A stretch of 64,000 bases of DNA from Verrucomicrobiales bacterium (lineage in GTDB: Bacteria; Verrucomicrobiota; Verrucomicrobiia; Limisphaerales; JAYPXF01). A program made the translations under genes and the position numbers. Positions 1 through 64,000 of the stretch are shown here, in pieces. The stretch is taken from assembly GCA_002715965.1 (NCBI GenBank), contig PBAL01000072.1, positions 1-64,000 on the forward strand, read 5' to 3'. A model generated the notes under the pieces. The model had not been told where the DNA came from. It did no database searches and saw only the letters and a program-made list of their open reading frames with translations. Every line of letters begins with the position of its first letter. The first letter of the stretch is position 1.

Positions 1-50
1 AAAACGCTGAAGGATTGAAACCAGTGGGGATGAGGCATGTCTGAAGAACC

Positions 51-230
51 ATGGCACTGGGAACACGACAGCCCAAGCAAACCGAACTCTTCGTTTCTGC
101 CGATCAAATTCGCAAAGGCTCGGGGCAACCTTTCTATAACCAACTCATCCAAGTGTTGGAAGAAGGTGGCTTCGATCCATTCTTGGAGGAACTCTGCGCC
201 CCTCATTACAAGCCGAGTGCGCCCGCCGCT
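51..230 (+). pseudogene. Transposase N-terminal remnant (IS1182-like)
   Basis: The first roughly 60 residues from the ATG at 51 read like the start of the large DDE transposases common in PVC bacteria. They begin MALGTRQPKQTELFV, followed by a 'GSGQPFYNQL' stretch and then 'FDPFLEELCAPHYK'. In intact relatives this leads into a proline/glycine-rich segment and the catalytic domain of several hundred residues. Here similarity stops at about position 230, the frame runs into unrelated sequence, and a secreted beta-propeller gene begins at 280. No catalytic DDE region and no inverted repeats are visible. I read it as the 5' scar of a deleted insertion sequence. The family assignment rests on memory of the N-terminal motif. 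Confidence 0.6.
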
Positions 231-279
231 CGCGCAAAAAACTTGAATATCACTCCCGGTTGCCTTGCTCTATCCCCTC

Positions 280-1596
280 ATGAATTCCAAATCACTTGCC
301 ACCATCGCGATCGTTGCAGGTTGCGCTTCGTTCAACGTCTCCATTGCCAATGCTGAATCCAATGGCTGGCCGCAGTTCCAGGGCCCCGATCGCACGGGCG
401 TTTCCGGTGAGACCGGTCTGTTGAGGAAGTGGCCCAAGGGCGGGCCCAAAGAGCTCTGGTCGCTGGACGTTGGCGAGGGATTTGGAGGCGCGTCGGTCGT
501 TGGCAGTGACGTCTACATCCTCGATCGCACGGATACCCAGACCGAAGTGCTCCGCTGTCTCGACTTCCGCTCAGGCAAAGAAAAGTGGAATCATACCTAC
601 TCCACCAAGCAGGTGAAACTTCCGCACGCCGGATCGCGAAGCACGCCCACTGTTGATGGCGATTACGTGTATTCCTTCGGCCGCCTCGGCAACCTCGTGT
701 GTGTCAATCGCAAGACCCGCAAGGCGGTTTGGAATCACGACGTGCTTACCGAATACAAGCTTGGCGAAACCGCTCGCTGGGGATTCAGTTCTTCTCCCTT
801 GGTCGTGGATGACATCGTGATCGTACCCGCATTGAACGGCGAGATCGGTTACCTCCTCGGATACCACAAGCGCACCGGCAAGCTTGCCTGGAAAGTCGAT
901 GGCGCGGGCGGTGCGCACTACGTCTCACCGCAGCTCTACGAAATTGCCGGACGGAAACAAATCCTCACCTACGGTCGGCTCAGCGGCAGCGAGGGGCGTT
1001 ACACCAGCGTCGATGCCAAAACCGGGAAGGTCCTCTGGCGCTGGGACGGCTACTTCAACAAGATCATGATCCCCATGCCGACGAACATGGCGGACGGCCG
1101 TCTGTTCGTGACGGGTGGATACGGTTGCGGTTCTGTCATGTTGCGGATCGACCGGCGCGGTTCGAATTACTCCGTCAAAGAACTCTACCGCATCGACGCT
1201 GAAGGCGCGCAGATGCATCCTGCCATCCTCCACGAGGACCATCTCTATATAAACTGGAACACCAACGAAAACCTCCGCGGTGACAAGAAGAAGACCGGCG
1301 GACTTGTCTGTCTTGATCCGGATGATGGAAAGATCCTCTGGCGCACGGGCATGAATCCAAATTTCGAACGTGGCAACCTGATCTTTGCCGATGGAATGAT
1401 CATCATCCTCGATGGCGAACTCGGCGAACTGGCCCTCGTGGATCCCAGTCCCGGCGGATACAACGAACTCGCCCGCGCCAAGGTCTTCACGAAGCTCCGC
1501 AAGAAGGGGAACAAGATCTGGGCGCCCATGGCCCTGACAGACGGGAAGCTGATCGTTCGCAGTCAGAATGAACTCAAGTGCCTGGCGCTGCGCTGA
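280..1596 (+). CDS. Secreted PQQ-like beta-propeller repeat protein
   Basis: This 438-residue protein starts at the ATG at 280. An in-frame TTG at 265 would only add residues ahead of a good signal peptide (MNSKSLATIAIVAG, ending at an A-N-A cleavage site). The mature part opens with the 'WPQFQGPDRTGVS' motif typical of PQQ-binding-like propellers in Planctomycetes and Verrucomicrobia. It continues with repeated blade motifs such as 'CLDFRSGKEKWN', 'TGKLAWK' and 'TGKVLWRWDG'. Such proteins are periplasmic. Many are related to BamB or quinoprotein dehydrogenases but lack demonstrated PQQ ligands, so a catalytic role should not be assumed. The gene stands alone after a transposase scar and is followed by an unrelated membrane protein. 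Confidence 0.88.
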   Translation: MNSKSLATIAIVAGCASFNVSIANAESNGWPQFQGPDRTGVSGETGLLRKWPKGGPKELWSLDVGEGFGGASVVGSDVYILDRTDTQTEVLRCLDFRSGKEKWNHTYSTKQVKLPHAGSRSTPTVDGDYVYSFGRLGNLVCVNRKTRKAVWNHDVLTEYKLGETARWGFSSSPLVVDDIVIVPALNGEIGYLLGYHKRTGKLAWKVDGAGGAHYVSPQLYEIAGRKQILTYGRLSGSEGRYTSVDAKTGKVLWRWDGYFNKIMIPMPTNMADGRLFVTGGYGCGSVMLRIDRRGSNYSVKELYRIDAEGAQMHPAILHEDHLYINWNTNENLRGDKKKTGGLVCLDPDDGKILWRTGMNPNFERGNLIFADGMIIILDGELGELALVDPSPGGYNELARAKVFTKLRKKGNKIWAPMALTDGKLIVRSQNELKCLALR

Positions 1597-1654
1597 ACAG
1601 CATAGCAGCATTCAATAGAGTCAGCCGTTCGTCGGCCGACTGCTCATTCAGGTT

Positions 1655-2146
1655 GTGAATGCGCTTCGCAAGACATTGCACGTGCTGGCAGTCCTTGCTT
1701 GGGCGCTTTGGATGGGCGGATTCACATTCTACACCGCGGTCTCCCTGCGAGTGGCGCACAAGGTCCTCGGAGACAGCGGTGAGTTCGGATTTGTCACCCA
1801 GATCGTAACCGACCGGTTGAACCTGATTGGCACAGTAGCAGTTGTCCTGCTGCTGGCGCATCTGCTCAGCCATTGGCAGGTATTCACGTCCAGGCGCCGA
1901 AGAATTCTCATGGGAACGTGGCTCATCCTCGCGATCACCCTCGCGCAACTCTACCACGTCCACAATCTGATCGATGCACTGCTGGATTTCGAACTACGAC
2001 GTGTTCCTGATCGCGCTGCCTTCGAAGCCGTCCACGACCGCTATGAACTCATCGCGACCGTGCAATGGCTATGCGCTGTTATTCATCTGGCGATGATGCT
2101 GACGCATGAACGAGTCAATTCAGTTTCAAACGACAATCGAAATTGA
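1655..2146 (+). CDS. Small four-helix membrane protein (DUF4149/TMEM205-like)
   Basis: A 163-residue integral membrane protein starting with GTG at 1655; no in-frame ATG lies near. It has four predicted hydrophobic segments, at about residues 8-30, 55-75, 85-105 and 135-155. The layout (N-terminal 'VLAWALWMGGFTFY', a polar loop, then two helices followed by a last helix with 'VQWLCAVIHLAMM') resembles DUF4149/TMEM205-type proteins. The function is unknown. It lies 58 bp downstream of the beta-propeller gene and could share its transcript. The assignment rests on topology and a few motif residues. Confidence 0.6.
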   Translation: MNALRKTLHVLAVLAWALWMGGFTFYTAVSLRVAHKVLGDSGEFGFVTQIVTDRLNLIGTVAVVLLLAHLLSHWQVFTSRRRRILMGTWLILAITLAQLYHVHNLIDALLDFELRRVPDRAAFEAVHDRYELIATVQWLCAVIHLAMMLTHERVNSVSNDNRN

Positions 2147-2160
2147 CGCCATCGGCTGCG

Positions 2161-2638
2161 ATGTACAAGGAATACGGACAGGCATTTCGGAGGTTGTTTT
2201 CATTGAAGGTGGAAAACGTTCCCCCCCCAATACTCGCTCTTTGACGGGAAGAGCGGATCCCTCCGACCCGGTGAGCGCGCCTACTTCCATGAGATTACAT
2301 CGAGGCTGACCTGTTGGATCGTTCTGTCGATCCCACCCAAGGACATACAAGTCTTCAACGTCGAGATCGGCTGGTCACGTTTCAGCGGTTTTCCATCGGC
2401 TCGCGATAGTATTGACTCACCAGCGGAGCGCATCAATGACGCCGAGCACTTGAGCCGGCTCCCGCTCATGTATCTGCGCGATGACGAATACTGGGAGATT
2501 GAGCCCTACTGCAAAGTGATCGTGCCACGTCCGTCCTCGACTGAGGTGGTAGAAGAACGAGTCCTGCCCTTGGTGCAGTATGCTGTGGCGAAGATTCGAG
2601 AGCATTGGATCCGCTTCGCCGGTCAGTTGAAGACATAG
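2161..2638 (+). pseudogene. Hypothetical gene frameshifted at a C8 run
   Basis: Reading from the ATG at 2161 gives MYKEYGQAFRRLFSLKVENV and then enters a run of eight C at 2221-2228, after which the frame stops at 2242-2244. One frame over, the sequence is open without interruption from the C run to the TAG at 2636-2638. That reading includes 'FDGKSGSLRPGERAYFHEI' and 'LMYLRDDEYWEIEPYCKV'. With seven C instead of eight, a continuous protein of about 158 residues results. The composition looks like real protein on both sides. I do not recognise the family. The break is either an indel error in a homopolymer, a slippage-prone switch, or a recent inactivation. Confidence 0.6.
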
Positions 2639-2720
2639 TATCCCACGTGTTCCATCTTCTTGACCAGCGCTGGCGAGTCGCATCGCACCCCACGCCATCA
2701 TCCGAAGAACATCGAAGTTT

Positions 2721-2768
2721 GATAATGAGACTCATTCTCAAACTATATTGATAATGAGACTCATTCTC
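2721..2768 (+). promoter_or_regulatory. Two tandem Fur boxes
   Basis: Two identical 19-bp sites, GATAATGAGACTCATTCTC, lie at 2721-2739 and 2750-2768, in direct repeat with a 29-bp pitch. Each matches 16 of 19 positions of the classical Fur box and is itself nearly palindromic. The repeat extends a further 8 bases (AAACTATA) after each box. The second box sits between a possible -35 (TTGATA, 2748-2753) and -10 (TATACT, 2773-2778). Fur-type iron repression is therefore the natural reading. The next gene is bacterioferritin. Confidence 0.82.
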
Positions 2769-2788
2769 AAACTATACTTTCATAGTTT
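2748..2788 (+). promoter_or_regulatory. Putative sigma70-like promoter with overlapping palindrome
   Basis: The candidate is TTGATA at 2748-2753 and TATACT at 2773-2778, with a 19-bp spacer, longer than ideal. A 7-bp inverted repeat (AAACTAT / ATAGTTT) at 2769-2775 and 2782-2788 surrounds the -10 and probable start site. A transcript from here would carry a leader of about 220 bases before bacterioferritin. The 2790-3008 stretch holds no gene I can defend. One short Cys-rich frame near 2840-2990 is not recognisable. Confidence 0.4.
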
Positions 2789-3008
2789 GGCCATTACGTA
2801 GAAGCAACCAGCGCTTGTTGAAGGAAGCACAAAGCCAAATTGTAGACGCCAAGACTGCGGACGGTATGCGTATTGCTGTGACTACCGGGCGATTCGCAAG
2901 CTGTGCAGTGTGCGCCGGCTTCATAATCTAATCTATCGAGAGACATTTTTATTTTAAACAATTACACCTTCGCTTGCCAACATCACTTTCAGATGTTACT
3001 TGTTTTCT

Positions 3009-3485
3009 ATGAAAGGGAACGAACAGGTCATTGAAGCGCTTAACGCTGGCCTTACCATCGAACTCACCGCCATCAACCAGTATTTCATCGCCTCCAAGAT
3101 GTGTGCGAACTGGGGTCTTGATGGCTTGGCAGGCCACTTCTATCAGGAGTCGATCGAAGAGATGAAACACGCGGAGGAAGTGATCGACCGCGTCTTGTAC
3201 CTCGACGGTGTTCCGGCGATTTCCCGCTATGACGTGATCAACGTCGGAGCAACACCCAAGGAACAGATTGAAGGAAGCCTCGCATTGGAAACCAAGGGTG
3301 TCGTGGCATACCAGGAAGGCATCAAGCTCTGTCTCGAAGTCGGAGATGCCGGCAGCAGGGATTTGATGGAACGAATGGTCGTGGAATCCGAATCCAGCAT
3401 CGACTGGGCGGAGGCTCAGCTCGACCTCATCAAGATGATGGGCGTCGAAAACTACCTCTCCCAGCAGATGAAGAAAGCAGGCTGA
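3009..3485 (+). CDS. bfr: Bacterioferritin
   Basis: A 158-residue bacterioferritin, an iron-storing 24-mer cage with a ferroxidase centre in each four-helix subunit. The start is the ATG at 3009 (MKGNEQVIEALN, the family N-terminus), not the in-frame TTG at 3000. Ferroxidase ligands are visible: Glu in 'LTIELTAINQY', 'EEMKHAEEVIDRVLYLDGVP' carrying the ExxH motif, and 'VVESESSIDWAE'. The haem-ligand Met seen in classical Bfr would be expected near residue 52; the Met in 'EEMKHAE' belongs to that region. The length matches the family. Two Fur boxes lie 240-290 bp upstream and a clean terminator follows, so it is probably a single-gene iron-responsive unit. Confidence 0.95.
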   Translation: MKGNEQVIEALNAGLTIELTAINQYFIASKMCANWGLDGLAGHFYQESIEEMKHAEEVIDRVLYLDGVPAISRYDVINVGATPKEQIEGSLALETKGVVAYQEGIKLCLEVGDAGSRDLMERMVVESESSIDWAEAQLDLIKMMGVENYLSQQMKKAG

Positions 3486-3506
3486 GCGACGCGACAGCCT
3501 TTGCGA

Positions 3507-3535
3507 AACGCCGGGGAAATGCCCGGCGTTTTTTT
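3507..3535 (+). terminator. Rho-independent terminator after bfr
   Basis: A perfect 9-bp stem AACGCCGGG / CCCGGCGTT (3507-3515 and 3522-3530) with a 6-base loop is followed by an uninterrupted T run to 3535. It lies 22 bp after the bfr stop. Confidence 0.93.
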
Positions 3536-3658
3536 GTGCGTTCAAACGTGCCGCAACAGTTGAAGTTGATCTGTTGGCCTGCCTTGCATAGCTTCTTGGT
3601 GAAATAATTGGACTTCATCGGTCGTCCCCAAATTGAATTGAATTATCGAACGCCACAT

Positions 3659-6600
3659 GTGCACCTGATTGCGTGCCTCGCGCTCCTGGCGGTCTGTCGC
3701 TTACCGGCAGCAGACTACACGCTGTTCGAGAACGAGATCCGGCCGCTCTTCATTCACCACTGCCTGCAATGCCACAGTGGATTGGATCCAGCTGGCGAAC
3801 TTCGATTGGATCTGAAGATCGGCTGGATGAAGGGGGGCACACGAGGGCCGGCGATCGTTCCTCATAAGCCTGACAAGAGTCTGGTCGTGCAAGTCGTCAC
3901 TGGAGAGCATCCCGAGCTCAAGATGCCGCGCAAAGGCGAAGCGCTTTCACAGGAGAAGATTGGGCATCTCATCACATGGGTAAGTGACGGTGCACCGGAT
4001 CCGCGGGATGGAAGTCGGTTCGAGCCACCGCTGTCCGATCCGGCCAGGCTGAAAGATCACTGGGCGTTTCAACCGGTCGCACGTCCTTCTCTTCCAGGCG
4101 TTCGAAACGGTGAGTGGGTTCAATCTCCAATCGACACCTTCGTCTTGAAGCGTCTCGAGGATTTGGATCTCGCGCCATCCAAACCCGCGGATCGGCGCAC
4201 CTTGATTCGTCGCCTGTATATCAATCTGCTGGGCCATCCGCCGACTTACGCAGAGGTTCAGTCGTTCGTGCATGACGAGGAGCCAAACGCCGTCGAGGCC
4301 TTGATTGATCGTCTCCTCGCCAGCCCGCAATACGGCGAACGTTGGGCGCGGCATTGGCTGGACGTCGCCCGTTACTCTGACACCGCGGGCTACAAGGAAG
4401 TCGGCAAGAACCGTCGCTATGTCTATAGCTACACGTATCGCGATTACGTCATCGAGGCGTTTAATCGTGATCTCCCTTTCGATCGGTTTGTTCGCGAACA
4501 GATCGCTGCGGACAAAATGCTTCATTCGGGCGAAGGCGCGACGGCGGCTCTCGGGTTTCTAACTTTGGGGCCCGTCTTCCTCGGCAATAACGACCTCGTG
4601 ATCGACGATCGGATTGACGTGGTGACGAGGGGCTTCATGGGCTTGAGCGTTCAGTGCGCCCGCTGCCACGATCACAAGTATGATCCGATACCGACGACCG
4701 ATTACTACTCCCTGTATAGCGTGTTCGCCAGTTCCGAAGAGCCTGAGGAGAAACCGCTGCTCGGGATGCAACCGCCCCAGATCCTTCGCAACGCCTACCT
4801 CACCGAACAAGCGAAACGCCAGGCTGCCTATGATGATCTCTTTGCCGAAGAACTGGAGAACGCACAGCACCGGATTCGCAGCAAACTCGGCTCATATCTT
4901 CTCGCATTCCACGAACGGGAACTTCCTGCCGGCAAATCACAAGGCACGAACTTCTTCCGGCTTCGAAATCTGAACCCGCGCATCTTTGCGCAATGGCAGA
5001 ACCTGCTGACGAACGATCTCGTGCGCCCTCATCCGGTGCTGGAACCCTGGCTCGAATTGAGCCGGGTGCGAGTGGGCGCGTTCGCGCACGTTGCTGAAAG
5101 ATTGCGACGCAATCCAACGATCAATCCGGTGGTCCGCAAAATCCTCAATCCGGCGCCCGGATCACTGCGCGAACTCGCCAGGCGCTACGACGCCATGGCG
5201 CGGACGACCGACGCGCCCCGTCCGAATGCCAACCGCAATGTCGAACGCCTTCGCCAATTCCTCCGCGCCGAGGATTCCCCACTCACCGCCCCGGAGTCCG
5301 AACACGAGACCCTCGTTCAACTCGTTCGTGAAAAGCTGAATGAGACCAGGGCGCACATCCACGCGTTGGACGCCACGCATCCCGGAGCACCCCGGCGTGC
5401 GCACGTACTCATCGACAAGGCAAAACCCGTTCGTTCGGCGGTGTTCATCCGCGGCAACAACCGCCAGCGCGGCCAGCGTGTGCCGCGACAGTTTCTGGAG
5501 TTCATTGAAGGCCGCAACCGAAAGCCGTTCACCGACGGCAGTGGCCGTCTCGAATTGGCCGAGGCCATCCTTGGTTCCAGGAATCCACTGACGGCACGGG
5601 TGTTTGTCAATCGCGTCTGGCTTCATCATTTCGGGCGGGCGCTTGTTGATACGCCCAGCGATTTTGGAGTTCGCGCTGATCCGCCGACGCATCCGAAACT
5701 GCTGGACTGGTTGAGTGATGAATTCGTGTCCAGCGGCTGGTCGGTGAAACACCTGCATCGCCTGATTCTCCGTTCGGCAGCCTGGCAGCAATCCAGCCAG
5801 ACAAGTGACGCCAGCGTCGAACGCGATCCGGAGAATCGGCTGCTCAGCCGCTTCGAACGGCATCGTCTGGATTTCGAATCCATCTGGGATTCGCTGTTAC
5901 ACGTTTCCGGCAACCTGAACCTTCGCATCCTCGGACAATCATTCGATCTGAATCGCCGTCCCGCCGTGAATCGCCGAGCGGTCTATGGATTCGTGGACCG
6001 GACGGAGATGGCAGCGATACTCAAGAACTTCGACGTCGCCACGCCGGACACCTCCGCGCCCAAGCGTTTCCAGACCACCGTGCCCCAGCAATCACTTTTC
6101 CTGATGAACAGTGCCTTCATGGTGGAGGCTGCGGAGATACTCGTTGGCAGCCTTGCCGGAACGACCGAACGTGAGCGAATCCGGCAGCTATACCAACGGG
6201 CGTTTCAACGGGATCCGCTGGCTCGTGAAATCCGCGATGCGGAAGCGTTCCTTGCGTTGGAGAGTCACCCGGCCAGTTCGCATCAACGCGGAGGTTGGGA
6301 TTACGGAGTCGGCAGCTTCGACCCAGGAACGGCAATAGTAGAAGGCTTTCAGAAGTTTCCGTTGTTCGCCGATGAAACATGGAAGGAAGAAAAGAAGCTT
6401 CCGAGCACGAATTGGAAATACGCCCGACTCACCGCCGATGGCGGACATCCCGGTCCCGGGTTGCACATCTCAACCATCCGGCGATGGATTGCGCCCGCGA
6501 CGGGTGAGGTTTCAGTAGATGGATCGATTACACACAACCGTCGTGGTGAGTCAGATGGCGTTCAAGGATTTGTGGTTTCGTCAGGCACCGTGCACTGGCA

Positions 6601-6892
6601 ATCGATCGTGCGCGGCAGCACGCAGCCGGCCCGGGCCGGCTCGATATCAGTTCAGCGCGGCCAAGCATTGGATTTCATTGTGTCCTGCCGAGCGAACCAA
6701 AATGGCGATCTTTTCTCGTGGGCTCCCCGCATCGCCTATCAATCCGTTGAGCCGGGACAGGGCGGCTTCCGCAGGTTTTGGGATGCAGGCGGAGATTTTG
6801 GACCGCCCACCAAGCCTCCGCCTCCTCCATCGCGTTGGACGCAGCTTGCACAAGTGCTCCTGGTTTCCAACGAGATGCTCTTTGTTGATTGA
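3659..6892 (+). CDS. PSCyt1-DUF1549-DUF1553 secreted cytochrome-type protein
   Basis: A very large secreted protein: 1077 residues from the GTG at 3659, or 1094 from an in-frame TTG at 3608. GTG is preferred because it begins the hydrophobic signal (HLIACLALLAVC, then LPAADY). Domain order: a PSCyt1 haem motif CLQCH about 35-39 residues after the GTG, then DUF1549 (about 155-370) with a second CxxCH in 'CARCHDHKYDPI', and DUF1553 (about 600-860) with 'NPLTARVFVNRVWLHHFG'. A C-terminal beta-rich domain of about 200 residues follows. This architecture is a hallmark of Planctomycetes and Verrucomicrobia. It usually pairs with DUF1501 proteins in polysaccharide or sulfated glycan use, but its biochemistry is unproven. 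No DUF1501 partner follows here. Confidence 0.9.
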   Translation: MHLIACLALLAVCRLPAADYTLFENEIRPLFIHHCLQCHSGLDPAGELRLDLKIGWMKGGTRGPAIVPHKPDKSLVVQVVTGEHPELKMPRKGEALSQEKIGHLITWVSDGAPDPRDGSRFEPPLSDPARLKDHWAFQPVARPSLPGVRNGEWVQSPIDTFVLKRLEDLDLAPSKPADRRTLIRRLYINLLGHPPTYAEVQSFVHDEEPNAVEALIDRLLASPQYGERWARHWLDVARYSDTAGYKEVGKNRRYVYSYTYRDYVIEAFNRDLPFDRFVREQIAADKMLHSGEGATAALGFLTLGPVFLGNNDLVIDDRIDVVTRGFMGLSVQCARCHDHKYDPIPTTDYYSLYSVFASSEEPEEKPLLGMQPPQILRNAYLTEQAKRQAAYDDLFAEELENAQHRIRSKLGSYLLAFHERELPAGKSQGTNFFRLRNLNPRIFAQWQNLLTNDLVRPHPVLEPWLELSRVRVGAFAHVAERLRRNPTINPVVRKILNPAPGSLRELARRYDAMARTTDAPRPNANRNVERLRQFLRAEDSPLTAPESEHETLVQLVREKLNETRAHIHALDATHPGAPRRAHVLIDKAKPVRSAVFIRGNNRQRGQRVPRQFLEFIEGRNRKPFTDGSGRLELAEAILGSRNPLTARVFVNRVWLHHFGRALVDTPSDFGVRADPPTHPKLLDWLSDEFVSSGWSVKHLHRLILRSAAWQQSSQTSDASVERDPENRLLSRFERHRLDFESIWDSLLHVSGNLNLRILGQSFDLNRRPAVNRRAVYGFVDRTEMAAILKNFDVATPDTSAPKRFQTTVPQQSLFLMNSAFMVEAAEILVGSLAGTTERERIRQLYQRAFQRDPLAREIRDAEAFLALESHPASSHQRGGWDYGVGSFDPGTAIVEGFQKFPLFADETWKEEKKLPSTNWKYARLTADGGHPGPGLHISTIRRWIAPATGEVSVDGSITHNRRGESDGVQGFVVSSGTVHWQSIVRGSTQPARAGSISVQRGQALDFIVSCRANQNGDLFSWAPRIAYQSVEPGQGGFRRFWDAGGDFGPPTKPPPPPSRWTQLAQVLLVSNEMLFVD

Positions 6893-6910
6893 ATTCAGAT
6901 TCAAAAAAAT

Positions 6911-6945
6911 GCCGGGCGGGAACGAGTCCCGCCCGGCGGCTGCTT
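6911..6945 (+). terminator. Strong terminator, probably bidirectional
   Basis: A perfect 11-bp stem GCCGGGCGGGA / TCCCGCCCGGC (6911-6921, 6927-6937) with a 5-base loop. An A7 run lies on its left (6903-6909) and TTTTT shortly to its right. It can therefore end transcription from the plus-strand cytochrome gene and from the minus-strand fragment that follows. Confidence 0.88.
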
Positions 6946-6967
6946 TTTGGTGGTTTGTGGGGATGAA

Positions 6968-7375
6968 TCAGGGGGCAATCGCGCGGTAGCAACGACGAAC
7001 CCGACTGGACGAATCCTGATCGGTGAACTGGAAGTTACCGACTGCACCGGTCACGACCCCGATTGTGATCCATTGGTTGAGGTTGGATGAAGCCTGGATC
7101 TCATAACCCGCTCCAGTGTCGCCCAGGTCGAACTCCAGCTGGAATTGTCCATTGGAGAGCAATCGATGGAGACGGTGGAATCGCGGCGCGACAGGCTGGT
7201 CGATGTTCAGAATCGTGCCAATGGCCTGTGTGTTTATTAGAGTTCCGGGGGATGGGTTGGACAGCACCAGCCTGAAGGTCTCCGTTAACCGCGCTCTGCC
7301 GCCAACTTCAATCGGAAACCGATTGGACAACCGGCGTGCCGATCCCACCCATAAGAGAATCCCCCAAGCGCACAT
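6968..7375 (-). pseudogene. C-terminal fragment of a Calx-beta secreted protein
   Basis: The minus-strand frame ends in 'YEIQASSNLNQWITIG' and 'FQFTDQDSSS', the C-terminal signature of many long verrucomicrobial secreted proteins. It is preceded by a Calx-beta-like strand pair ('ETFRLVLSNPSPGTLIN', 'GTILNID'). Only about 105 residues are recognisable. The first 25-30 residues after the ATG at 7375 do not match, there is no signal peptide, and the rest of a gene normally many times longer is absent because metH starts at 7460 on the other strand. I read it as a 5'-deleted remnant that might still be translated. Confidence 0.6.
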
Positions 7376-7459
7376 AGGGGATTTCGAAGCCCACGAGAAC
7401 CACCGTTCGCTTGAGTTTTGCGAACGATTCCCTCATTTTCCGGTCCGACATCTTCTTTT

Positions 7460-10400
7460 ATGGGAAACACAGCCGACCTGCTGAAAAAGCTGCTGAAGGA
7501 AAGAATCCTGGTCCTGGATGGTGCGATGGGAACGACGCTTCGAACCTATGGGTTGACCGAGGAAGATATCCGAGGTGAACGATTCAAGGACGCGAAGGTT
7601 GATCTTAAGAACAATGGTGACCTGTTCTCAATTTCTCGGCCCGACGTTCTGCTTGATATCCACAAACGCTTCCTCGAAGCCGGTTCGGATATCGTGGAAA
7701 CGAACACGTTCGGCGCAACGACGTTGGGGCAAAGCGAATTCTTCGTGGAATCTCCGGTTGAATCTGGAGGCCGTAAGGATCCTGAGTTCTTCAGCTCCGT
7801 AATGGAAAACGAAACTCTAAGGGACCTTGCTTGGGAGATAAACACGACTTCCGCCCGGCAATGTCGGCAGGCATGTGATGAGGTGGGCAATGCGACTGGC
7901 CGGCAGCGATTTGTAGCCGGGGCAATCGGCCCCATGACTGTTTCACTGACCAACGCTCCCGATGTCGAAGACCCAGCGTTTCGCGCGGTGATATTTGATC
8001 AGGTGAGAGACTCTTACGAGCACCAGGTTCGCGCGTTGATCGCTGGTGGCGTCGATATCCTCATGGTTGAGACGATCTTCGATTCGCTGAACGCCAAGGC
8101 GGCCTTGGTCGCGATCCAGGAAGTCTTCGCAAAAGACAGCGTCGAACTGCCAATCATCATCTCTGCCGCCGTTGGCAAAGGCGGGGACACAATGATTTCC
8201 GGCCAAATCGTCGATGCGCTATGGAACGCAGTTCGCCACGTGAATCCACTCGCGGTTGGCCTGAACTGCTCGCTCGGACCGGAACCTATGAAGTTTCCAT
8301 TGACGGAACTTTCCAAGATCGCTGACACGGCAGTCTCCTGTTATCCGAATGCGGGTTTGCCCAATGCACTCCGCGATACCGGATTCGATCTCGACCCGCC
8401 GGACATGGAAAAGGCGCTTGGTGATTACGCACGGGATGGATTGATCAACTTCGCCGGTGGATGTTGTGGCAACACGCCCGATCACATTGCTGCGATTGCC
8501 AAGGCGGTGGAGAACGTCGAACCAAGACAATACGCTGAGCCTCGTACGGACATGCGACTCAGCGGTTCGCAATCGTTTACCCATGATCCCCAGAACTTCC
8601 TCATGGTCGGTGAACGCACGAACATCACTGGTTCGCCAAAGTTTAAGCGGCTGATCAAGGAGAACGACTTGGAGGCGGCTCTTTCCATTGCGCGCCAGCA
8701 GGTCGAGAACGGCGCCAACGTCATCGACATCAACATGGACGAGGGAATGATCGATTCCGAAGCCATGATGGTGAAATTCCTGAACCTGATTCAGACGGAA
8801 CCGGACATCACCAAGGTGCCAATCATGGTCGACTCCTCGAAGTGGAGTGTCATCGAGGCGGGACTGAAATGTCTGCAGGGCAAAGGCATCGTCAATTCAA
8901 TCAGCCTGAAGGAAGGCGAGGAACCGTTTCTCGACCACGCACGCACGATTCGCAAATACGGTGCGGCCGTCGTCGTCATGGCATTCGACGAACAGGGCCA
9001 AGCCGACAACTTCGAGCGTCGCAAGGAAATCTGTCAACGCAGCTACGATCTGCTCACGCAGAAGGCCGAGTTTCCGCCCGAGGACATCATCTTCGATCCG
9101 AATGTGCTTACCGTCGGAACCGGCTTGGAGGAACACGTCAACTACGCTGTCGACTTCATCAATGGCACCAGATGGATCAAGGAGAATCTGCCACACGCCA
9201 AGGTCAGCGGTGGCATCAGCAATATTTCTTTCAGTTTCCGTGGTAACAACGTCGTCCGGGAAGCAATGCACTCGGCCTTCCTCTTCCATGCGGTGAAGGC
9301 CGGTCTGGACATGGGCATCGTGAACGCCGGCATGCTCGCGGTTTACGACGACATTGAACCGAATCTCAAAGAGTGCGTTGAAGACGTCCTCCTCAATCGT
9401 CGCGAAGACGCCACCGAACGGCTGATCGAACTCGCTGAGGAACTCAAACGCCAAAAGAACGAGGGCGGTGCAGAAGTCGAAAAAGCCAAGGCAGAATGGC
9501 GCGAATGGCCGGTGGAAAAACGACTTGAACACGCCTTGGTGAAAGGTATCGCGGATCATGTCGAGGCAGACACTGAGGAAACCCGCGCCAAACTCGGCAA
9601 ACCGCTCTCAGTGATCGAAGGCCCGCTCATGGACGGCATGAATGTCGTCGGCGATCTGTTTGGTTCCGGCAAGATGTTCCTTCCGCAAGTCGTGAAGTCC
9701 GCCCGCGTCATGAAGAAGGCCGTCGCCTACCTGGAACCCTTCATGGAAGCCGAGAAGGTCGCGGGTGAATCTGCCGGAAAGATCCTGCTTGCCACCGTGA
9801 AAGGCGATGTTCACGACATCGGCAAGAACATCGTCGGCGTTGTGCTCGCCTGCAACAACTACGAGGTCATTGATATGGGCGTCATGGTTACCTGCGACAA
9901 AATCCTTGCCAAGGCGCGTGAAGCGAACGTCGACGTGGTCGGCCTCAGCGGACTCATTACGCCGTCGCTTGATGAGATGATTCACAACGCACGTGAAATG
10001 AAGAAGCAGGGATTCAGCATCCCCCTCCTCATCGGTGGCGCGACCACGAGCAAGGCGCACACCGCAGTGAAAATCGACCAGCACTACCCCGAGCCCGTCG
10101 TCCACGTTCTCGACGCCAGTCGCGCTGTCCCGGTTGTCTCCAGCCTCCTGAGCAACGACCAGAAGGCCGCCTTCGTGAAGAACCTCAACGAGGAATACGA
10201 CAAGGCACGCGAGGCGCACAGCGGACGCAAGGTCGATCTCGTCAAACTACCCCAGGCCCGTTCCAACGCCGGACAGCTCGACTGGTCGAACTACGAAACG
10301 CCCCAACCCGAGTTCACCGGCGTCCGAACGCTTTCATCCGAGAACGACGAAATCAGCATCAACGACCTGATCCCGTTCATCGACTGGTCACCCTTTTTCC

Positions 10401-11212
10401 ACACCTGGGAACTCCGCGGACGCTTTCCGAAAATCCTCCAACATGAAAAATACGGCGAAGAAGCCACCAAGCTCTACAACGACGCCCAGAAGCTCCTGCA
10501 AAAGATCAAGACTGAGAAGCTGCTCGGCCTTCGTGCCGTTTACGGATTTTTCGCGGCTACCAGCGACGGCGACGACGTGATGCTGAACGGCGATTCCGAT
10601 GCGACCTTCCACTTCATCCGCCAACAGATAAAGAAGGCCGACGGCAAACCAAACTACTGTCTCGCCGACTTCATCTCGCCTGACGCTGAGAAGAAAGATC
10701 ATGTCGCCGGATTTGCGGTCACCGCCGGTATCGGCTTGAAGGAACTTGTCGACGGCTACAAGGAAGACAACGACGACTACAACGCCATCATGAGCGAAGC
10801 GCTCGCCGATCGTCTGGCGGAAGCGTTTGCCGAGTGCCTCCACAAGCGGGTCCGCAATGAATGGGGATTTGGCAAGGATGAAGGACTCTCGAACGAGGAA
10901 CTCATTGCGGAGAAATATCAGGGCATTCGTCCGGCTGCCGGTTATCCCGCCTGCCCCGACCACACCGAAAAGCGAACGCTGTGGAAACTCCTCGATGTCG
11001 AAAAGAACGCCGGAATCCAGTTGACCGAAAGCTGCGCCATGTGGCCCGGTTCAAGTGTCAGCGGCCTCTACTTCAGCCACCCGGAATCAAAATACTTCGG
11101 CGTCAGCAAGATCGGTCGGGACCAGGTGGAGGATTACGCGGCTCGCAAGGGGATGGAAGTTGAGGAAGTTGAGCGTTGGCTTGGACCAAACCTTGCCTAC
11201 GATCCCGACTGA
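7460..11212 (+). CDS. metH: Cobalamin-dependent methionine synthase
   Basis: A 1250-residue MetH, close to the 1227 of the E. coli enzyme. It transfers a methyl group from methyltetrahydrofolate through cobalamin to homocysteine. Domains in order: homocysteine-binding barrel (about 1-350) with zinc cysteines in 'GLNCSLG' and '[10 protein letters not shown]'; pterin-binding barrel (about 380-640) opening with '[14 protein letters not shown]'; helical cap (about 690-770); B12 domain with the D-x-H-x-x-G motif in 'GDVHDIGKN' near residue 784; and a SAM-dependent reactivation domain (about 950-1250). The ATG at 7460 is chosen because the preceding 14 in-frame residues are not conserved. No cobalamin or SAM riboswitch is visible in the short leader. 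It appears monocistronic. Confidence 0.97.
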
Positions 11213-11369
11213 GCCGCTCGGGCGAACTGGCCGCTGCACCCCAATTCTAATCTGAGAATGAGAAGCGTGAGGGAGAACACTTGATCGTATCTGGCGCGTG
11301 CACTTGTAAGAAAACCAATCGAGTGCATTCGCGCACACCAACACTCCATCAATCGACCCCGCCCGCCTG

Positions 11370-11555
11370 ATGGTTTTCAACTGGTTTGTCATTCCGGCCA
11401 TCCTGCTCGCGTTTGCGCTGTATCCCTTCGGCCGCATGCTCGCCGCGGAAACGGAAACGCGTAGCGATGACATCATGTTTGGGATTGAAGGCCTGTTCTT
11501 TGCCCTGCCCGTGATCGATTTCTTCGCCTTTCACCTCGAGTGGTTCCACGGCTGA
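11370..11555 (+). CDS. Small two-helix membrane protein
   Basis: A 61-residue protein from the ATG at 11370 with two hydrophobic segments ('FVIPAILLAFALYPFG' and 'GIEGLFFALPVIDFFAF') joined by a polar loop rich in Glu and Thr. No family is recognised. It lies 72 bp before the C39-like gene on the same strand, so the two may form a unit. The 157 bp before it, after metH, hold nothing I can identify. Confidence 0.5.
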   Translation: MVFNWFVIPAILLAFALYPFGRMLAAETETRSDDIMFGIEGLFFALPVIDFFAFHLEWFHG

Positions 11556-11626
11556 GAGCGCTTCCATACCATTCGGTCTGTCATTGGCACTGAGGTGCTT
11601 GCCGGGGCAGTCGGGTGCTCGGAGGC

Positions 11627-12187
11627 ATGTGCGCGGAATGGAGTCGTGAGTATCGTTTCTTCGGACGAATTGGTGTGCCCACCGCGATGGTATTGTTCGT
11701 CCTGCTCCCGCACCTTGACCCGCTGTTCAACGGCGCCGAATTCCGCCAATTTGAAAACCATTGGGAAAAAGAAGTCTGCACGCAATCCAAGCCCTACTCC
11801 AGCGGTCCGGCCGCCACAGCCTCCATTCTGAGGCGATTCGGCAAGAATGGAGTCGAAGAACGCATCGCCCGAAAAACCTTCACCAGCCAGAACGGAACTC
11901 ATCCCTGGCATCTGTCCCGCTTCATTGAGAAACAAAAGCTGGAGACCACTTTCCACCTGCAGGAACCAGCCCGCGGCATCATCGTTTCGAGCCTCGCCCA
12001 GATCCGCAAATCCGATGGATTGCACCACATCGCGATCCTCGGCAACAACACCAACGGCCAGTTCCTCGTGGGCGATCCCGCGTTCGGCGAATTCGTGTTC
12101 GACAAGTCCGCGCTCACGAATCGCTATGATTTCAGTGGTCTGTTGCCAAGAGCCTGTCTGAAAAAGGCATTAGAGAATTGGCGGTGA
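11627..12187 (+). CDS. C39-peptidase-like protein lacking the catalytic Cys
   Basis: About 186 residues from the ATG at 11627 (GTG at 11615 is an alternative), with one N-terminal membrane segment ('VPTAMVLFVLLPHL'). The soluble part follows the papain-like C39 pattern: 'CTQSKPYSSGPAATASIL' at the active-site helix, and later 'HHIAILG' with 'FLVGDPAFG'. The latter match the catalytic His region and the V-x-D-P motif. Active C39 enzymes have Cys in 'QxxxxxCGPAA', but here the codon at 11801-11803 is AGC (Ser), one base from TGC. The protein is therefore probably a non-cleaving C39-like domain, as in some transporters, unless Ser can act or the base is an error. Confidence 0.7.
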   Translation: MCAEWSREYRFFGRIGVPTAMVLFVLLPHLDPLFNGAEFRQFENHWEKEVCTQSKPYSSGPAATASILRRFGKNGVEERIARKTFTSQNGTHPWHLSRFIEKQKLETTFHLQEPARGIIVSSLAQIRKSDGLHHIAILGNNTNGQFLVGDPAFGEFVFDKSALTNRYDFSGLLPRACLKKALENWR

Positions 12188-12276
12188 CGCACGGTTCATC
12201 GGTATGAAGTTCTTTTCCTCTCGTCGTTCAGCGTGTGAAATTCTCAACCCTCTTATTAAGAATTCCAACGTGATTC

Positions 12277-12858
12277 TCACCCATCCTCTGCCAGCAATAT
12301 CCCAATCGCCTTCTCCACGTGCTTGTTGACGAAGTCGCCCCAACGAAGTTTTCCCGCGCGATCGATGATGTAGTAGTCCGGTGAACTGTTTGCCCGGTAA
12401 CGCTTGTTCGTCGCGTCCTTCTTGTCAATGGCAACGGGAAACTTGATTCCACGATTCTTCGCGAGTTCGCCCATTCGTTCCGAACCATCTGATGCGCAAA
12501 CACCGATGATCACAACTCCCTGGTCGGCATACCTTTTTTGAAGTTCGTTGAGATGGGGGATCGACCGCACGCATTCCGCGCACCAAGTCGCCCAGAAGTC
12601 CAACACGACGATTTTGCCCTTGAGGGAACTGAGCTCCAGCGGTTGGGAATTGAGCCACCCTTCCAACGACAGTTCCGGCGCCGGTTTGCCGTGCATCTCA
12701 CTGATGGCAAAACGCTCGTCGCTGTTTTCCAGGTCGGGACTTGGAGCAGCTATTCCCGACGTGGCACTGAGCAATATTGAACATGCGAAGCAGATAAATC
12801 GACGTCTAAACACCTGAGAAAAGGGTGCAATGTGTGTCTTGGGCAAACAAGCAGGCAT
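12277..12858 (-). CDS. TlpA-like periplasmic thioredoxin
   Basis: A 193-residue thioredoxin-fold protein with an N-terminal hydrophobic export segment (about residues 20-38). The fold begins at about 55 with 'GKPAPELSLEGW', followed by 'LKGKIVVLDFWATWCAEC' whose redox pair is C93 and C96. 'VVIIGVCASDG' and 'SPDYYIIDRAGKL' complete the usual TlpA/ResA order. These proteins reduce disulfides in the periplasm, for example during cytochrome c maturation. That is plausible here given the CxxCH-rich neighbours but not shown. It converges with the C39-like gene and is divergent from the W/DP-repeat protein, with only 66 bp between the two starts. Confidence 0.88.
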   Translation of the reverse strand: MPACLPKTHIAPFSQVFRRRFICFACSILLSATSGIAAPSPDLENSDERFAISEMHGKPAPELSLEGWLNSQPLELSSLKGKIVVLDFWATWCAECVRSIPHLNELQKRYADQGVVIIGVCASDGSERMGELAKNRGIKFPVAIDKKDATNKRYRANSSPDYYIIDRAGKLRWGDFVNKHVEKAIGILLAEDG

Positions 12859-12867
12859 TACATTTTT

Positions 12868-12897
12868 TTGACATCACCGTGCTTGTTTCGCGTAAAC
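12868..12897 (+). promoter_or_regulatory. Possible promoter in the divergent tlpA / repeat-gene gap
   Basis: A consensus TTGACA lies at 12868-12873 and an A/T-rich CGTAAACAT about 17-19 bases downstream. The -35 is perfect and the -10 poor. The site is 57 bp before the repeat-protein ATG at 12925. Confidence 0.3.
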
Positions 12898-12924
12898 ATC
12901 TGACTAATCTCGTTAAAGCCCGAT

Positions 12925-15300
12925 ATGAATGCCAAACTCCTCTCCGTCATCCTTCTCCTCGCGGGTCTGATCGGCGGCTATAAACTGGGTCAGCGTTCTG
13001 CCCGCATTGAACAACCGCAGGTCATCACTGAAAACAAGCCGTCCGGCACGGCCGCAATTGCACGACGGGCTTCCACTGAGATTCAACAAGAGCCCGAGGC
13101 AGCGACGCCTCAAGACGGGAGCCTCGAGGCAATTGCCCGGCGGGTTCGCGCTGCGCTTTCTGCGAGCAGTTCGTATCAGCGGACTGCACTGGTCGCCAAT
13201 GCCATCCGCAAGGTCCCCGTCGAGCAATTGCCGCGGCTGATGGAGATGCTGCGGGACACGGTCAACCTCAGCTATGGTTACACGGTCACCTATGTTGCAC
13301 TTCCCATGTGGGCGGAAGTCGATCCGGCAGCTGCACTGGAATATGCGAACACTCTCAGTAGCTCGCGCCGATCGTCCGCCATCACTTCAGTGCTCACCGG
13401 TTGGGCCCGGGCCGACCTGGACGGCGCCATCAACTACGTGAGCCAGCTTGAGCATGGATCTGCGCGCACGGCTGCCGCCAAGGCGATCGTCACCATCCTG
13501 TCCGAGCAGGATCCGGCAAGAGCGTTGGCGTTCATCCGCAGCGAACGTCTGCATTCCACGCGCTCATCCAGCCCTTCCACGCATTTCTTCGAGCTTTGGG
13601 GCAACTCTGATCCCCAATCCGCTGCGGCAGAAGTATTGAAACTTCCCTCCGGCAAGGAACGTGACTATGCCCTCCGCAATCTAGCGCGATCCTGGGCCGG
13701 CAAGGATCCGAACGCTGCGCTCGTCTGGGTCCAATCCCTCCCCCCGAGCAACGGACGCCGATATGCCTTCACCGCAATTCTCTCCGCGATCGCCGAGACC
13801 AATCCCGCTCTCGCTTCATCGCAGGTGATGACCCTTAACGGTGCTGCGCGCTATGACGCGATTTACGCGCTAACCGGCCGTTGGGCGAAGCACGACCTGA
13901 ACGGCGCCTTGAATTGGGCGACCGGCTTGCAGGGAACGCAGGAGCGTGATCGAGCGCTCCGCGGACTGGCTTCGCAATGGGCCGAAAGCGATCCGCAATC
14001 GGCGGCTGCCTTTGTCGACACACTGCCGATGGGAACGTCCCGTTCCGGACTCACCACCACCATTGCATCGGCTTGGAGCAAGAAAGACCCGAGTTCCGCG
14101 CTCAACTGGCTTCAAGATCTTCCAAACAGTTCGATGAAGAACAGTGCCATGGCCACGGCCGTGGACAACATGGCCAATTCCGATCCGGCTGGCGCGTCTG
14201 AATGGATCAAGGCGATCCCTTCCGAAAGTTCGCGTCGAAGATTGTACGACGACATTGCATCCGGTTGGGCTCGCAAAGATCCGGAATCCGCCATCGCTTG
14301 GGTGGAGAGTTTGCAGAACGGACAACGCGATGCCGCGCGACAAATTGTGCGCGACATGGGTTCACGTGCTCCTGCCCGCGTTGCGAGATTCGTGGCGGGA
14401 TTACCCGACGCCACCCAATACGATCTTGTGGACGACATTGCATCGGCGTGGGCCGGGTCCAATCCGACGGCAGCTCGTCAATGGGCCGAGGGCCTCCCGG
14501 AAGGCCGCAGCAAGACGCGGGCAATGACGACGCTGATCAATAATGTTTCAAGTTCCGATCCCCAAACGGGCGCGCAGATGGCCTTGAGCCTCGGCAACGA
14601 GAGTTCCCGTAATTCCTCCATTCAAAGTCTCGCCGCCAAGTGGGCCGGCAATGACTCCGAAGCTGCATTGGCCTGGATCGAAACTCTCCCCGGTGGCAGT
14701 ACGCGTGAGCGTGCAATGCAGGGGCTGATTTCCGGGATCGCGGGCAACGAACCGCGCACCGCTGCGGAGTACGTCGCTGGTCTGCCTGCTGGCAAGATAC
14801 AGGATTCCGCTGCACTTACGGTGGTTTCTCGTTGGGCCAGCAGCGAACCAGGAGCAGCCGCAGATTGGGCGGCCCAATTCCCCGAGGGGAACACGCGGCA
14901 GGGAGCCATGCGTTCGGTCATGAACACCTGGGGCAAGAGCGATGCACCGACGGCCAGTCAATTCCTCGCCACGCTCCCCGAAGGAACTTCCCGCATGCGG
15001 GCAATCGAATCCTTCGTTGATGCAGCCGATTCGCGAAATCCGGAATATGCGGCCAAATGGGTGACATCTTTGGAACCCAACGAGAAGAATCTTGGCCGCA
15101 TTGAAAAGGTCGCCCGCTACTGGATGGCCTACGATCCTGAAGCAACCAAGATCTGGCTCAGCACGACCGCGTTGCCGGAGGATCGACGCAAGAAGGTGAC
15201 GGCGCGATCTGCCCCGACCACCCTGTCGAAAGGTTACTCCCGATATGGGTTCGACCTTGAGGCGGCAGATGGTGCGTTCCAGACGCTGAAATTTTGTTGA
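12925..15300 (+). CDS. Membrane-anchored protein of about 20 W/DP short repeats
   Basis: A 791-residue protein. An N-terminal anchor (about residues 5-20, LLSVILLLAGLIGGY) is followed by a low-complexity linker. The rest is about twenty tandem units of 30-33 residues with the pattern 'W..xDP..A..W...LP.G..R..A......'. Examples are 'WAGKDPNAALVWVQSLP', 'WSKKDPSSALNWLQDLP' and 'WARKDPESAIAWVESLQ'. Units that end in W/Y alternate with units where the aromatic is lost, suggesting a two-repeat period. The repeats look alpha-helical (two helices each), like HEAT or Sel1/TPR solenoids, but match none exactly from memory. Such solenoids usually bind proteins at the cell envelope. It is divergent from tlpA. 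Confidence 0.8.
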   Translation: MNAKLLSVILLLAGLIGGYKLGQRSARIEQPQVITENKPSGTAAIARRASTEIQQEPEAATPQDGSLEAIARRVRAALSASSSYQRTALVANAIRKVPVEQLPRLMEMLRDTVNLSYGYTVTYVALPMWAEVDPAAALEYANTLSSSRRSSAITSVLTGWARADLDGAINYVSQLEHGSARTAAAKAIVTILSEQDPARALAFIRSERLHSTRSSSPSTHFFELWGNSDPQSAAAEVLKLPSGKERDYALRNLARSWAGKDPNAALVWVQSLPPSNGRRYAFTAILSAIAETNPALASSQVMTLNGAARYDAIYALTGRWAKHDLNGALNWATGLQGTQERDRALRGLASQWAESDPQSAAAFVDTLPMGTSRSGLTTTIASAWSKKDPSSALNWLQDLPNSSMKNSAMATAVDNMANSDPAGASEWIKAIPSESSRRRLYDDIASGWARKDPESAIAWVESLQNGQRDAARQIVRDMGSRAPARVARFVAGLPDATQYDLVDDIASAWAGSNPTAARQWAEGLPEGRSKTRAMTTLINNVSSSDPQTGAQMALSLGNESSRNSSIQSLAAKWAGNDSEAALAWIETLPGGSTRERAMQGLISGIAGNEPRTAAEYVAGLPAGKIQDSAALTVVSRWASSEPGAAADWAAQFPEGNTRQGAMRSVMNTWGKSDAPTASQFLATLPEGTSRMRAIESFVDAADSRNPEYAAKWVTSLEPNEKNLGRIEKVARYWMAYDPEATKIWLSTTALPEDRRKKVTARSAPTTLSKGYSRYGFDLEAADGAFQTLKFC

Positions 15301-15303
15301 TCG

Positions 15304-15368
15304 AGAAGTGGCTTCGAGTGCCAACCGTAGCTCAGACGGCTCGCCTGTGAACACTGGAAGCCACTTCT
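15304..15368. repeat. Imperfect palindromic element
   Basis: AGAAGTGGCTTCGAGTG at 15304-15320 pairs with CACTGGAAGCCACTTCT at 15352-15368, 16 of 17 positions, around a 31-base loop. It starts 4 bp after the repeat-protein stop and may act as a transcript-end hairpin, though no T run follows. It resembles a REP or mini-element more than a terminator. The remainder of the gap to 15482 shows nothing else. Confidence 0.65.
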
Positions 15369-15482
15369 ACTCGGAAGCTCGTCCCGCCACCACTCACCTG
15401 CCATCGCGCCACTGTTCCGACCCGCTGCGATTCACGGTTTTCCTTGGGAGCGAAACTGGTTTACAATCTGCCAGATAGACAG

Positions 15483-18400
15483 ATGACAATTCGATTTCTC
15501 TTTGCGTTTGCGTCACTGGTTCTGCTCGCTGGAGTGCGAGCGGACTACGATTCCATCGTGCTCAAGGACAAGCCAGTTGCATATTGGCGACTCCAGGAAT
15601 CGCTCGGAACTTATTTCAAGAATTCCGGAAGTTCCAAGAGTTCGCTGTCTGGAGTTCCGGTGCGGGGGGTGAAGATGGGCGAAGAAGGTCCACGCACGCC
15701 GGAGTTCCCAAAATTTTCGAAAGATACTGCCTCAGCGTTGTTCAAGAACGGGAACTACATCAAGATCAAGGATCCCGGCGAGAAGAGCGATCTGGATTTC
15801 AATCTGGGTGACAGCATCACTCTCGAAGCGTGGGTCAACCCGCGCCATCACTCTGCGAATCGTTTCCTCTATGTGATCGGCAAGGGACGGACCAACAACA
15901 AGGGCGTTCCGGCCAACAATCACAATTATGCGCTCCGCTTGAAGGGTTCCGGCAAGATCACCTTCCTCTTCCGCAACTCCGATAACACCCAATGGCATCG
16001 CTGGACTTCGACGACCGGTTTTTCCACCGAGTCCGATTGGCACTACGTGGCAGTGAGCTACACCTTTGGCGACGGCGACAGCTTGTCCGGGTTCATTGAC
16101 GGCAAGCCGGTCAAGGGCACCTGGGACATGGACGGCAAGAGCGACAATGCGCCATTTGTTGACAACGACGAACTGTGGCTTGGGTCTACCCAAGGTGGCA
16201 GTGCGAGCAGTGGTTTCGATGGCAACATGAGTCACATCGCCATCTATCGGAAGACCCTGTCTGCCAAACAGGTCGCTGAACGATTTGCCTACAAGCACCA
16301 GAAGCGAATTATTCCGATCGGCAAAATTCCTGAGGGAAAGGTTCTTGCCGAACTGATCGAAGACGTTCCCGCCGGGAACAAGTTCAGTCCTGGTAAAGGC
16401 GAAGTCAGCGCTTCATTCCACCTCGATGCCTTCGGCCTGACACGTCTGCCCTTCGCTTACGACAAGCGCGGCATCCGTACGGACCGATCGCAGGCCATGC
16501 TGTTGCGGCTTTCGTCCCGCGTCGCACTTCCGAAAGGAAAACACGAACTGCTCCTGCGTGCACTGAACGGCTCTCGACTGTTTGTTGATGGCAAACAGGT
16601 CGTCACCACCAAGTTCAACAACGGCAACACCAGCGGACATGGCACTGTGCCCCCCATTCCGTCAGTTCTTCCCGACGGCCTCCGCTACCTGAGACTGGGG
16701 CACGATGAGAAATACTTCACCTGGGAATCGGATGGTAAGCCACATCTCTTCACCCATGAAATTTACGTCGGCGGCAGGAACCGCAAACCCGACATCGGTG
16801 AAGCTTCGCTCAGCCTGTTGAAGGAGACGCGTTACCATCTGCTCGCTCCGGTTGCTGCGATCGAACACTCCGATGAAGGCTGGAACGACTACGCTGAAGC
16901 GCTCGAAACACAGCTCGATGAACTGGATGCACGCACACGTCGCGCCGCTGCTGCCAAGCAGGACGACTATTGGAAACGACGCCACGCACAGGCAATAGAG
17001 TTCATTGCCTCGCTCAAACCAATTCGTCTGCCAGGCAGTTACAAGAATTCAAAGCCAATCGATCGATTCATCGACGCCAAGATTCGGAAAGACAGAAAGA
17101 AGGCTGCTGGGCGGATTAATGATGATGCCTTTCTTCGACGGGCTTCCATCGACCTCACGGGCAGGATTCCCTCGCCGGAGACAATCAGAAGGTTTCGTGT
17201 GCTCCCCTCGGACAAGCGTCGGACGCAGATTATCGATCACCTGCTCGAAGACCCGGGTTGGGCCGACAACTGGGTCGCGTATTGGCAGGACGTCCTCGCG
17301 GAGAATCCCGCCATTCTCAAACCCACGCTCAACAACACCGGTCCGTTCCGTTTCTACATTCACGAAGCGTTCAGCGACAACCGAAGCATGGATCGCTTTG
17401 CCAGTGAAATGATCCTGATGGAAGGCAGCATCTATGGCGGTGGAGCAGGCGGATTCAAGCTCGCCACCCAGAACGATTCCCCGATGGCCGATCGCGCGCA
17501 GATCGTTTCCCAGGCCTTCCTGGGCCAAAACCTGGCTTGTGCTCGCTGCCACGATTCGCCGGTTCACGAACACACCCAGCAACAGACCTTCCAACTCGCG
17601 GCCATGCTCAACCGCGGGAATCTCAAGGTGCCCGCCACCAGTTCACTGCCTCCCGACGCCAACCCGCGCGCCAAACGAAAGATTGAGCTTTCAATCAAGC
17701 CCGGCGATTCCATCAAACCCGGCTGGGCCTTCCCGCAGTTCGATCGTTCGGATTTGTCTGACGGTTTGCTGCAGAATCCCAAAGACAGCCGCGAACAACT
17801 TGCTGCGCACTTCACCGGTCCGAAGAATCTTCAGTTCGCCCGTACGATCGTGAACCGCGTCTGGAAGCGCTACTTTGGCCTTGGCATCGTTGAGCCGGTC
17901 GACGACTGGGAGAATGCCGAGGCCAGTCACCCTCAACTCCTGGATTGGCTCGCGCGCGAGTTCGTGAACAACGGATACGACCTCAAGTGGCTTGCCCGCG
18001 AAATCACCAGCTCGCGCGCCTATCAACGCCAGGCGATCGAAAACGAAGACGAGGATGACCTGCTCGGCACGCGTTGGTTCACCTCGCCTCAACGCCGTCG
18101 CATGACCGCCGAACAATTGCTTGATTCTCTCTTTGCAGCTGTCGGCAAGGACTTGGATTCCGAACTGCTCACCCTCGACAACGACTATCGCCGATCGATC
18201 AGCACCTTCCTGAACCTCGGTTTTCCGAAGCGCGCATGGGAATTCACCACGCTTTCCAATGACCGTGATCGTCCCGCGCTCTCGATGCCAAAGACGCAGG
18301 CCATCATTGACCTCCTCAAGGAATTCGGCTGGCGCGAAACCCGCCAGGGCGCACGCACGGTTCGCGATGATTCGCCAAACGTCCTTCAACCGGCCGCACT

Positions 18401-18818
18401 CGCCAATGGTTCCGTCGGCAACGGACGCGTCTCCCGTCTCTCCGACGACTGCGAAATCACTGAACTCTGCCTGACCGATCAATCGCTCATCCAATTGGTG
18501 AACGATGTCTTCGAACGAATTCTCACGCGATCACCCGCCAATGACGAACTTCTCTTGTTCGTAAAGTTTCTCAAACCCGGCTACAAGCAACGCCTCGTCA
18601 AGAATCCCCAACGCAAGGCACGCGAATACGACAAGAGCCTCCTTCTCAGTTGGTCTAATCACCTTAATGCCAAGTCGACTGACATCAAATACGAGGTCGA
18701 ACAGAAGGCTCGGCTTGGCGACGAACCGACTCCACGACTGACGAAGGACTGGAGAGGCCGCATGGAAGACATGGTTTGGGCGTGTCTCAACAGTCCGGAG
18801 TTCCTGTTTATCCCATGA
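15483..18818 (+). CDS. LamG-DUF1549-DUF1553 secreted protein
   Basis: 1111 residues from the ATG at 15483, with a clear signal peptide (IRFLFAFASLVLLAGVRA). Residues about 20-270 form a LamG/concanavalin-type domain ('AYWRLQES', 'TLEAWVNPRH', 'WHYVAVSYTFGDG', 'LWLGSTQGG', 'MSHIAIYRKTLS'). A middle region (about 285-500) is followed by DUF1549 (about 520-700) with one CxxCH, 'CARCHDSPVHEH', and DUF1553 (about 770-1100) with 'NLQFARTIVNRVWKRYFG'. Unlike the other two members in this window, it has no N-terminal PSCyt1 haem motif, the LamG domain taking its place. The partner DUF1501 gene follows at 19304, separated by a toxin-antitoxin pair. Confidence 0.9.
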   Translation: MTIRFLFAFASLVLLAGVRADYDSIVLKDKPVAYWRLQESLGTYFKNSGSSKSSLSGVPVRGVKMGEEGPRTPEFPKFSKDTASALFKNGNYIKIKDPGEKSDLDFNLGDSITLEAWVNPRHHSANRFLYVIGKGRTNNKGVPANNHNYALRLKGSGKITFLFRNSDNTQWHRWTSTTGFSTESDWHYVAVSYTFGDGDSLSGFIDGKPVKGTWDMDGKSDNAPFVDNDELWLGSTQGGSASSGFDGNMSHIAIYRKTLSAKQVAERFAYKHQKRIIPIGKIPEGKVLAELIEDVPAGNKFSPGKGEVSASFHLDAFGLTRLPFAYDKRGIRTDRSQAMLLRLSSRVALPKGKHELLLRALNGSRLFVDGKQVVTTKFNNGNTSGHGTVPPIPSVLPDGLRYLRLGHDEKYFTWESDGKPHLFTHEIYVGGRNRKPDIGEASLSLLKETRYHLLAPVAAIEHSDEGWNDYAEALETQLDELDARTRRAAAAKQDDYWKRRHAQAIEFIASLKPIRLPGSYKNSKPIDRFIDAKIRKDRKKAAGRINDDAFLRRASIDLTGRIPSPETIRRFRVLPSDKRRTQIIDHLLEDPGWADNWVAYWQDVLAENPAILKPTLNNTGPFRFYIHEAFSDNRSMDRFASEMILMEGSIYGGGAGGFKLATQNDSPMADRAQIVSQAFLGQNLACARCHDSPVHEHTQQQTFQLAAMLNRGNLKVPATSSLPPDANPRAKRKIELSIKPGDSIKPGWAFPQFDRSDLSDGLLQNPKDSREQLAAHFTGPKNLQFARTIVNRVWKRYFGLGIVEPVDDWENAEASHPQLLDWLAREFVNNGYDLKWLAREITSSRAYQRQAIENEDEDDLLGTRWFTSPQRRRMTAEQLLDSLFAAVGKDLDSELLTLDNDYRRSISTFLNLGFPKRAWEFTTLSNDRDRPALSMPKTQAIIDLLKEFGWRETRQGARTVRDDSPNVLQPAALANGSVGNGRVSRLSDDCEITELCLTDQSLIQLVNDVFERILTRSPANDELLLFVKFLKPGYKQRLVKNPQRKAREYDKSLLLSWSNHLNAKSTDIKYEVEQKARLGDEPTPRLTKDWRGRMEDMVWACLNSPEFLFIP

Positions 18819-18865
18819 GCCGGCCGGCGCTTGCGACGGACGCACGAGCTGATAATTCAATTGAA

Positions 18866-19038
18866 ATGACTTTTACCGAACTCAAGCCGCAGATCGACGA
18901 TTTGCCGATTGATGAGCAGCCCGATTGGCTGCCTACCTGGTGCACCTTCAGAACAAGCGTGAAGAAGCCGAACATCCTACGAAGGAGGAGCCGGAGTGGA
19001 TTACCATCGAGCAACTCGACGAGGCGTGGTCCGAGTAG
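18866..19038 (+). pseudogene. Antitoxin gene with a one-base frameshift
   Basis: The frame from the ATG at 18866 reads MTFTELKPQIDDLPIDEQ and then leaves the family pattern. The -1 frame beginning at about 18919 continues with 'ARLAAYLVHLQNKREEAEH' and 'PEWITIEQLDEAWSE', then TAG at 19036-19038. Together these make a normal small antitoxin of about 58 residues if one G is restored in 'GAGCAGCCCG' near 18917-18921. The gene ends 6 bp before the ParE-like toxin start, the usual antitoxin-toxin order. Either the sequence has an indel error or the antitoxin is inactive or recoded. Confidence 0.65.
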
Positions 19039-19044
19039 TGCGTC

Positions 19045-19299
19045 ATGGTCGGGTATCGTGTCCTCATCACAGATGCCATCCTTGAATTTAGCAGGATTCG
19101 AAAACGCGACCGGGATGAAATCAGAATGTTTTTGAGAAGCCTGAGAAGCAACCCGTATCAAGAGGGCGACCACGTCGAGCTGGACGAAGTCGACAGGATT
19201 TTGCACGTGAACATCGTTGGAAAGATTGCGCTTGCCTACTGGGCCGATCATGCGGCGAAGGAAGTGAAAGTTACCAATGTCAGATCTGCTGACTTTTAG
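19045..19299 (+). CDS. ParE/RelE-like toxin
   Basis: An 84-residue protein: 'MVGYRVLITDAILEFSRI', then 'RDEIRMFLRSLRSNPYQEGD' with an arginine-rich helix pair, and a C-terminal beta sheet 'RILHVNIVGKIALAYWADH..KEVKVTNVRSADF'. Size, charge and fold order fit the RelE/ParE superfamily, which act as mRNA interferases or gyrase inhibitors. ParE and RelE activity cannot be separated by eye. The gene overlaps the region just before the DUF1501 start at 19304 and follows a frameshifted antitoxin. A toxin without its antitoxin should be harmful, so one of the pair is probably altered. Confidence 0.65.
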   Translation: MVGYRVLITDAILEFSRIRKRDRDEIRMFLRSLRSNPYQEGDHVELDEVDRILHVNIVGKIALAYWADHAAKEVKVTNVRSADF

Positions 19300-19303
19300 A
19301 ATG

Positions 19304-20602
19304 ATGAATCGACGTTCGTTTATTTCCGACGGCTCCAAGCTGGGGCTGGGCACTGCATTGATGGCGGGCAATCCGAGTGCGCTTTTGTCCAACCCGCATG
19401 ATGTCATCTACCCCAAGGGCAAGGCTGAACACTGCATCATGCTCTGGCTGGCGGGTGGCGTTTCCCAGGCCGATACCTGGGACCCGAAGAGATTGGGCGA
19501 TCCGGATAAGCGGGTCACCGGCTCGGCATATCCTGCGATCAATACTGCCATCCCGGGAGTGAAGGTTTGCGAGCATTTGCCGAAGACGGCCGCCATGCTC
19601 GACCGCTTCATGCTTGTCCGAACGGTGAATCACAAAATCGTCGATGAACATTCCGCGGCCACGAATTTCATGCATACCGGTCGGCCGACTCAGGGAACCA
19701 TCATCTATCCGTCGATAGGTTCCATCGTTGCCAACCAACGCGGCAACCTCGCCGATGGCATTCCGCCCTATGTCGTTATCGGTTATCCAAGCATCCAGCG
19801 CGGCCCTGGCTTTCTCGGCTCGAAGTCCGGCTTTGTCTCCCTCACCGACACGGAAGCCGGTCCGGCCGGATTGACTCGGCCGAGCTACATCAACAGCGCG
19901 CGCCAGCGGGACCGCGAACAGCTTCTTAACCATCTTCGAAAAAGATTTCGGGTGAAGCATCCGAATGACAAAAAGATTGCTGACTATGATGCCGCGGTCA
20001 GTGAGAGCTTTGCCCTGACCAAGGGCGACTTCATGTCCGCCTTTGAGCTGAAGAATGAATCTTCCACGCTTCGCGAATCCTATGGAGACGAGTTTGGCCA
20101 GCGATGCCTCCTTTCCCGCCGATTGGTTCAGCGCGGAGTCCGCTTCATCGAGGTGTCGTTCAACCTGAACTTCATCAACGGCACTGGCTGGGACACCCAT
20201 CGCGATGGGCAGAAGAACCAGCACATCTTGATCCGCCAGCTCGACCAGGCCCTGACCGCGCTTGTGACGGACTTGGAAAAACACCGGCTGCTGGACAAAA
20301 CCCTCATCGTCGTCGCCAGCGAATTCGGCCGACCACCGGAGTTCGACAGTGGTGGCGGACGCGGTCATTGGTCCAAGTCATTCAGCGTTGCCATGGCCGG
20401 GGGCGGATTGAAGACCGGCCAGGCGATCGGCGAATCTGACGAACTCGGCAAGCAGGTGGTTTCTGAGCCGGTCTCCGTCCCGGACCTCCACGCCACGATT
20501 CACTGCGCCTTGGGAATCAATCCCGGCAAATACCTCCACGACGGCTCTCGTCCAGTGCCCATTACTGATCGCGGCAAACCGATTGCCAAGCTCTTTTCGT
20601 GA
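19304..20602 (+). CDS. DUF1501 protein, Tat-exported
   Basis: 432 residues. Adjacent ATGs lie at 19301 and 19304; the latter gives MNRRSFI, a twin-arginine leader typical of DUF1501. The body has the alkaline-phosphatase/sulfatase-like order of the family: 'CIMLWLAGGVSQADTWDPK', 'HSAATNFMHTGRPTQG', 'GWDTHRDGQ', 'TLIVVASEFGRPPEF', 'GRGHWSKSFSVAMAGGG' and 'DLHATIHCALGIN'. DUF1501 proteins are almost always encoded beside DUF1549/DUF1553 proteins and are thought to act together in the periplasm, but no reaction has been assigned. Here the pair (15483 and 19304) has a toxin-antitoxin module between its members. Confidence 0.92.
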   Translation: MNRRSFISDGSKLGLGTALMAGNPSALLSNPHDVIYPKGKAEHCIMLWLAGGVSQADTWDPKRLGDPDKRVTGSAYPAINTAIPGVKVCEHLPKTAAMLDRFMLVRTVNHKIVDEHSAATNFMHTGRPTQGTIIYPSIGSIVANQRGNLADGIPPYVVIGYPSIQRGPGFLGSKSGFVSLTDTEAGPAGLTRPSYINSARQRDREQLLNHLRKRFRVKHPNDKKIADYDAAVSESFALTKGDFMSAFELKNESSTLRESYGDEFGQRCLLSRRLVQRGVRFIEVSFNLNFINGTGWDTHRDGQKNQHILIRQLDQALTALVTDLEKHRLLDKTLIVVASEFGRPPEFDSGGGRGHWSKSFSVAMAGGGLKTGQAIGESDELGKQVVSEPVSVPDLHATIHCALGINPGKYLHDGSRPVPITDRGKPIAKLFS

Positions 20603-20734
20603 GCGACGGGCCGAGTCTGGAACTGGATCGAATTCGGATGCGAAACGCACGGATTTCAGGCTGGTTTCGCGTTGAAAAGAACCTTTACAAGGCAACGTAA
20701 CCCTTTAAGGTCCGATGAGTTTTCACGTGACAGC

Positions 20735-21220
20735 ATGAACTACCTCAAGCATTTCCTTCTCTCCGTCACGGCGATCATCCTCTTCTCAGGATGTGCCGGT
20801 GCGGAGCGCAAATTGGGCCGGGGGATCAATAACGTCATGGAGATCACCCGCATGGGCGAATTCAGCCGTTCCATCGAGCAGACCGGCCTCTGGGATGGCC
20901 CCGAGCAGGCGCTCACCACGGGTGTGATTCGCGGTTTCAATCGGACTGCGGCCCGCATGGCGATCGGTTTCAGCGAAATCCTCACTTTCCCAATCCCAAC
21001 TCCAAACTACGACCCATATTTCTTTCCTGAGAAGTGGTTTCAAGACCCTTTCAGAAAGACCCCCACCGATCCGTTTCGGGAGGACCTGAACTTCCCGGAC
21101 AACTATCGTCCGCGCAAACTGCATGACGCCATCTTCGCGACCGACACCATGGTTGGATTTGCTGGTGGTGAGATCGTTCCGTGGATTCCGGGCAGCCGCT
21201 TCCGCGTGTTTGAGCGTTAA
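20735..21220 (+). CDS. Exosortase-associated lipoprotein, TIGR04073 type
   Basis: 161 residues from the ATG at 20735. It has a lipoprotein signal with lipobox 'ILFSGC', then 'ERKLGRGINNVMEITRMGE', 'GVIRGFNRTAARMAIGFSEI' and 'LTFPIPTPNYDPYFFPEKWF'. The RKLGRG start and the 'E.LTFPIPTP' stretch match the TIGR04073 family, which co-occurs with the exosortase/PEP-CTERM system. The molecular role is unknown. No exosortase or PEP-CTERM protein is in the window. A strong terminator follows directly. Confidence 0.75.
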   Translation: MNYLKHFLLSVTAIILFSGCAGAERKLGRGINNVMEITRMGEFSRSIEQTGLWDGPEQALTTGVIRGFNRTAARMAIGFSEILTFPIPTPNYDPYFFPEKWFQDPFRKTPTDPFREDLNFPDNYRPRKLHDAIFATDTMVGFAGGEIVPWIPGSRFRVFER

Positions 21221-21238
21221 GTCACAAGTCTTTCCAAG

Positions 21239-21270
21239 GGCGCCAACAATCGTTGGCGCCTTTTCTTTTT
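21239..21270 (+). terminator. Rho-independent terminator before ispE
   Basis: A perfect 9-bp stem GGCGCCAAC / GTTGGCGCC (21239-21247, 21252-21260) with a 4-base loop is followed by TTTTCTTTTT to 21270. The ispE ATG begins only 5 bases later, so ispE must use a promoter inside this hairpin region or rely on read-through. Confidence 0.92.
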
Positions 21271-21274
21271 CCGG

Positions 21275-22153
21275 ATGACCGTCCACCACCAGTCCCACTG
21301 CAAGATCAATCTCCTGCTCAACATTCTGCGCAAGCGGGAAGATGGTTTTCATGAACTCGAAACGGTAATGGCCCCCGTCGCGTGCTTTGATGAACTGGAG
21401 TTTTCAAAGTCGCACGCCGGAATTCGCATCATTGGTAATCACCCCGAACTCAACGACGATCCGCAGAACCTGATCCGGCGCGCCGCCCAGGCTTTTTTTG
21501 CCGAGACGCGGATCGAACCCGAGGTTCACATCCGGCACGAGAAACGCCTTCCCATGGCTGCGGGTTTGGGAGGCGGGAGCTCGAACGCGGCCCACACTCT
21601 GCGAGGGCTCAATGAACTCTTCGATGAACCGTTAGCCTCCGACGATCTCCACCGCCTGGCCGCCCAGCTTGGATCGGACATCAATTTCTTTTTGCAGGAC
21701 GGACCTGCAATGGCCACCGGGCGGGGCGAGCAGGTGGAATCACTCGAGCCGTTTCCCGCCCTGAAAGACGCCGGCCTCCTTCTGATCAAGCCTGGATTTG
21801 GTGTCTCCACACCTTGGGCATTCAAGAACCTAGCCCGCTATCCGAAAGCGCTCGAAGGAACGCCAGGTCGTGCAAAACTACTGGTCGAGTTGTTGAACGG
21901 CAGTGATGTCGGAAGCGCAACTGCCGAATTCTACAACTCACTCGAAGCATCGGTTCTTCCCAAGCATCCGTTGCTCAAGATCTATCAGGATTTCCTGAAC
22001 GAGCATGGGGCGATCGTCTCTCTCATGTCCGGAAGCGGTTCAACCACGTTCGCTGTCACTGGCAGTGAGGTGGACGCAAAGGAATTGGGGCAGGCATTTG
22101 TTGCAAGATTCGGAAACCACTGCTGGACCTCGGCCACACGACTTCAGGGCTGA
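21275..22153 (+). CDS. ispE: 4-diphosphocytidyl-2-C-methyl-D-erythritol kinase
   Basis: A 292-residue GHMP-family kinase of the non-mevalonate isoprenoid pathway that phosphorylates CDP-methylerythritol. Lys10 in 'CKINLLLNIL' and Asp135 in 'GSDINFFLQDG' fall at the positions of the catalytic Lys and Asp of the E. coli enzyme. The ATP-binding loop is 'PMAAGLGGGSSNAA' (about 93-106), and the third motif is 'LMSGSGSTTFAV' near the C-terminus. The start at 21275 leaves almost no room for a leader after the preceding terminator. It is followed on the same strand by a methyltransferase with a gap of about 97 bp containing a short GAAGCTTGGAG-type repeat. Confidence 0.95.
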   Translation: MTVHHQSHCKINLLLNILRKREDGFHELETVMAPVACFDELEFSKSHAGIRIIGNHPELNDDPQNLIRRAAQAFFAETRIEPEVHIRHEKRLPMAAGLGGGSSNAAHTLRGLNELFDEPLASDDLHRLAAQLGSDINFFLQDGPAMATGRGEQVESLEPFPALKDAGLLLIKPGFGVSTPWAFKNLARYPKALEGTPGRAKLLVELLNGSDVGSATAEFYNSLEASVLPKHPLLKIYQDFLNEHGAIVSLMSGSGSTTFAVTGSEVDAKELGQAFVARFGNHCWTSATRLQG

Positions 22154-22250
22154 TCGTCAATCGTGACACCTCCACCGGTTTCGGACAGCAACGGAAGCGT
22201 GGAGCTTATTTGAAGCTTGGAGTTTGTCGCTTGGAGCTTTTCATTGGCCT

Positions 22251-23027
22251 ATGGACGTAGCCGAACACAATCGCCGCGCATGGAACACCGAATCCAATGA
22301 CGGTTGTGATTGGTCTACGCCGGTGACTCCGGATGTGATCGAACGGGCGCGCGAAGGCGACTGGGGGATCATCCTTACTCCCAAGCAACACGTGCCTCGT
22401 AATTGGTTTCCGGAGACGATGGACGACGTCGAGATTCTGTGCCTGGCATCCGGTGGCGGACAACAGGTTCCCGTATTGGCGGCCGCCGGAGCCTCGGTGA
22501 CCAGTTTCGATCTCTCAGATGAACAATTGGCAAAGGACAAGATGGTCGCGCAGCGAGACGACCTTGACATCATCTTTGAGCGAGGCGAAATGACCGACCT
22601 AGGTAGATTCGATGACGCGTCATTTGACGTTGTATTTCATCCCGCCTCGAATTGTTTTGTTCCCGACGTGAATCCGGTTTGGCGGGAATGTCATCGGGTG
22701 CTACGGCCGGGTGGCAGCCTGCTCTCCGGTTTCATGAATCCGGCCTTTTACATGTTTGACCACGCCGAGGCGTCCGAGAGCCGGGTGCTGGAGGTCAAGT
22801 ATCCTCTTCCCTATTCCGACCTGACCACCCTCACGGATTCGGAACGGGAACGTATGCTGAAAATCCGTGGCACTTTGGAATTTGGCCACACGCTGGATGA
22901 TCTCATCGGTGGACAATTGAAATGTGGATTCACCATCACGGGTTTCTACGAAGATTATTGGGAAGACGCGGCCACCTTGCTGAACGCCTTCTCGCCTACT
23001 TCCATGGCCACGCGCGCAGTGAAGTAG
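22251..23027 (+). CDS. Class I SAM-dependent methyltransferase
   Basis: 258 residues from the ATG at 22251. A Rossmann-type methyltransferase: motif I is 'ILCLASGGGQQVPVLAAAG', followed by an acidic strand end 'SFDLSDEQLA'. Motif IV is 'SFDVVFHPASNCFV', and 'ECHRVLRPGGSLLSGFM' is the post-motif segment common to UbiE/type-11 enzymes. The N-terminal 'EHNRRAWNTES' opening is shared by a group of small bacterial methyltransferases of unknown substrate. The C-terminus has 'FYEDYWED', also typical of that group. The function is not inferable from the neighbours. Confidence 0.88.
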   Translation: MDVAEHNRRAWNTESNDGCDWSTPVTPDVIERAREGDWGIILTPKQHVPRNWFPETMDDVEILCLASGGGQQVPVLAAAGASVTSFDLSDEQLAKDKMVAQRDDLDIIFERGEMTDLGRFDDASFDVVFHPASNCFVPDVNPVWRECHRVLRPGGSLLSGFMNPAFYMFDHAEASESRVLEVKYPLPYSDLTTLTDSERERMLKIRGTLEFGHTLDDLIGGQLKCGFTITGFYEDYWEDAATLLNAFSPTSMATRAVK

Positions 23028-23091
23028 GAAAGTAGGGAATCCAGACTTTTCTCCCGGAGTTGATCGGGCAAACTGGGTTCTGACCAGCCCC

Positions 23092-25623
23092 ATGATATCT
23101 GCGCGTGCAGCTTTGTTTCTGTTCGTAATCGTCGGCGTATCCCAACCGGCAAGGCCCGATGTGCGCTTCAACCGGGACATCCGCACGCTCCTCGCCGAAC
23201 ACTGCTTTGAATGCCACGGACCGGATGCGAAGCAGCGAAAGGCTGGCCTGCGCTTGGACGAGCGTGCTTCGGCCGCACAGGCCATTGGACGTGTCGGGAA
23301 CAGTGAGCTGCTTCGAAGAATCACCTCCTCAGATGAATCAGAACGTATGCCGCCCGCCGAATCCGCTGCGCGGTTAGACGACGAGTCCATTGCTGTCATC
23401 CGTGCTTGGATTGCCAGTGGAGCGGATTACGAAATGCACTGGGCGTTTATTTCACCAGTGAAACATCCGCTCCCGGCGCTTGCGCGTCCGAAGACCTCAG
23501 GGAACGCAATCGATCGATTTGTTTACGAACGCCAGTCACAGACGCAACTCCGCTCTGGAATTCAGGCTGATGCAAAAACCCTGTACCGGCGCCTGTACTT
23601 CGATCTTGTTGGACTTCCTCCTGATCCGATTGATGTTCAGGTGTTTGTCGATTCGTGGAATGACCTAGAGGATGAAGCCTGGACCGCTACGATCGATCGA
23701 CTGCTCGCCTCTCCGCACTTCGGCGAAAAATGGGCGAGGTGGTGGATGGATCTCGCGCACTACGCCGACACGGACGGATACACCGTCGACTACGATCGCC
23801 CACACGCCTGGCGTTGGCGGGATTGGGTGATCAATGCCTTCAATCGCAATCAACCTTTCGACCAGTTCACGATTGAGCAGATCGCCGGTGATCAACTGCC
23901 GGGTTCCACCATTGAACAGAAGATTGCCACTGGTTTCTTTCGTCACACCTTGAGTAATCGCGAAGGTGGTGCCGATCTCGAAGAACATCGGGTCAAGAAG
24001 ATCATCGATCGCACTGCGACCTATGGCGCGACCTGGCTTGGACTCACGATTGAATGCGCCCAATGCCACGATCATAAATTCGATCCGATCACCCACCGCG
24101 ATTATTACCGGATTTACGCGTTCTTCGACAACGCGGATGAGGTCAATATCGCGGCGCCTCTGCCAGGCGAACAGGAGCGGATGAATCTCGCCATGGCTGG
24201 CTACCGCAAGAAGTGGAACGCGATCGTCGATCCCATCAAACCGCAGCTCAATGCCACCATGCGCAAGTGGGAGAAGATGATGCTCGATTCCGAACGCAAT
24301 CCGGGCATCGACTACAAGCGCGATCGTGCGCTGGAACTCCTCGGCATCCTCTGGGGCGCCGGCCGGGGCGAGGGCCAGTTGGAAGGCATTCGGCTCACCC
24401 GAATTCCGCCCAAGCAACGCACGCCGCGCCAACGTGAACGACTCCTCGAGTACTTCGTCAAGCGAGGACGACTGGGTTTGGAGAATGAATTCAACGCGCT
24501 GGACAAGAGTGGATACCGCCCGAAGATCACGAAGTTGAACAAATCCCTGCCTGCGTTGAGTCGTCCGCAGGCATTGGAAACCGCCATGTTCAGGCGCACC
24601 ACGCGCATCTTCGATCGGGGAGACTTTCGTACGCCCGGCAAAGCTGTGCGTGCCGGGACTCCGTCGTTTCTCCCCGCACTGATCGATCAACCTGAGGAAC
24701 TCGATCGGCTCCATCTCGCTCGGTGGACGGTTTCCAAGGAGAATCCATTGACGGCTCGCGTGCTGGTCAATCGCGTCTGGCAAGAGTTCTTCGGGCGTGG
24801 ATTTGTAACGACTCCGGAAGATTTCGGCACGCGTGGTCAGGCGCCGTCCCATCCCGAATTGCTGGACTGGCTCGCCGCGGATCTGATGGAGAGCGGCTGG
24901 GATCTGAAGCGGCTCATTCGACAGATCGTCGCTTCAAGCACCTATCGGCAGTCGTCTCGTCCAAGCACGACAATCCGTGAACGAGACCCGCACAACGAGT
25001 TCCTCACGTATTTCCCGAGGCAACGATTGACCGGCGAACTTGTCCGCGATGCGGCATTGAAGACAAGTGGCCTGTGGGATACCCGAATCGGTGGTCCCAG
25101 CGTGAGGCCGCCCCAACCGGACAGCGTCACCGAGGAGGCCAGCTACAACGCGAAGTGGCCGACGAGTGAGGGCGGGAATCGTTTTCGCCGTGGAATCTAT
25201 ACCTGGATTCAGCGCGTCGCGCCCTACGCACAATTCACCACCTTCGATCTGCCCAACGTCAATCGCTCCTGCTCACGGCGCGATCGATCCAATACGCCCC
25301 TCCAGGCACTCACACTGCTCAATGATCCAGTCTTCGTTCAGGCAGCACGTGAATTCGCCCTTCGCGTTTTGCGCGAGCGACGGAGCCAATCGCTGGGCGA
25401 TCAACTTGCTCATGCCTTCGCCATCGCGTTTGGCCGCACACCGAACGAGTTTGAACTGAAACGACTTCGAGAGCACTGGCACGATCGCAAGGCGGCAGCT
25501 CGTTCGGAGGAGAACAAACGAAAGCCGATTGGCATTCCGGAATGCACACTCTCGGAATGGTACGCCTGGGAATCGACCGCGATGGTGTTGTTGAATCTCG
25601 ACGAATTCATCACCAAAGAATGA
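23092..25623 (+). CDS. PSCyt1-DUF1549-DUF1553 secreted protein
   Basis: 843 residues with an N-terminal signal (ARAALFLFVIVGVSQPA). A PSCyt1 haem motif lies in 'HCFECHGPDAKQRKAGLRLD' (residues about 38-42). DUF1549 (about 140-330) has 'CAQCHDHKFDPITHRDYY', and DUF1553 (about 555-815) has 'NPLTARVLVNRVWQEFFGRG' and 'YLTYFPRQRLTGE'-like segments. It is the first gene of a tightly coupled operon: its stop overlaps the ATG of the next gene (ATGA at 25620-25623). The domain set fits an outer-envelope complex with DUF1501 that accompanies glycan utilisation loci. Electron transfer through the two CxxCH sites is expected but unproven. Confidence 0.92.
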   Translation: MISARAALFLFVIVGVSQPARPDVRFNRDIRTLLAEHCFECHGPDAKQRKAGLRLDERASAAQAIGRVGNSELLRRITSSDESERMPPAESAARLDDESIAVIRAWIASGADYEMHWAFISPVKHPLPALARPKTSGNAIDRFVYERQSQTQLRSGIQADAKTLYRRLYFDLVGLPPDPIDVQVFVDSWNDLEDEAWTATIDRLLASPHFGEKWARWWMDLAHYADTDGYTVDYDRPHAWRWRDWVINAFNRNQPFDQFTIEQIAGDQLPGSTIEQKIATGFFRHTLSNREGGADLEEHRVKKIIDRTATYGATWLGLTIECAQCHDHKFDPITHRDYYRIYAFFDNADEVNIAAPLPGEQERMNLAMAGYRKKWNAIVDPIKPQLNATMRKWEKMMLDSERNPGIDYKRDRALELLGILWGAGRGEGQLEGIRLTRIPPKQRTPRQRERLLEYFVKRGRLGLENEFNALDKSGYRPKITKLNKSLPALSRPQALETAMFRRTTRIFDRGDFRTPGKAVRAGTPSFLPALIDQPEELDRLHLARWTVSKENPLTARVLVNRVWQEFFGRGFVTTPEDFGTRGQAPSHPELLDWLAADLMESGWDLKRLIRQIVASSTYRQSSRPSTTIRERDPHNEFLTYFPRQRLTGELVRDAALKTSGLWDTRIGGPSVRPPQPDSVTEEASYNAKWPTSEGGNRFRRGIYTWIQRVAPYAQFTTFDLPNVNRSCSRRDRSNTPLQALTLLNDPVFVQAAREFALRVLRERRSQSLGDQLAHAFAIAFGRTPNEFELKRLREHWHDRKAAARSEENKRKPIGIPECTLSEWYAWESTAMVLLNLDEFITKE

Positions 25624-27026
25624 ACCAGGCTGGCCACATCGATCGACGTTCCTTTCTCAGCCAGACGGCGAACGGTTTCGGATCCATCGCGCTTGCGAAT
25701 CTTCTTGCCGATGAGGCGCTTGCCGATGCGCCCGCTCGTCAACGAGCACCCCGCGCCAAGAACGTCATCTTTCTCTTCATGGTCGGTGCGCCTTCGCACT
25801 TGGACCTCTATGATCCCAAGCCTGAACTCAGCAAGCGCCATCGGCAGCGCGCGCCAGATCATCTCCTCAAGGGATTGAACGATCCGGTGGTGAAGGCATC
25901 ACCCACGCTATTTGCGAGTCCGCGGATCTTTGAACCACAGGGCCAGAGCGGCATCGAGATCTCCGATTACCTTCCGCATATCGGATCCATAGCCGATGAG
26001 ATATGCTTGGTTCGATCGATGCACACGCACACCAACGTGCACGATCCGGCGCAGCTTCTTTTTGGTTGCGGCAACACTCTGTTCGGACATCCCAGCATGG
26101 GTTCGTGGATCACCTATGGCCTTGGATCGGAGTCCCGGGATCTGCCCGGCTACATCGTGATGACTTCCGATTCGGGTCATGGCATCTGTGCGGGATCGAA
26201 TGTGTGGTCCAATGGATTTCTTCCGTCGCAATACCGCGGGGTTACGTTTCGCAGCCAGGGCGAACCTGTGCTCAATGTGGTGAACCCTCCGGGCGTGGAT
26301 CGTTCCGAACAACGGGCCCGCATCGAAGCCATTGGCGCATTGAACAGGGAACGCTTTCGCACGACCGGCGACCCGGAGATCAAATCCCGGATCGCCTCCT
26401 ACGAGATGGCCTTTCGAATGCAGGCCGCTGTACCGGAACTCGTCAAACTCGACGGCGAATCCGAAGCCACGCGCGAGGCATACGGACTGAATCACGAACT
26501 CACCAGGCCCTTCGGCACAAATTGCCTGCTGGCCCGGCGCATGGTTGAGCGTGGGGTTCGCTTTGCCATGTTGGCGCATTCCAACTGGGATCATCACAAC
26601 AACCTGAACGTGAATCTGAAGAAGGATTGCGACATGGTCGATACCGGCTGCGCGGCGCTTATACGCGATCTGAAACAACGCGGTCTGCTCGATGAAACGC
26701 TCATTATCTGGGGTGGTGAATTCGGACGCACGCCCATGAATGAAGTCCGCCGTGGATTTACGCCCGGCCGCGAAGGGCGTGATCATCATCCCTACGCGTT
26801 TTCAACCTGGCTGTGCGGTGGAGGCATCAAGTCCGGCACTGTGGTCGGCAACACGGACGATTTCGGTTATCACGCGATTGAGGACCGGGTTCATGTTCAC
26901 GATCTGCATGCCACCATTCTTCATTGTTTGGGTATTGATCACGAACAGCTCACCTATCGACACCAGGGACGCAATCATCGGCTGACTGATGTGCACGGCG
27001 ATGTGATTCATAAAATGCTCGCATGA
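25620..27026 (+). CDS. DUF1501 protein
   Basis: 468 residues. The ATG at 25620 overlaps the stop of the preceding gene as ATGA, deciding the start. It begins MNQAGHIDRRSFLSQTANGFG, a twin-arginine leader. The body shows the family landmarks 'NVIFLFMVGAPSHLDLYDPKPEL', 'SMHTHTNVHDPAQLLF', 'NWDHHNNLN', 'TLIIWGGEFGRTPMNE', 'GREGRDHHPYAFSTWLCGGG' and 'DLHATILHCLGID'. Histidine- and aspartate-rich motifs like these suggest a metal-dependent alkaline-phosphatase-type fold. It is translationally coupled at both ends (ATGA before and after), so the three proteins of the operon are probably made in fixed ratio. Confidence 0.93.
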   Translation: MNQAGHIDRRSFLSQTANGFGSIALANLLADEALADAPARQRAPRAKNVIFLFMVGAPSHLDLYDPKPELSKRHRQRAPDHLLKGLNDPVVKASPTLFASPRIFEPQGQSGIEISDYLPHIGSIADEICLVRSMHTHTNVHDPAQLLFGCGNTLFGHPSMGSWITYGLGSESRDLPGYIVMTSDSGHGICAGSNVWSNGFLPSQYRGVTFRSQGEPVLNVVNPPGVDRSEQRARIEAIGALNRERFRTTGDPEIKSRIASYEMAFRMQAAVPELVKLDGESEATREAYGLNHELTRPFGTNCLLARRMVERGVRFAMLAHSNWDHHNNLNVNLKKDCDMVDTGCAALIRDLKQRGLLDETLIIWGGEFGRTPMNEVRRGFTPGREGRDHHPYAFSTWLCGGGIKSGTVVGNTDDFGYHAIEDRVHVHDLHATILHCLGIDHEQLTYRHQGRNHRLTDVHGDVIHKMLA

Positions 27027-28798
27027 ATGGGAGTCAAGAATACTACGCCCGCACGCTGTTCATCCTGTTGCTCGGCATGTGTGAGGTCTTCGCGGGCTCG
27101 AGATTCGGATATCTCTCCGGCGAAGATCCCTATTACCCGCATGGCGACTTTCCGAAATTCACCACGCCCGCTTGGGTCGGTGAACCAGAAGTCGAAGCCG
27201 TAATCGTTCTCTCCATCGACGACATGTGTCGGGAGTTCCCGACGACACGGCCAAAGGGGCTTCCTGCCTACGCGCGGCAGCCCCGCGTTTATTTCGATTT
27301 TCTCAAGCCGATTGCGAATCGGTTGATGAAGATCGATGGACGGGCGCCGATCAGTGTTTTTTGCCTGCAGCTTGAACCGAACGATCCGATAGCGTCGCAG
27401 ATGTTGGAGATGGGTATGTCGATGGAATGCCACACTTTCACCCATCCGGTGCCCTTGATGCGAGCGGCCGAGGATGGCGAGGACAGTCTTGCTCTCGTCA
27501 AAGGGGATTTCTTCGGCAGTGTTACGAATCTCTTCCGGTTTCTTACGCCTGAGTGGCCGGTGGCACACCGCACGCCTGGTTGTGATGCGCGGAATACAGC
27601 TTCACCCCGATTCTTCACTGAGGTCTTTCCGCGGGGGGGACTGAAAATGGACACGAGTATCTTCACGGTGTACCTGAAGCCCGATCCGAACCTGTCGAAG
27701 GGGTGGTATTTCAAACCCGACGGGACGCATCGATTCGCGAACCGCATAACGGGTATTCCTTTCACGAAGAAGTTTGTGAATTACGTCGAGGATTACCCGT
27801 ACCCATACTTGATCAACCGGCGAATCTGGGAACTGCCAGCGATCATTCCCGGTGATGCACACGGAGTGCACGCCTACGGACATCGCAGTGACGAAACGGT
27901 CGAAGACTGGAAGCGTGCCTTGGACATCACCGTCGCCAAACAGGGCGTGATGACGATCTGCTTTCATCCGCACGGATACATCGACGCCGAACAGATGGTC
28001 GCCCTGATTGACTATGCCGTGGAGCGATACGGCGAGAAGGTGAAGTTCCTAAACTGTCGCGAGGTGATGAATCGGATTGAATCGAACGCGCTCAATTCCT
28101 CACCAAAGACTCCCGTCTGCCTGCTGGATTTGAACGCCGACGGACACTTGGATGTAGTCCACCTGGACCAGACACGGGTATGGCTTCCGGTCCAACGCGC
28201 ATTTGAGAGCATACGTTCGCCGATGATCATGCAGAATCCCAATGGCAGATTCATCAGCGTCGACCGACTGGGGAGAGCCGGATTCGTTTACGCCGAGAAG
28301 GGCGAATTGAAGATCTGGCACTTTACTGACGGGGCGTGGTTCGAAGCACCAGGTCTGAAGAACGTCGCCTCGTTGCTGCCGCTTCATTGCAGTGATCTGA
28401 ATGGCGACGGTGTTTCTGACATCATCTCGATGAGGAATGTCTACCTGTCAGGAAACGGGATGCGTTGGAAACCCGCTCAGTTCTCGCTCCCACGGCCGTT
28501 CAGCAAGAGCATGCGCTTTGTGGACATCGATCATGACGGAGATGACGACCTCATCTTCTCCGACGAGAAGGAATATGCGATCTGGCTGTTTGAGTCCCCG
28601 ACCATGGGATGGTCAACCAAGTTGATGTCGGGCAAGGCCTCGTTGGATGGGCTGGTTCCGCCCATTACCGTGAATGGCCGGAACAATGGCGCGTGGTTTC
28701 GCCGGGAGGAAATGGCGGTTGTCAATGAATTCACTGCGGATCACGGGCGGGATCACGTCATCATTCGGAAATACAGGGACTGGTTGGTAAGCGAGTAA
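27023..28798 (+). CDS. Secreted polysaccharide-deacetylase-like protein with FG-GAP/VCBS tail
   Basis: 591 residues; the ATG at 27023 overlaps the previous stop (ATGA). An N-terminal signal segment (TLFILLLGMCEVFAG) is followed by a NodB/polysaccharide-deacetylase-like barrel (about 60-350). This has 'IVLSIDDMC' (the first Asp pair), 'MECHTFTHP' (the H-x3-H metal motif), 'VAHRTPGCD' and 'MTICFHPHGYI' (the late His). Residues about 370-580 contain FG-GAP/VCBS-type calcium-loop repeats: 'DLNADGHLDVVHLD', 'DLNGDGVSDIISM' and 'DIDHDGDDDLIF'. It would de-N- or de-O-acetylate a glycan outside the cytoplasm. Its coupling with the cytochrome and DUF1501 genes points to one glycan-processing unit. Confidence 0.85.
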   Translation: MNGSQEYYARTLFILLLGMCEVFAGSRFGYLSGEDPYYPHGDFPKFTTPAWVGEPEVEAVIVLSIDDMCREFPTTRPKGLPAYARQPRVYFDFLKPIANRLMKIDGRAPISVFCLQLEPNDPIASQMLEMGMSMECHTFTHPVPLMRAAEDGEDSLALVKGDFFGSVTNLFRFLTPEWPVAHRTPGCDARNTASPRFFTEVFPRGGLKMDTSIFTVYLKPDPNLSKGWYFKPDGTHRFANRITGIPFTKKFVNYVEDYPYPYLINRRIWELPAIIPGDAHGVHAYGHRSDETVEDWKRALDITVAKQGVMTICFHPHGYIDAEQMVALIDYAVERYGEKVKFLNCREVMNRIESNALNSSPKTPVCLLDLNADGHLDVVHLDQTRVWLPVQRAFESIRSPMIMQNPNGRFISVDRLGRAGFVYAEKGELKIWHFTDGAWFEAPGLKNVASLLPLHCSDLNGDGVSDIISMRNVYLSGNGMRWKPAQFSLPRPFSKSMRFVDIDHDGDDDLIFSDEKEYAIWLFESPTMGWSTKLMSGKASLDGLVPPITVNGRNNGAWFRREEMAVVNEFTADHGRDHVIIRKYRDWLVSE

Positions 28799-28814
28799 CG
28801 GGCGGCAAATCGGC

Positions 28815-28989
28815 GGGGCGAAGCTCCCGCTGAGCCGCTTGGTCAGTCGGTTGGCATTTCACAATCGAGAGAACGGGTCAGGAGACCCGTCCACAACCAG
28901 GAGGTTGGCACTCTTCAATTGGCTTGGCGAATGCTGGTACGTTTTTTGACGTGCCAGAGACTGGCCACCCTCGGCGGGAGCTTCGCCCC
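28815..28989. repeat. Intergenic element with 16-bp terminal inverted repeats
   Basis: GGGGCGAAGCTCCCGC at 28815-28830 recurs as its exact reverse complement at 28974-28989. Inside are two further hairpins: ACGGGTC/GACCCGT at 28873-28879 and 28884-28890, and CTGGTACGT/ACGTGCCAG at 28934-28942 and 28949-28957. The 175-bp unit fills the gap between two convergent genes. It looks like a non-coding MITE or REP-cluster and could also end transcription from both sides. No reading frame inside it is credible. Confidence 0.72.
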
Positions 28990-29012
28990 ACCAACGAGAA
29001 CAATGAGAGTCT

Positions 29013-29647
29013 TCAGGCTCCGATGTGTTTCTTGATCACGTCGGCGATTTGAGTGGCCCACTTGCCGATGAGCAGACGAGCTTTTGGCTCCGTTCCGGAG
29101 TGGCGAAGCAGTACACGGGCGTCTTTGGGTTTGACCTCATCCTCGGCCTTCTTCACCAGGTCCATCAATCCATCAACTTCTTCGAAGGGCGGTTTTTCTT
29201 TCACGCGGATGTTCTCGATTTCTTCGCTGAAGACGAGTTGCTCGACCAGGTTCTAGATGTCATTGGCCAGTTTGTGTCCGTCGGCGCCAAAGAACTTGAT
29301 GCCGTTGTCCGCATAGGGATTGTGGGAGGCGGTGGTGCCAATGCCGGCGTCTGCGCGCAGCGAGCGTGTGGCGTGGGCAGCGGGCCGATGAACAAGACGT
29401 CAACACCCATGGAGAGGATTCCGGAGGAAATGGTATTCTCGAGCATGTAACCGGAGAGCCGGGTGTCCTTGCCGATGACGATCCGGTGTTTGCCGTGGTC
29501 CCGGGGCGTGGGATTCAGGTTCTTGAACACGTGGGCCGCGTCGCGCCCGAGCTTGAGGGCAGTTTCGGCGGTTACCGGTTCAACATTGGCTGTGCCCCGG
29601 ACACCGTCGGTGCCAAAGATCTTCTTGTTGTTGTTCTTCTTGGTCAG
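29013..29647 (-). pseudogene. glmM: Decayed phosphoglucosamine mutase gene
   Basis: The 5' part reads '[18 protein letters not shown]', '[15 protein letters not shown]' and '[12 protein letters not shown]', the GlmM N-terminus. It then shifts frame with loss of a few codons and continues as '[16 protein letters not shown]', the active-site Ser loop. It meets TAG at 29255-29253, and after 'FSEEIEN' jumps directly to 'KEKPPFEEVDGL' and 'VLLRHSGTEPKARL', the C-terminal domain. About 250 of 450 residues are missing. The initiation codon is CTG (29647-29645), overlapping the cdaR stop where ATG would be expected. These are at least four independent lesions. GlmM makes glucosamine-1-phosphate for the cell wall, so another copy must exist if this reading is right. 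Confidence 0.85.
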
Positions 29648-30054
29648 GGTGAAAAACGTTTTACGCGAACTGTTCTCGGGGAGATGTCCACGACTTCCAC
29701 TTCGGCGAGAACATGCGCGTGCACTTGATACACGGAACTCTCGAAGCTTCGGTTGGCGAGGTTGATGAAAATCTCGAGGTCGCGGGTGGTCAAGGATTCG
29801 AGGACTTCTCTAGGGCCTTCGACGGTGACATCGGTGTGCTCCGGACTGACGGTGTAGAGTTCGGGATCCATCGGCTTCTTCAACACGGCGACGGGGAGCT
29901 TTTCGAAGGTCCTTCTTTGCAGTCCGGTTTCGAATCCGGGCACCCGATCCGGTTGCTTCTGTATCGACGATACCGCGAACCATAACATCGTGGCCATCAG
30001 CAGCGAGAACAGCTTGAGCCAGAAGTTGTGTTGGATGAGGCGACGCAGTGACAT
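29644..30054 (-). CDS. cdaR: YbbR/CdaR-like regulator of diadenylate cyclase
   Basis: 136 residues: one N-terminal membrane helix ('[19 protein letters not shown]') and then a single YbbR domain ('[21 protein letters not shown]', '[18 protein letters not shown]'). Many CdaR proteins have three or four YbbR domains; this one has about one and a half, as in other PVC genomes. It lies 3 bp after cdaA and is followed by the glmM remnant, the classical cdaA-cdaR-glmM order. CdaR binds CdaA at the membrane and modulates c-di-AMP synthesis; GlmM is normally the third partner. Confidence 0.82.
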
Positions 30055-30057
30055 GAA

Positions 30058-30885
30058 TTATTTGACCGTGGTCCAGGACGGTATGTGTTTGACAATCCAG
30101 CGGCGCAGGCGATCGACCACGGTCTTGGGGCGACGGCGGCTGACGAGGATGGAGGTGAGAAAGGAACGCAATTCTTGGGGCGTGACGTCACGCGTAAGTT
30201 GTCCCTTGTAGGCGTAGCCAATGCCTCCTGTCTCTTCGGAAACCAGGACCACGGCCGCATCGGTTTCCTCAGTCAATCCGATCGCCGCGCGATGACGGGT
30301 TCCCATGGTGGTTGCCAGGTTGGGTTGATGGGTGAGTGGGAAGATTGCGGCCGCGTGGGTGATCCTGTCTTCCTTGATGATCACCCCGCCATCGTGAATC
30401 GCGTTGTTTGGGAAGAAGATCGTCTCCAACATCTCGGGAGTGGCTTCGCAGTCCACCTCGACTCCGGACTCGACCACTTCGGGCAACTGAATGTTTCGCT
30501 CGATCGCGATGATGCAGCCGATCTTTGCCTCGGCCATGTTCTCGGCAGCGTCCACGATGATCTCCAGATTCTCGCGCTGTTCGTGTTGCGCCTGGAACAT
30601 TGATTGGTTCCCCAGTTGCGCAAACATCCGGCGCATTTCCGGTTGGAAGATGACGAGGAATGCCACCGCAATGAAAACGAAGAAAGTTCCCAACAACCAG
30701 CGCAGCACGTTGAGGTCGAGCACGACTGTGAGGAGCGTCAAGCCGAGAAGGACGACGATGAATCCGGTGACGACCGGTGCGCCGCGGGTGCCACGCATGA
30801 AGTTGAGGACGTGGTAGATGCCCACCGCGAGGATGAGTATCTCCAGCAATGGTCCCCAAGCTTCTAGCAACAACTCGGTCGTCAT
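30058..30885 (-). CDS. cdaA: Diadenylate cyclase CdaA/DacA
   Basis: 275 residues: three N-terminal membrane helices (about 10-30, 38-58, 62-82), then a DAC domain that joins two ATP into c-di-AMP. Catalytic motifs are 'NAIHDGGVII' (Asp165) and 'GTRHRAAIGLTEETDA' (R197-H198-R199). The usual DGA is DGG here; the essential Asp is kept, so activity is expected. The C-terminus is basic and tryptophan-rich. The ATG overlaps the folP stop as ATGA (30885-30882), and cdaR follows 3 bp downstream. The three are surely one transcript. Confidence 0.93.
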   Translation of the reverse strand: MTTELLLEAWGPLLEILILAVGIYHVLNFMRGTRGAPVVTGFIVVLLGLTLLTVVLDLNVLRWLLGTFFVFIAVAFLVIFQPEMRRMFAQLGNQSMFQAQHEQRENLEIIVDAAENMAEAKIGCIIAIERNIQLPEVVESGVEVDCEATPEMLETIFFPNNAIHDGGVIIKEDRITHAAAIFPLTHQPNLATTMGTRHRAAIGLTEETDAAVVLVSEETGGIGYAYKGQLTRDVTPQELRSFLTSILVSRRRPKTVVDRLRRWIVKHIPSWTTVK

Positions 30886-31781
30886 GTTCTGGCTCGTTCA
30901 AGGATGGATTCGGCCATCCGCACTGCGTGCACGGTCTCAGCCACATCGTGCACTCGGAGAATCTGAACTCCGTTCGCGACCGCCCATGTCGCGCAGGCCA
31001 AACCCGGTGGAAGGCGTCGATCGACGTCCAAATCCAGCAGCTTTCCAAAGAGTGATTTTCGCGAAACTCCCAGCAATTGAGGCCGCTTTAACGTTGTAAA
31101 CATCGATAAGCCGCCGAGCAACTGTAAATTGTGTTCCAAGGTCTTTCCAAAGCCGATTCCGACGTCGAAAACCACCTGTTCGATGGAAACGCCAGTTTTC
31201 GCCAGTTTTTGAAGGCGATCCTCGAAAAACGCCTGAACTTCGGCAACGACGTCCTCATAGGCTGGGGAATCCTGCATGGTCTGCGGATTTCCCTGCATGT
31301 GCATGGCGATGTATCCGGCGTTTTTGCGTGCGACGAGTTTCCACATTTCGGTGTCCTCGCGGTTGGATGCGATGTCGTTCACGATGGACGCTCCGGCCGC
31401 CAATGCGGCCTGCGCAACGTCCGGCTTCTGTGTGTCAATCGAGACGAGAACATCAAACTCCGCGCAAATCTTCTCGATGCTTGGAACGACCCGGTCGATT
31501 TCCTCTGGAGTGGAAACCAACTCCGCTCCCGGGCGGGTGGACTCGCCTCCGACATCGATGATCTCCGCGCCTCCATCAATCATGCGTTTGGCCTGAGTCG
31601 TTGCTGCTTCGAGATCGGTGAACTTTCCGCCGTCGGAGAAAGAATCAGGTGTGACGTTCAGGACACCCATCACGATCGCGGGGCGGGGGAAGGTAAACGA
31701 GAAGCCACGTCCGCACCAGTTGATGGGGGACTCAGTTGAACTTGGGATCGATTCCCGCGCAGCCACGTTGTGGCCTATCAT
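30882..31781 (-). CDS. folP: Dihydropteroate synthase
   Basis: A 299-residue TIM-barrel enzyme that joins p-aminobenzoate to hydroxymethyl-dihydropterin diphosphate in folate synthesis. Signature 1 is 'GVLNVTPDSFSDGG' (39-52), signature 2 'GAEIIDVGGESTRPGAE', with 'IVNDIASNREDTEM', 'AMHMQGNPQTMQ', 'DVGIGFGKTLEHNL' and 'GVSRKSLFGKLLD' for the substrate loops. The 35-residue N-terminal extension before the barrel is somewhat long. It leads the folP-cdaA-cdaR operon, an arrangement seen in other bacteria. Confidence 0.95.
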   Translation of the reverse strand: MIGHNVAARESIPSSTESPINWCGRGFSFTFPRPAIVMGVLNVTPDSFSDGGKFTDLEAATTQAKRMIDGGAEIIDVGGESTRPGAELVSTPEEIDRVVPSIEKICAEFDVLVSIDTQKPDVAQAALAAGASIVNDIASNREDTEMWKLVARKNAGYIAMHMQGNPQTMQDSPAYEDVVAEVQAFFEDRLQKLAKTGVSIEQVVFDVGIGFGKTLEHNLQLLGGLSMFTTLKRPQLLGVSRKSLFGKLLDLDVDRRLPPGLACATWAVANGVQILRVHDVAETVHAVRMAESILERART

Positions 31782-31844
31782 CTGTTTTGGCGCGGACGGG
31801 TGTCAAGGGAAGCAGAGCCGGGAACGGCGCAAGTGAGGGATTAG

Positions 31845-32085
31845 AAGTGGTGGCAACTGAGGACTACGCAATAAGAAAACGCACGATTGACAGTAGTCGG
31901 ATCAAACGGTCTTCGATGCGTTCTCCCTCACCCGCTGGGAGAGGGAGAACATGAAATGCGTGCTCATCCAGGAAGCGGTGTCATGTATGGCGACAGCACA
32001 ACTTCCCTCTCCCAGCGGGAGAGGGATTGAGGGAGAGGGAGAAGACATACGGTTTCAGTAGAGGCCTCTGTTGCTGTGGCCACCG
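31845..32085 (+). repeat. MITE-like repeat, copy A
   Basis: The unit starts with AAGTGGTGGCAA (31845-31856) and runs through 'CAACTGAGGACTAC', 'GATCAAACGGTCTTCGA', 'CCCTCACCC', 'GCTGGGAGAGGG' and 'GAAGACATACGGTTTCAGT', ending near a 'TTGC..TGGCCACC' segment that mirrors its start. The same order appears inverted at 35124-35292. Copy A has about 75 extra bases in the middle, including a perfect CCCTCTCCC/GGGAGAGGG hairpin at 32005-32013 and 32017-32025. It occupies most of the 330-bp gap between folP and the cysteine desulfurase. Confidence 0.75.
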
Positions 32086-32114
32086 CTGTTAAGTAGACAC
32101 CCAGCACAATGTGC

Positions 32115-33266
32115 TTATTCCTCGTCGCGAAGCTTGGAAATGATTTCGGGGAGCTTTTCGAGAAGGAAGTCAACGTCTTCGTGGGTGTTGTAAATCCCGA
32201 GGCTGAGGCGCATGGATGCCTTGGCGAGGTCGGAACGCAGGCCCATGGCGGTGAGGACGTGGGACGGTTCGATGGACCCGGTCTTGCATGCGGAACCAGT
32301 GGCCGCACAGATGCCGGCGCGGTCGAGCATCAGCAGCAGGGCCTCGGCTTCGACTCCGTGAAATGCGAGGTTCGATGTGTTGGGTAGACGGCTGGCGCGG
32401 GCGCCGTTGCGGCTGGTGCGGGGAATGGTGTCGAGGATGGTGTTTTCCATGCGATCGCGAAGATCGCGGACGCGGGTGTTTTCCTCGGTGATTGAGGCCA
32501 TGGCGAGTTCGGCCGCGCGACCGAATCCGACGATGTAAGGCACGTTCTCCGTCCCTCCGCGGCAACCGCGTTCCTGCCCGCCTCCGACGACGTAGGGAGT
32601 GAAGGGCGCACCCTTGCGCACGAAGAGACAGCCGATGCCTTTTGGCGCATGAAGTTTATGGGCGGAGAGGGAGAGGTAATCAACGCGCGTGAGGCGAACG
32701 TCGATGTTCATCTTGCCGGCAACCTGCACGGCATCGGTGTGAAACAGTGCTCCGCGAGATCTCGCAATCGCGGCAATTTCTTCGATGGGCAGGACGACGC
32801 CGGTTTCATTGTTGGCCCACATGATCGACACCAGCGCAGTGTCCGGGCGGATGGATTTTTCAAGGAGATGCAGGTCGATGGAGCCGTCTGATTCGACCGG
32901 GAGGGAAGTGACTTCGTATCCGCGTTTCTTAAGGTGATCTCCGAATTTCATGTTCGCGGAATGTTCGACCGCAGTGGTGAGGATGTGTTTCTTGCCCGGC
33001 TGGGTGAAGAGCGCACCTTGCCAGGCCGCGTTGTTGCTCTCCGTTCCGCAACTCGTGAAGATGATCTCTTCCGGTTCGGCTGCAACGAGTTCGGCGACCT
33101 TGGCACGGGCATAGCGAATGGATCGTGAGACGTCAGTTCCGAAGCGGTACGCGGCAGACGCGTTGCCCCACAGGTCGGTGAAGAAGGGCATCATGGATTC
33201 GATGACCTCCTCCGCGATGCGGGTGGTGGCATTGTTGTCGAAGTAATAAATGTTGTCGCCGGCCAT
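32115..33266 (-). CDS. Cysteine desulfurase (NifS/IscS family)
   Basis: 383 residues from the ATG at 33266 (MAGDNIYYFDNNATT, the family start); an upstream in-frame TTG at 33311 adds an unconserved leader. A PLP enzyme that strips sulfur from cysteine for Fe-S clusters and thiolated tRNA. The PLP lysine is in 'SLSAHKLHAPKGIG' (about K204) and the catalytic persulfide Cys in 'ATGSACKTGSIEPSHVL' (about C327). 'IMWANNETG' and 'FHTDAVQVAGK' bind the cofactor. The loop around the Cys (TGSACK) fits group I (NifS/IscS). No iscU or nifU lies nearby, so the exact subgroup is open. Confidence 0.94.
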   Translation of the reverse strand: MAGDNIYYFDNNATTRIAEEVIESMMPFFTDLWGNASAAYRFGTDVSRSIRYARAKVAELVAAEPEEIIFTSCGTESNNAAWQGALFTQPGKKHILTTAVEHSANMKFGDHLKKRGYEVTSLPVESDGSIDLHLLEKSIRPDTALVSIMWANNETGVVLPIEEIAAIARSRGALFHTDAVQVAGKMNIDVRLTRVDYLSLSAHKLHAPKGIGCLFVRKGAPFTPYVVGGGQERGCRGGTENVPYIVGFGRAAELAMASITEENTRVRDLRDRMENTILDTIPRTSRNGARASRLPNTSNLAFHGVEAEALLLMLDRAGICAATGSACKTGSIEPSHVLTAMGLRSDLAKASMRLSLGIYNTHEDVDFLLEKLPEIISKLRDEE

Positions 33267-33334
33267 CTGAATTGAAGGGCGAGTAAAGAAGATTTCCGGG
33301 ACGGACTCCAAGGATTTTTCTGAGCAGTGATGTA

Positions 33335-33393
33335 GCTGCGAGCGTGAGCGAGCAGAGGAGTGTCCGCCGGATCTGATCGCTCACGCTCGCAGC
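33335..33393. repeat. REP-like 17-bp palindrome pair
   Basis: GCTGCGAGCGTGAGCGA (33335-33351) and its exact reverse complement (33377-33393) flank a 25-base spacer; pairing extends with one mismatch to GT/AC outside. It lies in the gap between the cysteine desulfurase start and the kinase remnant stop, so it could form a stable hairpin in transcripts. Confidence 0.75.
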
Positions 33394-33411
33394 CACCCAT
33401 CCAGAAAGTGG

Positions 33412-34130
33412 CTACACCTTCTCACTGATCCATTCCTCAAAGACTTCCGCGAAGGTATCGGAAAGTTCCTTGAGGTTGTAGGGTTTGCCGAGAACGGCTG
33501 AGAAACCGAGCTCGCGGGCTTGGTCGCGATCGAGATCTCCACGAAAGCCCGAACTGAGGACCAGCGGCAGGTCGCTGCGGGCTTTGCTGACTTCACGTGC
33601 GAGGTATTTGCCGGTCATGCGCGGCATGGTCAGGTCGGTGATCAGAAGATCGATTTGATCCGGTGTTTGTTTGACAGCTGCAAGCGCGGCCTCCGGTTGG
33701 GTATAGGTGGTGACGCGATAGCCAAGCAGTTCCAGCATTTCCGCGCCGAGTTCGATCATCTCCGCCTTGTCGTCGACCAGGATGATTCTCTGGCCAGAAC
33801 CAATTCGTGATTCGGCTGAACCCTTCTCGCGTTTGTCCGGCTCATCGCGTCCGTCCAACGGAAAGTAGATGTGAAAAGTCGTTCCGCGTCCGGGCTCGCT
33901 GTAAACCGTGACGGTCCTCTGATGGTTGCGAACGATTCCGTGTATGGCCGAGAGTCAGAGGCCGGTTCCCTCGCCGACTTCATTGGTGGTGTAGAACGGC
34001 TCGAAGATCCGTTCCTGCGAGGCTTCATCCATGCCACAACCCGAATCGGTGACAGCCAGCTGAACGTATCTGCCCTCCGGCAGTTGGGAGAGGCGCGGTT
34101 GATAAACCTTCAGCAAGAAGAATGCGTTTG
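33412..34130 (-). pseudogene. Hybrid histidine kinase remnant (HATPase + receiver)
   Basis: The minus strand encodes the end of a kinase ATPase domain: '[20 protein letters not shown]', '[16 protein letters not shown]', then TGA (33956-33954) where Gly is expected, then 'LSAIHGIVRN' and 'VYSEPGRGTTFHIYFPL'. This continues in frame into an intact receiver domain ('RIILVDDKAEMIELGAEML', 'DLLITDLTMPRMTGKYLA', 'VLGKPYNLKEL'). Everything upstream of the ATPase N and G1 boxes (sensor, HisKA) is absent. The receiver alone could be translated from TTG at 33858 as a stand-alone regulator of about 148 residues. Phospho-acceptor Asp is in 'LLITDLTMP'. Confidence 0.8.
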
Positions 34131-34219
34131 AGCTGGCTCATGTAGATCGGTCATTGGCAGCGTAATCCACCGGACGAATCCGGCAAATCGTTTTGATGCG
34201 TTGCCGCTACGCTTATTCC

Positions 34220-35044
34220 CTAACGCGTGGATTTCTTCACGAAGCGAATGGCCTTGGCAACGAACTCCTGCGGGTTCTGCGCGAAAGTGCGGTTGTCGGT
34301 TTCAATCGCCATCACGCCATCCCATTTGACCTTGGCGAGTTCGGCAAAAAGTCCTTTGTAGTTGGCCGCGCCCGTGCCGATGTCTACATCGAGGATGATG
34401 TTCTTGCCCTCCTTGGATTTCTCAACCTTCTTGTCCTTCACGTGAAAGTCATACACGCGCCCGTTGTAGTTCACGAACGCTTTCGCCACGTCAAAACCCG
34501 CCCCGCTGATGTGACCGATGTCGACGCAGACGCCGATGCGCCTGTCGCGGTTCTTGAGGACCTTCCACACTTTCTCAGGTGTGCCGTACACGGATGAATG
34601 ACCGTGATTGTGAATGGCGAGCTTGATGTCGTATTCCGTCACGAGTTCCTCGAGGTTGTCCCACTGCTCCATCTTGCGGGGCTCGACAACGATAAGCTTG
34701 ATGCCCATGTACTTTGCGAACTCGAAGGTCTTGCGGTTTTCTTCCTTCGTGTCGTAGGTGCGCTGGACGCCGAAGGTGTAGCAAACGAGCCCGGCCTCAT
34801 CCAAAACCTTCTTCTTCGCCAGATTCTTCTCCTTGCTGTCCAGTGGATTGATGTGCTTTCCGATCAGTTGCAGATATTTGATCTTGTTGTGCTTGGCAAA
34901 GTTCACGACCTGTTCGAAGGTCATGTTGCGGCAACTCCAGGACTGGATGCCCAGCTTCGGCTTCCATTTCTTGGCGGCCTGCGTGTCGAAACTTCCGAAG
35001 ATCAGGAGGAGGGCGGTGAGGGTAGTTGTCAGTTGTCGGGTCAT
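34220..35044 (-). CDS. Secreted sugar-phosphate isomerase/epimerase-like protein
   Basis: 274 residues with a signal peptide (LTTTLTALLLIFGSFDTQAA). The rest is a xylose-isomerase-like TIM barrel (AP endonuclease 2 family): 'LGIQSWSCRNMTFEQVV', 'IKLIVVEPR', 'IKLAIHNHGHSSVYG' (metal His), 'IGVCVDIGHISGAG' (Asp/His), 'VYDFHVKDK', 'DVDIGTG' and 'DGVMAIETDN'. Metal-binding Glu, Asp and His are in place, so it is probably a metal-dependent isomerase or lyase acting outside the cytoplasm on a sugar. Such secreted versions are abundant in Verrucomicrobia. The substrate is unknown. Confidence 0.88.
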   Translation of the reverse strand: MTRQLTTTLTALLLIFGSFDTQAAKKWKPKLGIQSWSCRNMTFEQVVNFAKHNKIKYLQLIGKHINPLDSKEKNLAKKKVLDEAGLVCYTFGVQRTYDTKEENRKTFEFAKYMGIKLIVVEPRKMEQWDNLEELVTEYDIKLAIHNHGHSSVYGTPEKVWKVLKNRDRRIGVCVDIGHISGAGFDVAKAFVNYNGRVYDFHVKDKKVEKSKEGKNIILDVDIGTGAANYKGLFAELAKVKWDGVMAIETDNRTFAQNPQEFVAKAIRFVKKSTR

Positions 35045-35123
35045 GTCTGGTGCGCATCAAATCGCAGCGCGCGGAAATGTTCAAGAATCAAGGTGCTGGT
35101 GACAGGGTGTGGTGTGTGATCAA

Positions 35124-35292
35124 AAGTGGTGGCAATAGCAGGAGATGCTTCAACTGAAACCGTATGTCTTCTCCCTCACCCTCAATCCCTCTCCCAGCAG
35201 GGGGTGGGGTGAGGGTGAACGCGTCGAAAACCGTTTGATCTGATGTTTTCAAACGCGGGGTTTCTTATCGTGTAGTCCTCAGTTGACACCGT
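35124..35292 (-). repeat. MITE-like repeat, copy B (inverted)
   Basis: Read on the minus strand this is the same unit as at 31845-32085: 'TCAACTGAGGACTAC', 'GATCAAACGGTTTTCGA', 'CCCTCACCC', 'GCTGGGAGAGGGATTGAGGG', 'GAAGACATACGGTTTCAGT', ending in TTGCCACCACTT. On the plus strand that end reads AAGTGGTGGCAA (35124-35135), identical to the outer end of copy A. The two copies therefore face each other across about 3 kb holding the desulfurase, the kinase remnant and the epimerase. The unit is non-coding. Confidence 0.75.
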
Positions 35293-35500
35293 TTTCAATC
35301 ACGCACATGCACGCGCATGTCGGCATTCTGTCATTGACGTAGTGGTGAACCCTGCGAGTCTAACTCGCGAATGGCAGACGTCATTAAAACGCAACGCGAT
35401 CAGCATCCGGTCCTTCCGGGCGTTGGTATTCACCATTTGGTGAAGCCAGCGTATTCTCTCGCGAGCGTGGCGTCGTAGTCGATAGATCAAGCGATTTCGA
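35293..35500. other. Gap with no defensible gene ahead of a strong terminator
   Basis: These roughly 200 bases contain a short hairpin (GCGAGT/ACTCGC near 35353-35367) and a TGACGT...ACGTCA pair, but no tRNA cloverleaf or family I recognise. A 35-codon frame from the ATG near 35372 is unconvincing. Because a perfect terminator follows at 35501, something is probably transcribed here, possibly a small RNA. Confidence 0.3.
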
Positions 35501-35535
35501 AAACCCCGCTCGAATCACCGAGCGGGGTTTTTGTT
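35501..35535 (+). terminator. Rho-independent terminator upstream of the MFS gene
   Basis: A 12-bp perfect stem AAACCCCGCTCG / CGAGCGGGGTTT (35501-35512, 35519-35530) with a 6-base loop and a following T run. It sits only 13 bp before the MFS start at 35549, with no clear gene ahead of it on the plus strand. Confidence 0.93.
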
Positions 35536-35548
35536 TGGAACGAACCTG

Positions 35549-36733
35549 ATGAACGAATCGAACAACACCGTGATGGAGGATCTGCGCGCCTTGCCGCGGG
35601 CGGCTTGGTTCATCTTTGTCGGCACGTTCATCAACCGTTGTGGGACATTGGTGATGCCGTTCATGACGCTTTATATGACGCGGCATGGATTCGACGTTCA
35701 TCAAGCAGGAACTGCCTTGCTGGCCTACGGTATAGGAAATCTCGGGGCCGCGTTCATTGGCGGCCAACTAGCCGATTCCATCGGACGAAAGAACACGATG
35801 ATGATCTCGTTTTTTTCGACCGGCGCGGTGATGGTCGCGATTCCCAGCGCGGAGGGGCTGTGGTGGATTTACGGTCTGATGCTGCTGGCCGGGTTGACCG
35901 GCGAAATCTATCGGCCGGCTGTCAACGCGTTGATCGCGGACATCATTCCCGAAGAGCAACGGTTGACGGCCTACGCGGCCAACCGGACGGCCCTGAATGC
36001 CGGTTGGGCATTCGGTCCGTCGGTGGGTGGGTTCATCGCGGCTTATGATTGGTCATGGTTGTTCTATGCGGACGCGGTCACCTCCGCGCTCTACGGGGTG
36101 ATCGCCTTGTTCGCCTTGCCGCACGGCAATCGGGAATCAAAGGCGGAGCGAAACGCTTCGAGTATCTGCCGGGCAATCTTGGGCAACCGGCCGTTCATTC
36201 TGTTCTGGATCGCCAGTTTCCTGATCGCAATTCCGTTCATGCAGATCAATGCCGCGTTCAGTCTCCACGTGACGGATAACGGCTGCCCGACTTGGGTGTA
36301 TGGATTGGTTAATTCGTTGAACGGTGCGTTGATCGTGTTTGTAGAACTTCCGCTGACGGGCATCACCAGAAATTACTCTCCAAGGCGCGTGATCTTCATT
36401 GGCTATACGCTGGTGGGGATTGGCATTCTCTATACGGCATGGGCGACGACGATTGCTGATTTCGTTATTATGATGTGCATCTTTACCCTGGGGGAAATAA
36501 TCAGCCTGCCAGTGGTGATGAGCCATCTTTCGCGGATTGTACCGGAGAATGGACGAGGGCGGTATATGGGCATTTTTGGAATGAACTGGGCTTTTGCCCT
36601 GCTGGTTGGACCGAAGCTTGGATTGCACGCCTATTCGATAAACCCATTCGTTTGGTGGGTGATCGTGGGGCTATCGGGAATCGTCGGAGGACTGTTGGTG
36701 CTCCTGCAGCCAAAGGATGCGGATGGAAGATAA
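35549..36733 (+). CDS. MFS transporter
   Basis: 394 residues from the ATG at 35549, twelve predicted helices. The loop between helices 2 and 3 carries the MFS motif 'GGQLADSIGRKNTMM'. The N-terminal half has 'GEIYRPAVNALIADIIPEEQRLTAYAANR', a segment shared with drug- and sugar-efflux MDR-type MFS. It resembles the YdeR/MdtH-like efflux group, but the substrate is not inferable. The central cytoplasmic loop ('NRESKAERNASSICRAILGNR') divides the two six-helix halves. A terminator lies just upstream, so the promoter must be very close to or within that hairpin. Confidence 0.9.
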   Translation: MNESNNTVMEDLRALPRAAWFIFVGTFINRCGTLVMPFMTLYMTRHGFDVHQAGTALLAYGIGNLGAAFIGGQLADSIGRKNTMMISFFSTGAVMVAIPSAEGLWWIYGLMLLAGLTGEIYRPAVNALIADIIPEEQRLTAYAANRTALNAGWAFGPSVGGFIAAYDWSWLFYADAVTSALYGVIALFALPHGNRESKAERNASSICRAILGNRPFILFWIASFLIAIPFMQINAAFSLHVTDNGCPTWVYGLVNSLNGALIVFVELPLTGITRNYSPRRVIFIGYTLVGIGILYTAWATTIADFVIMMCIFTLGEIISLPVVMSHLSRIVPENGRGRYMGIFGMNWAFALLVGPKLGLHAYSINPFVWWVIVGLSGIVGGLLVLLQPKDADGR

Positions 36734-36734
36734 A

Positions 36735-36808
36735 AGTTGGTAGACAGGGGATGGAAGTCGGGCACACGGCGTGTGATCCCTTTCTTCCATCTGCCAACTT
36801 CCAGTTCC
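36735..36808. repeat. Palindromic gap between convergent genes
   Basis: GATGGAAG (36750-36757) pairs with CTTCCATC (36784-36791), GTTGG (36736-36740) with the CCAAC that follows, and a small CACAC-GGC-GTGTG hairpin sits at the centre. The MFS and TatD-like genes converge here, so the structure may terminate both. Confidence 0.45.
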
Positions 36809-36810
36809 CA

Positions 36811-37620
36811 CTACGCATCCGGCTTCTTGAACTTCTTGCACTGCTTCATGAAGTTCACCGGGTTTTGGAAAATGACCTTGTCGATCCACCTGCGGTTGTA
36901 GCCGCGCGCCTTTGCTTCCAATGCGGTTCGTGGGACGGCAAGCGGTACACTGATGCCCCAGTCACAGGCACTGTTCATCCAGATCTTCTCCGTGCCGTAG
37001 TTCTCAAGAATGTCGATGGCGCGGGCGGGGGTGCACTTGGATTCAGGATAGAGGGTCATGCCGGCCCAGAAACCCCGATCGAGCACGATGTCGACGGTGT
37101 GTTCCTCGACGTGGTCGATGATCACCCGGTCCGGCTTGATTTTTGGATGCGCTTTGAGGGCATCGAGTATGAGTTTCGTCCCCTTGAGTTTGTCTTCGAG
37201 GTGTGGCGTGTGGACGAGAATCAATTGGTCCAACTCGGCGGCCAGTTCGATGTGCCACTCGAGGACCTTCAGCTCGTTGCGACTGTTCTTGTTCAGGCCG
37301 ATTTCGCCAATGCCGAGCACATTTGGTTTATCAATGAAATCGGGGATGAACGAGATGACCTCCCGGGCCAGGATCGGATCTTCCGCTTCCTTGGGGTTGA
37401 TGCACAACCAAGTGTAATGTGGCAGGCCAAACTTTGCGGCCCGCGCAGGCTCGTACTCGGTCAACTGAAGGAAATAGTTGTAGAAAGCCTCGGGCGTTCC
37501 GCGATCAAAGCCAGCCCAGAACGCGGGTTCGCAGACGGCCGCGCAACCGGCGGTGAGCATCGCCTGATAGTCATCAGTCGTTCGACTGACCATGTGTGCA
37601 TGGGGTTCGATGTAGCGCAT
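36811..37620 (-). CDS. TatD-like metal-dependent hydrolase
   Basis: 269 residues, amidohydrolase-superfamily barrel. Metal ligands are complete: 'EPHAHMVSR' (H-x-H), 'VLGIGEIGLNK' (Glu), 'LILVHTPH' (His), 'VIIDHVEEH' (His) and 'NSACDWG' (Asp). The phrases 'HMVSRTTDDYQAM', 'VCEPAFWAG' and 'HYTWLCINPKEAED' recall the TatD-like EboB-type proteins of ebo clusters more than canonical TatD DNase. This is a judgement from memory, and no other ebo gene is nearby. The start codon directly abuts the inverted repeat of the four-helix-bundle cassette, and no ribosome-binding site is visible in the 30 bases before it. Confidence 0.82.
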   Translation of the reverse strand: MRYIEPHAHMVSRTTDDYQAMLTAGCAAVCEPAFWAGFDRGTPEAFYNYFLQLTEYEPARAAKFGLPHYTWLCINPKEAEDPILAREVISFIPDFIDKPNVLGIGEIGLNKNSRNELKVLEWHIELAAELDQLILVHTPHLEDKLKGTKLILDALKAHPKIKPDRVIIDHVEEHTVDIVLDRGFWAGMTLYPESKCTPARAIDILENYGTEKIWMNSACDWGISVPLAVPRTALEAKARGYNRRWIDKVIFQNPVNFMKQCKKFKKPDA

Positions 37621-37654
37621 GAGAGTTGAGAGGGGAATGAGTTGAGAGTTGAGA
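37621..37654 (+). repeat. Left inverted repeat of the four-helix-bundle cassette
   Basis: GAGAGTTGAGAGGGGAATGA followed by GTTGAGAGTTGAGA (37621-37654), built from GAGTTGAGA units. Its inverted counterpart lies at 38028-38060. It begins the base after the TatD-like start codon and ends 3 bp before the stop codon of the enclosed gene. Confidence 0.75.
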
Positions 37655-37657
37655 CGG

Positions 37658-38011
37658 TCAAATGCTCAGGGAGCGTTTGAGGCCGGAGAGCATTCGACTT
37701 TGTTCTTCGGCTGCGGTGTAGATTTGTTGGTAGTCATCCTCAGTCAGAAAACCCTGATTTCGGGCGATCGTGCTTTGGGAGATGACTTCAAAAATGGAGC
37801 CGGTCACGATTTCAATGAATCGGCAGTAATCGTTTCGTGACGAACGCGACGAGCCTTCCGCGATATTCGACGAGATTGAAACGGCAGCCCTCCGCATTTG
37901 ATTGGTCAACCCAAACCGCTCATCATCAGGAAATGCCCCGGTTACTCGATACACCATATCGGCAAAATCAATCGCCTTCTTCCAAACATCCAACTTCTCG
38001 GAATTAAACAT
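37658..38011 (-). CDS. Four-helix-bundle protein (S23/IVP family)
   Basis: 117 residues from the ATG at 38011; an in-frame TTG at 38035 lies inside the flanking repeat. Family landmarks: 'LDVWKKAIDFADMVYRVTGAFP' (split here as LDVWKKAIDFADM and VYRVTGAFP), 'ERFGLTNQMRRAAVSISSNIAEG', 'RFIEIVTGSIFEV' and 'YTAAEEQSRMLSGLKRSL'. These proteins were first found in intervening sequences of 23S rRNA genes and are related in fold to Avd of diversity-generating retroelements; they bind nucleic acid. Here the gene sits between inverted repeats of about 30 bp and apparently interrupts a unit of unrelated genes, suggesting that it moves as a cassette. Confidence 0.92.
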   Translation of the reverse strand: MFNSEKLDVWKKAIDFADMVYRVTGAFPDDERFGLTNQMRRAAVSISSNIAEGSSRSSRNDYCRFIEIVTGSIFEVISQSTIARNQGFLTEDDYQQIYTAAEEQSRMLSGLKRSLSI

Positions 38012-38027
38012 CCGCAAACCTTTGGCG

Positions 38028-38060
38028 TCTCTCAATTCTCAACTCAAATTCCACTCAACT
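38028..38060 (-). repeat. Right inverted repeat of the four-helix-bundle cassette
   Basis: Read on the minus strand: AGTTGAGTGGAATTTGAGTT followed by GAGAATTGAGAGA. It matches the left repeat (37624-37654) at about 26 of 31 aligned positions. It contains the TGA stop (38057-38055) of the neighbouring 101-residue gene. Confidence 0.75.
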
Positions 38061-38360
38061 TTTCCCCGGCCATGCCCCACAGGCGCCTTTGCCGGGGGCT
38101 TTTGCGATGGGTTTTGATGTGGGATCGCTCAGGGAAAGAAGCACTCGCCTGGCCTTGTTCTTCTTGTTGCCAATCACCTCGTCGATGGCTTTCCGAAAGG
38201 ACTTGATGCGGAAATCATCCCTTCCCTCGGAGCGTTCCACGCGATCCAGAAAGGCCGCGATGTCGATCAATTTGCAGCGTGCATCCATGAAGTACATGTC
38301 GAGAATCTGCTTCCGCGTCATGCTGCTGGTGGACTTTTTCTTTGCATTGGATTTGCTCAT
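38055..38360 (-). CDS. Small basic hypothetical protein
   Basis: 101 residues, Lys/Arg-rich N-terminus (MSKSNAKKKSTSSMTRKQ), then a helical part 'ILDMYFMDARCKLIDIAAFLDRVERSEG' (read in two halves) and 'FRIKSFRKAIDEVIGN', and a Pro/Gly/Lys-rich end 'IAKAPGKGACGAWPG'. I do not know the family; similar short proteins beginning with a basic tail and an 'LIDIAAFLDR' helix are common in Verrucomicrobia, from memory. Its last codon and stop (AGT TGA) fall inside the cassette repeat, so the original C-terminus may have been slightly different. Confidence 0.6.
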   Translation of the reverse strand: MSKSNAKKKSTSSMTRKQILDMYFMDARCKLIDIAAFLDRVERSEGRDDFRIKSFRKAIDEVIGNKKNKARRVLLSLSDPTSKPIAKAPGKGACGAWPGKS

Positions 38361-38497
38361 GGCAATCGAGTTTCGTCGGTGATGGCGGAGTTTGTGAACG
38401 CGACAAGCTACGGTGGGGGAATTCTAAACTCAACCATTCGTTGAGGAGTCTTGGCCCATGGGGTTGTGACAGACTGATCGAGATCGTCCATCCATAA

Positions 38498-39886
38498 TCA
38501 ACTGCCGATTTGTTCGGCCAGATCCTCGGCGGGATAGGTCCAAATCTCCGCGAGCGTCGGATGGTAATGCGGAATTTGAGCAAAGGTCGCTGCATCCATG
38601 CGCGCGGCCATCGCGACGATTACCTCGTGGATGAGTTCGCCCCCGACCGGTCCGACACAGCTGCCGCCAATGATTTCGCCGGTGTCCCGGCGTGCCATCA
38701 ACTTCACGAAGCCGTGCTTCGCTTCCATGATGAGCGACTTGCCGTGGTCCTCAAAGGGATAATCGGCAGTGAGGTAATCGATACTCGCTTTCTTCGCGGT
38801 GCGTTCGGTCAATCCCACGTGGGCCACTTGAGGATCGGTGAACACGACCGAAGCCAGCAGTCGATAGTCAATCGCGGTGGGCGAGTTGGTGTTTGAGTTC
38901 TTTGCCGCCAATTCGCCCTGTTGAATGGCGATGTGCACGATTTCGTGCGGCCCGCAACAATCACCGGCAGAATAGATGTGCGGCGTGCTCGTCTGCTGAA
39001 ACTCGTTGGTCCGAATTCTGCCTTTCACCGATTCGACGCCCGCCTGTTCGAGGTCCAGTGAATCGGTGTTGGGCGAACGGCCGAGGGCGAAGAAGATTTC
39101 CTCGGCGACGACGGACTTTTCTTCTCCGCCATGTTCGAACTGGATTGTCTTCCCGTCGTCCGATTTGGTGGCGTTCAGGATCTTCGTGCCGGTGAAGACG
39201 TCCATGCCTTCATTCCGGAACACGGTTTCGACCACCTTGGCGGCATCGTCATCGAAGTCCTTGAGAATCCTCTCGCTCCGTTGGATCAATGTGGTCTCCA
39301 CGCCCATTCGGCAGAAGAACTGAGCGAACTCCACCGCGATTGCGCCCCCTCCCAACACGATGATGGACCTGGGTAGTTTCTCCAGGGCAAGGCCGCTGTC
39401 ACTGGTCAGGTATCCGATCTCTTCCAGTGCGGGCAATGGCGATCTGGAAATACGTGATCCCGTTGCGATGACAAAACGGTCCGCTCGCACGGTTTCACCA
39501 TTCGAAAGCTGAACGGTGTGCGGGTTGATGAACGCTGCGTTGGCGCGAATGAATTCGAATTTTCCCGAGTTCAATTGTTCGTGCCGATATTCGGCGAAGT
39601 CGCCGATCATCTCGTTCTTGCGCGCCATCACGGCGGGGAAATCGTGTCCGACGCCGTTCACCGTGATGCCCCAGGTTGCTGCGTGCTTGGCGAGATGACG
39701 CACTTCCGCCGCATAGAGCAGCGCCTTGGTGGGCATGCATCCACGCAGAATGCAAAGGCCGCCGACCTCTCTGCCGCCTTCGATCACGACCGTCTTGAAG
39801 CCCTCGTCAACCGCTGTTCTTGCTGCCGCGTAACCTGCGCTGCCGCCACCGATGACGGCGAATTCAAACCGCTTTGTTTCGCTCAT
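38498..39886 (-). CDS. Pyridine nucleotide-disulfide oxidoreductase (Lpd/MerA-like)
   Basis: 462 residues: FAD motif 'FAVIGGGSAGYAAART' (9-24), redox pair C45/C50 in 'GGLCILRGCMPTKALLY', NAD motif 'SIIVLGGGAIAVEFAQFF', second FAD motif 'TPHIYSAGDCCGP', and the dimer-domain 'HYHPTLAEIWTYPAEDL' with the catalytic His-Glu pair. The C-x4-C pair and HPTLAE fit the lipoamide dehydrogenase, mercuric reductase and soluble transhydrogenase group. There is no 2-oxoacid dehydrogenase gene or mer operon nearby and no C-terminal CC pair of mercuric reductase, so the substrate is undetermined. Confidence 0.9.
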   Translation of the reverse strand: MSETKRFEFAVIGGGSAGYAAARTAVDEGFKTVVIEGGREVGGLCILRGCMPTKALLYAAEVRHLAKHAATWGITVNGVGHDFPAVMARKNEMIGDFAEYRHEQLNSGKFEFIRANAAFINPHTVQLSNGETVRADRFVIATGSRISRSPLPALEEIGYLTSDSGLALEKLPRSIIVLGGGAIAVEFAQFFCRMGVETTLIQRSERILKDFDDDAAKVVETVFRNEGMDVFTGTKILNATKSDDGKTIQFEHGGEEKSVVAEEIFFALGRSPNTDSLDLEQAGVESVKGRIRTNEFQQTSTPHIYSAGDCCGPHEIVHIAIQQGELAAKNSNTNSPTAIDYRLLASVVFTDPQVAHVGLTERTAKKASIDYLTADYPFEDHGKSLIMEAKHGFVKLMARRDTGEIIGGSCVGPVGGELIHEVIVAMAARMDAATFAQIPHYHPTLAEIWTYPAEDLAEQIGS

Positions 39887-39947
39887 GTGGGGAACTATGA
39901 AATTGATGAGGCAAGACGCAAACGGGAAAGATTGCGAACATGGCGGC

Positions 39948-40334
39948 TCAGTGTGGCAGGAAGAGCATGAGGCCGAGCATGGTGGCGATGGTCATGGCGA
40001 TGACGGACCAGAAGAGGAGGTCGGTGTTTTCGCTGCTTGGCGCCTGGATTGGGGCGAGCCAGAAGCGGAGACGGGCGCTGCCGAGTTCGATGGTGTCTCC
40101 GTTTTTCAATCGTGCGCGATCACAGGAGTCGCCATTCACAATGAGCGAGCCGTGGCTCTGTGTGATGATGGAAAAGCCGTGTTCCTGCTGGAATACGAGC
40201 GAGGCATGTTCGTCCCAGACTCCTCGCGACTTGAGACGGACGTTGTTCTTGGATCCGCGCCCGATGTTGCAAGGGAACGAATTGACCGGGAAGATCTCCT
40301 TCTTTTTTCCGGCCGTGAGTTCAAGCTGGACCAT
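39948..40334 (-). CDS. FHA-domain membrane protein of the EPS locus
   Basis: 128 residues from the ATG at 40334, which overlaps the stop of the preceding gene (TGATG). An FHA domain covers about residues 1-95: 'CNIGRGSKNNVRL' (the G-R core), 'DEHASLVFQQ' (the S/H region), 'LIVNGD' (Asn) and 'LKNGDTIELGSARLRF'. One C-terminal membrane helix ('LLFWSVIAMTIATMLGLMLF') ends the protein. FHA domains bind phosphothreonine peptides; here the protein is membrane-anchored and co-transcribed with a tyrosine autokinase and an export lipoprotein. It may sense phosphorylation state in exopolysaccharide control. That role is inferred. Confidence 0.85.
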   Translation of the reverse strand: MVQLELTAGKKKEIFPVNSFPCNIGRGSKNNVRLKSRGVWDEHASLVFQQEHGFSIITQSHGSLIVNGDSCDRARLKNGDTIELGSARLRFWLAPIQAPSSENTDLLFWSVIAMTIATMLGLMLFLPH

Positions 40335-40906
40335 CAGTAAAGACGGCGCGGTACCTTGATCTGGTCGCCGGGATAGATTGGGACATCGAGAGAGCGATCG
40401 GTCTCGGCACGTTGACAATTTATCGTGTAGGACTTGCCGTTGGCGCGAAGCAGCTTGACGGCACGGGTTCTCGCAAACGGCGTGAAGCCGCCGGCGGTTG
40501 CCACGGCCTTGAGGATGGTCATCCCGGAGGAGTAGGGATAGCGGCCATCGCGACCGACCTGCCCCTGGACGTAAAAGAATTCATTGTTCGCGCGAACGAT
40601 GACGAGCATGCGCTCATAGTAATCGGGCACGTAACGGTTGCGGATTTCTTCCTCCAATTCCGAGGCGAGCTTGCCGCTGGTGGTGAAGGACTGGTTGTGG
40701 AGAAGCTTGAGCGTACCTGAGGCGGGAATCTTCTGGCTGAAATCGACCGGGCCGCCGGGAAAGTCTGTGAGTTGAATGCCAACTTCGTCACCGGGACGAA
40801 GGGGTTGATCCGTACGGATGGGTGGTTGGATCTCGACAGGGGGCTGGCTTCGGTCTCCTCCGCAGGAAGTGAGCAGCAGTGCAATGAGGGGGAGCAGTGC
40901 CTTCAT
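40334..40906 (-). CDS. Short Wza-like polysaccharide export lipoprotein
   Basis: 190 residues from the ATG at 40906, with a lipobox 'LLTSC'. Upstream in-frame starts exist but ignore the signal. The Poly_export domain is 'LRPGDEVGIQLTDFPG', 'IPASGTLKLLHNQSF' and 'ELEEEIRNRYVPDYYERMLV', followed by one SLBB domain ('FYVQGQVGRDGRYPYSSGMT', 'ILKAVATAGGFTPFA') and 'VPIYPGDQIKVPRRLY'. E. coli Wza is about 380 residues with extra SLBB repeats and a C-terminal amphipathic helix crossing the outer membrane. This one stops after one SLBB, so a separate outer-membrane protein probably completes the channel; the barrel gene at 43242-44495 is the candidate. Confidence 0.88.
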   Translation of the reverse strand: MKALLPLIALLLTSCGGDRSQPPVEIQPPIRTDQPLRPGDEVGIQLTDFPGGPVDFSQKIPASGTLKLLHNQSFTTSGKLASELEEEIRNRYVPDYYERMLVIVRANNEFFYVQGQVGRDGRYPYSSGMTILKAVATAGGFTPFARTRAVKLLRANGKSYTINCQRAETDRSLDVPIYPGDQIKVPRRLY

Positions 40907-40977
40907 CGATCTCAAACCCAACAGTTTCTTAAACTCACACATGACTATGAAACAGCTACCGAAGTGCCAACGAAGAT

Positions 40978-43176
40978 TCAATACTTTGATTTGAGGTCAG
41001 GTTCTTCGCTTGAATCCTGTCCGCGCTGGCGATCCACCTTTCCCTTCAACTCGCGAGGTTTGCTGTCGATGTTGAGGGATCCGGACGAAGAGGGGTTGTC
41101 GTGATAATGATAGCCGCTGTAGTAGTAGTATGAGGCGTCGCTGGAGACGTTGATGTTGTTCAGCACGATGCCCAGGAGTGTCCCGCCCACCTTTTCGATC
41201 ATCTGTCGCGAGCGTACGGCGAGGGATTGGGGATACTTGCGGTATTGGATGACCAGCAGCGTGAGGTCCACCATGCTGGTAAGAACTGTCGCATCGCTCA
41301 CGCCCATGAGGGGCGGGGAATCGAGCAGGATGAAGTCGTAGCGGCTTTGAACCTCCTTTACAAAATCGCGCATCTGCTGCGAATTCAGGATGCCCATGGC
41401 GCTGCTCGGCAGTTTGCCGCTGGGAAGGAGATCGAGGTCCGCCTGATCGGTTTTCTGGATGACGTCCTCCAGTTTGCCCTGCCCGAGCAGGTAATCGGTG
41501 AGGCCGGGTGAATTCTCGATGTCCAGCCGCTTGTGGAGGCTGGGGCGACGGAGATCGGAATCAACGAGGAGCACGCGATTGCCATTTTGCGCAAAGATGG
41601 TGGCAAGATTGAGAACGGTGGTGGACTTGCCTTCTCCCGCGCCCCCGCTGACAACGGTGATGGTATTTGCGTTGGGTTTCTTGTTGGTGAATAGAATATT
41701 TGTACGGAGCACACGGTAGGGTTCGGCGTGCGGGGTGTCTGGATCTTCGTTCATGAGGACGCCGACGTTTTGCGGAATGACCGCAAGCACGGGTGCCTGC
41801 AAGGTGTGCTCGACGTCGTCGATTGTCTTCACGCTGGTGTCAAGATACTCGATGAAGAAGGCCATTCCGATTCCCATCACGGCACCGAGCACGACTCCCA
41901 GTGCGATGTTCAGTGCGACCTTGGGCTTGGCAGGGCGGATGGCGGGTTCGGCGGGATCAATGACTTCCACCGCGGCAGTACGTCCGATGTCGGCGTCGAT
42001 TTCCTCGGACTCGATCTTCAGTTCGATCGTATCGCGGATGCGTTCGAGCCGTTCGAGCTTCTTCTGCACGTCCATATATCGCTGGCCGTTCTCGGCAGCC
42101 GTACGGTTCTGCTCCCGGGCCTTGTCGAGTTGCGTCATGCGGTTGTCGTAGCCGGATTGGAGCGCTTTCGCCTCCGCTTCAAGCCCGCTCATGATGCCTT
42201 TTACTCGGCCCTCGATCTGCAACTGGATTTCGAGGATCACCTTGGTCATGCGTTCGATTTCGGGATTCTTCGGTCCGAGTTCCTTGCCCTTGGCGACGAG
42301 TTCCTGCTGTGCGGTGGCCAGCTGTTCGTAGAGACGCGGGAGGTTGATCTCGTTGGGCAGAACGGTCATCAGGGCATTGCCCAGCACCTTTGGGGAGAGA
42401 CTCTTCAGCTGTTCGAGCTGGGTCTTCTTTGAGGTCAAGCCGGCGTTCATCTCGATGTTGAGCATCTCAAGCGCGCGAACGCGTTCGCTGTCGAGCGCTA
42501 AGGCGACCTTGCCGGGAGTTTCCATGATGACGTCAAACTTGAGTTCTTCCCGAACGCGTTGGACGTCCGCTTGCGCCTGCACAACGGAGTTGCTGGCTTC
42601 ACCAAGTTTTTCACGCATCTTCGCGATACCTTTGCGAACTTGCGTGATGCGGTTCTGCTCGCGGGTTTCGGCATAGACCTTGGCAATGGTGTTGGCGATT
42701 TCGGCGGCTTCCTTCTTGTCCTCGCTGTAGACGGTGAGCGCGATGATGCTGGTATTCCGGACCTGTGTGGGATCGATGCGTTTTTCGAGCAGGAGCTTCG
42801 TTTTTTGAGGCGTAAATTCGCCGATGCCATAGCGGGCGCCCCAGACGCGGCCGAGGTTCATCTTTTCAATGACGGGATAGAGAACCTCAGCCGATTGAAG
42901 TCGTTCGAACTGCGTGAGGATGAAGAAGGGATCAAAATCCGGGCCTTGAGGCGTTCCGCCGAGCAGCTCGATGTCGCTGGCGGTGTCCTTCTTCACGTCC
43001 ATGCGGACCGTGCTCTTGTAGGTTTTGGGCAGGAGATAGGTGACGAAGGTGGCCACGAGGACCACGAAGATGAAATTGACGAAGATGACGCCTTTGCGAA
43101 GTCGGAGGATGCGCCAGTAGTCCAGGAAGTGAAGCCGGTTGTCGCTGCTGGTCGGGCCGTTCGATTGATATTCCAT
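40978..43176 (-). CDS. Wzc-like chain-length regulator and tyrosine autokinase
   Basis: 732 residues. Wzz domain with two membrane helices (28-50 and 421-443, the second preceded by a proline-rich 'PAEPAIRPAKPKV'). A long periplasmic coiled coil (about 180-400) with GNVR-type features lies between them. The cytoplasmic kinase has Walker A 'SGGAGEGKSTTVL' (510-522), Walker A' 'VLLVDSDLRRPSL' (535-547) and Walker B 'FILLDSPPLMG' (615-625). The C-terminal tail has the Tyr cluster 'ASYYYYSGYHYH', the usual autophosphorylation site. It assembles with the export lipoprotein to control polymer length. A terminator lies only 6 bp before its ATG. Confidence 0.95.
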   Translation of the reverse strand: MEYQSNGPTSSDNRLHFLDYWRILRLRKGVIFVNFIFVVLVATFVTYLLPKTYKSTVRMDVKKDTASDIELLGGTPQGPDFDPFFILTQFERLQSAEVLYPVIEKMNLGRVWGARYGIGEFTPQKTKLLLEKRIDPTQVRNTSIIALTVYSEDKKEAAEIANTIAKVYAETREQNRITQVRKGIAKMREKLGEASNSVVQAQADVQRVREELKFDVIMETPGKVALALDSERVRALEMLNIEMNAGLTSKKTQLEQLKSLSPKVLGNALMTVLPNEINLPRLYEQLATAQQELVAKGKELGPKNPEIERMTKVILEIQLQIEGRVKGIMSGLEAEAKALQSGYDNRMTQLDKAREQNRTAAENGQRYMDVQKKLERLERIRDTIELKIESEEIDADIGRTAAVEVIDPAEPAIRPAKPKVALNIALGVVLGAVMGIGMAFFIEYLDTSVKTIDDVEHTLQAPVLAVIPQNVGVLMNEDPDTPHAEPYRVLRTNILFTNKKPNANTITVVSGGAGEGKSTTVLNLATIFAQNGNRVLLVDSDLRRPSLHKRLDIENSPGLTDYLLGQGKLEDVIQKTDQADLDLLPSGKLPSSAMGILNSQQMRDFVKEVQSRYDFILLDSPPLMGVSDATVLTSMVDLTLLVIQYRKYPQSLAVRSRQMIEKVGGTLLGIVLNNINVSSDASYYYYSGYHYHDNPSSSGSLNIDSKPRELKGKVDRQRGQDSSEEPDLKSKY

Positions 43177-43181
43177 TACTT

Positions 43182-43218
43182 AAAAAAAATGGAGGCCGGC
43201 GGAAACCCAGCCTCCATT
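43182..43218 (-). terminator. Intrinsic terminator directly before wzc
   Basis: On the minus strand: AATGGAGGC (43218-43210), a 13-base loop, GCCTCCATT (43196-43188), then T8 (43189-43182). The stem is perfect. It follows the barrel gene stop by 23 bp, and the kinase ATG begins at 43176, so it is either the end of the barrel transcript or an attenuator inside the operon. Confidence 0.88.
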
Positions 43219-43241
43219 GGTTGAACAAAAACTGCTCTGGC

Positions 43242-44495
43242 TCAGTACTGATAGTTCAGGCCAATGAAGCCGCGGTGCCTGGTAAACTCACGACCGCCCA
43301 GCGGGGAACTGAGGTCATCCAGTATATAGCCCGTTTCGGCATTCAGGGTGCCGTCACCGAGGACGTCGTATATGAACGTCAACCCCAGCGACGCGAGTTT
43401 GTCGCGCTGGTCATCGGCCTGGCCCTGGAAAAACCTGGTCAGTTGGTAGTTGCCGGTGACATTGGCGGAAAGCGGACCGAAGATCCGCGTATCGACAGAA
43501 CCGTAGATCGAGGTGGCTTCGCCATCGAGCGTGGGATTGCCATTTCCGGCCCGGACTGCAACGTCCACCCCGGTTCGGCGGTTCTTTACGCCGAGGGTGA
43601 ACTTGGTGTCCGTTCCGGCGTCGTATTCTACACGGACATCAGCCATCAGGTTGACGACATCGTCGTCGATGTTTCCAACGGCGTTGGGAAACTTGGTGTA
43701 TTGAACGCCAATGTCGCCATTGATTTCGGTCACATCATTCAATTGGTATTCTCCACCGACGAAGAACTGATGCGTGTATGAGTTTCTTTCCTCCGCGAAG
43801 ACGTCGCGAGTGGCGCCGGGTGTCACACCGACCGCGGCAACGTGGTCATCGCTTGTGGACAGGTAATAATTGAAGCCGTATCCGATGCGGGCGGTCAGCA
43901 CGTCACTGACCTTCCAACGCGGGTCGACGCGGAAGTCGTGAATCATTGAATCGAGCAATGCCGAACGAGCGCCGGTGCCGTCCTGCTCGTTGTCCACGAA
44001 CGTATTCTTGTAGGCCGTGCCGAGATCGATCAGCTCGTTCATGTCATACACTCCGTGCAGTTGGAACTCGTTCCGGAAGTAACTGCCTTCGGTCTTGATC
44101 GGCGCAGTGACGATCTGCTCGTTGACGCCAGGCTCCTGGGCGTAAGCGAAGGAATTCTGCAACTGCAACTCCACAACGTCACTGGGAGAGTTCTGGACCA
44201 GTACATCGACCTTGTGTTGCTGGTCGGTCCGGTTGTTGGGACGGCCCTCGAAGAAGCGAAGGCGGTAGTCGTACTTCATCTGGAACGACGTTGGCCCCTC
44301 ACCGGTCCGCCAAGTCCCGATCGGGTTCAGGTCGAAGCCGAAACTTTCATCACCTTGAGCGAGAGTGTTGTAGTTGTCGTCGTAGAAACTGCGGACATTG
44401 GCTTCCAGATTCCAAGGCTTTTCCTGGGCTTGTGTGCTGAAAAGGCCGAGCACACCGATGCCCACGACACCGGCTGAGGTGAAAACGCGTTTCAT
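43242..44495 (-). CDS. Outer-membrane beta-barrel protein of the EPS locus
   Basis: 417 residues from the ATG at 44495, with signal 'FTSAGVVGIGVLGLFSTQAQ'. The rest is alternating polar and aromatic strands typical of a porin-like barrel: 'TSFQMKYDYRLRFFEG', 'VELQLQNSFAYAQE', 'LTARIGYGFNYYLS', 'VNLMADVRVEYDAG' and 'LGLTFIYDVLG'. It ends in the aromatic 'GLNYQY' expected by the BAM machinery. It resembles BBP2/EpsL-type barrels encoded in exopolysaccharide operons. It is placed upstream of the kinase and the SLBB lipoprotein and is a reasonable outer-membrane exit for the polymer. Confidence 0.85.
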   Translation of the reverse strand: MKRVFTSAGVVGIGVLGLFSTQAQEKPWNLEANVRSFYDDNYNTLAQGDESFGFDLNPIGTWRTGEGPTSFQMKYDYRLRFFEGRPNNRTDQQHKVDVLVQNSPSDVVELQLQNSFAYAQEPGVNEQIVTAPIKTEGSYFRNEFQLHGVYDMNELIDLGTAYKNTFVDNEQDGTGARSALLDSMIHDFRVDPRWKVSDVLTARIGYGFNYYLSTSDDHVAAVGVTPGATRDVFAEERNSYTHQFFVGGEYQLNDVTEINGDIGVQYTKFPNAVGNIDDDVVNLMADVRVEYDAGTDTKFTLGVKNRRTGVDVAVRAGNGNPTLDGEATSIYGSVDTRIFGPLSANVTGNYQLTRFFQGQADDQRDKLASLGLTFIYDVLGDGTLNAETGYILDDLSSPLGGREFTRHRGFIGLNYQY

Positions 44496-44627
44496 AAGGG
44501 AAAATCCGCCAAAATATTCATTGCTGTCGGGCCTGCTTTCTATGGTTTTGGCCATTGGGTGTCAATGCGATAGTTCTTTGATAATCAAGTGTTTCCGAAT
44601 CGTCACTCGCATTTTTGACATGCCCGG

Positions 44628-46421
44628 TTATGGGGAAGCGTTTGCAGGGTTGGTCGAACTCAGCCAGCGGGGCGAATCTGTAAGAAAAAGCTGATACGGA
44701 AAGCCTTCCGCGAGCGCGTGTCGAAGCGGAAATCCGGTTGGAATCTCCTCCTTCACCACGGCCTCTGCGGCAAAGCGCCCCAGCATCGGATTCTGGCCGG
44801 TGATCATGTCCGTCACCAGCCGGCGATCGAGCGAGATCGATGTCAGATACACTGCATTGACGGGTTTCTGGGCGTGCATTTCGACGAAACCCTCGGCAAA
44901 AGGGGAGGGGAGCCACACTGTTCTTCGGTCGCCGTACCAGGCGAAGGCCCAAGGCGCGTCACTCATGGCCAGTTCGCCCTCATCCAGCCACTGGCCGCGC
45001 TCCTGGATAACCGACGGCACGTAGGGAGGGTAGGCGAGGGGAGAGCCGGTTCCGTTCACGACCTTCGAAATCAGGGGCAGCGAAAGCACGATCACCACGC
45101 CCACGGTGGCGAGTCGATGGGCGAATGGGCCGCTGAATTCGAGGCGATCAAGCAGGCTGGACAGCATCGCGGTGCCATACACGAACACCAATGGGCTGAG
45201 GAGGATGAGGTAATTGGCCTCGTTCACCAGTGGCACCAGTTTGGCAAAGTGTGTCCGCACAAGCGCCTGGGCCAGGCCGAGGATCACCATCGCGCCCAGT
45301 GTGAGCCAACGGAGTCGGGCAATTGCCGAATTTCGAAAGGGAACGAGCAGACCGACGAGAAAAAGGGCCAAGATCCAATTGCCGGCAAATGTGGGCAGGG
45401 TGTTCTGGACGATTTCTGGTAGGTTCGCATCCAGCTTGGTCCAGTATTCGTCGATGCCCACCTTGCCAATGTCGTGTGGGGAGTTTAGTTGCTCCGGATT
45501 CATCAGACGGAACACCTTGTCTTCAGGAAATCGGTCTGTGTTCTCCATGACGAACAATCCACCGGTGCCAAAGGCCATTCCGGACAATTCATAATTGCGC
45601 GTCATCCAAGGCGCGAGCACGAGAATGAAACTGAGCAGCGCCGACAGCCCCATCATGAACCCGCGATTCTGAAACGCGAAACTGAGGAATACCACCAGGG
45701 GAATGGCCAGTCCACAGAGTGCGTAGCGTGAAAGTCCCAATAGCCCCGTAAGCACCCCGGCCAGCACCGACCACAACACCAGGCGCGACACGCGGTCTGG
45801 GTCCTCGTCGAAAGCGCGGATCTCGGACACCAGGACATGCGCCAAGGCAGTCACCAGCACGAGTATCCAGCAGGTGGACAACCCTGACTGCGTGAAGCGC
45901 CACATGAGATCCGTTCCCGCCAGCAGAATCGTGCTGATCCAAGCCACGTAATTGTCGAACAGCCTCCGCGCCAGAGACCATGTCAATCCGAGCACGATGA
46001 AAAAGAGAAACTGATTGAAACAGGCAATCTTCAGTTCCGCGCGATTCGTGAGCGATGGTGCATCCGGATCGGCCGCGTAATCGAACCCTCCGATGCGCAT
46101 CCAGAGTGACAAGACGAAGGGGTACGCCGGCGCGTTGGCCAGATCCGGCTGCGGGTCCCCAAGCTGAAACTGCTCATTGCGCGCCTGGAGAAAATGCAGG
46201 TCGGCCGGCCGGATGAACTGCGTCGTGAATCCATCCCCGCGACTGAGGTTCCGCGCGATCTGGGCCGTATCCATCGCCGATGGATGCTCGAAATTCTTGA
46301 AGGCCCGCACATTGTAGATCGTTGCGAGCGCGATCAGCCCCATGATAAACACCACCCAGCGAACGACGCGTGCGCCCGCGCCTTCTTCTAGTGAGTGGAT
46401 CCATTCCTGTATCGTCGGCAT
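44628..46421 (-). CDS. PMT-like membrane glycosyltransferase
   Basis: 597 residues with about ten membrane helices. After the first helix comes a periplasmic loop 'MDTAQIARNLSRGDGF', in the position of the catalytic acidic motif of GT39/GT83 (ArnT/PMT) enzymes that use polyprenyl-phosphate sugars. Further traits are 'ANAPAYPFVLSLWMRIGG', 'LDANLPEIVQNTLPTFAGN' and a soluble C-terminal domain of about 130 residues ('MSDAPWAFAWYGDRRTVWLP'). It probably adds sugars on the periplasmic face, fitting the adjoining exopolysaccharide locus. The donor and acceptor are unknown. Confidence 0.75.
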   Translation of the reverse strand: MPTIQEWIHSLEEGAGARVVRWVVFIMGLIALATIYNVRAFKNFEHPSAMDTAQIARNLSRGDGFTTQFIRPADLHFLQARNEQFQLGDPQPDLANAPAYPFVLSLWMRIGGFDYAADPDAPSLTNRAELKIACFNQFLFFIVLGLTWSLARRLFDNYVAWISTILLAGTDLMWRFTQSGLSTCWILVLVTALAHVLVSEIRAFDEDPDRVSRLVLWSVLAGVLTGLLGLSRYALCGLAIPLVVFLSFAFQNRGFMMGLSALLSFILVLAPWMTRNYELSGMAFGTGGLFVMENTDRFPEDKVFRLMNPEQLNSPHDIGKVGIDEYWTKLDANLPEIVQNTLPTFAGNWILALFLVGLLVPFRNSAIARLRWLTLGAMVILGLAQALVRTHFAKLVPLVNEANYLILLSPLVFVYGTAMLSSLLDRLEFSGPFAHRLATVGVVIVLSLPLISKVVNGTGSPLAYPPYVPSVIQERGQWLDEGELAMSDAPWAFAWYGDRRTVWLPSPFAEGFVEMHAQKPVNAVYLTSISLDRRLVTDMITGQNPMLGRFAAEAVVKEEIPTGFPLRHALAEGFPYQLFLTDSPRWLSSTNPANASP

Positions 46422-46568
46422 TTGATCGGCAGTTTCGCGGTGGCGGTTTGTTTAACCACGAATGGACGCAATGGGGGAATGCTGAAATGCCCGTTGGAGC
46501 GAACACCGCGAACGGGAAATGGGTGCGAATGTGTGTTTGATGTTTGCGGATTCGTCGTCCTCGGCGGC

Positions 46569-47996
46569 TTACACGTTGGCCGTGATTCGTGAGTTCCCCA
46601 ACGCCGAGATCAATTCATCGATTTCCCAGGCGAGCTTGTTCTGCGAAAGCACATCCGCGCTCGCCCCGTGTTCCCAGACTGCGAAACGAATCAGCCTTCC
46701 TACATCCTTTCGCAGCAACGGTTGCGCAATGTGGCCCGCGAGAAAACCGGCGAGGACATCGCCGCTTCCGCCTTGTCCGAGCAACGCATTGCCGGATGAG
46801 TTCACCGAGATCGTGTCCTCTGCGCGACCAATGAGTGTCTGGTGTCCTTTCAGAACGACCCAGCAGTTGCCGAACTTGGTGGAAAGCCGTCGGAGCGCAT
46901 CCGGGCGGTCGTCCTGCACAAACGCAGCCGGCTTGTCCAGGAGACGTGCTGCTTCACCCGGGTGTGGTGTGATTACCCGGGGTGCCGTGGATTCCAACTC
47001 GTCCGGCAGCCAGTCCAACGCGCTGGCATCGACCACCACCGGAAGCGCCGAGTAGCTCCAAAGTGCTTGAGCAAATCTGCGGAGTTTCTTGCTCACTTCC
47101 GGTCCGGCTAATCCCGGTCCGATAAGGATGGCAGATGTGGAGTCCGGAAATTTCAGTTCGTCTTTCGCCGGACGAACCATCGCCTGCTGCAACTGCGCGG
47201 CCACCGGTGCGTAGGCGGGCGTGTAAACGCTCACCAAACCGGGCATTGCCCGAAGGGCTCCCCGCGCAGCCAGGACGGCTGCACCGTGATAGCCCTCGCT
47301 TCCGGCAATGACCGCCAGATGACCAAAGGTTCCCTTGTGACCGGAAGCCGGCCGTGGGGTGGGGTAGTGGTCGAAATCCAAACCCTCGGTCCACACCATG
47401 CCGCTCGACTCCGGCGGATCGGTCAGCCCGATCTCCGCGGCCAGCAGCAGATGCCCCGTGTATTCTGCGGCACGCGTGCGGATCAGGCCGTTCTTTGGAG
47501 CGCCGAAAGTGATCGTGTGTTGTGCCTTGATAGCCGCGCCCATTACGTCTCCGGAGTCGGCGTTGAGGCCGGACGGGACATCCACCGCCAGCACGGGTGT
47601 CGGGAATTCATTGATAGCATGGATGATCTGTTTCCAATCCCCGGCCAGATCCCGGTTCAAGCCGATCCCAAACAATCCATCGATCAAGAGATCACCCTGA
47701 TTGCGGGTCAATTCCAGCCGTTGGGGCAGGGAATGAATTCCTGATGCCGGATCGTGAATCTCCACCAGGTGAACCTTCCGGTCTTCGATATACTCAGTCG
47801 CGTATTTTGCATCACCTCCGTTATTGCCCTTGCCGGCCAGCACGACTATGGACGCGCCGGCGGGTGTCAGGCGCATGGCAGCCTCGGCAACGGCGCGTCC
47901 GGCCAGCCGCATGACGGTTTCGACGGATTGCCCGGTGGCCCAGGTGGCGTCCTCCCATTTGCGCATCTGATCGACGGAAATGATGGGAGCGGGCAT
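46569..47996 (-). CDS. nnr: Bifunctional NAD(P)H-hydrate epimerase/dehydratase
   Basis: 475 residues that repair damaged NADH and NADPH. The N-terminal YjeF_N epimerase has 'IVVLAGKGNNGGDAKYAT' and 'VLAVDVPSGLNADSGDVMG'. The C-terminal ADP/ATP-dependent dehydratase has 'GHKGTFGHLAVIAGSEGYHG', 'RVITPHPGEAARLL', 'CWVVLKGHQTLIG' and 'ALLGQGGSGDVLAGFLAGH'. Both halves look complete, so it is the fused form (nnrE+nnrD). It ends near 46569 with no clear terminator and starts 12 bp after the stop of the next gene upstream, so transcription with the Gfo/Idh gene is likely. Confidence 0.95.
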   Translation of the reverse strand: MPAPIISVDQMRKWEDATWATGQSVETVMRLAGRAVAEAAMRLTPAGASIVVLAGKGNNGGDAKYATEYIEDRKVHLVEIHDPASGIHSLPQRLELTRNQGDLLIDGLFGIGLNRDLAGDWKQIIHAINEFPTPVLAVDVPSGLNADSGDVMGAAIKAQHTITFGAPKNGLIRTRAAEYTGHLLLAAEIGLTDPPESSGMVWTEGLDFDHYPTPRPASGHKGTFGHLAVIAGSEGYHGAAVLAARGALRAMPGLVSVYTPAYAPVAAQLQQAMVRPAKDELKFPDSTSAILIGPGLAGPEVSKKLRRFAQALWSYSALPVVVDASALDWLPDELESTAPRVITPHPGEAARLLDKPAAFVQDDRPDALRRLSTKFGNCWVVLKGHQTLIGRAEDTISVNSSGNALLGQGGSGDVLAGFLAGHIAQPLLRKDVGRLIRFAVWEHGASADVLSQNKLAWEIDELISALGNSRITANV

Positions 47997-48008
47997 GTCG
48001 TGGGAAGG

Positions 48009-49046
48009 TTAGAGGAACACGAGCTGGCCGACCGCCGACGGTCCGTTGCTCACGGAAAGTTCCTCGGCTTCACAAATCTCGACCGAAGTGCAGGCGCACT
48101 TGGACGTGACGACGCTTGGCTGCGTGCCATTCTGGATCGATTCCACGAAGTGACGCAGTTCGCCGACGTAGCCATCGGGTCCGTCGATCTTGCGATGCTC
48201 CGGCTCCTTGCCGGCTTCACAAACACGCAGGCATTCATCGCCTCGGGATAGATCGTATTCCACGGTGGCGTTCTCGAAGTTCACGGTGTAGGCCATGTTG
48301 AACCCAAACCCCTTCGCAAAGCTCCAAGCTCCTTCGGCAAAGACCATCGCCCCGCAATTCACATGGTATTGCGTGACCACGTGGTCGATCGCTCCGCTCA
48401 CCTTCGTGTAACCCGTGGATTGCACCGCGCTCGGCCGGCCGAAGCAGAACTGGACGAAATCCGTGTCGTGAATGTGCAGGTCAAACAACGCGCCACCGGA
48501 ACGCGGCCCGTCGAGGAAGTTCTGCTGTCCCCACGCGGGAGCTTCGGCAACGCGACGGAAGCTGGCGGAAAGCACTTTCCCATAGGAGCCTTCATCGATC
48601 GTCTTTTTCAACCACGCCCATTCCGGCCAGAAACGCAGGCACATCGCGGGCATCATGATCTTGCCCGACTTTTCAGCCGCGTCGAGGATCTGCTTGGCGT
48701 CTCGGACGTTGCGCGCGAGCGGCTTCTCACAGAGCACGTGCTTTCCCGCGTTGAGCGCGAGCACGGCATGTTCCCGGTGGGCGAAGGTAGGACTGCAGAT
48801 GTCGATCGCGTCGATCTCCGGATCGAGCAGCATTTCCTTGTATGAGGTGAAGCCCTTGAACGAGCCTGGCTCCAGTTTGATCGGTTCGTTGTCACCAACG
48901 TTGCCAGCAACATCGCTGAAATCGCCGTCCAGACGGTTTCCACTTGGATTACACAGCGCGACAATCTCCGCGCCATCCACTTCCCGAAAAGCTTTCAAGT
49001 GCGTTGCCGCCATGAAGCCCAAACCCACTAATCCAATTCTTGGCAT
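48009..49046 (-). CDS. Gfo/Idh/MocA-family oxidoreductase
   Basis: 345 residues from the ATG at 49046 (MPRIGLVGLGFMAATHLKAF, the dinucleotide-binding turn); earlier in-frame residues are unlike the family. NAD(P)-binding fold with 'CSPTFAHREHAVLALNAGKH' and the hallmark 'CEKPLARN' (the Lys of EKP). C-terminal sheet with 'SGGALFDLHIHDTDFVQFCFG', which carries the catalytic His/Asp pair. It oxidises or reduces a sugar or cyclitol; the substrate is unknown. It is 12 bp upstream of the Nnr gene on the same strand. Confidence 0.93.
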   Translation of the reverse strand: MPRIGLVGLGFMAATHLKAFREVDGAEIVALCNPSGNRLDGDFSDVAGNVGDNEPIKLEPGSFKGFTSYKEMLLDPEIDAIDICSPTFAHREHAVLALNAGKHVLCEKPLARNVRDAKQILDAAEKSGKIMMPAMCLRFWPEWAWLKKTIDEGSYGKVLSASFRRVAEAPAWGQQNFLDGPRSGGALFDLHIHDTDFVQFCFGRPSAVQSTGYTKVSGAIDHVVTQYHVNCGAMVFAEGAWSFAKGFGFNMAYTVNFENATVEYDLSRGDECLRVCEAGKEPEHRKIDGPDGYVGELRHFVESIQNGTQPSVVTSKCACTSVEICEAEELSVSNGPSAVGQLVFL

Positions 49047-49179
49047 GACTTGTTTGGACTTCGCCCATGTGCGCTTGGCAACAAAGTCCGGTGTTGCGTG
49101 CTGAGGGAGATTCTTTAGCCCCTGCATCGCGCCGTGCCAATTCTTTTCAGGCTGCGAATGCACAAACCCGTTGGATAAC

Positions 49180-50000
49180 TCAGTCGTCCTGCGGGTAGGG
49201 AATCGTTCTCGTCGCTGTTGCGAAGACGCCAGGCGGTCTCGAGCCTCCACCAAAACTGCCTCCGCTCGAAAAACCTCCGCTTCCAAAGAATCCGCCGCTC
49301 AAGTGCGAATTGGACGTCCCGGTTTGCCAGATGCCGGTATAGGCATATTGGCCGCCTGACCTGTTTGAGGCTTCGGTAATCGACCTGAGATTGGCTCCCG
49401 GCAAACTGAAGATCCAACTCCAGATATCCCAAGCCCAACCCCTGCGACCGTGCCGGCCGAAGGAGTAGAGATGCAACACGACCAACACACCGATGAACCA
49501 ATTCATTGCGCGTTGCTTCTTGGATGCCTTGACTGCCGGAAGCGGTAGTCCACGGGCCATCTTGTCGAGTGCGATCGCGCCATCCCTGATTCCAGCCGAG
49601 AACTTGCCGTCCTTGAACTGCGAGATGATCTGCCCGCTCATGACGAACAACTGCCGTTCGCTGTAAACTGCCCGAAGAAATGTCGCCTGGCTCAGTTCGC
49701 GCAGCAGCAGCTTTTCCTGATACTCGAAGAGTTCGCCGGTTGGCAGCGTAAGTGTTTCAAATTTCCGCACCGCATTAAAAGCCGCCGGGTCGTCAATCTT
49801 GTCGGCCAAAAGCTGTTCTTCCATGAACGCCTCGAAAGCATCTTCCTCGTCTTCAGCCAATGCACGCACGCGCTGATAATCCCACGGGCGCGCCCGACGG
49901 CGCCGGGAAGGAGCGCGTGGCTGATCAACCAGTGAGAGATGAACAGGAGGTAACCGCCCAGGATGAGCAGCAGGATCTTCAGGACGTCGGCCATTATCAT
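49180..50000 (-). pseudogene. TPM/YgcG-like membrane protein split by a frameshift
   Basis: One frame starts at 50000 with MIMADVLKILLLILGGYLLF, a membrane anchor, and runs to about 49895. A second frame then continues as 'WDYQRVRALAEDEEDAFEAF', 'LPTGELFEYQEKLLLRELSQ', 'FKDGKFSAGIRDGAIALDKM', a central helix 'NWFIGVLVVLHLYSF' and a Gly/Ser-rich tail 'GGFFGSGGFSSGGSFGGG'. The two fit together if one base is missing near GGGCGCGCCCG at 49890-49900. The Gly/Ser tail and the 'F..GDY/KF.AGI..G' helix recall TPM-domain YgcG proteins, but the domain is not complete enough to be sure. A GTG at 49869 could start the second part alone. Confidence 0.5.
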
Positions 50001-50145
50001 AGGCGTGAGCGGGTTGGGACAGGTAACGCGTTTTGGGGCGGATCAGTTACGGATAATGGAGAAACTCCCCGGCGAGGCAGTCATTGTTCGCGCATTCTTC
50101 GCCAAACCGTTGACTTCCTGACAACCCGTGTAATGCTCCGCGCCC

Positions 50146-51114
50146 ATGGTTGTTCGCGTAGGAAACACCTATTACAACGTAAAGCTCGAGCCGGTCCTTG
50201 TGGCGCTGGGCGTACTCGTGGTGCTCATTCTGGCCAATACCGCGGTGTTTACCGTGCCGGTGGAGTCTGAGGCCGTCGTTCTTCGGTTTGGAAAATATGC
50301 CCGCACGGCAAAACCGGGGCTCAATTTCAAGCTGCCGTTCGGAATCGAAAAACAGAAGCCGGTCCAAGTCAGGCGCCAGTTGAAGCAGGAGTTCGGGTTT
50401 GGAACGGAAGGCGCGACAAATCCGAAGCAGTCCGCACTGGGCGCGGAACAGGAGCGCGAACGCAACATGGTCACCGGTGACAAGAATGCCGCGACCGTGG
50501 AGTGGGTCATCCAGTACCGCATCAGCGACGCGAAGGCTTACCTGTTCAATGTCTATTATCCAGATGACAACCTGCGGGCCGTTTCGGAATCGGTGATGCG
50601 GGAAGTGGTCGGCGACCGTACGGTGGACGAAGTGATCACCATCGGACGCCGTGATATTCAGCAGACCGTGGAACGCAGGCTTCAGGAACTGGTCGATGAC
50701 TACCAGATGGGACTGAGCATCGATCAGGTCCAACTCAAGAACGTCAATCCGCCTCCCGACGTCCAGCCATCATTCAACGAGGTCAACCAAGCGCAGCAGC
50801 AACGCGAGAAATCGATCAACCTGGCATTGGGCCAGCAAAGCGAGGTCATCCCCCGCGCTCGCGGTGAGGCCGAGGGCAAACGCACGGAGGCACTGGGCTA
50901 CGCGGTCAAGCGTCGCAATGAGGCACTGGGTGATGCGGAGAGATTCAACGCCCTGTTTAAGGAGTATCAGAAGGCGCCGGAGGTGACGCGCCGAAGAATC
51001 TACCTGGAAACGATGATGGACATCCTACCCCGGCTGCAACGCAAGATCGTTCTCGATGACGAGGCCAAACAAATCCTGCCGCTCCTGAACCTGAACAGCG
51101 GAGGTGCACGATGA
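50146..51114 (+). CDS. hflK: HflK-like SPFH membrane protein
   Basis: 322 residues: one N-terminal helix (about 16-38, 'VLVALGVLVVLILANTAVF'), then an SPFH/band-7 domain with 'VESEAVVLRFGKYAR', 'PGLNFKLPFGIEK', 'NMVTGDKNAATVEWVIQYRI', 'LRAVSESVMREVVGDRTVDE' and 'IDQVQLKNVNPP', followed by a coiled coil. HflK and HflC form a membrane assembly that modulates the FtsH protease. The stop overlaps the next start (ATGA at 51111-51114), the standard hflK-hflC arrangement. The N-terminal Gly-rich region of E. coli HflK is missing. Confidence 0.92.
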   Translation: MVVRVGNTYYNVKLEPVLVALGVLVVLILANTAVFTVPVESEAVVLRFGKYARTAKPGLNFKLPFGIEKQKPVQVRRQLKQEFGFGTEGATNPKQSALGAEQERERNMVTGDKNAATVEWVIQYRISDAKAYLFNVYYPDDNLRAVSESVMREVVGDRTVDEVITIGRRDIQQTVERRLQELVDDYQMGLSIDQVQLKNVNPPPDVQPSFNEVNQAQQQREKSINLALGQQSEVIPRARGEAEGKRTEALGYAVKRRNEALGDAERFNALFKEYQKAPEVTRRRIYLETMMDILPRLQRKIVLDDEAKQILPLLNLNSGGAR

Positions 51115-52073
51115 AGTTCGGTGCGCAACTCATCGCCGTCGCTATCGTCACGTTGATCGGGACGATCATCCTCTTCAGTTCGGCTTACACTGTGCAGGAA
51201 ACTGAGCAGGTCATCATCACCCAATTTGGGAGGCCGGTGGGCACTGCGACCAATTCGGGCCTGCACTTCAAGTTGCCTTTCATCCAGGAGATCAATTCGT
51301 TTGAGAAACGCATCCTGCCTTGGGACGGAGATGCCATTGAGATGCCGACCAAGGACAAGACCTATGTGATCGTCGATGCTTTCGGCCGATGGCGAATCAA
51401 AGATCCGCTGAAGTATTTCGAGAAGCTACGCGACAGCCGGGGCGCGGAGTCCCGTCTGGACGACATTCTCGGCAGTGAAATACTGAGCGCGGTGGCCAGC
51501 CACGAGTTGATCGAGGTCATTCGGACGACCAAGGACCGCGTACCTCTGAAGGATGACACCCCCAACACAACCACCAACATCGGTGTGCTCTATTCGATCG
51601 AACGCGGACGCTCGCTGGTGGAACAAGATATCGAAGCCGCGGCTCGTCCCAAGCTGGCCGACTTCGGTATCGAGTTGCTGGATGTTCGCTTCAAACGCAT
51701 CAATTACAACGAGACCGTTCGCCGGGAAATCTATCAACGCATGATCACCGAGCGACAACGCATCGCGAAGGAGTTCCGCTCGGAAGGCGAAGAAAAGGCC
51801 GCCGAAATCCTCGGCAATATGAAGAAGGATCTCCAGGAGATCGAATCCGAGGCGTACAAAGACATCCAGAAGATACGAGGCGATGCCGATGCCGAGGCCG
51901 CCGACATCTATTCCGGCGCCTACAATCAAAGCCCGGAGTCGATCGAGTTCTACAACTTCATGAAGACCATGGAAGCCTACAAGGCGATGCTGACCAATGA
52001 CACCACCCTGGTGCTCAGTACGGACAGTGATCTGTTCAAGTTTTTCAAAGGGCCCGAAGCGCAGTTGAAATAG
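51111..52073 (+). CDS. hflC: HflC-like SPFH membrane protein
   Basis: 320 residues, coupled to hflK by an ATGA overlap. N-terminal helix (about 8-26, 'IAVAIVTLIGTIILFSSAY'), SPFH domain with 'EQVIITQFGRPVG', 'GLHFKLPFIQEINSFEKRI', 'DAFGRWRIKDPLKYFE' and 'DVRFKRINYNETVRREIYQR', then 'MITERQRIAKEFRSEGEE', the characteristic HflC coiled-coil signature, and a C-terminal 'FYNFMKTMEAYKA' helix. Together with HflK it regulates membrane protein quality control through FtsH. Both genes stand alone; no ftsH is in the window. Confidence 0.94.
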   Translation: MKFGAQLIAVAIVTLIGTIILFSSAYTVQETEQVIITQFGRPVGTATNSGLHFKLPFIQEINSFEKRILPWDGDAIEMPTKDKTYVIVDAFGRWRIKDPLKYFEKLRDSRGAESRLDDILGSEILSAVASHELIEVIRTTKDRVPLKDDTPNTTTNIGVLYSIERGRSLVEQDIEAAARPKLADFGIELLDVRFKRINYNETVRREIYQRMITERQRIAKEFRSEGEEKAAEILGNMKKDLQEIESEAYKDIQKIRGDADAEAADIYSGAYNQSPESIEFYNFMKTMEAYKAMLTNDTTLVLSTDSDLFKFFKGPEAQLK

Positions 52074-52182
52074 CGTCGGTAGATGAGGTTCGTGTTCAGA
52101 ACCGCGGATTACGCGGATGCCACGAATATTGACCGATGGCTGCGCCCTTCCGAACTCCGAGTTATCAGTTCCCTAAGGGCGT

Positions 52183-53532
52183 TCATGAACAGACTTCTGC
52201 GATTGCTTTCAGCTTCTCGTCGGAGACGTAGCCGTACCGATTGATCAAGACTCCGTGATTTGAAGCTTCCCAGGCGACCTTCAAACGGTTGCGGAAGTCA
52301 TCCACTGGTCCGTAGCTATGGGCGATGGGAACGATGGAAGATTCACCGGCTCGCACTTGTGCTTCCGCAATCTTTGCGCGTTGCGATTCTGATCCGACTG
52401 GGTGAGGAGTGTCCGGATCCGGATAGGTGTAGCGGGAGGATGGGTATGAATCTGCGGAATCAATTCCGAGCCATTCAACAATCACGCGTGTCAATTCATC
52501 CGCATTGTGGGTGGGGTTTGCTTCGAGGATCTGCGAGCGATAGTGATCCACGATCATGGGCCAGTGCATCGTGTAGAGCTTGCAGAAGATCGCGTCGGAG
52601 TGGTTCGTGAAGTTGGTTTCGTCGCTGCCGGCGATTTCGTTCCAAGGGTGGGGGAAGATGCCAGGAATGAGTTTCTTCGAAACACCGATCGCAGCGCGGT
52701 AACGGTTCATCATGTTTTGGACCAACGTGCCTTTGAGTTGGATCAGCTTTCGGAGTCGCTCGCTCAACCGGGTGAGGAGTTGTTCCAGGTCGGAAAGCTT
52801 CGCGGCATTGAGCATTGCCGAACGCGTATCACTGACGGTGGATTTCAACTCCTCAAAATCGATGTTCATGCCTTCCACAACCGGCTGGACCTGCGGATTG
52901 AAATCAAGGAACAGGTCGTCAAGGAAGTAGGGCGGATACTCGGGCCAATCGATGCGAATCCCTGAAGCTTCGGGGTGCTGCTCCATGAGATCGCGGATCA
53001 ACCCTTCGCCGTAGTTGAGGATGTCTTCGCTGGCGAGGGAACCGTTGAGGGCGAGACGCCGTTTCGGAAATGAGCCATCGGGCAACATCGGACGATCTTT
53101 GTCGTCAGGCCCGCCGAATTGGACGCGATAGCCGGGAGGGATGGCGGCTTGCACCTGGAGCAGGACTTCGATTCCGCGCGTCTTCGCTTCGGCGATGAAA
53201 TCGGATACCATGTGTCCTTCACGTTCGGTCAGTTCGCTCGCAGGCGCCGGTTGGTATCGCGTCGATTGATAGTGTGCCGGATTGGGTTTGAATGAAGGTG
53301 CAGTCTCCACCCACACCTCGCGTTTGCCCCAGAGCGGGCGATCGAGAAGTCGTTTTGCTCCCGAGCCGGCATCCGCCGGTGGTTCTCGCTGGCCACGTTC
53401 CCTGTCCGATTCAGCCATCACGTAGGGTGAGGTCGCAATGGAGGTGAACGGGGCGTGGGATTGCAGGTGATCGAGCAGGCCGTTCACGCCCTCGCTCTGG
53501 AAATACTCCGGAAGAACGGTCAGTCCCAGCAT
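52183..53532 (-). CDS. Hypothetical protein, TIM-barrel-like
   Basis: 449 residues without signal peptide. Segments such as 'GIEVLLQVQAAIPPGYRVQF', 'ASGIRIDWPEYPPYFLDDLF', 'LIPGIFPHPWNEIAG' and 'SSIVPIAHSYGPVDDFRNRL', ending in 'WEASNHGVLINRYGYVSDEKL', alternate strands and helices as in glycoside-hydrolase-type barrels. In many such barrels an acidic residue sits at strand ends, and 'IRIDWPE' would suit. I do not recognise a named family. It starts one base after the stop of the Nramp-like carrier, so the two are translated from one message and probably act on the same compound. Confidence 0.65.
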   Translation of the reverse strand: MLGLTVLPEYFQSEGVNGLLDHLQSHAPFTSIATSPYVMAESDRERGQREPPADAGSGAKRLLDRPLWGKREVWVETAPSFKPNPAHYQSTRYQPAPASELTEREGHMVSDFIAEAKTRGIEVLLQVQAAIPPGYRVQFGGPDDKDRPMLPDGSFPKRRLALNGSLASEDILNYGEGLIRDLMEQHPEASGIRIDWPEYPPYFLDDLFLDFNPQVQPVVEGMNIDFEELKSTVSDTRSAMLNAAKLSDLEQLLTRLSERLRKLIQLKGTLVQNMMNRYRAAIGVSKKLIPGIFPHPWNEIAGSDETNFTNHSDAIFCKLYTMHWPMIVDHYRSQILEANPTHNADELTRVIVEWLGIDSADSYPSSRYTYPDPDTPHPVGSESQRAKIAEAQVRAGESSIVPIAHSYGPVDDFRNRLKVAWEASNHGVLINRYGYVSDEKLKAIAEVCS

Positions 53533-53533
53533 C

Positions 53534-54976
53534 TCAGGCTCCGACGAGTTTGATGTATGCGCCGATCAGGCCGAGCGCGGTGAGGGTAATTCCCGAAAGG
53601 ACCAGCAGTGATTGCTGCCAACCTTTCAGCCGCAGGCCGATCGGAAGGTTGACGCGATCCACCCACCAGACTCCGATGCACCACAAGCCGCATCCGGTGG
53701 AGCCGCCGATCAATGCGGGAATCTGCACGATGCTCACGGGATTTGAGAGCGGCTCCCAGAAAAGTCCACCCCACATCACGATCAGGCCAACGACGACGCT
53801 CCAGATCATCACGTATTTCTTCACCTGCAGGTATTGCAACTCCGACGGTTTGTTGACGATTGGGAGCATGGTTTCGTAGGTCGTCTTGCTCCACACGTCG
53901 AAGGTCGCGAACACTGTCCCCCCGATCGCGGCAAAGATGCCGACTTGGTAGACATACAGGAGAGAAGGGTGGAGTTCGGTCAGGAATATCGCCTGGTAGT
54001 TCACGAGGTTCATCTTGTCCGGAATCAATTCCTTCGGGTGCAACAGGTCCGCGCCGAGCACCATGAAAGCAGCGGAAAATACAAACACGCAGACGAATGA
54101 AAGGAGAATGTCGATCCTCACCGGCAACAACCAACTGCGACCTCGCGCGATGTTCTCGGGAGCCATGTCGATGGCACGCAGCGTGTCACCATCGCGATGG
54201 TCGCAGATTCGTTTGTCACCGAAGAACGACCATTGCTTGTCGCGAATGAACCCGAGGTAGCCGGTGTAGGCCGGCAGCCCGGCGCCGATGATTCCGACGT
54301 AGCTGATCACCTCGATCCAAACCGGCTTGGCGGCAATCTTCGGAAATCCTTCTTTCACCCAGTCCTCGTAGACCGGGACAGAAGGGATTAGCCCCGCGAG
54401 CATTCCGCTGATGGACGGTTGGCAGGCGATTGCGGCAACGATGATGGTTCCCAGAAGCAAGCCCACGATCACCTTCTGGCTGAGTTCGAGAAAGCCGTAT
54501 CCCTGTCGCAGACTCGTTCCGGCGGCCAGGGCGATGAGCAGCGACGACCAGAGGCGGGCGAGGACATCCAGGTTCCTTTCCACCCCTGCAATCCAATTGA
54601 TGAAAGTGCCGATCAACAAGGACAGGCTGGCGAGGAGAAAGGGGAAACAAACCAGCGTGATCACCAGCAGAAACCACGGGAACCAGGCACGTGGTCCGGG
54701 CAGGTGACGCCAGCTTTCCATTGGGTGCTCACCAGTCAGCGTCATGTAGCGCGCGGAGGTGTACATCTGCACGCCCTTCAGGAAGAGTCCTGCTACCAGG
54801 CACCAGATGATGGAATACTCAAAGATCGCCCCGCCACGTGAAGCGAACAGAGTCTCGCCACTTCCGATTGAAACGGAAGCCATGATCACCCCCGGTCCGA
54901 ACCACTTGAGAAGCGAAAGCGCGGAGCCGTCCTTCAACCGATCGGGAGGCTCCGGATATTTCAGAGGGTCAGACAC
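53534..54976 (-). CDS. Nramp-like transporter lacking the metal motif
   Basis: 480 residues from a GTG at 54976 (MSDPLKYPEPPDRLKD); an upstream TTG at 55012 is less likely. About eleven helices. Helix 1 is 'WFGPGVIMASVSIGSGETLFA', aligning (in two parts, WFGPGVIM and ASVSIGSGE) with the Nramp 'GPG...' start. The metal-coordinating DPGN is replaced by GSGE, and helix 6 has no clear MPH. Other Nramp-like carriers of this type occur in Planctomycetes and Verrucomicrobia and may move Mg or an organic substrate rather than Mn/Fe. Here it is paired with a barrel protein of unknown function. Confidence 0.75.
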   Translation of the reverse strand: MSDPLKYPEPPDRLKDGSALSLLKWFGPGVIMASVSIGSGETLFASRGGAIFEYSIIWCLVAGLFLKGVQMYTSARYMTLTGEHPMESWRHLPGPRAWFPWFLLVITLVCFPFLLASLSLLIGTFINWIAGVERNLDVLARLWSSLLIALAAGTSLRQGYGFLELSQKVIVGLLLGTIIVAAIACQPSISGMLAGLIPSVPVYEDWVKEGFPKIAAKPVWIEVISYVGIIGAGLPAYTGYLGFIRDKQWSFFGDKRICDHRDGDTLRAIDMAPENIARGRSWLLPVRIDILLSFVCVFVFSAAFMVLGADLLHPKELIPDKMNLVNYQAIFLTELHPSLLYVYQVGIFAAIGGTVFATFDVWSKTTYETMLPIVNKPSELQYLQVKKYVMIWSVVVGLIVMWGGLFWEPLSNPVSIVQIPALIGGSTGCGLWCIGVWWVDRVNLPIGLRLKGWQQSLLVLSGITLTALGLIGAYIKLVGA

Positions 54977-54988
54977 GCGCGGAGTCTC

Positions 54989-55531
54989 GTGAATACATTC
55001 CCCGCTTGGCAACGCTTTCGTCGTGCCGCGTTCCCGCTGTGGTTTGGGTTTCCTCTAGTTTTTGATCAGCGAACCGAAAACCGATCTCAGCAAATCCGCC
55101 GTTCGTGCAATCGGATCTTTTCGGATCTTGGCTTCTTCCCCGGCCACAACCTTGAAGAGACAGCCGAGGAGGCAAAAGCCGCGCATATCGTGTTCTTTGC
55201 GGGCGACGCCAAGCCCGAGCTTATTGAACCACTCAACAGTGCCGGAGTGTTGACCGTGGGTGACACCACCGGATCCTGGGACCAGGGAGGCATGATCGAG
55301 ATGCGCGAGGTCAAGGGGCGGATTCGCTTTGCCATCAACCTGAAGCGCGCCAAGGACGTGATAATCCAGATCAAACCCCAGTTGCTTCGGTTGGCTGTAG
55401 AGGTGCGAAAACAGGCCGGATGGCCTGAACCGCCCAGCACCACCGAAACGGTCCGAACTCTCCCATCTTGCTTGTCGCCGTACTGTCAGGCAACTACGTT
55501 GAACCTAAGCATAGTTCCTCCACGAACATGA
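54989..55531 (+). pseudogene. YfiR-like C-terminal fragment
   Basis: From about 55164 the frame matches the second half of YfiR (DUF4154) proteins: 'AAHIVFFAGDAKPELIEPL', 'GVLTVGDTTGSWDQGGMIEM', 'RIRFAINLKRAKDVIIQI' and 'LLRLAVEVRKQ'. The first 58 residues from the GTG at 54989 do not form the expected signal peptide and 'KAAFLYNFAKFVEWP' segment, so the 5' half is missing or scrambled. YfiR proteins are periplasmic inhibitors of diguanylate cyclases or partners of sensor kinases. The frame ends inside the start of the TonB receptor gene. Confidence 0.7.
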
Positions 55532-57627
55532 AACGACTCATTCCCACATTGGCCGCATTCGTCGCGCTGACCCTTTCGCCGCTGAGTTTCGCGCAGGATG
55601 TTGACGCAGAACCCGATCCCGGCGACGGCTTCTCCGACGAGGGATTCAACCTTGAAAACATCACGAGCCTCAGCCTGGAACAGCTGATGGACGTCGAGGT
55701 GGAGATTGCCACAAAGAAGGCTGAGCCGATCTCTGCCATTCCTGCCGCGGTGTCCGTCATCACCAACTAAGATATTCGGCGATCCGCGGCGCGCACATTG
55801 CCGGAGATACTTCGACAGGCCGCGGGCGTGCAGGTCGCGCGTCAGAACGGAAACTACTGGGCGGTGAGCATCCGTGGTTTCCAGGATGTGTTCGCCAACA
55901 AGCTGCTGGTACTTCAGGACGGCCGGAGCCTCTACACCCCACTCTTTTCGGGAACGTTTTGGGACGTGCAGGATCTGGTGTTGGAGGACATCGATCGCAT
56001 CGAAATCGTTCGCGGACCCGGTGCAACAGTCTGGGGCGCGAACGCCGTCAATGGTGTGATCAACATCATCAGCAAATCGTCCAAGGACACCGTCGGGACT
56101 CATGTGAATGTCGGCTACGGTTCTGAACTGCAGGGAATTTACAGTGCCCGCCATGGCGTCAAACTGTCCGAGGATCTGTTCTTCCGCATCTATGGCAAGT
56201 TCGCCAATCATGACAACACCCGGTTGGCATCGGGGGCCGGTGCCAACGATGGATTCCATACGGCCCGTGGCGGTTTCCGAATGGATCAGACCTTGACCGA
56301 TGTCGCCAAGCTCACGCTCTCGGGCGAAGTCTACTGGGGCAAGGTGAACAATACCTACGCCACCTATGAACCCAGCCTTTCTCCTGCCGCGCAGATCGGC
56401 AGCGAATCCGTACAGGGTGGTGTCGGTGGCGGCCATGTCCTGGGCCGCTTCTCCCGGGAGTATGGAACGGGTAACCTGACCATTCAGGCTTATTACGACC
56501 GATCCATTCGCCAGGCCGCGATCTTCGACGAAAGCCGGGACACCGGAGATATGGAAGTTCAGTATGATTTGGAACTGGGCCATCGTCACAGCATCGTGGC
56601 CGGAGCGGGTTACCGCATCAGTGCCGATCAACAGGGAAGCACAGCGTCATTGTCTTTCTCGCAAGACGATCGGGTAACCCACCGCGCAAATCTGTTTGTG
56701 CAGGATGACATCACTCTCATGGCGGACAAAATCAAGCTGTCCATAGGCAGCAAGCTTTCCCACAACCAATTCACGGGTCTCGAGGTTCAACCGAGCGCCC
56801 GCCTCCACTATCAAATCGCAACAAATCAGGCTGCCTGGGTCTCCGTGGCTCGCGCCGTTCGTACTCCCTCCCGCGTTGAAGATGATGTCACGATCGTTTC
56901 ATTTAATCCCACACTCCCGCCGGCTGGCCTCCCGACCGTTCTGGATGGGCAGCGCGGAATCGGATCGGAAACGATGCTCGCTTATGAGGCCGGTTACCGC
57001 ATTCGAGCCAACAAACGATTTACCCTGGATGTCGCGGGTTTCTACAACCAGTACGACAATCTCCGCTCCATCGAGCCCGGTGGCGTAGGTCTTCATCCCG
57101 CGATCTTGGCGCTCCCTTTCCCCGGCGCTCCTGGTCCGATTGGTGCGATATTCCACGCCGCGAATGATGTGGAAGGCGAATCCTACGGGGTGGAGATCTC
57201 CCCCTCCTTCCAGATCAAGGACTGGTGGCGACTCACGACCAGCTACTCCTATCTGAACGTGGATTTGCGCGGGAACGAAAACAGCAACGACACGATCACC
57301 CCGCGCGAAGAGGACCAAAGCCCGGATCACACGATCTCCATCGGGTCGCGGATGGATTTCGACAACAGCGTCGATCTGGACCTGTTCGTCCGCTACGTGG
57401 ACCAGCTGGACGTTGCGCGTGCGAACAACAATCAGGGCGCGTCGATTCCCGCCTATTGGACGCTCGATGCCCGGATCGGCTGGCAACCAACGCCCGGAAT
57501 GGAGGTCTCCCTAGCGGGACAAAGCCTGTTTGATTATCGACGACCTGAATTCGCCCCGACCTTTGCGTCGGTAGAAAGCTTCGAAATTGAACACTCTGTG
57601 CTGGCGATGTTGACCTACCGGTTTTGA
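55528..57627 (+). pseudogene. TonB-dependent receptor with an in-frame stop
   Basis: The ATG at 55528 gives a signal peptide (LIPTLAAFVALTLSPLSFA), 'NLENITSLSLEQLMDVEVEI' and 'IPAAVSVITN', then TAA at 55768-55770. The same frame continues with 'DIRRSAARTLPEILRQAAGV', 'SIRGFQDVFANKLLVLQDGR' and 'IEIVRGPGATVWGANAVNGV', a complete plug, followed by the whole 22-strand barrel to the aromatic end 'LAMLTYRF' at 57627. In intact relatives the codon is Glu or Gln (GAA/CAA), so a single G/C-to-T change explains it. Without suppression only an 80-residue exported peptide is made. The rest shows no further damage, so this looks recent or is an error. Confidence 0.85.
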
Positions 57628-57709
57628 GCCCGGGTCAATCAGGACTATTTGAATTTCTGTGTGATGGAATTCGCCCGGCAAATGGCCCGTCACAATTGAA
57701 ACGAGCCAA

Positions 57710-58282
57710 ATGGGAAAAAGAGAGTATCGACAGTTTCAATGTTGGATCTGCGTGGTTGTGACCGCGCTGGCCGTTTCGTTGATACAACCCGTCAGCGCGG
57801 CGGGTGCGCAACTGAAACATCACGGCCTGATGGCGGCCATGATCTCGAAATTTCCACCTTTCGCAAAGTGGCCTGCGGGAACTCGGCTCAGGGCTAAGAA
57901 GCAGCTCAGCATCGCCGTGTTCACCAAGGACAAGTCGATTGTGGAGCAATTCGCCGGCACCCTGCATCGCAAGACACTTGGTGGAATCAAATGGACCGTG
58001 AAACAAGTGATCACGGCCGAGGAGGCGACGAAGTATCCGATCGTGTTCTTCGGCAAGGACGTTCCCGAACCTACCGACGAATGGTACGAAAAACTCAAGG
58101 GCGAGGGAGTGTTGACCTTCGGCGAGAAAGCGGAAAACGCAGCGCGCAAAGCGGTCATGAATTTTGTCATCAGTGGGAAAAAGGTAAGATTCGACATTCA
58201 CCTGGGGGTTGCAGCCAAGGCTGGAGTGAGGATTGCACCTCAGCTGGGACGCGTCGCCCGAAAGGTCGTGCAAGATGAGTAG
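57710..58282 (+). CDS. YfiR-family periplasmic protein
   Basis: 190 residues with signal (CVVVTALAVSLIQPVSA). The YfiR/DUF4154 fold: 'LMAAMISKFPPFAKWP' (the family's 'YNFAKFVEWP' position), 'LSIAVFTKDKSIVEQFA', 'YPIVFFGKDVPEPTDEW', 'GVLTFGEKAENA' and 'MNFVISGKKVRFDIHLG'. It is the one intact member of the module (YfiR fragment, broken receptor, this gene, kinase remnant). Homologues encoded beside TonB receptors and hybrid kinases are thought to relay periplasmic signals to the kinase. The kinase starts 3 bp downstream. Confidence 0.8.
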   Translation: MGKREYRQFQCWICVVVTALAVSLIQPVSAAGAQLKHHGLMAAMISKFPPFAKWPAGTRLRAKKQLSIAVFTKDKSIVEQFAGTLHRKTLGGIKWTVKQVITAEEATKYPIVFFGKDVPEPTDEWYEKLKGEGVLTFGEKAENAARKAVMNFVISGKKVRFDIHLGVAAKAGVRIAPQLGRVARKVVQDE

Positions 58283-58284
58283 CG

Positions 58285-58708
58285 ATGTTTCGGTTTCGCA
58301 ATCTCGGTCTGCGGCTCAAGATTTTCTTCTTGTTGACCGCAATCACTTTGACGGCGCTGGTCATGGCCTGCGCCGTATTCGTCGCGTTCGACCAGTTCTC
58401 CATCAAGCGGCGCGCGTTGGAGGATCTGCAGCGAGATGCCAGCCAGTTTGCCGATGCCAGAGGGAATCAGCGGGAAAGACCTCGCCCAGAAAATTCGCAA
58501 GGAACGCGCGGATCTCAAGGTCATCTATACCAGCGGTTATAGTCCCGATTTGTTTGGGAAAGATGTCGTGCTCGACGAACAGGTAAACTTCCTGCCCAAG
58601 CCCTATCGCATGAACACACTCGCCTCCCTGGTGCGCCAGATCCTCGATGGTGACGCCAGCGTCACGCCCGGCAACGGCGAGACCAAAACCGGCCCAATTA
58701 CTTCATAA
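58285..58708 (+). pseudogene. Hybrid histidine kinase with large internal deletion
   Basis: The ATG at 58285 opens with MFRFRNLGLRLKIFFLLTAI, a membrane helix and the start of a CHASE8-like sensor ('SIKRRALEDLQRDASQFAD', about 57 residues). At about 58452 it joins, in a different frame, the end of a receiver domain: 'MPEGISGKDLAQKIRKERAD', 'LKVIYTSGYSPDLF' and 'VNFLPKPYRMNTLASLVRQI'. Sensor remainder, HAMP, HisKA, ATPase and the first half of the receiver (with its Asp) are missing, roughly 600 or more residues. It begins 3 bp after yfiR, as an intact kinase would. Confidence 0.82.
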
Positions 58709-58737
58709 CGTGGGTTTCGGAGAATTGCCCCGGGGGG

Positions 58738-60198
58738 CTATCTGTGAGGAAAATGCCGATCCAGCAGCCTCTTCGGCTTGGTCATCCAGGACTTGTCCTT
58801 CAGCACGTTTGCCACGTTCCTTGTCTCGAACGGATCGATGCGGTGATCGTAGTATTCGCGAGCTTCCACCTTGCCGGTCTTGCGATTGCGCCACTCGGTG
58901 TATCGTCCGTTTTCAGTTCGCACCGACACGCCCATCACGGGAGCTGTGCCTTTCGAGTAAGACGGGCGGGGATGCTGGGTGAAAGCTCCTTCCTTCACTT
59001 TAGTCGTTGGATCATTCAACACGGGAACCAGGCTCTCCCCTTCCAACGCTTTTGGTGCTTCCAGTCCAGCCAGGTCGGCCAGTGTCGGATAAAGGTCGAT
59101 CAGTTCAACCAATGACGAACTCGCAGTCCCAGCCTTCGCGATCTCCGGCGTTGCGATGATCATCGGCACGCGTGCATCGAACTCAAAGCACGAGGTCTTG
59201 CACCAAAGTTCATGTTCCCCGAGATGGAAGCCGTGATCGGAGAAGAACACAACGATCGTGTTCTTTCGTAATCCGTTCTCCTCCAGTGCATCCAGGACCA
59301 GACCAATCTGCCGGTCCATGAACGTGATGCTCGCGTAGTAGCCGTGGCGTAAATCACGGGTTGTCTTCGGTGTCAGCGGAAACTTCGGCACATCCCGGTA
59401 GCCTTTGAGTTCCTTCGAGTTGTGAAGCGCGAGCGGAGGACAATCACTCGGTGCAAACCAACCGGTCGGGGCGGGCAGTTCGCGTGGGTTATATAGATCC
59501 CAATCCCGCTTGGGCGCAACGAAGGGCAGGTGAGGGCGCCAGAATCCAACCGCGAGGAAGAACGGCTTGTCCTTCAGTTCTCCGAGTGCGGACACCGCCT
59601 GGCGCGCAATTCTGCCGTCCCAATAAGCTTCGTCCGGCACGTCGAACGATTCGATGGCGGGCACTTGTCCTTTCTTTATTGCGCCAACCCGGTTGGCGGT
59701 GACCGTGTCCGCCCAATGTGGTCCGAAGTGAAACTTCGCGGGCTTGGACCAGGAAGCCGGATCTCCGAGTTGCTCTGAGTTGTGATAGATCTTGCCGATG
59801 CAGCGCGTTCTATAGCCGGCCTGCTTGAACAGTTCGGGCAAGGTTGGGTGCTTCGGTTTGGTTTTTCGAAAACTGGCCTTGAGATCCCAGACCTTGATCG
59901 TGTCCGGCCGCAATCCGGTCATGAACGACGCGCGTGAGGGATTGCAGACTGCCTGTTGGCAATAGGCTCGGGTGAATAGACGTCCACGTGACGCAAGGCG
60001 ATCGAGATTGGGGCTGATGACGTGGCGATCACCGAGACACCCCAACTCAGCGCGCAGATCATCCGCGACGATGAAGAGGACGTTTGGCTTATTCGCTGCG
60101 AAGCACGCTGAGGAGGAGATGACGATGGCAAGGATTGCGGCCGTTCGGCTCAGCAGGAGCTTCGCCAAACCAAAACGCTCGTTGTGGGCCAAGTTCAT
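58738..60198 (-). CDS. Formylglycine-dependent sulfatase, iduronate-2-sulfatase-like
   Basis: 486 residues with signal (AAILAIVISSSACFAA). Type I sulfatase: metal Asp pair in 'NVLFIVADDLRAELG' (D46-D47), modification site C85 in 'AVCNPSRASFMTGLRPDT' (C-x-P-S-R, Cys converted to formylglycine), 'GYRTRCIGKIYH', 'HLPFVAPKRDWDLY', and the second metal site 'TIVVFFSDHGFHLGEH'. This pattern (CNPSR, then 'HLPF', 'SDHGFHLGEHELWCK') is that of iduronate-2-sulfatase-like S1 enzymes acting on sulfated glycans. It follows the ceramidase-like gene by an ATGA overlap, so both are in one operon. The maturase is not in the window. Confidence 0.93.
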   Translation of the reverse strand: MNLAHNERFGLAKLLLSRTAAILAIVISSSACFAANKPNVLFIVADDLRAELGCLGDRHVISPNLDRLASRGRLFTRAYCQQAVCNPSRASFMTGLRPDTIKVWDLKASFRKTKPKHPTLPELFKQAGYRTRCIGKIYHNSEQLGDPASWSKPAKFHFGPHWADTVTANRVGAIKKGQVPAIESFDVPDEAYWDGRIARQAVSALGELKDKPFFLAVGFWRPHLPFVAPKRDWDLYNPRELPAPTGWFAPSDCPPLALHNSKELKGYRDVPKFPLTPKTTRDLRHGYYASITFMDRQIGLVLDALEENGLRKNTIVVFFSDHGFHLGEHELWCKTSCFEFDARVPMIIATPEIAKAGTASSSLVELIDLYPTLADLAGLEAPKALEGESLVPVLNDPTTKVKEGAFTQHPRPSYSKGTAPVMGVSVRTENGRYTEWRNRKTGKVEAREYYDHRIDPFETRNVANVLKDKSWMTKPKRLLDRHFPHR

Positions 60199-61607
60199 TT
60201 CAGTTCGTTCAAGAGCTTCAGCACGGTCTTGCGGATTTTTGATTCCGCGTCGACTTCAAGGAACGACGATCGTGCCGGCCAGGTTTCGTAGCCGCCCCAC
60301 TTGTGTTGCTGCTTCGTCGGAAGATATCCGCTGTAGCCGTTGGCCAACTCGATGGTGAACGTGTCCTTGAACGGGCTCGCATGTTTGATGGCGAGACCGG
60401 TTTCGGCGAAGACTTCGTTTGGAATGGCGGCAATCGCCAGGTCGCCGATGCGGAATGCCTGGAGGATGATGCTCACTCGGTCGGGAAATTCATGCAATCC
60501 CAGCGCTTCCCGCGCATAGATCACCTGGCGCGTCGGTCGCGCCGTTGGTTTTGCCTTTGCCACGATACCGCGTGCCCATTTCAATCGAGCCGCATTGGGC
60601 TTGCGAACGGCCAGGCTGAGTTCCGTCTGGGCGACGGCGATCTTCAGTTCTCGGGAGAAACTTGCCTTTCGAAACGATTCCACAGCATGCCCGGCGAGAT
60701 TCTTTCCGATCTCGGTCATTCGACCGAAGGCGGGGTATCGTTTGCGCGGTCCTTGAAAGTTGTTTGCGTTCACGTCTCCGCTCGTGCCGTTGGACATCAA
60801 ACCGACAAATCCCTCGGGATCCCCCAATCGCGTCGATGCCTCATTGGCAAATACCGCGAAATAATCCGCGCTAATTTGTCCGCGGGGAACTCCGCCGACA
60901 TAGTGCAACCCATAGTTCCCGAGCAGTGCGATCGGTTTCTGGTCCACCTCGCGCAGGCCGAACACATACACTTGGGTGTCGGCTGGGCCCGCCGGCATGA
61001 GGATTCCCCCGCGCGGTGGATTCATCCACACGATGTCGTTCGTTTCACCGAATGGATTGGGCGCCTTCAAACGCCGATCAAAGAACCAACGGCGGTTGTA
61101 AACGTAGCGTGGCTCGTAAAAGCTGTCCCAGGCCGCTTCGGCGGGTTTCAATCGTGCAGCGGCCTTCTCGATCCCCTCTGCTATCTTCACGGATAGCATT
61201 TTGTGATAGCGCTCGTTCGCCTCGCCTTGGTCAATGCTGACGGCGCGGGGAGTCGAGTGCGAGTGCGTGGCGGACAACATGATGTGAGACTTTGGAATGC
61301 CCGAGTTTTTCTCCACCAGGCGCTTGGCTTCATCGAGAATCGGCCGTTCGATCATCGTGTTGTCGATTACGGCCAAGGCGACACGGGTTTGCCCGTCATC
61401 AAGGACGATACATCGGGCATGGAGCGGATCATGAACGGACTTGGCCGGGCCGATCTTCATGATCGTTCCGTCCATCAACACGTCCTTTTGCGGGGTGATA
61501 TCGATGGCGAACGCGCCGGCGCGAATACCGGCAGCGCTGAGTTTTGAAATGCCACCCACGCCCAACAGGGCCATCAACAACAATCGAACAATCCATTGGG
61601 AACTCAT
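60195..61607 (-). CDS. Neutral ceramidase-like secreted hydrolase
   Basis: 470 residues, signal 'LLLMALLGVGGISKLSAA'. N-terminal neutral/alkaline ceramidase-like domain: 'IRAGAFAIDITPQKD', 'VHDPLHARCIVLDDGQTRVA', 'ILSATHSHSTPRAV'-type metal site (MLSATHSHSTP, the H-x-H zinc motif), 'LGNYGLHYVGGV', 'VGLMSNGTSGDVN' (the oxyanion/Ser region) and 'AAIPNEVFAETGLAIK'. Abundant in Planctomycetes and Verrucomicrobia where the true substrate is probably not ceramide. The stop overlaps the sulfatase ATG (ATGA at 60198-60195), so the two act in one pathway, perhaps on a sulfated glycolipid or glycan. Confidence 0.82.
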   Translation of the reverse strand: MSSQWIVRLLLMALLGVGGISKLSAAGIRAGAFAIDITPQKDVLMDGTIMKIGPAKSVHDPLHARCIVLDDGQTRVALAVIDNTMIERPILDEAKRLVEKNSGIPKSHIMLSATHSHSTPRAVSIDQGEANERYHKMLSVKIAEGIEKAAARLKPAEAAWDSFYEPRYVYNRRWFFDRRLKAPNPFGETNDIVWMNPPRGGILMPAGPADTQVYVFGLREVDQKPIALLGNYGLHYVGGVPRGQISADYFAVFANEASTRLGDPEGFVGLMSNGTSGDVNANNFQGPRKRYPAFGRMTEIGKNLAGHAVESFRKASFSRELKIAVAQTELSLAVRKPNAARLKWARGIVAKAKPTARPTRQVIYAREALGLHEFPDRVSIILQAFRIGDLAIAAIPNEVFAETGLAIKHASPFKDTFTIELANGYSGYLPTKQQHKWGGYETWPARSSFLEVDAESKIRKTVLKLLNELK

Positions 61608-61714
61608 GACTGCCGGGCATTGTCATTCAACCGTCGTGTCACGCGAGCGAAATCAGCGGGAACTCAAACGTTGACAAGTTGACGCGGATCACAAGTCTTT
61701 TGCCTCCGAACGCG

Positions 61715-62386
61715 ATGCCCATTCTCGAAGTTTCACAACTCAAGAAGTCTTACGTGGGACCCGAAGGCGACCGCCAGACCGTCGTCGATGTGGAAGCGTT
61801 CTCGCTGGATGCTGAAACGCAGCTCGCACTCTGCGGGGAAAGCGGAACGGGCAAGACCACTTTCCTGAACCTGATCGCCGGCATACTTCCGCCTGATTCC
61901 GGATCTGTAAGCGTCGCCGGGTCCGACATGGCGAATCTTTCCGAAGGCAAACGTGACCGGGTGCGCGCCAATCACATTGGTTACATTTTTCAGACCTTCA
62001 ATCTGCTACAAGGCTACACCTGCCTGGAGAACGTCCTCCTCGGCATGTCCTTCGGTCCCGGCGCCGATCGCGAATTCGCCCGCAAGATCCTGGACCGTGT
62101 CGGACTCGGCCATCGCGTGCATCATTATCCGCGGCAACTTTCCACCGGCCAGCAACAGCGGGTTGCAGTGGCCCGGGCATTGGCGAACAAACCGCAACTC
62201 GTTCTCGCCGACGAACCCACCGGCAATCTGGATCACGCCAACGCCGAGGAGGCCTTGAAACTCATTCGTGAAACCTGTGGCGAAAACAAAGCGGCTCTCC
62301 TTTTGGTCAGCCACGACGAAAAAATCCTCGCCCAATTCGATAACCGCAAAGACCTCAAACAGCTCAACAAAGCGACTCGCCCGTAA
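61715..62386 (+). CDS. ABC transporter ATP-binding protein (LolD/MacB-like)
   Basis: 223 residues from the ATG at 61715; a longer frame from 61679 adds unconserved residues. Walker A '[17 protein letters not shown]' (40-56), Q-loop '[10 protein letters not shown]', signature '[15 protein letters not shown]', Walker B '[13 protein letters not shown]', and H-loop '[10 protein letters not shown]'. The '[13 protein letters not shown]' segment is typical of the MacB/LolD/FtsE group that works with FtsX-like permeases. Its partner begins 27 bp downstream. It probably exports or mobilises an envelope lipid, lipoprotein or peptide. Confidence 0.93.
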
Positions 62387-62412
62387 ATCGTCATTCGTAG
62401 ATCGTAATTCTC

Positions 62413-63615
62413 ATGACCCTGCCCCTGATCGTTTGGAAAAGTTTGCGCCAGCATATACTGAGCACGACGGTCACGGCCTTGTCCATCGCGCTGGCGGGCG
62501 GATTGTTGATGTCGGTCTGGGTGGTGAAGGAGCAGTCGCGGCAGGCATTCACCCAGCAGAACGCGGGATTCGATGCGGTGCTCGGTGCGCGCGGGTCGAA
62601 GTTGCAGTTGGTGTTGAATGCGATTTTTCACCTGGAGGCATCACCCGGTAATCTGAAATGGGATGATTACGTTTCGATCCGGAAGAATCGTGCAGTTTCC
62701 CTGGCGCTGCCGATCGCGGTTGGTGACAACTACCTTGGTTTTCGGCTGGTGGGAACGCTGACCAATCTCTTCACCGAGGTTGAATACGCACCGGAGAAGA
62801 AATACGAGGTTCAGGTGGGTCGCTCATTCGATGACGGCTATGCGGAGGCCGTGGTCGGGAGTTTTGTCGCCCAACAGCTGGGAATGAAGGTCGGCGACAA
62901 GTTTCATCCCTACCATGGGCTGATCTTTGATGAGAAAGCGCAGCACTCTGAGACGTATGTGGTCACCGGAATTCTCAAGCCATCCAATACACCTGCCGAC
63001 CGCGTGATCTGGATTCCCATTGCCGGAATACAGAACATGAAGGGGCACGATCCCAAATCAGCAAATGATATCAGCGCGGTGTTGGTGAAGTTGCGGACTC
63101 CCATTGCGGGGCAAGGTCTCAGCCTGCTTTATAACAAACAGGGCAATAAATTCACCTTCGCCTGGCCCATCGCCACGATCGTTGCGGAACTCTTCAATAA
63201 AATCGCCTGGTTCGACCAAGTGCTCGCACTGGTTGCCTGGTTGGTCGCCATCGTGGCCACGGCGTCGGTCCTGGCGAGCATCTACAATTCCATGAACGAA
63301 CGAAGACGGGATATTGCAATCCTGCGGGCGTTGGGGGCGCGGAGGCGACTGATCATTGCCTCGGTGATCATGGAGTCGGCGGCCATTGCGGCTTTGGGCA
63401 TGGTCGCAGCGTTCTTCATCTACGGCGGCATCATGGACGGCGCGGCAACGGTCATCCGGAGCCAGACGGGCGTCGTGCTCGAACCGTGGGCCTTCAATGA
63501 CGTGATGTGGTGGGTTCCGCTGGCGATGATCGGTCTCAGCGCGCTCGCTGGAATCATTCCGGCCATCAAGGCCTATCGCACAAACGTGGCGGAGAATCTC
63601 CTGCCGGTTTCCTGA
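62413..63615 (+). CDS. FtsX-like ABC permease
   Basis: 400 residues: N-terminal helix (about 14-38), a periplasmic MacB_PCD domain (about 40-255, with 'AVLGARGSKLQLVLNAIFH' and 'YAEAVVGSFVAQQLGMKVGD'), and three C-terminal helices in the FtsX fold ('LVAWLVAIVATASVLASIYN', then 'RRRDIAILRALGARRRLIIA', the coupling motif, and 'MIGLSALAGIIPAIKAYRT'). The 'RRRDIAILRALGA' helix is the hallmark of MacB/LolC-type permeases. Together with the preceding ATPase it forms a complete exporter of the macrolide/lipoprotein type; the cargo is unknown. Confidence 0.92.
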   Translation: MTLPLIVWKSLRQHILSTTVTALSIALAGGLLMSVWVVKEQSRQAFTQQNAGFDAVLGARGSKLQLVLNAIFHLEASPGNLKWDDYVSIRKNRAVSLALPIAVGDNYLGFRLVGTLTNLFTEVEYAPEKKYEVQVGRSFDDGYAEAVVGSFVAQQLGMKVGDKFHPYHGLIFDEKAQHSETYVVTGILKPSNTPADRVIWIPIAGIQNMKGHDPKSANDISAVLVKLRTPIAGQGLSLLYNKQGNKFTFAWPIATIVAELFNKIAWFDQVLALVAWLVAIVATASVLASIYNSMNERRRDIAILRALGARRRLIIASVIMESAAIAALGMVAAFFIYGGIMDGAATVIRSQTGVVLEPWAFNDVMWWVPLAMIGLSALAGIIPAIKAYRTNVAENLLPVS

Positions 63616-63640
63616 TCGATCGCGGACCCGGAGCGCAGCC

Positions 63641-64000
63641 TTGGCGGACGAAGCGAAACCGAACGATCGACTCAATTCCTGGGAATTGGCGATCCGGCCC
63701 ATGCCGCATCAATACCATCGCACGATGGCGAGGTGGATTGTTCGCAACATCGCGATCTTCGGTGCCGGGAGGATCCAGGCTATTGAAGGGATGGAACATC
63801 TCGATGTGGAGAAGGATCCCTTCGTCCTGGCGCTCAACCACACGCAGAAGATCGAAGCGCCCATTGTGCCCGCCGTCTTGGGCGTCATGCGCGGCGGGAA
63901 GATGATCCGATTCATTGCGGATTGGAACCTGATGCTCGTTCCCTTCGTCTACTTCATTTATCGATCCGGACAGGTCATTGTTCTGGATCGCAAACCCGCC
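63641..64000 (+). CDS. Acyltransferase (PlsC-like), cut by the window end
   Basis: Partial gene, 120 codons visible. Start either TTG at 63641 (preceded by GGAG) or ATG at 63701, 20 codons later. Shows the glycerolipid acyltransferase motif I as 'LALNHTQKIEAPIVPAVLG' (His-x4 with Glu in place of the usual Asp) and motif II-like 'MIRFIADWNLMLVPFVYFIY', then 'SGQVIVLDRK'. These enzymes acylate lysophosphatidate or related acceptors at the membrane. Substrate specificity cannot be judged from the visible part. It follows the FtsX-like permease by 25 bp and may share its operon. Confidence 0.75.
   Translation, partial: MADEAKPNDRLNSWELAIRPMPHQYHRTMARWIVRNIAIFGAGRIQAIEGMEHLDVEKDPFVLALNHTQKIEAPIVPAVLGVMRGGKMIRFIADWNLMLVPFVYFIYRSGQVIVLDRKPA

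Follow-up and report, generated by a model that had tools for sequence, protein, structure and literature searches.

Fur control of both bfr, which encodes bacterioferritin (Bfr), and bfd, which encodes the ferredoxin that releases iron from Bfr, is already known in Proteobacteria. In mycobacteria, bfr genes are activated by IdeR from tandem metal-regulator boxes, and RyhB, PrrF, and NrrF are Fur-controlled small RNAs. In Pseudomonas pseudoalcaligenes, a fur mutant is reported to have bfd up 16-fold and bfr down sevenfold (PMC6922518). Our literature searches on Fur boxes and bacterioferritin, the Fur regulon, and ferroxidase in Verrucomicrobia, outside of which most subscription papers fell, found nothing for this phylum.

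Here we analyze a bfr locus from a Verrucomicrobiales bacterium, contained in a window of 64,000 nucleotides (the whole stretch of DNA that was analyzed). The original prediction for this locus pointed to a pair of Fur sites well upstream of bfr and remarked that simple Fur repression of a bacterioferritin gene would be odd, a doubt that we judge to be fair. Comparison with related genomes suggests that the switch originally served a neighboring bfd gene, and that the odd Fur arrangement is probably leftover wiring rather than the sign of a new regulatory RNA.

Predicted Fur boxes upstream of bfr

The 19-mer GATAATGAGACTCATTCTC occurs exactly at positions 2721-2739 and 2750-2768, with no third site in the window at up to three mismatches, and the same search of 100 dinucleotide shuffles of the window returned no matches. 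Each copy is near-palindromic and identical at 16 of 19 positions to the E. coli Fur consensus. In the 21-base form from the motif scans (TGATAATGAGACTCATTCTCA), box 1 lies at 2720-2740 and box 2, which repeats it letter for letter, at 2749-2769, both on the plus strand. Tandem Repeats Finder reported 2719-2776 as 2.0 copies of a period of 29 with 100% matches, which is a perfect 29-bp tandem duplication carrying the box, a -35-like TTGATA, and most of a -10-like element. A scan of the whole source genome (6.08 Mb, 92.7% complete) with TGANAATGAGWCTCATTNTCA at up to three mismatches found four sites, namely the window pair with no mismatches and two sites on contig C20 with three, while a control pattern gave one forward and one reverse match. 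On the basis of the shuffles, the genome scan, and the perfect duplication, we reject a chance origin for the boxes. The two identical, near-consensus sites 29 bp apart are thus as originally described, and so is the great distance to bfr, with 239 bases separating box 2 from the bfr start at 3009.

We consider these very probably to be Fur boxes, because the motif precedes TonB-dependent receptors in three relatives and is found in an iron cluster of the source genome itself. The receptor sites (L167, L174, and L173, with one, two, and three mismatches, respectively) come from genomes G001, G033, and G047, the first of which belongs to the same genus. At up to three mismatches, the motif is present in all six related genomes searched, where it also stands before other genes, including a DUF4198-like gene that scores under the Pfam cut-off; in two genomes it is close to fur-type genes (G002, with a Pfam FUR match, and G145, called by eye). 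The source genome encodes three proteins of the FUR family (on contigs C45, C13, and C14), and its two C20 sites precede two AraC-type regulators, one site also facing a divergent bfd. The C20 iron cluster (L166, 6396-11086) comprises these two regulators, each with a Fur-like box, the divergent bfd, a PepSY_TM protein, and a flavodoxin.

Gene order in related bfr loci

We retained 80 of 133 related loci, of which 52 (L017-L067 and L089) are bfr loci of the verrucomicrobial type that include DNA upstream of the gene. Two further loci (L068 and L069) have no DNA upstream of bfr and were excluded from the verrucomicrobial counts; L052, which is titled Planctomycetales and has a Bfr that is 75% identical, was kept. 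The gene bfd lies directly upstream of bfr on the same strand in 18 of the 52 loci (17 by pattern, plus L019, in which bfd is partly masked), usually with a Fur-like box in front. It lies directly downstream in the same direction in 14 loci and downstream on the opposite strand in four, and in 16 it was recognized at no position, partly through missing data where contigs end at bfr (e.g. L036 and L059). The locus with the closest Bfr (83% identical; L002/L017) has the order Fur box, bfd, bfr, and its box lies 518 bases upstream of bfr. Searches for bfr in the same-genus genome G001 (80% complete) and the same-family genome G002 gave no match and hence no close comparator.

Three of the four opposite-strand loci carry tandem Fur-like boxes spaced by 33 bp before the bfd that faces bfr (L024, 3942-3995; L027, 4644-4697; L035, 3889-3942). 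Many verrucomicrobial Bfd proteins (type-A loci, including L017, L018, L020, and others) also have a Cys-rich tail of approximately CGPCxxCxGCGxxxxLCxC following the CGxCxC motif, which is perhaps a second metal site.

A box matching the window box at 16 or more of 21 positions, in either orientation and within 650 bases upstream of bfr, was found in 38 of the 52 loci, compared to 0-1 of 52 in ten shuffled sets and none of 52 inside the bfr reading frames. This frequency of Fur-like boxes, together with the 14 loci in which bfd follows bfr in the same direction, would fit an alternative in which Fur represses bfr by design, such that the whole bfr-bfd module is induced in iron starvation (e.g. 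for mobilizing stored iron) and the long leader is incidental. We regard such a design as unlikely. In Pseudomonas pseudoalcaligenes, bfd and bfr are regulated in opposite directions (PMC6922518), which speaks against their joint induction.

Promoter-like elements and box classes

Two promoter-like units straddle the boxes on the plus strand. The first (2719-2749; score 10.7) consists of TTGATA at 2719-2724, a non-optimal 19-bp spacer, and TATATT at 2744-2749, and the second (2748-2778; score 10.9) of TTGATA at 2748-2753, the same spacing, and TATACT at 2773-2778, with the -10-like element immediately past box 2. For the original claim that the boxes cover a promoter, the evidence is mixed: promoter-like elements are in place, but their spacing is 19, and a stricter scan of 2600-3600 that allowed spacings of 16-18 returned no plus-strand site. 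The stricter scan did return two minus-strand sites, at 2770-2742 (over box 2) and at 2980-2951, against a shuffle mean of 0.8. We consider it plausible that the boxes cover a candidate promoter.

To place the boxes by sequence, we used 34 bfr boxes (one per locus, out of the 52 loci) and 16 bfd boxes (one per locus, out of the 18 type-A loci, with L046 and L057 omitted); some of these boxes match at only 14-15 of 21 positions. Leave-one-out log-likelihood ratios put 12 of the 16 bfd boxes on the positive side and 31 of the 34 bfr boxes on the negative side. The two window boxes each score +8.5, in the bfd class, alongside +8.8 and +8.7 for the bfd boxes of L017 and L019. Exceptions exist on both sides, in that the bfr box of L031 scores +10.8, more bfd-like than the window boxes, and four of the 16 bfd boxes score negative. 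With these exceptions noted, the window boxes are closer to the repression-type boxes found at bfd and other iron genes than to bfr boxes.

We also compared promoter geometry, scored as the best sigma-70-like site overlapping a box (-10 at +16 to +28) minus the best site downstream of it (-10 at +50 to +78), for 16 bfd boxes, 34 bfr boxes, and nine reference boxes of other iron genes; the ranges and box classes were picked after inspection of the data, and the loci are mutually non-independent. The reference set holds three boxes from L166 (one of them that of C20 bfd), one of the two from L169, and those of L167, L168, L171, L173, and L174, and omits boxes with no clear gene, such as the ones in L170 and L172. 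Box 2 of the window scores +9.6, and box 1 scores -0.1 because the second promoter-like unit falls within its downstream range. The overlapping promoter wins in all nine reference boxes, in seven of the 16 bfd boxes, and in eight of the 34 bfr boxes, the last comprising seven of 18 type-B boxes, none of seven in the L049-type set, and one of nine type-A bfr-proximal boxes. A rank test of bfd and reference boxes against bfr boxes gave p = 2.7e-5, a value that ignores relatedness and the post hoc ranges. An analysis of positional conservation anchored on the boxes recovered the box itself across loci, with no clean promoter in most classes.

Overall, the window pair resembles a repression-type operator, whereas many bfr boxes of the relatives look compatible with activation. 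For Fur repression of bfr by design, the evidence is divided: window box 2 has the geometry of repressed genes, but for 26 of the 34 bfr boxes the downstream promoter-like site outscores the overlapping one, a layout that fits activation better. An opposite alternative is that Fur activates bfr, holo-Fur on the boxes aiding a downstream promoter as has been proposed for the distal bfr Fur box in Pseudomonas. In the relatives, the best -10-like site begins 53-58 bases past the start of the bfr-proximal box in five of nine type-A loci, and 67 bases past the box start in six of seven loci of the L049-type set, positions that would suit such a mechanism. In the window, however, the boxes are more than 200 bases from a weak proximal promoter candidate, overlap a better one, and are bfd-like in sequence class, so that activation appears unlikely there.

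The leader between the boxes and bfr

The boxes are followed by a long plus-strand leader (2785-3008) in which reading frames, Rfam, folding, and hairpin scans revealed no intact bfd, no terminator-like hairpin, and no unusual RNA folding. The original prediction had suggested a small regulatory RNA in 2785-3000 as one example of what the promoter might drive, and an RNA of RyhB-like function between 2785 and about 2960 would be in keeping with the layout, in which roughly 220 bases lacking an intact gene come after a Fur-boxed promoter. The leader nevertheless folds worse than most shuffles (z +1.6, with 194 of 200 shuffles folding at least as well), and an Rfam search of it returned nothing at the gathering score. 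Neither a promoter/terminator scan of 2600-3600 nor a looser rule found a terminator-like hairpin in it, the looser rule being the one that recovers a hairpin past bfr that the first scan had missed. Comparison of the leader DNA with 96 other related genomes gave no long match among the matches listed, the best two of which are to the boxes and the third to a stretch of 30 bases near the leader end (E = 0.007). With no terminator, poor folding, no Rfam match, and no long conserved match among those listed, a small RNA or riboswitch in the leader is unsupported, and we consider control of such an RNA by the boxes to be highly unlikely. The original suggestion that the promoter serves something other than bfr survives in spirit, although the gene in question would be the protein gene bfd, which stands upstream of bfr in 18 of 52 loci.

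The plus-strand frames of the leader contain only short ORFs and no intact Bfd, and on this basis we reject a hidden protein. The only Fer2_BFD match detected in the genome is the C20 bfd, which is likewise behind a Fur-like box. A possible decayed bfd remnant lies at 2853-2913 on the plus strand, where the translation reads DCGRYAYCCDYRAIRKLC and, after a +1 shift, VC, in comparison to IRKLCVC in the intact C20 bfd. A frameshift-tolerant Bfd profile, built from 21 of 43 distinct Bfd-like sequences, scored 45.0 on the plus strand of the leader and 30.2 on the minus strand. The score of 45.0 was reached by 25 of 6000 dinucleotide shuffles (in seven of which the match likewise ran to the C terminus of the profile) and by four of 570 pieces of the window; for an earlier Bfd profile, the leader score was reached by five of 1000 shuffles. 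At the DNA level, 143 of 2000 shuffles did at least as well as the leader in matching the tail of the genome's own C20 bfd; the leader also aligns in a competing register to the 5' part of the L017 bfd, a match reached by 13 of 2000. Moreover, hmmsearch with Bfd scored a minus-strand leader frame at 5.1 bits versus 4.8 bits for the plus strand. Because all three comparisons (by protein profile, frameshift-tolerant profile, and DNA) gave weak matches, some of them in conflicting registers, we do not accept a clear bfd pseudogene as proven; decay of bfd in place within the leader is likely but unproven.

Bacterioferritin and its proximal sequence

The bfr gene (3009-3485, plus strand) encodes a bacterioferritin of 158 aa (TIGR00754, 175.2 bits versus a cut-off of 125.55). 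Its product is the only PF00210 match in the genome at E <= 0.001 and the only ferritin-like protein detected. Directly past the gene, the looser-rule hairpin scan identified an intrinsic-terminator-like hairpin with a T run (3506-3537, plus strand). Elsewhere in the surroundings, the stretch 2106-2638 holds two ORFs whose frames differ around a run of eight C (2221-2228); they look like one frameshifted gene, the frameshift being either a sequencing error or slippage.

The heme ligand Met52 is aligned in the window Bfr. The E. coli type ferroxidase ligands are E18, E51, H54, E94, E127, and H130. In the window Bfr, positions 127 and 130 are both serine (residues 126-130 are encoded at 3384-3398), so that the E. 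coli type ligand set is incomplete. The same two serines are found in all 51 verrucomicrobial relatives (L017-L067), which keep E18, E51, and E94 throughout, H54 in 50 (it is masked in one), and M52 in 50 (Leu in one). Outside the verrucomicrobial group, H occupies position 130 in 24 of 26 loci, and position 127 is split evenly between E and T (13 each); a 47% identical Bfr (L005) from a different genome of the order retains the usual DEEAHIDW. The two serines in 51 of 51 Bfr proteins would be in keeping with Fur repression of bfr by design, as the role of the protein may then not be classical storage. One could go further and picture a verrucomicrobial Bfr subfamily, short of two of the six E. 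coli type ferroxidase ligands, that is Fur-repressed and made in iron-starved cells; such a protein would handle iron together with Bfd instead of being filled as a store when iron is abundant. The window would then represent the extreme state, its bfr lying downstream of two copies of a bfd-type operator. We consider this reading quite unlikely.

A possible bfr-proximal promoter (TTGCCA-17-TACTTG) lies at 2974-3002 on the plus strand, and L017 has TTGCCG-17-TAATTG in the same place. Over the last 60 bases before bfr, the window and L017 are identical at 28 positions in the same register, compared to 12-22 at 12 other offsets, and they have in common the block CGCTTGCC, 38 bases before the ATG. 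A Shine-Dalgarno-like 4-mer is absent before the window bfr and present in eight of the 52 relatives. This promoter may work without the boxes. In the strongest form of this reading, bfr is transcribed mainly from the start-codon-proximal promoter and the boxes hardly matter: TTGCC-17-TA(A/C)TTG is equidistant from the ATG in the two genomes, and the missing Shine-Dalgarno-like sequence would agree with a very short leader. The element has a poor -10-like sequence, however, just two genomes were seen to have it, and Shine-Dalgarno sites may be lacking in verrucomicrobial genes generally. We give a dominant proximal promoter very little credence.

A model for the bfr locus

We hypothesize that the window carries a Fur-repressed promoter of the bfd type that has lost its bfd and now reads into bfr in low iron, an account that we judge to have about as much chance of being right as of being wrong. 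The ancestral arrangement would have been promoter, bfd, bfr, with holo-Fur sitting on the -35 to -10 region and shutting this promoter of the bfd/iron-uptake type, which would fire when iron is scarce. At the window locus, bfd would have been deleted or decayed, an intact copy being kept in the Fur-boxed C20 iron cluster, and the promoter, duplicated as a 29-bp unit, would have been stranded about 240 bases before bfr. Read-through would then produce a low-iron-induced bfr transcript with a long leader, and the weak promoter near the start codon might provide a Fur-independent supply of bfr. This direction of regulation is a prediction from sequence. The boxes, their duplication, the neighbors of bfr in relatives, and the absence of an intact bfd here with one kept elsewhere come directly from the sequence analysis, whereas Fur binding, repression, loss of bfd at this site, read-through, and the proximal promoter are predicted.

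The stranded-promoter model gains support because the closest relative has the order box, bfd, bfr and 18 of 52 loci have bfd directly upstream, because the window boxes classify with bfd boxes (+8.5) and box 2 has a geometry score of +9.6, and because only 25 of 6000 shuffles reach the similarity of the leader to Bfd. Further support comes from the motif at TonB receptors of three relatives and in the C20 cluster, from the Fur-like boxes in 38 of 52 loci, from the positive geometry of all nine reference boxes, and from the tandem boxes at bfd genes that face bfr. The bfd and bfr responses in Pseudomonas pseudoalcaligenes point the same way (PMC6922518). The model is weakened because the bfd remnant is weak and appears in two registers, its profile score also being reached by four of 570 window pieces, with a slightly higher hmmsearch score on the minus strand; because bfd promoters split on geometry (seven of 16 positive) and the class test has its exceptions (L031 and four of 16 bfd boxes); because the loci are not independent and the box classes and geometry ranges were set after inspection; because G001 and G002 offer no bfr for comparison; and because the stricter scan gave no plus-strand promoter and a minus-strand one over box 2.

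Comparison with known systems

The comparison accounts for an apparently backwards Fur site with no need for a novel RNA. It also sketches the distribution of Fur-type boxes at the bfr/bfd module in Verrucomicrobiota. If bfr is truly induced by low iron here, the locus would be an exception to the rule that storage follows iron plenty, tied to an altered ferroxidase site.

With the loci of RyhB, PrrF, and NrrF, the window shares a Fur-boxed promoter and a short stretch without an intact gene, and differs in that no terminator, unusual structure, or conservation was found in its leader. With IdeR at mycobacterial bfr genes, it shares tandem metalloregulator sites before a ferritin gene; the regulator family differs, and the geometry in the window is repression-like.

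Loci with the order box, bfd, bfr in Limisphaerales and elsewhere in Verrucomicrobiota (L017, L018, L028, and L034) have the same motif, the same order apart from bfd, and a close Bfr (83% identical in the closest). They differ in having an intact bfd in between, some with a second box between bfd and bfr, and, unlike the window, they show no identical tandem pair among the listed boxes with at least 16 matches.

Relative to Pseudomonas pseudoalcaligenes (PMC6922518), the window is distinct in placing a bfd-type box pair before bfr with no intact bfd. The two nevertheless have much in common: in both genomes, bfd and bfr lie apart with Fur boxes upstream of each, and the bfd box of Pseudomonas pseudoalcaligenes fits repression (PMC6922518), as the bfd-type boxes appear to do here.
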